This document shows positions 1 through 10,418 of a stretch of DNA of 10,418 nucleotides, piece by piece. Made by a program: the position numbers and the translations under genes. This DNA is from Cyclobacteriaceae bacterium (lineage in GTDB: Bacteria > Bacteroidota > Bacteroidia > Cytophagales > Cyclobacteriaceae): assembly GCA_019751475.1 (NCBI GenBank), contig JAIENH010000207.1, positions 1-10,418 of the forward strand, in the 5' to 3' direction. The notes under the pieces are model-generated. The model did not search any database. It worked only from the letters and a program-made list of their open reading frames with translations, and was not told the DNA's origin. Position 1 is the stretch's first letter; every line of letters begins with the position of its first letter.

Positions 1-625
1 TTTCATACGTCACTACTTCTGTTTTGGAGCTGGCATCGCCCGTGCGTGCGATGGTAATTTTACCGGAGCGGGTAATGGTGTTGTCACCGCGTTTGTTGGT
101 CACGCCCAAGCCAAAGTCGACAACTGTTTTGGCAATCTTGCTTAGCAAGGAGTCTGTTTTAGGAAATTGCTTCCCGCTAAAACTGCAACCCTCCGGGCGT
201 GAGTTAGCATCAGGTTCTGGCAACGTGACCACATTGCCCGTTGCATCATAGTGGGTGATAGTGGCTCCACCGTTTAAATGCATGTGCAAGCCACGGAAGT
301 CACCCGCACTCTCCGCATCCACAATAGCCAGCAACGCATCATCGGCCACAATAAAATTGGTGCCGTCAAGCATTCTTCCTTTGCCACCGCCTCGAGGACC
401 ACCTCCTTGGTGACTAGACCCACCAGGTCCTCCTGCACCGCTAGTTGAGTTGCCAACAGAGCTACCCACCAAGGTGAAACTAGTTCCACTGGCCAGTTGA
501 CCAGAAGTTTGTGCAAGGTCTGTCAGTTGCGATTCGCTGCCGGATGTTGTCAAGTCTTGGTTGGAACATCCCCACATCAATGCCACTACGGATGCGATGG
601 CGAGAAGAATTTTTATCTTTTTCAT
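1..625 (-). CDS. Glycine-rich surface or periplasmic lipoprotein, 3' part cut by window edge
   Basis: An open frame begins at the ATG at 625 and stays open for 208 codons to the window edge, so the stop lies outside. The N-terminus is a clear lipoprotein signal peptide: MKK, a hydrophobic stretch, then the lipobox LMWGC, which puts the acylated cysteine at residue 20. A threonine/serine-rich linker follows, then a very glycine-rich patch (GGPGG ... GGGPRGGGKG) at about residues 55-75, and then a more ordinary globular region. No family was recognised. The lipobox shows export and membrane anchoring; whether it faces the periplasm or the outside is unknown. The gene is divergent from the Fic pseudogene, with about 290 bases between their starts. 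Confidence 0.85.
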   Translation of the reverse strand, partial: MKKIKILLAIASVVALMWGCSNQDLTTSGSESQLTDLAQTSGQLASGTSFTLVGSSVGNSTSGAGGPGGSSHQGGGPRGGGKGRMLDGTNFIVADDALLAIVDAESAGDFRGLHMHLNGGATITHYDATGNVVTLPEPDANSRPEGCSFSGKQFPKTDSLLSKIAKTVVDFGLGVTNKRGDNTITRSGKITIARTGDASSKTEVVTYE

Positions 626-665
626 ATTAGTAATGAATTGTTTCCCTTTAGACGATAAAAGTAGC

Positions 666-673
666 CAAAGATT
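666..673 (-). promoter_or_regulatory. Possible -7 promoter box for the lipoprotein gene
   Basis: Read on the minus strand this is AATCTTTG, one base off the Bacteroidota -7 consensus TAnnTTTG. It would give a leader of roughly 35 bases before the ATG at 625. No good -33 TTTG element was found upstream, so support is weak. Confidence 0.25.
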
Positions 674-755
674 ATCCTGCCTTGCCCGTGTGTAGCTACT
701 TGCCCCGAAAGTGTAGATGAATCGCTCGGTTTATTTTCTTACACCTCCCGTCAAG

Positions 756-797
756 CATCGTCTCTCGCAGAGAGGGACGATCACACAGTATCGTCCC
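756..797. repeat. Palindromic REP-like element, copy A (left of fic)
   Basis: Two overlapping foldbacks are visible. ATCGTC plus TCTC (757-766) can pair with GAGA and GACGAT (770-781). Alternatively GGGACGAT (774-781) pairs with ATCGTCCC (790-797). The sequence GCATCGTCTCTCG recurs almost unchanged right of the Fic gene (about 1990-2002), and TCGTCCC recurs in both copies. The remainder of 626-821 shows only one isolated copy (733-742) of the ATTTTCTTAC box described in the fic upstream region. Confidence 0.6.
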
Positions 798-821
798 TGA
801 AGCGAGGCTCGGAAACCGCCA

Positions 822-913
822 TTTTCTTATCATTCCATTCAGCATTTGATAAGAAAATTAAAAAATCTTAACAGATAGCATTATATTTGATAAGAAATGT
901 CAATTTTCTTACC
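822..913. promoter_or_regulatory. Array of GATAAGAAA-type boxes upstream of fic (candidate operators)
   Basis: Four near-identical 11-base boxes lie in 92 bases: TTTTCTTATCA (822-832), its reverse complement TGATAAGAAAA (847-857), TGATAAGAAAT (888-898) and the inverted near-copy ATTTTCTTACC (903-913). They form two inverted pairs. The third overlaps the last two bases of the candidate -7 box, and the fourth ends two bases before the fic ATG. This layout suits autorepression. The Fic protein has a C-terminal winged-helix-like segment that could be the DNA binder, but that is inference. A further ATTTTCTTAC sits at 733-742. Confidence 0.5.
882..889 (+). promoter_or_regulatory. -7 promoter box for the fic gene
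   Basis: TATATTTG matches the Bacteroidota -7 consensus TAnnTTTG exactly and would give a leader of about 20-25 bases before the ATG at 916. A TTTG at 845-848 is too far upstream to be a normally spaced -33 element. The box overlaps the third GATAAGAAA-type box. Confidence 0.45.
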
Positions 914-915
914 AG

Positions 916-1959
916 ATGTGGAAGCCTCAACCGCTGCCAATTGCAGTCGATTTTGAAACGAAGGAAGTTTTAAGACAACTGGCGCGCGCTCATCAAGCGC
1001 TAGCCGAGCTAAAAGGTATTGCCACCACTATACCCAACGAGAATATTTTGCTGGAGACGCTCACCTTGCAAGAAGCATAAGACAGTTCAGCGATTGAAAA
1101 CATTATCACCACAGACGATGAGCTTTTCAAGTCCGCCCTTAATTTGGAAGGGCTTCAAAATTTAGCTGCTAAAGAAGTTCAAAACTATGTGGCCGCGCTG
1201 AAGCATGGTTACCAACGGGTGACAGATTTGGGATTGTTAACGAGCAATCACATTTTAGAAATCCAGCAAAAGCTGCAAACCTCACAAGCGGGCTATCGCA
1301 AGCAGGCAGCCACCGGTCAGGTGGTGTACACACCTCCTCAACACCCGGATGAAATTGTAGAGCTGATGAATAACCTGGAGCGGTTCACTAATCTTGATGA
1401 AATCAGTGATTTAGATCCGCTCGTTAAAATGGCCATTATCCATTTTCAGTTTGAAAGTATTCACCCATTCTATGACGGCAACGGCCGAACAGGTCGTATC
1501 ATCAACATTCTTTACCTGGTAAAGCAGCATTTGCTGGCACTTCCGATTTTGTACATCAGCCGGTACATCATTCAACACAAAGCCGACTACTATGAAAAAT
1601 TACAAAAGGTGCGCGATGATGGCGATTGGCAGTCATGGATTATTTATATGCTGAAAGCCGTGGAAGAATCATCCAGACAGGCCGTGGTGTTGATTAAAGA
1701 TATCAAAACACTGATGCAGCAATACAAAAACAGGCTACGCGATGGCTACAAGTTTTACAGCCAAGATTTGCTCAATAATTTGTTCAAACACCCCTACACC
1801 AAAATAGAATTTGTGCAGCGAGACTTGGGCGTGAGCCGCATCACAGCCGCCAGCTATTTAAATCAATTGGCGAATGACGGTTTACTCGAAAAGGAAAAGA
1901 TGGGCGTTAGCAACTATTACATCAATCGGCCACTCTTTGAACTTTTTGCGAGGAGATGA
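916..1959 (+). pseudogene. Fic/DOC-family AMP-transferase, interrupted by an in-frame TAA
   Basis: Reading from the ATG at 916 gives a canonical class II Fic protein of 347 codons, with one in-frame TAA at 1078-1080 (codon 55). Before the stop lies the Fic_N-type N-terminus (MWKPQPLPIAVDF ... LQEA). Immediately after it comes SSAIEN (codons 57-62), which fits the (S/T)xxxE(G/N) inhibitory-helix motif. The catalytic motif HPFYDGNGRTGR is intact at codons 183-194, with the catalytic His first. The last 60 or so codons look like the winged-helix domain common in this subfamily. Relatives normally have a basic residue where the TAA stands, so an AAA-to-TAA change is the simplest explanation. A downstream non-ATG start such as TTG at 1144 could give a 271-residue product that lacks the inhibitory motif. 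Fic enzymes transfer AMP to target hydroxyls. A sequencing error cannot be excluded. Confidence 0.85.
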
Positions 1960-1990
1960 TTACAACAATTGTCCAACAATTCACGCCCCG

Positions 1991-2058
1991 CATCGTCTCT
2001 CGAAGAGGACGATGCAATTGCCTGCACACCGTGTCGTCCCCGAGGCAGAAGACGATAC
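1991..2058. repeat. Palindromic REP-like element, copy B (right of fic)
   Basis: Two hairpins stand in tandem. CATCGTC-TCT (1991-2000) pairs with AGA and GACGATG (2004-2014, one bulged G), and GTGTCGTC (2031-2038) pairs with GACGATAC (2051-2058, one G-U). It starts about 30 bases after the fic stop and shares its core with the element at 756-797, so the broken fic gene is bracketed by related repeats. It could also act as a transcription-ending structure, although no T-run follows directly. Confidence 0.6.
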
Positions 2059-2116
2059 TTGACTTAGAATCTTAGACTTCTAAAAAAGAAATATCTTCTT
2101 TACAATTCTTTTTTTT

Positions 2117-2350
2117 ATGACCAAAGAGCTTTCCAACTACGACTTTTATCCAGACTTAAAAAAAATTAATTGCCCTACGCTCATAATCCATGGCGACTAT
2201 GATGCCATTCCAATTGAGTTGGCTCAAAACGTCAATAAATCAATTAGAACATCAACGCTTGTTATCATAAATAATGCCGGTCATTTTCCATTTGTAGAAC
2301 AGAAGCCCACATTCTTTAATACAGTCGAAAACTTTTTGACAAAGAAGTGA
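2117..2350 (+). pseudogene. C-terminal remnant of an alpha/beta hydrolase
   Basis: The 77 codons from the ATG at 2117 match only the C-terminal third of an alpha/beta-hydrolase-fold enzyme. They include a PTLIIHGDYDAIP strand-turn carrying the acid of the triad (Asp near residue 27 or 29) and NAGHFPFVEQ carrying the catalytic His at residue 56. The nucleophile elbow (GxSxG), the oxyanion region and the whole N-terminal sheet are missing, and stop codons plus the hairpin repeat lie directly upstream. The ATG sits straight after a run of eight T. A family member is usually 250-300 residues, so this should be inactive. The most likely history is deletion of the 5' part when the segment carrying fic and its repeats was rearranged or inserted. 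Confidence 0.7.
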
Positions 2351-2504
2351 TGGCGAGAGCATGCGCGAGCGGGGCTCAGATGCACGTTTTGAAGGTCACA
2401 TCATCAATTCCTTGCCGTTCAAAAGGCCCTACTCCTCTGCTCATGCAAATAAACCTGGATTGCCAAAGCTGCGAGATCCGTAGGCCATTGCCCCGATCCG
2501 TTTG

Positions 2505-2512
2505 TACATTTG
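2505..2512 (+). promoter_or_regulatory. -7-like box directly before the methyltransferase ATG
   Basis: TACATTTG matches TAnnTTTG exactly but ends only six bases before the ATG at 2519, which would make the message almost leaderless. No well-placed -33 element is visible. It may be chance; nothing else promoter-like was seen in 2351-2518. Confidence 0.25.
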
Positions 2513-2518
2513 GCGTTC

Positions 2519-3361
2519 ATGTTTGGAGAAAAAGACATTGCCGACTATTACGATCAAACCATCGACCACTACACGATATGGTGGAACTTGAAGGATAGCC
2601 AGGCTGTGCATTTTGGATATTGGGATGAAAGCACCAGAAATTTCAAGCATGCACTTCAACGCACAAACAGGGTGATGGCTTCTTTAGCTGACATACAATC
2701 TCATCATGCTGTGCTGGATGCAGGATGCGGTGTGGGTGGCGCTGCCTTTTATTTAGCCGAGAGTATAGGTTGTCGTGTAACGGGTATTACGTTGAGTCAA
2801 AAACAATTTGCACTTGCGTTAGAATTTCAAAAGCGTTTACAACTTGAAGACAAAACCCGTTTTTACGTTCAAAGCTTCCTGAATACAGGCTTTGATGACA
2901 ATAGCTTTGACGTGTATTGGGCTTGCGAAAGTAGCTGCCATGCCAATGACAGAGTAGCTTGGCTTAACGAAGCAAAACGAATATTGAAACCATCGGGTAA
3001 AATTATTGTCGCGGATTATTTTTTAACAGAAGCAGGTAAACTGGATAAGAATCAATACATAAAAAAATGGGGAGACCTGTGGGCTATCCCATCGTTTCAT
3101 ACGCATGAAAATTTTATAGATGAAGCTGTGAGGCAGGGATTCAAGGTTGCCGTCAATCAAGATGTGAGTAAGAATATCGAGAGATCCTCCCAATATATGT
3201 ATTGGTTCTACCTAATAGGCGCCATACCTTCCCGGTTGTATAACCTGTTTCACTACACCTCAAGATTTGCGAAGTATCACTACCGATCGGGTTATTACCA
3301 GTACAAAGCGCTAAAAGGTAATCTCTGGCAATACCGAATGGTGGTGCTCCAATCAGTGTAA
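2519..3361 (+). CDS. SAM-dependent class I methyltransferase (cyclopropane-synthase/tocopherol-methyltransferase-like)
   Basis: This 280-residue protein has the class I Rossmann methyltransferase core. Motif I, VLDAGCGVGG, lies at about residues 65-74, followed by the beta2 segment GCRVTGITLSQKQ and the post-core strand GKIIVADYF. The segment VHFGYWDE near residue 33 precedes motif I, as in small-molecule methyltransferases of the UbiE/tocopherol/cyclopropane-fatty-acid-synthase group. The substrate is unknown; a lipid, quinone or other small molecule is more likely than protein or nucleic acid. The ATG at 2519 was chosen over an in-frame TTG nine bases upstream because MFGEKDIADYYDQ is a typical start for the family. 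No signal peptide is seen, so it should be cytoplasmic. It stands alone and converges on the DJ-1-like gene, 39 bases apart. Confidence 0.85.
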   Translation: MFGEKDIADYYDQTIDHYTIWWNLKDSQAVHFGYWDESTRNFKHALQRTNRVMASLADIQSHHAVLDAGCGVGGAAFYLAESIGCRVTGITLSQKQFALALEFQKRLQLEDKTRFYVQSFLNTGFDDNSFDVYWACESSCHANDRVAWLNEAKRILKPSGKIIVADYFLTEAGKLDKNQYIKKWGDLWAIPSFHTHENFIDEAVRQGFKVAVNQDVSKNIERSSQYMYWFYLIGAIPSRLYNLFHYTSRFAKYHYRSGYYQYKALKGNLWQYRMVVLQSV

Positions 3362-3400
3362 GAGGATACTCAAGATCAAAAATTCAGAACAGGTAGTTAT

Positions 3401-4147
3401 CTACTTCTTCCAGTTTTGCAAACGTTCAAGATAGATGTACGACTCCACGAAGGCGCGGTGCTCTGAGCTGGTCATTTTTTCTAACAAAATCAATGACGAT
3501 ACATAGCTGGCGAGGTTGCCATTGGAAGAGCTGAACTTGCCATCTTCTACATAGGTCACGAGGGAGTCGTCTTGCACAAGCAGGTTCGGGTAGTCAATTT
3601 TTAGTTGCTTGCCGCCACCAATCCACGTCACAATTTTTTTTCCGTCCGCGATGCCCGATGCGCCAATCAGTTGCGCCCCGGCACAATTGCTCACGGTATA
3701 GTCTGTCTCCTGATTTTTGCGCTTGATGAACTCCACAATTTTATTGTTGTGCACCTGGGCATACATGTCATACGCGCTGGGCACGAAGAGTACAGTCAGC
3801 TTCGGGCAATTTTCAAATGTATAATCCGGAACGAGCTTAAGGCCTTCTTCGGTTACAATTGGTTTTTCCGTCTCTGCGATGGTGACCACGTTGAAAAGTT
3901 GCTTGCCATCCTGGGTTGCCTTGGTAAACACATCGGCTGCTGCGGTCACCTCCGTGGTGAGCACCCCGTTGTACATCAGAAGGCCAATGGTCGGCAGCTC
4001 TGTCTTAAATGGTTTCAGGTGTTTGGTAAGCGTATCGGCCGGGCTTACCGCTTGGTTGGAAGTGGATGAATTAGGATTGCAACTGAACAGCATGGCTGAA
4101 CCTAATGCGGCAACTAAAAGAAGTTTGGTAGTCATCATCTTAAGCAT
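3401..4147 (-). CDS. Exported DJ-1/PfpI-family lipoprotein
   Basis: The protein has a lipoprotein signal ending in MLFSC (Cys23 from the first ATG) and a short Ser/Thr linker. A DJ-1/PfpI (class I glutamine-amidotransferase-like) domain runs from about residue 52. The first strand and helix read IGLLMYNGVLTTEVTAAADVF, and the nucleophile elbow SNCAGAQ puts the putative nucleophile at Cys155. The following GIADGKKIVTWIGG matches the GLLDGxxxTTHW region of relatives, but the usual His is absent here (TWI). Most DJ-1/PfpI proteins are cytosolic, so the lipid anchor is notable. The reaction is unknown; hydratase, amidase or glyoxalase-like activities occur in the superfamily. Starts are possible at 4147, 4138 and 4135. 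MMTTKLLLVAA from 4138 makes a tidier signal peptide and leaves a longer leader behind the promoter-like box. Confidence 0.8.
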   Translation of the reverse strand: MLKMMTTKLLLVAALGSAMLFSCNPNSSTSNQAVSPADTLTKHLKPFKTELPTIGLLMYNGVLTTEVTAAADVFTKATQDGKQLFNVVTIAETEKPIVTEEGLKLVPDYTFENCPKLTVLFVPSAYDMYAQVHNNKIVEFIKRKNQETDYTVSNCAGAQLIGASGIADGKKIVTWIGGGKQLKIDYPNLLVQDDSLVTYVEDGKFSSSNGNLASYVSSLILLEKMTSSEHRAFVESYIYLERLQNWKK

Positions 4148-4155
4148 TTGTGACG

Positions 4156-4163
4156 CAAAGTTA
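4156..4163 (-). promoter_or_regulatory. -7 promoter box for the DJ-1-like lipoprotein gene
   Basis: On the minus strand this reads TAACTTTG, an exact TAnnTTTG match. A start of transcription near 4152 would favour translation from 4138 or 4135. No clear -33 TTTG is seen; that position falls next to a strong palindrome. Confidence 0.4.
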
Positions 4164-4188
4164 GTGGTTATTGCTGAACTGTGTCTTC

Positions 4189-4222
4189 AGGCGTCTGACA
4201 CCTTGGAGGTGTCTTGACGCCT
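4189..4222. repeat. 34-base near-perfect palindrome
   Basis: AGGCGTC-T-GACACCT, a TGG centre, then AGGTGTC-TT-GACGCCT: both 7-base half-arms on each side are perfectly complementary. It lies about 25 bases upstream of the -7 box of the DJ-1-like gene, close to where a -33 element would be, and far downstream of the permease stop. It may be a dispersed Bacteroidota palindrome, an operator, or a bidirectional terminator-like hairpin. No T-run follows in either direction. Confidence 0.65.
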
Positions 4223-4366
4223 AAGGCATGCGGCCGCGTGAGCGATGGAGGCATTTGTTTGAGCCCGAAATGGAACTGTGCGGCTGGCTGGCGAGTGCCG
4301 ACAGCGCGACCCGCTTACCCGACTTAGCTAAGTAGATTTTGGAAAAAGCATTTTGTTTTGATTGTG
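4223..4366. other. Intergenic segment without a recognisable gene
   Basis: No credible coding frame is seen. The stretch is G+C-richer than its surroundings and includes GTTTGAGCCCGAAATGGAAC and GACAGCGCGACCCG, wording that I associate from memory with recurrent intergenic sequence in Bacteroidota genomes, and a small CTTAGCTAAG palindrome near its end. I assign no function. Confidence 0.3.
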
Positions 4367-4467
4367 CCCTCCTTCGTTAGCACTTCGGAGGGTAAAGGGG
4401 CACGCCCTCCTTTGCAAAAGCTTCCACCTACACTTCGTTTCGGTCGGACAAGTCGGAGGGCATGCCC
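4367..4467. repeat. Compound palindromic repeat downstream of the permease gene
   Basis: CCCTCC (4367-4372) pairs with GGAGGG (4387-4392), and GGGCACGCCCTCC (4398-4410) pairs with GGAGGGCATGCCC (4455-4467, one mismatch). The loop of the second holds GGTCGGACAAGTC-type sequence typical of dispersed hairpin repeats in this phylum. It begins 11 bases after the permease stop, so it could also stabilise or end that message. Confidence 0.55.
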
Positions 4468-4477
4468 AAAATTTCTC

Positions 4478-7093
4478 TTACTCCATCCTCAATGCCTTTG
4501 TTGGATTGGCGTTAGCCGCACGAAGGGAGAGTATGCTGATGGTGAGCCACGCAACGAGGAACACGGCAATACCCGCCATCGCGAACCGAAGAGGATTGAT
4601 GACGGCTTGTAACGTAAAGTTCTGTTCCCACCGGCTGATGAGGTACCACGTGAGCGGTGTGGCCACCACGAGTGCAATCAAAATCAGCCAGATAAATTCT
4701 CGCGTGATGAGCATCACCACGCCCGGCACCGATGCACCCAACACTTTGCGGATGCCAATCTCTTTGGTTCTTCGCTCTACCACAAAGGCAGTGAGCCCCA
4801 GCAAACCAAGGCAGCCGATAAACATGGCGAGACCGGTGAACACGCCCGCTACTTTGCCCAACTGTTGGTCGGCCTTATACTGGCGGTCAAATTCTACATC
4901 TAAGAAAGAATAGTCGAACGGAAGGTATGGAATGAGTTCATTCCATTTTTTCTGAACACGACTAATGGTGGCGGGCAAGTCGTTTCCCTCCACACGTATG
5001 GACATGCGACCGACATATTTTGTCATGGCTATCATGAGCGGTTCTACTTTGGTGTGCAACGAGCGATAGTGGAAATCTTTCATCACGCCAATGATTTTTC
5101 CGAGGTATCTCCCTTGCACTTTCTTGCCAATGGCTTGCTCGGGCGTCCAGCCGAAATCTTTCATAGCCGTCTCGTTGATAAGATATGCAGTGGTGTCATC
5201 CGACTTTACATCGCGCAGAAAGTCGCGACCCGCCAAAAGTTTTATTTGGTAGGTGTTGAGGAAATCATGGTCAACAAAAATAAAATTGATATTGGTAGGC
5301 GACATCTTGCCATCGGTCATTTCAATTCTTGTGAAGTTGTTACCGGCCGATTGTCCAGGTGTGGAGGTTGAACCTGCCACATTAATTACGCCAGGCACTT
5401 GCCGCAATTCATTTTTAACAGCATCGAGGTAATTGACAATGGCCGTATCGCCATTGGTAGGAACAACGAGCATTCCTTCTTTGTCGAAACCGAGGTCTTG
5501 TTTGCGCACAACATCGAGTTGGTCGTACACCAGCAACGTGCCGGCTACCAGCATGATGGAGATGATGAACTGTGTGCTCACCAGCACTTTCCTCAACGCG
5601 TTATGACCAAATATTCCTTTTGACGAAGGTCGAAAGATTTGCACCGGTTGAAACTTCGAGATGATGTAGGCGGGATACGCACCTGCCAGTAATCCGATAA
5701 AAATGACGAGCGCTAAAATTACCCCGGCTACCAACCATGCATTCGGTAAAATCGAAAAGCTCAACGGAGATTCAACCAGTGTGCGGAAGGGCGGAAGTGC
5801 AATCCACACCAAGACAATGGCAATCAGTGATGCAATGATGGTGATGATGAGCGATTCGCCAATAAACTGTGCAATCAACATTCTCCTGAGTGCGCCCAAT
5901 GTTTTGCGCAACCCAACTTCCTTTAGTCTTCGTGAAGCACGTGCTGTAGCCAGATTGATGTAGTTGAAACATGCTATCAAGAGAATAAACACGGCAATGA
6001 TGGACAGGATGTACATGTTGTTCATGCTGCCGCGCGTGCCATTCTCCCATGAGCGAGGTGGAGCCATGTAGATGCTGGCCAGCGGCTGTAGCGGAAGGTC
6101 TTCATAATACATTCCACCTTTCTCTACATTTCTTTCTATAAAGTCTTTCATTTTCGCGCGTACGTTGTCAACAGATGCACCTTCTCTCAATAACACATAG
6201 GTATGAAAGCCATTCCAGAACCAGGCGCGGTCTTCGTTGTCTTTGTTATTACGACTCCACGTTGAAAAAGAAATGAGGTTGGAGAATCGAAAGTGTGAAT
6301 TCTCAGGCACGTCTTCCATCACACCTGTTACTTTATAATTATCGTAATCCATTTTAAGCGTTTGCCCGACAGGCTCTTCGCTTCCAAAATATTTTTTTGC
6401 CATCGACTCTGTCAACACAATCGAAAACGGTTCGCGTAGAGCCGTCTTCTTGTCACCATTTATGAGTTTAAAGCTGAAAATATCAAACACACTACTGTCC
6501 GCGATATACGATTCACGCTCGTAGCTGGAAATTTCATTTCGTTGTGCGAGCAAACTCCATTGCTGAAGGCGTACATAGTTTTCCACTTCCGGAAAATCCT
6601 TGAGAAACCTCGGACCCATGGGAGGTGAGCTGGTGGACTGAAACAACTCTTCATTCTCCGTCCGTAGGTTTTCTACAATGCGAAAGATGCGGTCTGCTTT
6701 TTCGTGATGTCGGTCGAACGAAAGCTCACTGTACACATAGAAGGCGATGAGTGAAAACGTAGCCAAACCAACGGCCAGCCCGACAATATTAATGGTTGAG
6801 AACCCAGCACTGCGCACCAGCGAACGCACAGAGGTAATGAAGTAATTTTTAAACATGGGCGAGGAATTAAATGATGATGAACGACCAATTTTCTTTATGA
6901 TGCCGGGACGGAATAAGCCGAGGATGCGAACAGAGAAATGAAGATTTGCTTTCGCGATACTTCCGTGTGCCACCTCGCGCTCGAACATTTCTGTCAAGTC
7001 GCCTTCAATGTCTTCTGCAATGGCGGGATCGCAGAACCAACGGAAGAACCGCAGAAAAAATTTGGGAGGCTGTATGTGTGGAAGTGAATTCAT
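4478..7093 (-). CDS. MacB/FtsX-type ABC transporter permease with N-terminal prefix domain
   Basis: The 871-residue protein has a cytoplasmic prefix at about 1-75 (DPAIAEDIEGDLTEMFERE), as in the 'permease prefix domain' proteins that travel with PadR regulators. Two MacB-core/FtsX halves follow. The first has a membrane segment near 98-120, a periplasmic core to about 355 and three membrane segments at about 359-382, 412-435 and 452-478. The second has a membrane segment near 503-523, a second periplasmic core, and three membrane segments in the last 125 residues. The paired cytoplasmic motifs KEVGLRKTLGA (391-401) and KEIGIRKVLGA mark the ATPase-coupling loops. Such proteins work with a LolD/MacB-type ATPase in antimicrobial, lipoprotein or signal-peptide export; no ATPase gene is in this window. 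Its ATG overlaps the PadR stop by four bases (ATGA), showing co-translation. Confidence 0.93.
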   Translation of the reverse strand: MNSLPHIQPPKFFLRFFRWFCDPAIAEDIEGDLTEMFEREVAHGSIAKANLHFSVRILGLFRPGIIKKIGRSSSFNSSPMFKNYFITSVRSLVRSAGFSTINIVGLAVGLATFSLIAFYVYSELSFDRHHEKADRIFRIVENLRTENEELFQSTSSPPMGPRFLKDFPEVENYVRLQQWSLLAQRNEISSYERESYIADSSVFDIFSFKLINGDKKTALREPFSIVLTESMAKKYFGSEEPVGQTLKMDYDNYKVTGVMEDVPENSHFRFSNLISFSTWSRNNKDNEDRAWFWNGFHTYVLLREGASVDNVRAKMKDFIERNVEKGGMYYEDLPLQPLASIYMAPPRSWENGTRGSMNNMYILSIIAVFILLIACFNYINLATARASRRLKEVGLRKTLGALRRMLIAQFIGESLIITIIASLIAIVLVWIALPPFRTLVESPLSFSILPNAWLVAGVILALVIFIGLLAGAYPAYIISKFQPVQIFRPSSKGIFGHNALRKVLVSTQFIISIMLVAGTLLVYDQLDVVRKQDLGFDKEGMLVVPTNGDTAIVNYLDAVKNELRQVPGVINVAGSTSTPGQSAGNNFTRIEMTDGKMSPTNINFIFVDHDFLNTYQIKLLAGRDFLRDVKSDDTTAYLINETAMKDFGWTPEQAIGKKVQGRYLGKIIGVMKDFHYRSLHTKVEPLMIAMTKYVGRMSIRVEGNDLPATISRVQKKWNELIPYLPFDYSFLDVEFDRQYKADQQLGKVAGVFTGLAMFIGCLGLLGLTAFVVERRTKEIGIRKVLGASVPGVVMLITREFIWLILIALVVATPLTWYLISRWEQNFTLQAVINPLRFAMAGIAVFLVAWLTISILSLRAANANPTKALRME

Positions 7094-7422
7094 GATTTGG
7101 GGAATGCCATGCGTGGGATGGCCTTGAACATATCTACCCGTTGTTCTTGTGTTTCGCGCAAGACCCGTGAGCCCAGACTAGTAAGACTGAAGTATCGTTT
7201 TCGTTTGCCTCCGCGCACGCTGGTGGCTTCTCCAAATTCCGATGTCAGGTAGCCTTTGCTTTCCAGTCGTCTCAGCACCGTTTGCAGTGCGCCAATGCTC
7301 ACCTTTCGGTTTTGTCGCGCTTCGATTTCGTCAATGATGGCCACACCATACGCTTCTTTATAGAGTATGCCCACCGTGAGCATCACAATTTCTTCAAATT
7401 CTCCGAGTTGGTGTCGGTTCAT
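7090..7422 (-). CDS. PadR-family transcriptional repressor
   Basis: The 110-residue protein carries a PadR-type winged helix: GEFEEIVMLTVGIL helix 1, AYGVAIIDEIE, the recognition-helix region VSIGALQTVLRRLESKGYL, and the wing GGKRKRYFSLTSLGSRVL (about residues 70-88). The short C-terminal tail is typical of the small subfamily paired with prefix-domain permeases. It is the first gene of the operon and overlaps the permease gene. PadR proteins usually repress their own operon and are released by a small ligand or stress. A candidate operator sits 30 bases upstream. The ATG at 7422 is the only sensible start. Confidence 0.93.
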   Translation of the reverse strand: MNRHQLGEFEEIVMLTVGILYKEAYGVAIIDEIEARQNRKVSIGALQTVLRRLESKGYLTSEFGEATSVRGGKRKRYFSLTSLGSRVLRETQEQRVDMFKAIPRMAFPKS

Positions 7423-7451
7423 GTAAGTTATATTTGACTTAAATGTAGTTA

Positions 7452-7470
7452 TTATACTCTTAGTTTATAA
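7452..7470. promoter_or_regulatory. Candidate PadR operator (19-base dyad)
   Basis: TTATACTCTTAGTTTATAA has 14 of 18 symmetric positions (TTATA-nn-CT-n-AG-nn-TATAA). It lies in the only intergenic space before the padR-like gene, where a promoter must be. Its role as operator is inference. The rest of 7423-7507 is AT-rich with no other clear element. Confidence 0.4.
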
Positions 7471-7507
7471 AATGGTTACAGAAACATCTAAAACTTTTAA
7501 AAGGAAA

Positions 7508-7937
7508 TCACACGCCTAATTCTGTTTGTGCGAGATGAGCGATGGCTTGATGCCAATTTTCATACGCCTGCCCAAACCGATTCGCACCAATGTTTAATCA
7601 TCAGGTCGCGGGGTTCGCCTGCTTCAGCTTGCAACACATCGCTGACGGTGATGGTGCCTCGCTGTGCGGGCAACGGCAGCGATGGCCATACTTTTTTATT
7701 CTGCGATAACTTGACATGCGCATTCTGCACTTGCTTGCCGGTATATCCTTTTTCTAAAAACAAGTAAAGGCCAATGAGGCCGAAGGTTAGCTTAATGGGC
7801 TTGGTGCTCGCATCAGCGGTTTGTGCTGCAAATGCATCTACGGCATGTTGATGGATAAAGTAAACCGGGTCGGGGTGGGCGAGGGTGTAGAAGGAGAGTT
7901 CGTGGAATTGGTGTTCGGGGGATTTAACAGTTGACAT
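7508..7937 (-). pseudogene. DUF5946-like protein with a one-base frameshift near the 3' end
   Basis: The frame from the ATG at 7937 encodes FHELSFYTLAHPDPVYFIHQH, KPIKLTFGLIGLYLFLEKGYTG and DLMIKHWCESVW, which I recognise from memory as DUF5946-like; the function is unknown. It then ends at TGA 7560-7562 after 125 codons. Removing one G from the GGG run at 7571-7573 restores VWQAYENWHQAIAHL and a stop at 7508-7510, giving 142 residues with the C-terminus expected of the family. The extra base is thus a recent mutation or a sequencing error; a slightly shortened protein may still be made. The gene starts four bases after the reverse transcriptase stop on the same strand, so it may be co-transcribed. 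No signal peptide or membrane segment is evident. Confidence 0.75.
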
Positions 7938-7941
7938 CTCG

Positions 7942-8808
7942 CTAGTTCAAAGCGTTAAATCTATTCGTGTTTGTTTGCCGAATTCTTTTCAAATAATTTG
8001 TAAATGGCTTGGTCTCAGTCTTTGAAAGCTTCTCTTCTTTAACTTTCTCTCTAATTTTTATGGGCGCATCGATATAATTGTTACCAACTTCAATTCCTGT
8101 TATTGTTTGCTTTCCGCAGTATAAAGTTTTTCGAAAACTAACCCTAAATCCACCACTAACTACGATTGTTAATATTTCTCGGACTTTATCAACGAAATCA
8201 TTAGCCGATGAAAATGTCAAATCATCAATGTATCTAGTATAGGTAATTTTATTAGGTTGGCATAAAGAAATCAGTCTTTCATCTATCGGAATAAATGCTA
8301 AATTTGATAGCGCTGGGCTTGTTGGCGCCCCTTGGGGTAATCCATATTTATATGTTGTCAGACGAGTTAACCAATTAGCCTGAACATTTGTAAACCCTAA
8401 TTTCAAAAAAACCGAATATACGAGTCCATTATTTACAGATGGGAAAAAATCTTTCAAGTCAGTTGTAAACTTATACTTTTTGCCTTGATGGATTTTAGCG
8501 TTACTAATGTTACTTTTTCCTCTTACACCACCTTGAATGTGAGTTGGCATGACAACGTTGTCAAGAATATTTCTCTTAATATTAGATTGGATTTTTTTCA
8601 AAGCACCCTTGCTTGGAGTAATCGTTCGCTTTTTCGGTGCTCCATTGCTGTATGTTTTTATACTACCATCTTTATCTTTCTTATATTTTGAGTATTCATA
8701 ATAATGATCTTCCACATTCTCCAGTACAAATTTTAATTCATCAATACTGCATTTCAGTTTTGCGGCTAAATACTTCAGTTGATTTTTTTCAAACCGCGAA
8801 AAATGCAT
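7942..8808 (-). CDS. Retron-type reverse transcriptase
   Basis: The 288-residue protein has the RT palm motifs in order. NAKIH (103-107) is the retron-specific NAxxH of region X, TTDLKDFFPSV holds catalytic Asp117, GLPQGAPTSPALSNLAF is RT domain 4, YTRYIDDLTFS holds the YxDD catalytic pair (193-196), and TITGIEV (ITG 236-238) corresponds to the retron VTG of region Y. There is no maturase or endonuclease domain, which argues against a group II intron RT. Retron RTs prime from a specific guanosine in their own msr-msd RNA and make a branched RNA-DNA. The length is on the short side for retron RTs (about 300 and up). The ATG at 8808 is preferred to the TTG at 8814. It overlaps the HTH gene by 20 bases, so the two are translationally linked. 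Composition is AT-rich (15 G+C in the 60 bases 8641-8700), unlike the permease operon. Confidence 0.93.
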   Translation of the reverse strand: MHFSRFEKNQLKYLAAKLKCSIDELKFVLENVEDHYYEYSKYKKDKDGSIKTYSNGAPKKRTITPSKGALKKIQSNIKRNILDNVVMPTHIQGGVRGKSNISNAKIHQGKKYKFTTDLKDFFPSVNNGLVYSVFLKLGFTNVQANWLTRLTTYKYGLPQGAPTSPALSNLAFIPIDERLISLCQPNKITYTRYIDDLTFSSANDFVDKVREILTIVVSGGFRVSFRKTLYCGKQTITGIEVGNNYIDAPIKIREKVKEEKLSKTETKPFTNYLKRIRQTNTNRFNALN

Positions 8809-9079
8809 TGACAAGAGATTTTACTGAAGGGCTTACCATTTCAAATGCTTTTCGCTTTTCTTCTGGGACATCATCAGCATTCATAGACAAGTAGAAGATA
8901 ATCGGGAGTGGCATTTCCAATTTTTCACTTATAACTTTTAATGTAGATAAATTAGGCTCTCTTTGGTTATTCTCAATTTGTGATAAGTAGGTTTGAGTTA
9001 TGCCACAAATGCCGGCCAAATCTTCTTGGGTCATGTCTTTTTGATTTCTAAGTTTCTTAATTGTCGTACCTAGGTCCAT
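8789..9079 (-). CDS. XRE-family helix-turn-helix protein of the retron operon
   Basis: The protein has 96 residues. Residues 6-60 form a standard XRE/HTH_3 domain: IKKLRNQKDMTQEDLAGICGI, then TQTYLSQIENNQREPNLSTL as recognition helix and turn, then LKVISEKLEMPLP. A 35-residue tail (DDVPEEKRKAFEMVSPSVKSLVNAFFAV) could mediate dimerisation or partner contact. Its 3' end overlaps the RT start. By family it should bind DNA and could repress the cassette promoter. In retrons whose accessory gene is a small HTH protein (type VI in the published classification, from memory) it may also act as the antitoxin-like or sensor part. The ATG at 9079 is the only good start. Confidence 0.9.
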   Translation of the reverse strand: MDLGTTIKKLRNQKDMTQEDLAGICGITQTYLSQIENNQREPNLSTLKVISEKLEMPLPIIFYLSMNADDVPEEKRKAFEMVSPSVKSLVNAFFAV

Positions 9080-9124
9080 AAAGCTGAGTATCTATTTGTA
9101 AGTAAAAAAAAGGGGAAATGTCGG

Positions 9125-9364
9125 TTACATGAATTGGTCAAGCAAGTTGTGAATGTCGTCCCAGAAGAATTTCAACAAGATGGTCACAGCTTTTGAAAAA
9201 ATTTCTTTTTGCTTATCAGCTGCGATTTCCTGTCGGAGTTTTTCCAAGAGTTCTACACAATCGTCCAGATGCTTAACTTCTTCATCCGAAAGAGAACACC
9301 GGTTCTTAGTGATAGACTTGACACCTAGTATCAGCCTATCGATGTTTTGTTCATTATTGAGCAT
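9125..9364 (-). CDS. Small helical protein of unknown function in the retron operon
   Basis: This entry takes the ATG at 9364, giving 79 residues (MLNNEQNIDR...). The same frame is open upstream to an ATG at 9514, but that part reads like non-coding sequence and lies in the candidate retron RNA. The protein is predicted by eye to be all-helical. A charged, heptad-like middle (DEEVKHLDDCVELLEKLRQEI) is followed by a more hydrophobic, tryptophan-containing C-terminal helix (KAVTILLKFFWDDIHNLLDQFM) that could bind a membrane or a partner protein. No family was recognised. It sits 45 bases before the HTH gene in the same direction, with no separate promoter seen. Position and size make it the best candidate for a retron effector or chaperone, but that is inference. 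Confidence 0.6.
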   Translation of the reverse strand: MLNNEQNIDRLILGVKSITKNRCSLSDEEVKHLDDCVELLEKLRQEIAADKQKEIFSKAVTILLKFFWDDIHNLLDQFM

Positions 9365-9410
9365 ATTAATTGTTTTAACATTAGGGATATCCCTTGCTCT
9401 CTTAGATATA

Positions 9411-9643
9411 CCTTCAGCTAAAAGCGTACTCGATGTTCTCTCATCACACTTCCCCCTAATCTTGCTCTTAAATAATAATAAGTTCGTCAACGGTTGACCC
9501 GGATAGGATACCATTTCCCAGAGACAGGTCTCACGAACAAAGCATTTTCAACATCATTTATTCTAGTGCTGTTGAATGACCCAAAATTGGGTTGCCAGAA
9601 AAAACAAATTCTGACTGTAAGTTTTACTCCCTTTAGCTGCAGG
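9411..9643 (-). ncRNA. Candidate retron msr-msd RNA
   Basis: On the minus strand the region is bounded by arms CCTGCAGCTAAA (from 9643) and TTTAGCTGAAGG (to 9411), complementary at 11 of 12 positions, as expected for retron a1/a2. A G-run (GGG) directly follows the first arm, where the branching G should be. Between the arms stem-loops follow one another: GTAA/TTAC (9617-9627), a 7-bp stem with an 8-base loop (9594-9615), ACCCAA/TTGGGT (9579-9592), TTCAACA/TGTTGAA (9547-9576), and GTTCGT/ACGAAC (9482-9538) with an inner GAGAC/GTCTC (9521-9532). An alternative hairpin, GTCAAC/GTTGAC, lies at 9486-9498. It lies between a promoter-like box and the first small ORF of the RT operon, the usual place. 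The arms were found by eye, and a chance match is possible. Confidence 0.5.
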
Positions 9644-9671
9644 ACAAAACACCATTTCAAAGAACGATGCC

Positions 9672-9679
9672 CAAATATA
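9672..9679 (-). promoter_or_regulatory. -7 promoter box of the retron cassette
   Basis: On the minus strand this reads TATATTTG, an exact TAnnTTTG match. Transcription would start near 9665-9668, about 20-25 bases before the first arm of the candidate retron RNA. The nearest upstream TTTTG (9712-9716) is too far for a normal -33 box. Confidence 0.45.
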
Positions 9680-9785
9680 CGGTAAATATTGCTATGAGTT
9701 AATAAAATTGACAAAATTATTTTTTACTGATTGTCTATATATTTGATAATCAAATGATTAATGTCTGTATCTGGGGGAAAATCCC

Positions 9786-9935
9786 TCGCCTTTAGGCGAA
9801 GACTTTAGTTTAATAATTTTGTATGAAGCGAACACTAGATGACTCAGCGATTTTCTCCCGAATGATTTCCGAGTCTATATGCATTGCTTCAGTCGGCTTT
9901 AGCCGATACTAAACCCTTCGGCTTTTAGCCGAAGG
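9786..9935. repeat. Three related short hairpins between the caspase gene and the retron
   Basis: TCGCCT-tt-AGGCGA (9786-9799), TCGGCT-tt-AGCCGA (9893-9906) and CCTTCGGCT-ttt-AGCCGAAGG (9915-9935) are perfect stems built on one theme. They look like a small dispersed palindromic repeat family. The last stands five bases after the caspase-family stop and could slow or end that transcript, though no T-run follows. The remaining sequence of 9680-9939 is AT-rich with no gene seen. Confidence 0.6.
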
Positions 9936-9939
9936 TAGT

Positions 9940-10418
9940 TCAGTTTTGAATTTTCCACGATAACCATTTATCACTTAAGTCAGGTGCAACTAAAACCTGT
10001 GGTGTTTGCTTTATTCCATTTTCAATCAACGATGCTTTAGGGATTTCACTTTCTAAATAGCCTTTCAGTTGTTCAAGTGTGAGGTCGCCTTGCGACTCTT
10101 TCAACTTTTTTAGGACGTGATAGGTAAAAAGACCGTGATATTCTTTATTTAAAGGCAACGACATTTCTTCACCACTTGCGGCTGTAAAAGCAACTATATT
10201 TCCTTCAACAATATCTCCTTTCGGTTTTACTTTTACAGTACGAGCAGCCAATAACCCATTATCGCCTCGACCTCCACCACTAAAGCAAGCATCAAGAAAA
10301 ACTAACACTTTTGCCGCTTTAGAAGATGCCAATTTTGTATACAAATCTTTTAAACTGATAGCATCTTTCAGGTTTGATGCTGTAACGTCAACCGGAATAA
10401 GATAACCCTGTCGGGTTT
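9940..10418 (-). CDS. Caspase-family (peptidase C14) protein, C-terminal part only
   Basis: The frame is open from the right edge to the TGA at 9940, so the 5' end lies outside. The visible 158 codons begin GYLIPVDVTASNLKDAISL, typical of prokaryotic caspase-like domains, and continue to KVLVFLDACFSGGG, where the catalytic Cys codon is 10285-10287. AFTAASGEEMSLP and HGLFTYHVLKKL follow, as in the C14 fold. The partner His of the dyad (GHG motif) would lie upstream, outside the window. The protein ends shortly after the caspase fold, so any regulatory, sensor or repeat domain must be N-terminal. Such proteases occur in bacterial immunity and cell-death systems and also as lone genes. A TTG at 10344 could be mistaken for a start, but conserved residues precede it. 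Confidence 0.88.
   Translation of the reverse strand, partial: TRQGYLIPVDVTASNLKDAISLKDLYTKLASSKAAKVLVFLDACFSGGGRGDNGLLAARTVKVKPKGDIVEGNIVAFTAASGEEMSLPLNKEYHGLFTYHVLKKLKESQGDLTLEQLKGYLESEIPKASLIENGIKQTPQVLVAPDLSDKWLSWKIQN

Follow-up and report, generated by a model that had tools for sequence, protein, structure and literature searches.

Which known class, if any, accommodates the reverse transcriptase (RT) cassette of this Cyclobacteriaceae contig, and what might the RNA in front of its small-protein gene do? The original prediction, made on the window (the whole 10,418-nucleotide stretch analyzed), described a retron that resembles type VI and carries a third, helical protein that could not be matched to a described type.

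Retron type and gene content

The RT carries the retron-defining residues that had been predicted (NAKIH, YIDD, and ITG). Its best match in PADLOC-DB 2.0.0 is RT_VI (3e-70, 234.6 bits; next model, 180.1 bits), and the same database matches the XRE protein to HTH_VI (3.3e-29) and the 79-aa protein to SP_VI (1.1e-19). A quick tree without bootstrap, the phylogenetic check proposed earlier, places the RT within the type VI clade (31 rows, SH-aLRT 98). Because all three proteins match type VI models, the retron call and the likeness to type VI hold, and the third protein is a described one. Judged by protein sequence, the cassette belongs to a kind already on record, retron type VI, and is typical of it; the type scheme that includes it is reportedly that of Mestre et al. 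2020. The protein models, the gene order in relatives, and the RT clade are all those of type VI, and no protein-level difference was found. An unknown retron type was thus ruled out by the PADLOC matches and the tree. Non-retron RTs (DRT, group II intron, and others) were ruled out because scores stay far under the family cut-offs (in brackets): Drt2, 37.6 bits (390); group II, 33.7 (300); Drt3a, 31.5 (200); and Drt4, 19.3 (450). The best NCBIfam model is the retron St85 RT (147.1 bits, under its cut-off of 235). Other Bacteroidota retrons compared here (III-A, II-A, and XIII by best RT model) have RTs related to that of the window, yet the five scanned score best with models other than RT_VI. 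They also lack SP and HTH_VI matches; the one exception, a weak match to SP in L047 (E 0.0025), was not reproduced with a wider SP profile.

Comparison across loci gives the minus-strand order promoter, boxA, retron RNA (a1 to a2), SP, HTH, and RT (Table 1). The predicted overlap of the XRE and RT frames is borne out by their coordinates, and the promoter extends past position 9679, where the predicted segment ended. A TTG at position 8814 is a possible alternative start of the RT. The A+T-rich composition noted earlier is also evident, with a G+C content of 0.33-0.39 in the counting intervals from 7751 to 10250 and 0.40-0.54 in every other interval.

Table 1. Positions of the cassette features within the window.
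Feature	Position	Strand	Basis
Retron reverse transcriptase (RT_VI), 288 aa	7942..8808	-	RT_VI match, motif residues, tree
XRE/HTH protein (HTH_VI)	8789..9079	-	profile match
SP, 79 aa, four predicted helices	9125..9364	-	SP_VI match, relatives, structure model
b', SP codons at NRCSLS motif, partner of b	9290..9301	-	pair I8; own- vs other-locus pairing
SP leader ("tail"), can pair alternatively with a2 and the segment 3' of a2	9365..9391	-	own-locus pairing
Direct repeat r2 (AGAGCAAG), between a2 and SP leader	9393..9400	-	comparison of loci
Candidate retron RNA (msr-msd), approximate borders	9411..9665	-	comparison of loci
a2 arm	9415..9424	-	10 bp with a1
Element b (GAGAGAACATCG), complementary to SP codons	9431..9442	-	own- vs other-locus pairing
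Direct repeat r1 (AGAGCAAG)	9461..9468	-	comparison of loci
Invariant G immediately 3' of a1, putative branching guanosine	9627..9627	-	alignment A4
a1 arm	9630..9639	-	10 bp with a2
boxA-like GTTCTTTGA, presumed 5' end of transcript	9657..9665	-	comparison of loci; 16S leader
-7 element TATATTTG	9672..9679	-	sequence
Palindrome resembling an operator (ATTAACTnnnAGTTAAT type; ATTAACTcatAGcAAta in the window), 5' of the -7 element, putative HTH site	9687..9703	-	comparison of HTH+ and HTH-less loci

The 79-aa frame has 17 relatives besides itself (76-97 aa, 47-89% identical), which identifies it as a real gene. A 129-aa frame from position 9514 starts inside the candidate RNA and, given the lengths of the relatives, is probably not used. 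The structure model of SP (mean pLDDT 84.4) has no PDB match in Foldseek at E ≤ 0.001 (best, 0.68), and NCBIfam has no match for the protein. We infer that SP is likely the effector, presumably a toxic one.

The suggested check on whether the 79-aa and XRE genes accompany related RTs yielded the order SP-HTH-RT in 21 loci, including the window. Relatives without the adjacent genes, which would have spoken against the prediction, were found for HTH only: it is absent from 4 of 29 type VI tree rows, which are drawn at three positions and, judging from the starred branches, require at least two changes; these loci retain a small ORF in place. The proposed transfer as a unit likely did occur. No comparable RT was found in the other 95 same-genus or same-order genomes (best other match 84.8 bits, versus 645), and type VI members occur on plasmids and on one viral contig. 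Phage records gave three weak RT matches, and among four further plasmid records three have different neighbors and one has no annotation. In an empty-site test, DUF5946 relatives were present in seven other same-genus genomes; at the five DUF5946 loci checked, caspase-like and PadR genes were both absent within about 1.5 kb on either side.

Candidate retron RNA and boxA-like element

The structured segment predicted before the 79-aa ORF corresponds to a candidate type VI retron RNA, newly put forward here, and the support for its structure is comparative. Across 25 loci, the a1:a2 inverted repeat is own-locus-specific as a set (p ≤ 5e-5), with a longest helix of 7-14 bp in every locus. Individually, this helix reaches p ≤ 0.05 against shuffles in 15 of the 25 (window, p 0.05) and is no better than shuffles in ten, including L064, L026, L067, L007, and L068; the own partner ranks best in just four (six in a second analysis). 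Between boxA and the start codon of SP, alignment A4 of 25 loci has a single invariant column, the G listed in Table 1. Folded singly, the RNA of the window shows no exceptional stability (z -0.87); RNAalifold found 0 pairs in the MAFFT alignment A3, and Rfam gave no match over the gathering score (two below it, both eukaryotic families).

With a loose pattern, fixed after the loci had been inspected, a boxA-like element is found upstream in all 27 type VI loci; 24 of these carry it exactly, and none of 32 other RT loci (not all typed) has it. The same 9-mer, GTTCTTTGA, occurs in the 16S leader of this genome. Among five genomes with a 16S match it lies upstream of 16S in G000 (164 nt before the gene) and G772, and it was not seen in G289, G174 (418 nt examined), or G321 (138 nt examined). 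Extended to GTTCTTTGA(A)A, it is one letter from the gammaproteobacterial consensus of the boxA of rRNA leaders (NusB/S10 site), GYTCTTTAANA, as given in PMC5725501. Unlike the rRNA-leader element, the retron copy precedes a retron RNA and an mRNA, and it may keep RNA polymerase running through the long untranslated leader.

The searched literature, which lacked the original type VI description, contained no description of the RNA features given here and no relevant report of boxA together with a retron. Among the matches listed, type VI retrons came up in a relevant way once, as an entry (Retron VI in a Vibrio strain) in a list.

Pairing between the RNA and the small-protein gene

Element b, directly 5' of a2, pairs with about codons 19-25 of SP (NRCSLS) and co-varies with them between loci. 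Against nucleotides 50-90 of the SP coding sequence (CDS), b scores 18.28 of 20 within its own locus and 13.97 with other loci (p ≤ 5e-5); a score of at least 17/20 is reached by 21 of the 25 own combinations and by 16% of those between different loci (p ≤ 5e-5). CDS segments 10-50, 90-130, and 130-170 were negative (0/25), and the longest b:CDS helix is individually significant (p ≤ 0.05) in 16 of 25 loci, compared with two for a control segment. These tests were devised after a decoy (a2 region against CDS) unexpectedly scored, and segment 50-90 was picked post hoc, leaving six later-fetched loci free of that choice. The b:b' score is 19/20 in five of these six; three of the six are near copies of loci examined earlier (the SP of L124 is identical to that of L023, the SP of L126 is nearly identical to that of L067, and L128 is near L067). 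L125 has no b:b' (15/20, p 0.56), L028 is marginal (16/20, p 0.085), and one control segment scored 18/20 in L127 (p 0.10). Omitted from the 25-locus set and scored separately were L045, which is distant, L085, which lacks the 5' part of the RNA, and L028 and L086, where the core motif is not present at both places; L087, a near copy of L064, was likewise omitted and left unscored. L003, L025, and L026, with no motif at both places, were placed into it by hand. The pairing occurs at the same codons despite quite different letters in L045 and L086, and also in HTH-less loci whose small proteins escape the SP_VI model.

The a2 region additionally pairs with the SP leader, with an own-locus excess of -7.9 kcal/mol and the own partner best in 17 of 25 loci. 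The a2 core alone gives -1.96 (p ≤ 5e-5); a composition decoy (a2 region against reversed leader) is significant too (p 0.001), at a four times weaker level.

Our preferred reading, to which we assign an even chance, is that in this type VI retron the RNA governs translation of SP, the likely effector, and HTH acts as operon repressor. Folding of b and a2 onto the SP gene would bury the SP start, and a1:a2 pairing, that is, the retron RNA fold held by the RT, would compete with that fold. Retron cDNA synthesis normally starts at the a2-proximal position where b sits, and b would therefore be lost on reverse transcription. Effector translation would thereby depend, through the RNA, on how the retron RNA folds and on cDNA synthesis. 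Phage damage to the RT-RNA-cDNA complex may release SP or induce it and so arrest growth, as happens in other retrons.

Alternatively, this may be an ordinary type VI retron in which the RT-msDNA complex holds SP and/or HTH inactive as proteins, while pairing with the SP gene would serve RNA shaping or processing alone and leave translation uncontrolled. We lean against this explanation but regard it as a serious one. Such sequestration is described for retrons in PMC12948488. In addition, the minimum-energy fold contains a1:a2 in 17 of 25 loci and nested b:b' in none, and nesting costs a median of 5.4 kcal/mol (0.3 in the window), which makes a pseudoknot with a1:a2 a possible alternative for b:b'; since these helices cross each other in all 25 loci, they can coexist only in that form. 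Two own-specific helices nevertheless flank the SP start codon in nested order, as expected for start-site burial. The RNA shaping could consist of the a1:a2 plus b:b' pseudoknot, or of an RNase III site that separates RNA from mRNA.

The direct repeats raise a further possibility. In the 22 of 27 loci that were scored, identity of their 3-nt flanks is 0.92 within a locus and 0.33 across loci (p ≤ 5e-5). Pairing with the leader is own-specific for r2 (p 0.004) and not for r1 (p 0.42 and 0.38); an attenuator role of r1:leader pairing was dropped on this ground. Because r1 lacks specific leader pairing, it is identity rather than complementarity that is kept in r1/r2. This pattern is consistent with cDNA over r1 pairing with r2 in the SP leader, with msDNA as a trans-acting regulator, or with repeats that serve template re-annealing (repeat synthesis). 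We consider this unlikely, as the identity would be explained equally well if a single co-evolving protein bound RNA or DNA at both places, and five of the 27 loci have no core motif at both places. It can hold together with the RNA-pairing explanation. A broader proposal, which we advance as doubtful although somewhat less so, is that type VI retrons rely for their gating on nucleic-acid pairing, and not on protein sequestration only. The RNA would be a cis antisense switch (b against effector codons, a2 against the start region), the RT would remove b and make r2-complementary cDNA, and cDNA synthesis would set effector translation under rRNA-type antitermination.

In type I toxin-antitoxin systems (tisB, hok), the start region of a small protein can likewise be buried by RNA pairing. 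They differ from the present locus in that here the RNA that pairs is a predicted retron RNA, encoded on the same strand upstream of the small-protein gene, and SP is a putative effector. A search on effector translation and antisense returned no retron among the matches listed. If the RNA does pair, as the comparison suggests, with the beginning of the small-protein gene in its own cassette, this would represent a novel mode of control for such a bacterial anti-virus element. Were this pairing to control translation, retron RNA and cDNA would regulate effector synthesis, and the NRCSLS codons would be conserved partly for RNA pairing. The comparison yields named, mutable elements (boxA, a1/a2, r1/r2, and b/b').

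HTH protein and promoter

HTH may repress the operon at the promoter palindrome, which is individually significant (p ≤ 0.05) in 10 of 23 HTH+ loci (window, 10/14, p 0.21) and found in none of the four HTH-less loci. A different assignment, with HTH as antitoxin or effector and SP as an accessory, is improbable in our judgment. Small XRE proteins are often antitoxins, NCBIfam gives HipB-like matches (all below cut-off), and the HTH frame overlaps that of the RT; yet the type VI rows without HTH have the small ORF, and the palindrome disappears along with HTH. The HTH-less loci that keep the small ORF led us to reject HTH as the effector. Next to the palindrome, TATATTTG has what we take to be the Bacteroidota-type -7 element motif, and TAnnTTTG occurs near boxA in the window and in part of the other loci.

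Cassette genes and assignment to retron type VI

The cassette in the window is a retron of a known type, type VI. In transcription order, it consists of a promoter-like stretch, a non-coding stretch, a small protein (SP), an XRE protein (HTH), and a reverse transcriptase (RT) that contains NAKIH, YIDD, and ITG. Against PADLOC-DB, the RT matched RT_VI best (3.2e-70, 234.6 bits; runner-up model RT_III-A, 180.1) and the XRE protein matched HTH_VI (3.3e-29). The original prediction that the third protein matches no described type was not borne out; SP matched SP_VI (1.1e-19), where "SP" presumably stands for small protein, and is therefore already described as the type VI small protein. SP passed no Pfam cut-off and matched nothing in NCBIfam, and its predicted model, a four-helix protein (mean pLDDT 84.4), had no PDB match at E<=0.001.

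Features of the retron cassette and its surroundings in the window
Feature	Position	Strand	Remark
Fic-like protein (presumed)	1144-1959		
DUF5946 protein	7560-7937	minus	begins 4 nt past RT stop
RT	8808-7942	minus	frame overlaps XRE frame
XRE protein	9079-8789	minus	
SP	9364-9125	minus	79-aa ORF
Promoter-like stretch, then non-coding stretch	upstream of SP	minus	non-coding stretch ~300 nt
Invariant G, 3' of a1	9627	minus	G39 in alignment A4 (25 loci)
Three related short hairpins	9783-9936	minus	
Caspase-like protein fragment	9940-10416	minus	cut

At E<=1e-30, there were 430 RT relatives including the window RT (best 120 of 430 listed). SP had 17 relatives besides itself (76–97 aa), several of them on contigs matching those of RT relatives in size (42543, 25128, 10167, and 2819). 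By profile search, the SP-HTH-RT order occurs in 21 loci including the window, and five further type VI RT loci have a small ORF without HTH (L034, L035, L039, L064, and plasmid locus L087). A quick tree of 77 RT rows places the window inside a 31-row clade (SH-aLRT 98) of 25 rows labelled HTH+, four HTH-less rows, and two viral-contig rows (L089 and L090). The HTH-less rows occupy three positions in the drawn tree, and the starred branches require no fewer than two changes. Among ten RTs scanned singly, RT_VI was best for the five of type VI, and III-A, XIII, or II-A for the other five. The HTH-less loci L064 and L087, the latter on Bacteroides uniformis plasmid pBUN2, are near-identical, which points to transfer.

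Putative boxA and the candidate retron RNA

Upstream of SP, GTTCTTTGA reads as a putative boxA. The first set comprises 27 type VI loci; 24 have it exactly, and it is one letter off in L004, L028, and L035. A looser pattern is present in all 27, 251–418 nt before the SP start, vs. none of 32 other RT loci (L008–L020, L046–L051, L053–L062, and L070–L072; sense strand upstream of RT, 300–1482 nt examined). The bare 7-mer GTTCTTT is non-specific (26/27 vs. 7/32). The loose pattern also occurs in L086 and L087, and the exact 9-mer in all six later loci (L124–L129). L085, a type VI retron on a Riemerella plasmid with floR, lacks the pattern; the 5' part of its RNA is absent next to an IS4351 gene. 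Neither viral-contig row has GTTCTTTGA; the RT match of L090 begins at base 13 of the stretch examined. The reading as boxA follows from 16S leaders and from the boxA consensus. The 9-mer precedes 16S by 164 nt in the genome that the window comes from (L077) and by 143 nt in comparison genome G772 (L075); it is downstream of 16S in G174 (L074) and was not found in the examined 16S leader stretches of G289, G174, and G321. NusB/S10 bind boxA in rRNA leaders, and GYTCTTTAANA is a gammaproteobacterial consensus for it (PMC5725501). The literature searched contained no relevant paper on boxA with retrons.

After boxA, the candidate RNA comprises arm a1, an invariant G, hairpins, a variable stretch, direct repeat r1, element b, arm a2, direct repeat r2, and the SP start. 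In all 25 aligned loci, the longest a1:a2 helix spans 7–14 contiguous bp (G-U allowed), with letters that differ by locus (window, CAGCTAAAGG:CTTTTAGCTG; L002, TTGCTAAGAG:CTCTTAGCAA; L005, GTAATTAAATTCAA:TTGAATTTAATTAC; L025, TCTGTAACTAAATG:CATTTAGTTACAGA). At least seven of its pairs fall within the minimum-energy fold in 17 of 25 loci. Against shuffles, 15 of 25 loci individually reached p<=0.05 (window, 0.05), and the helix was clearly no better in L064, L026, L067, L007, and L068. In two cross-locus runs with double centring, own pairs beat other-locus pairs by 3.5 or 4.0 kcal/mol (p<=5e-5, the lowest value that 20,000 permutations allow), with the own partner the single best in only 4/25 and 6/25.

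The r1/r2 repeats keep identity, not complementarity. Their core motif (e.g., GCAGG), a pattern written after the repeats had been seen, is at both places in 22 of 27 loci and not at both in L003, L025, L026, L028, and L086. The three letters 5' of the core are 0.92 identical within a locus vs. 0.33 between loci (p<=5e-5). Locus by locus, the repeats are mostly non-significant against shuffles (window, p 0.12); the signal lies in their shared position and flanks. At the RT_VI locus L125, which has boxA together with small and HTH ORFs, there is no evident r1/r2 and no pairing of b with SP codons; its RNA is of a divergent form.

Pairing of the RNA with the SP gene

The partner codons of element b (b') are those of the NRCSLS motif of SP. 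Within SP CDS 50–90, the best 10-mer scored 18.28 of 20 for own pairs vs. 13.97 for other loci (p<=5e-5), and a score of at least 17 was reached by 21/25 own pairs vs. 16% of other-locus pairs; control windows CDS 10–50, 90–130, and 130–170 gave 0/25 loci each. In 25/25 loci, the best b:b' 10-mer contains no more than one mismatch, with up to three G-U pairs and a shifted register in L006 and L027. The longest b:CDS helix was individually significant (p<=0.05) in 16/25 loci, and in 2/25 for a control window. The letters vary widely (window, GAGAGAACATCG with CGGTGTTCTCTT; L002, GAGAACATCG:CGGTGTTCTC; L034, ACGAACTACG:CGTAGTTCGT; L039, GAGTAGTACG:CGTACTACTC; L035, AGGGTATTAC:GTGATACCCT). Later loci L124 and L126–L129 scored 19 of 20 (p 0.005–0.035 each), with 1/15 control windows reaching 18 (L127, p 0.10); no b:b' pairing was found in L125. 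The set-aside loci L086, L085, L045, and L028 scored 20, 20, 19, and 16 of 20. The SP_VI model missed the small proteins of L034, L035, L039, L064, L044, and L086, yet b:b' 10-mers with no more than one mismatch persist in the first five, and L086 has a perfect one at the same SP place. We read this as constraint at the nucleotide level.

The r1-r2 interval is also matched to the SP leader, just 5' of the SP start (own-excess -7.9 kcal/mol; own partner ranked first in 17/25; longest helix individually p<=0.05 in 10/25). Own-excess was -1.96 kcal/mol for the a2 core alone and -2.44 kcal/mol for the segment 3' of a2 (both p<=5e-5); a2 can thus pair with either a1 or the leader. The decoys upstream:a2, upstream:leader, msd:a2, msd:leader, CDS:leader, r1:leader, and a1:leader were non-significant (p 0.10–0.67). 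A reversed-leader decoy was significant (-1.82 kcal/mol, p 0.001), so some composition effect is left in the leader pairing.

Of these findings, the gene set, the a1/a2-bearing RNA, and the pairings have the best support. Given the nested order b-a2-r2-leader-ATG-b', pairing of b and a2 would bury the SP start. In the window, the a1:a2 and b:b' folds differ by 0.3 kcal/mol. Across the 25 loci, the median cost of the nested b:b' fold is 5.4 kcal/mol, and a pseudoknot of a1:a2 with b:b' in place of the nested fold is therefore a serious alternative. SP is probably the effector, since every type VI locus examined has a small ORF, HTH is dispensable, and a number of regulatory controls are placed on SP. 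The retron types are reportedly defined in Mestre 2020; that paper or the retron census may already predict an RNA for type VI. Among the matches listed in the literature searched, type VI retrons had a single relevant mention, a list entry (PMC13249269). For Retron-Sda1, one paper states that it is not placeable in an existing type and that an HTH neighbour can be irrelevant to defence (PMC12548924).

Promoter palindrome and window surroundings

A ATTAACTnnnAGTTAAT-like palindrome upstream of boxA scored a mean of 10.7 of 14 in HTH+ loci, with p<=0.05 individually in 10/23 (window, 10 of 14, p 0.21), and was found in 0/4 HTH-less loci. The model was derived from these same loci, so the contrast between HTH+ and HTH-less loci is the informative part. 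This pattern fits an autorepressor.

Beside the cassette lie three hairpins of GGCTAAAAGCC, CGGCTAAAGCCG, and CGCCTAAAGGCG types. Genome-wide there are 29 exact copies of the 12-mer CGGCTAAAGCCG, a REP-like repeat. The caspase-like fragment (Peptidase_C14, 2e-07) is directly upstream of the retron. The DUF5946 protein has relatives in 7 other same-genus genomes, none with a retron RT match. The window also encodes a protein that we take to be Fic-like by its HPFxxGNGRxGR motif.
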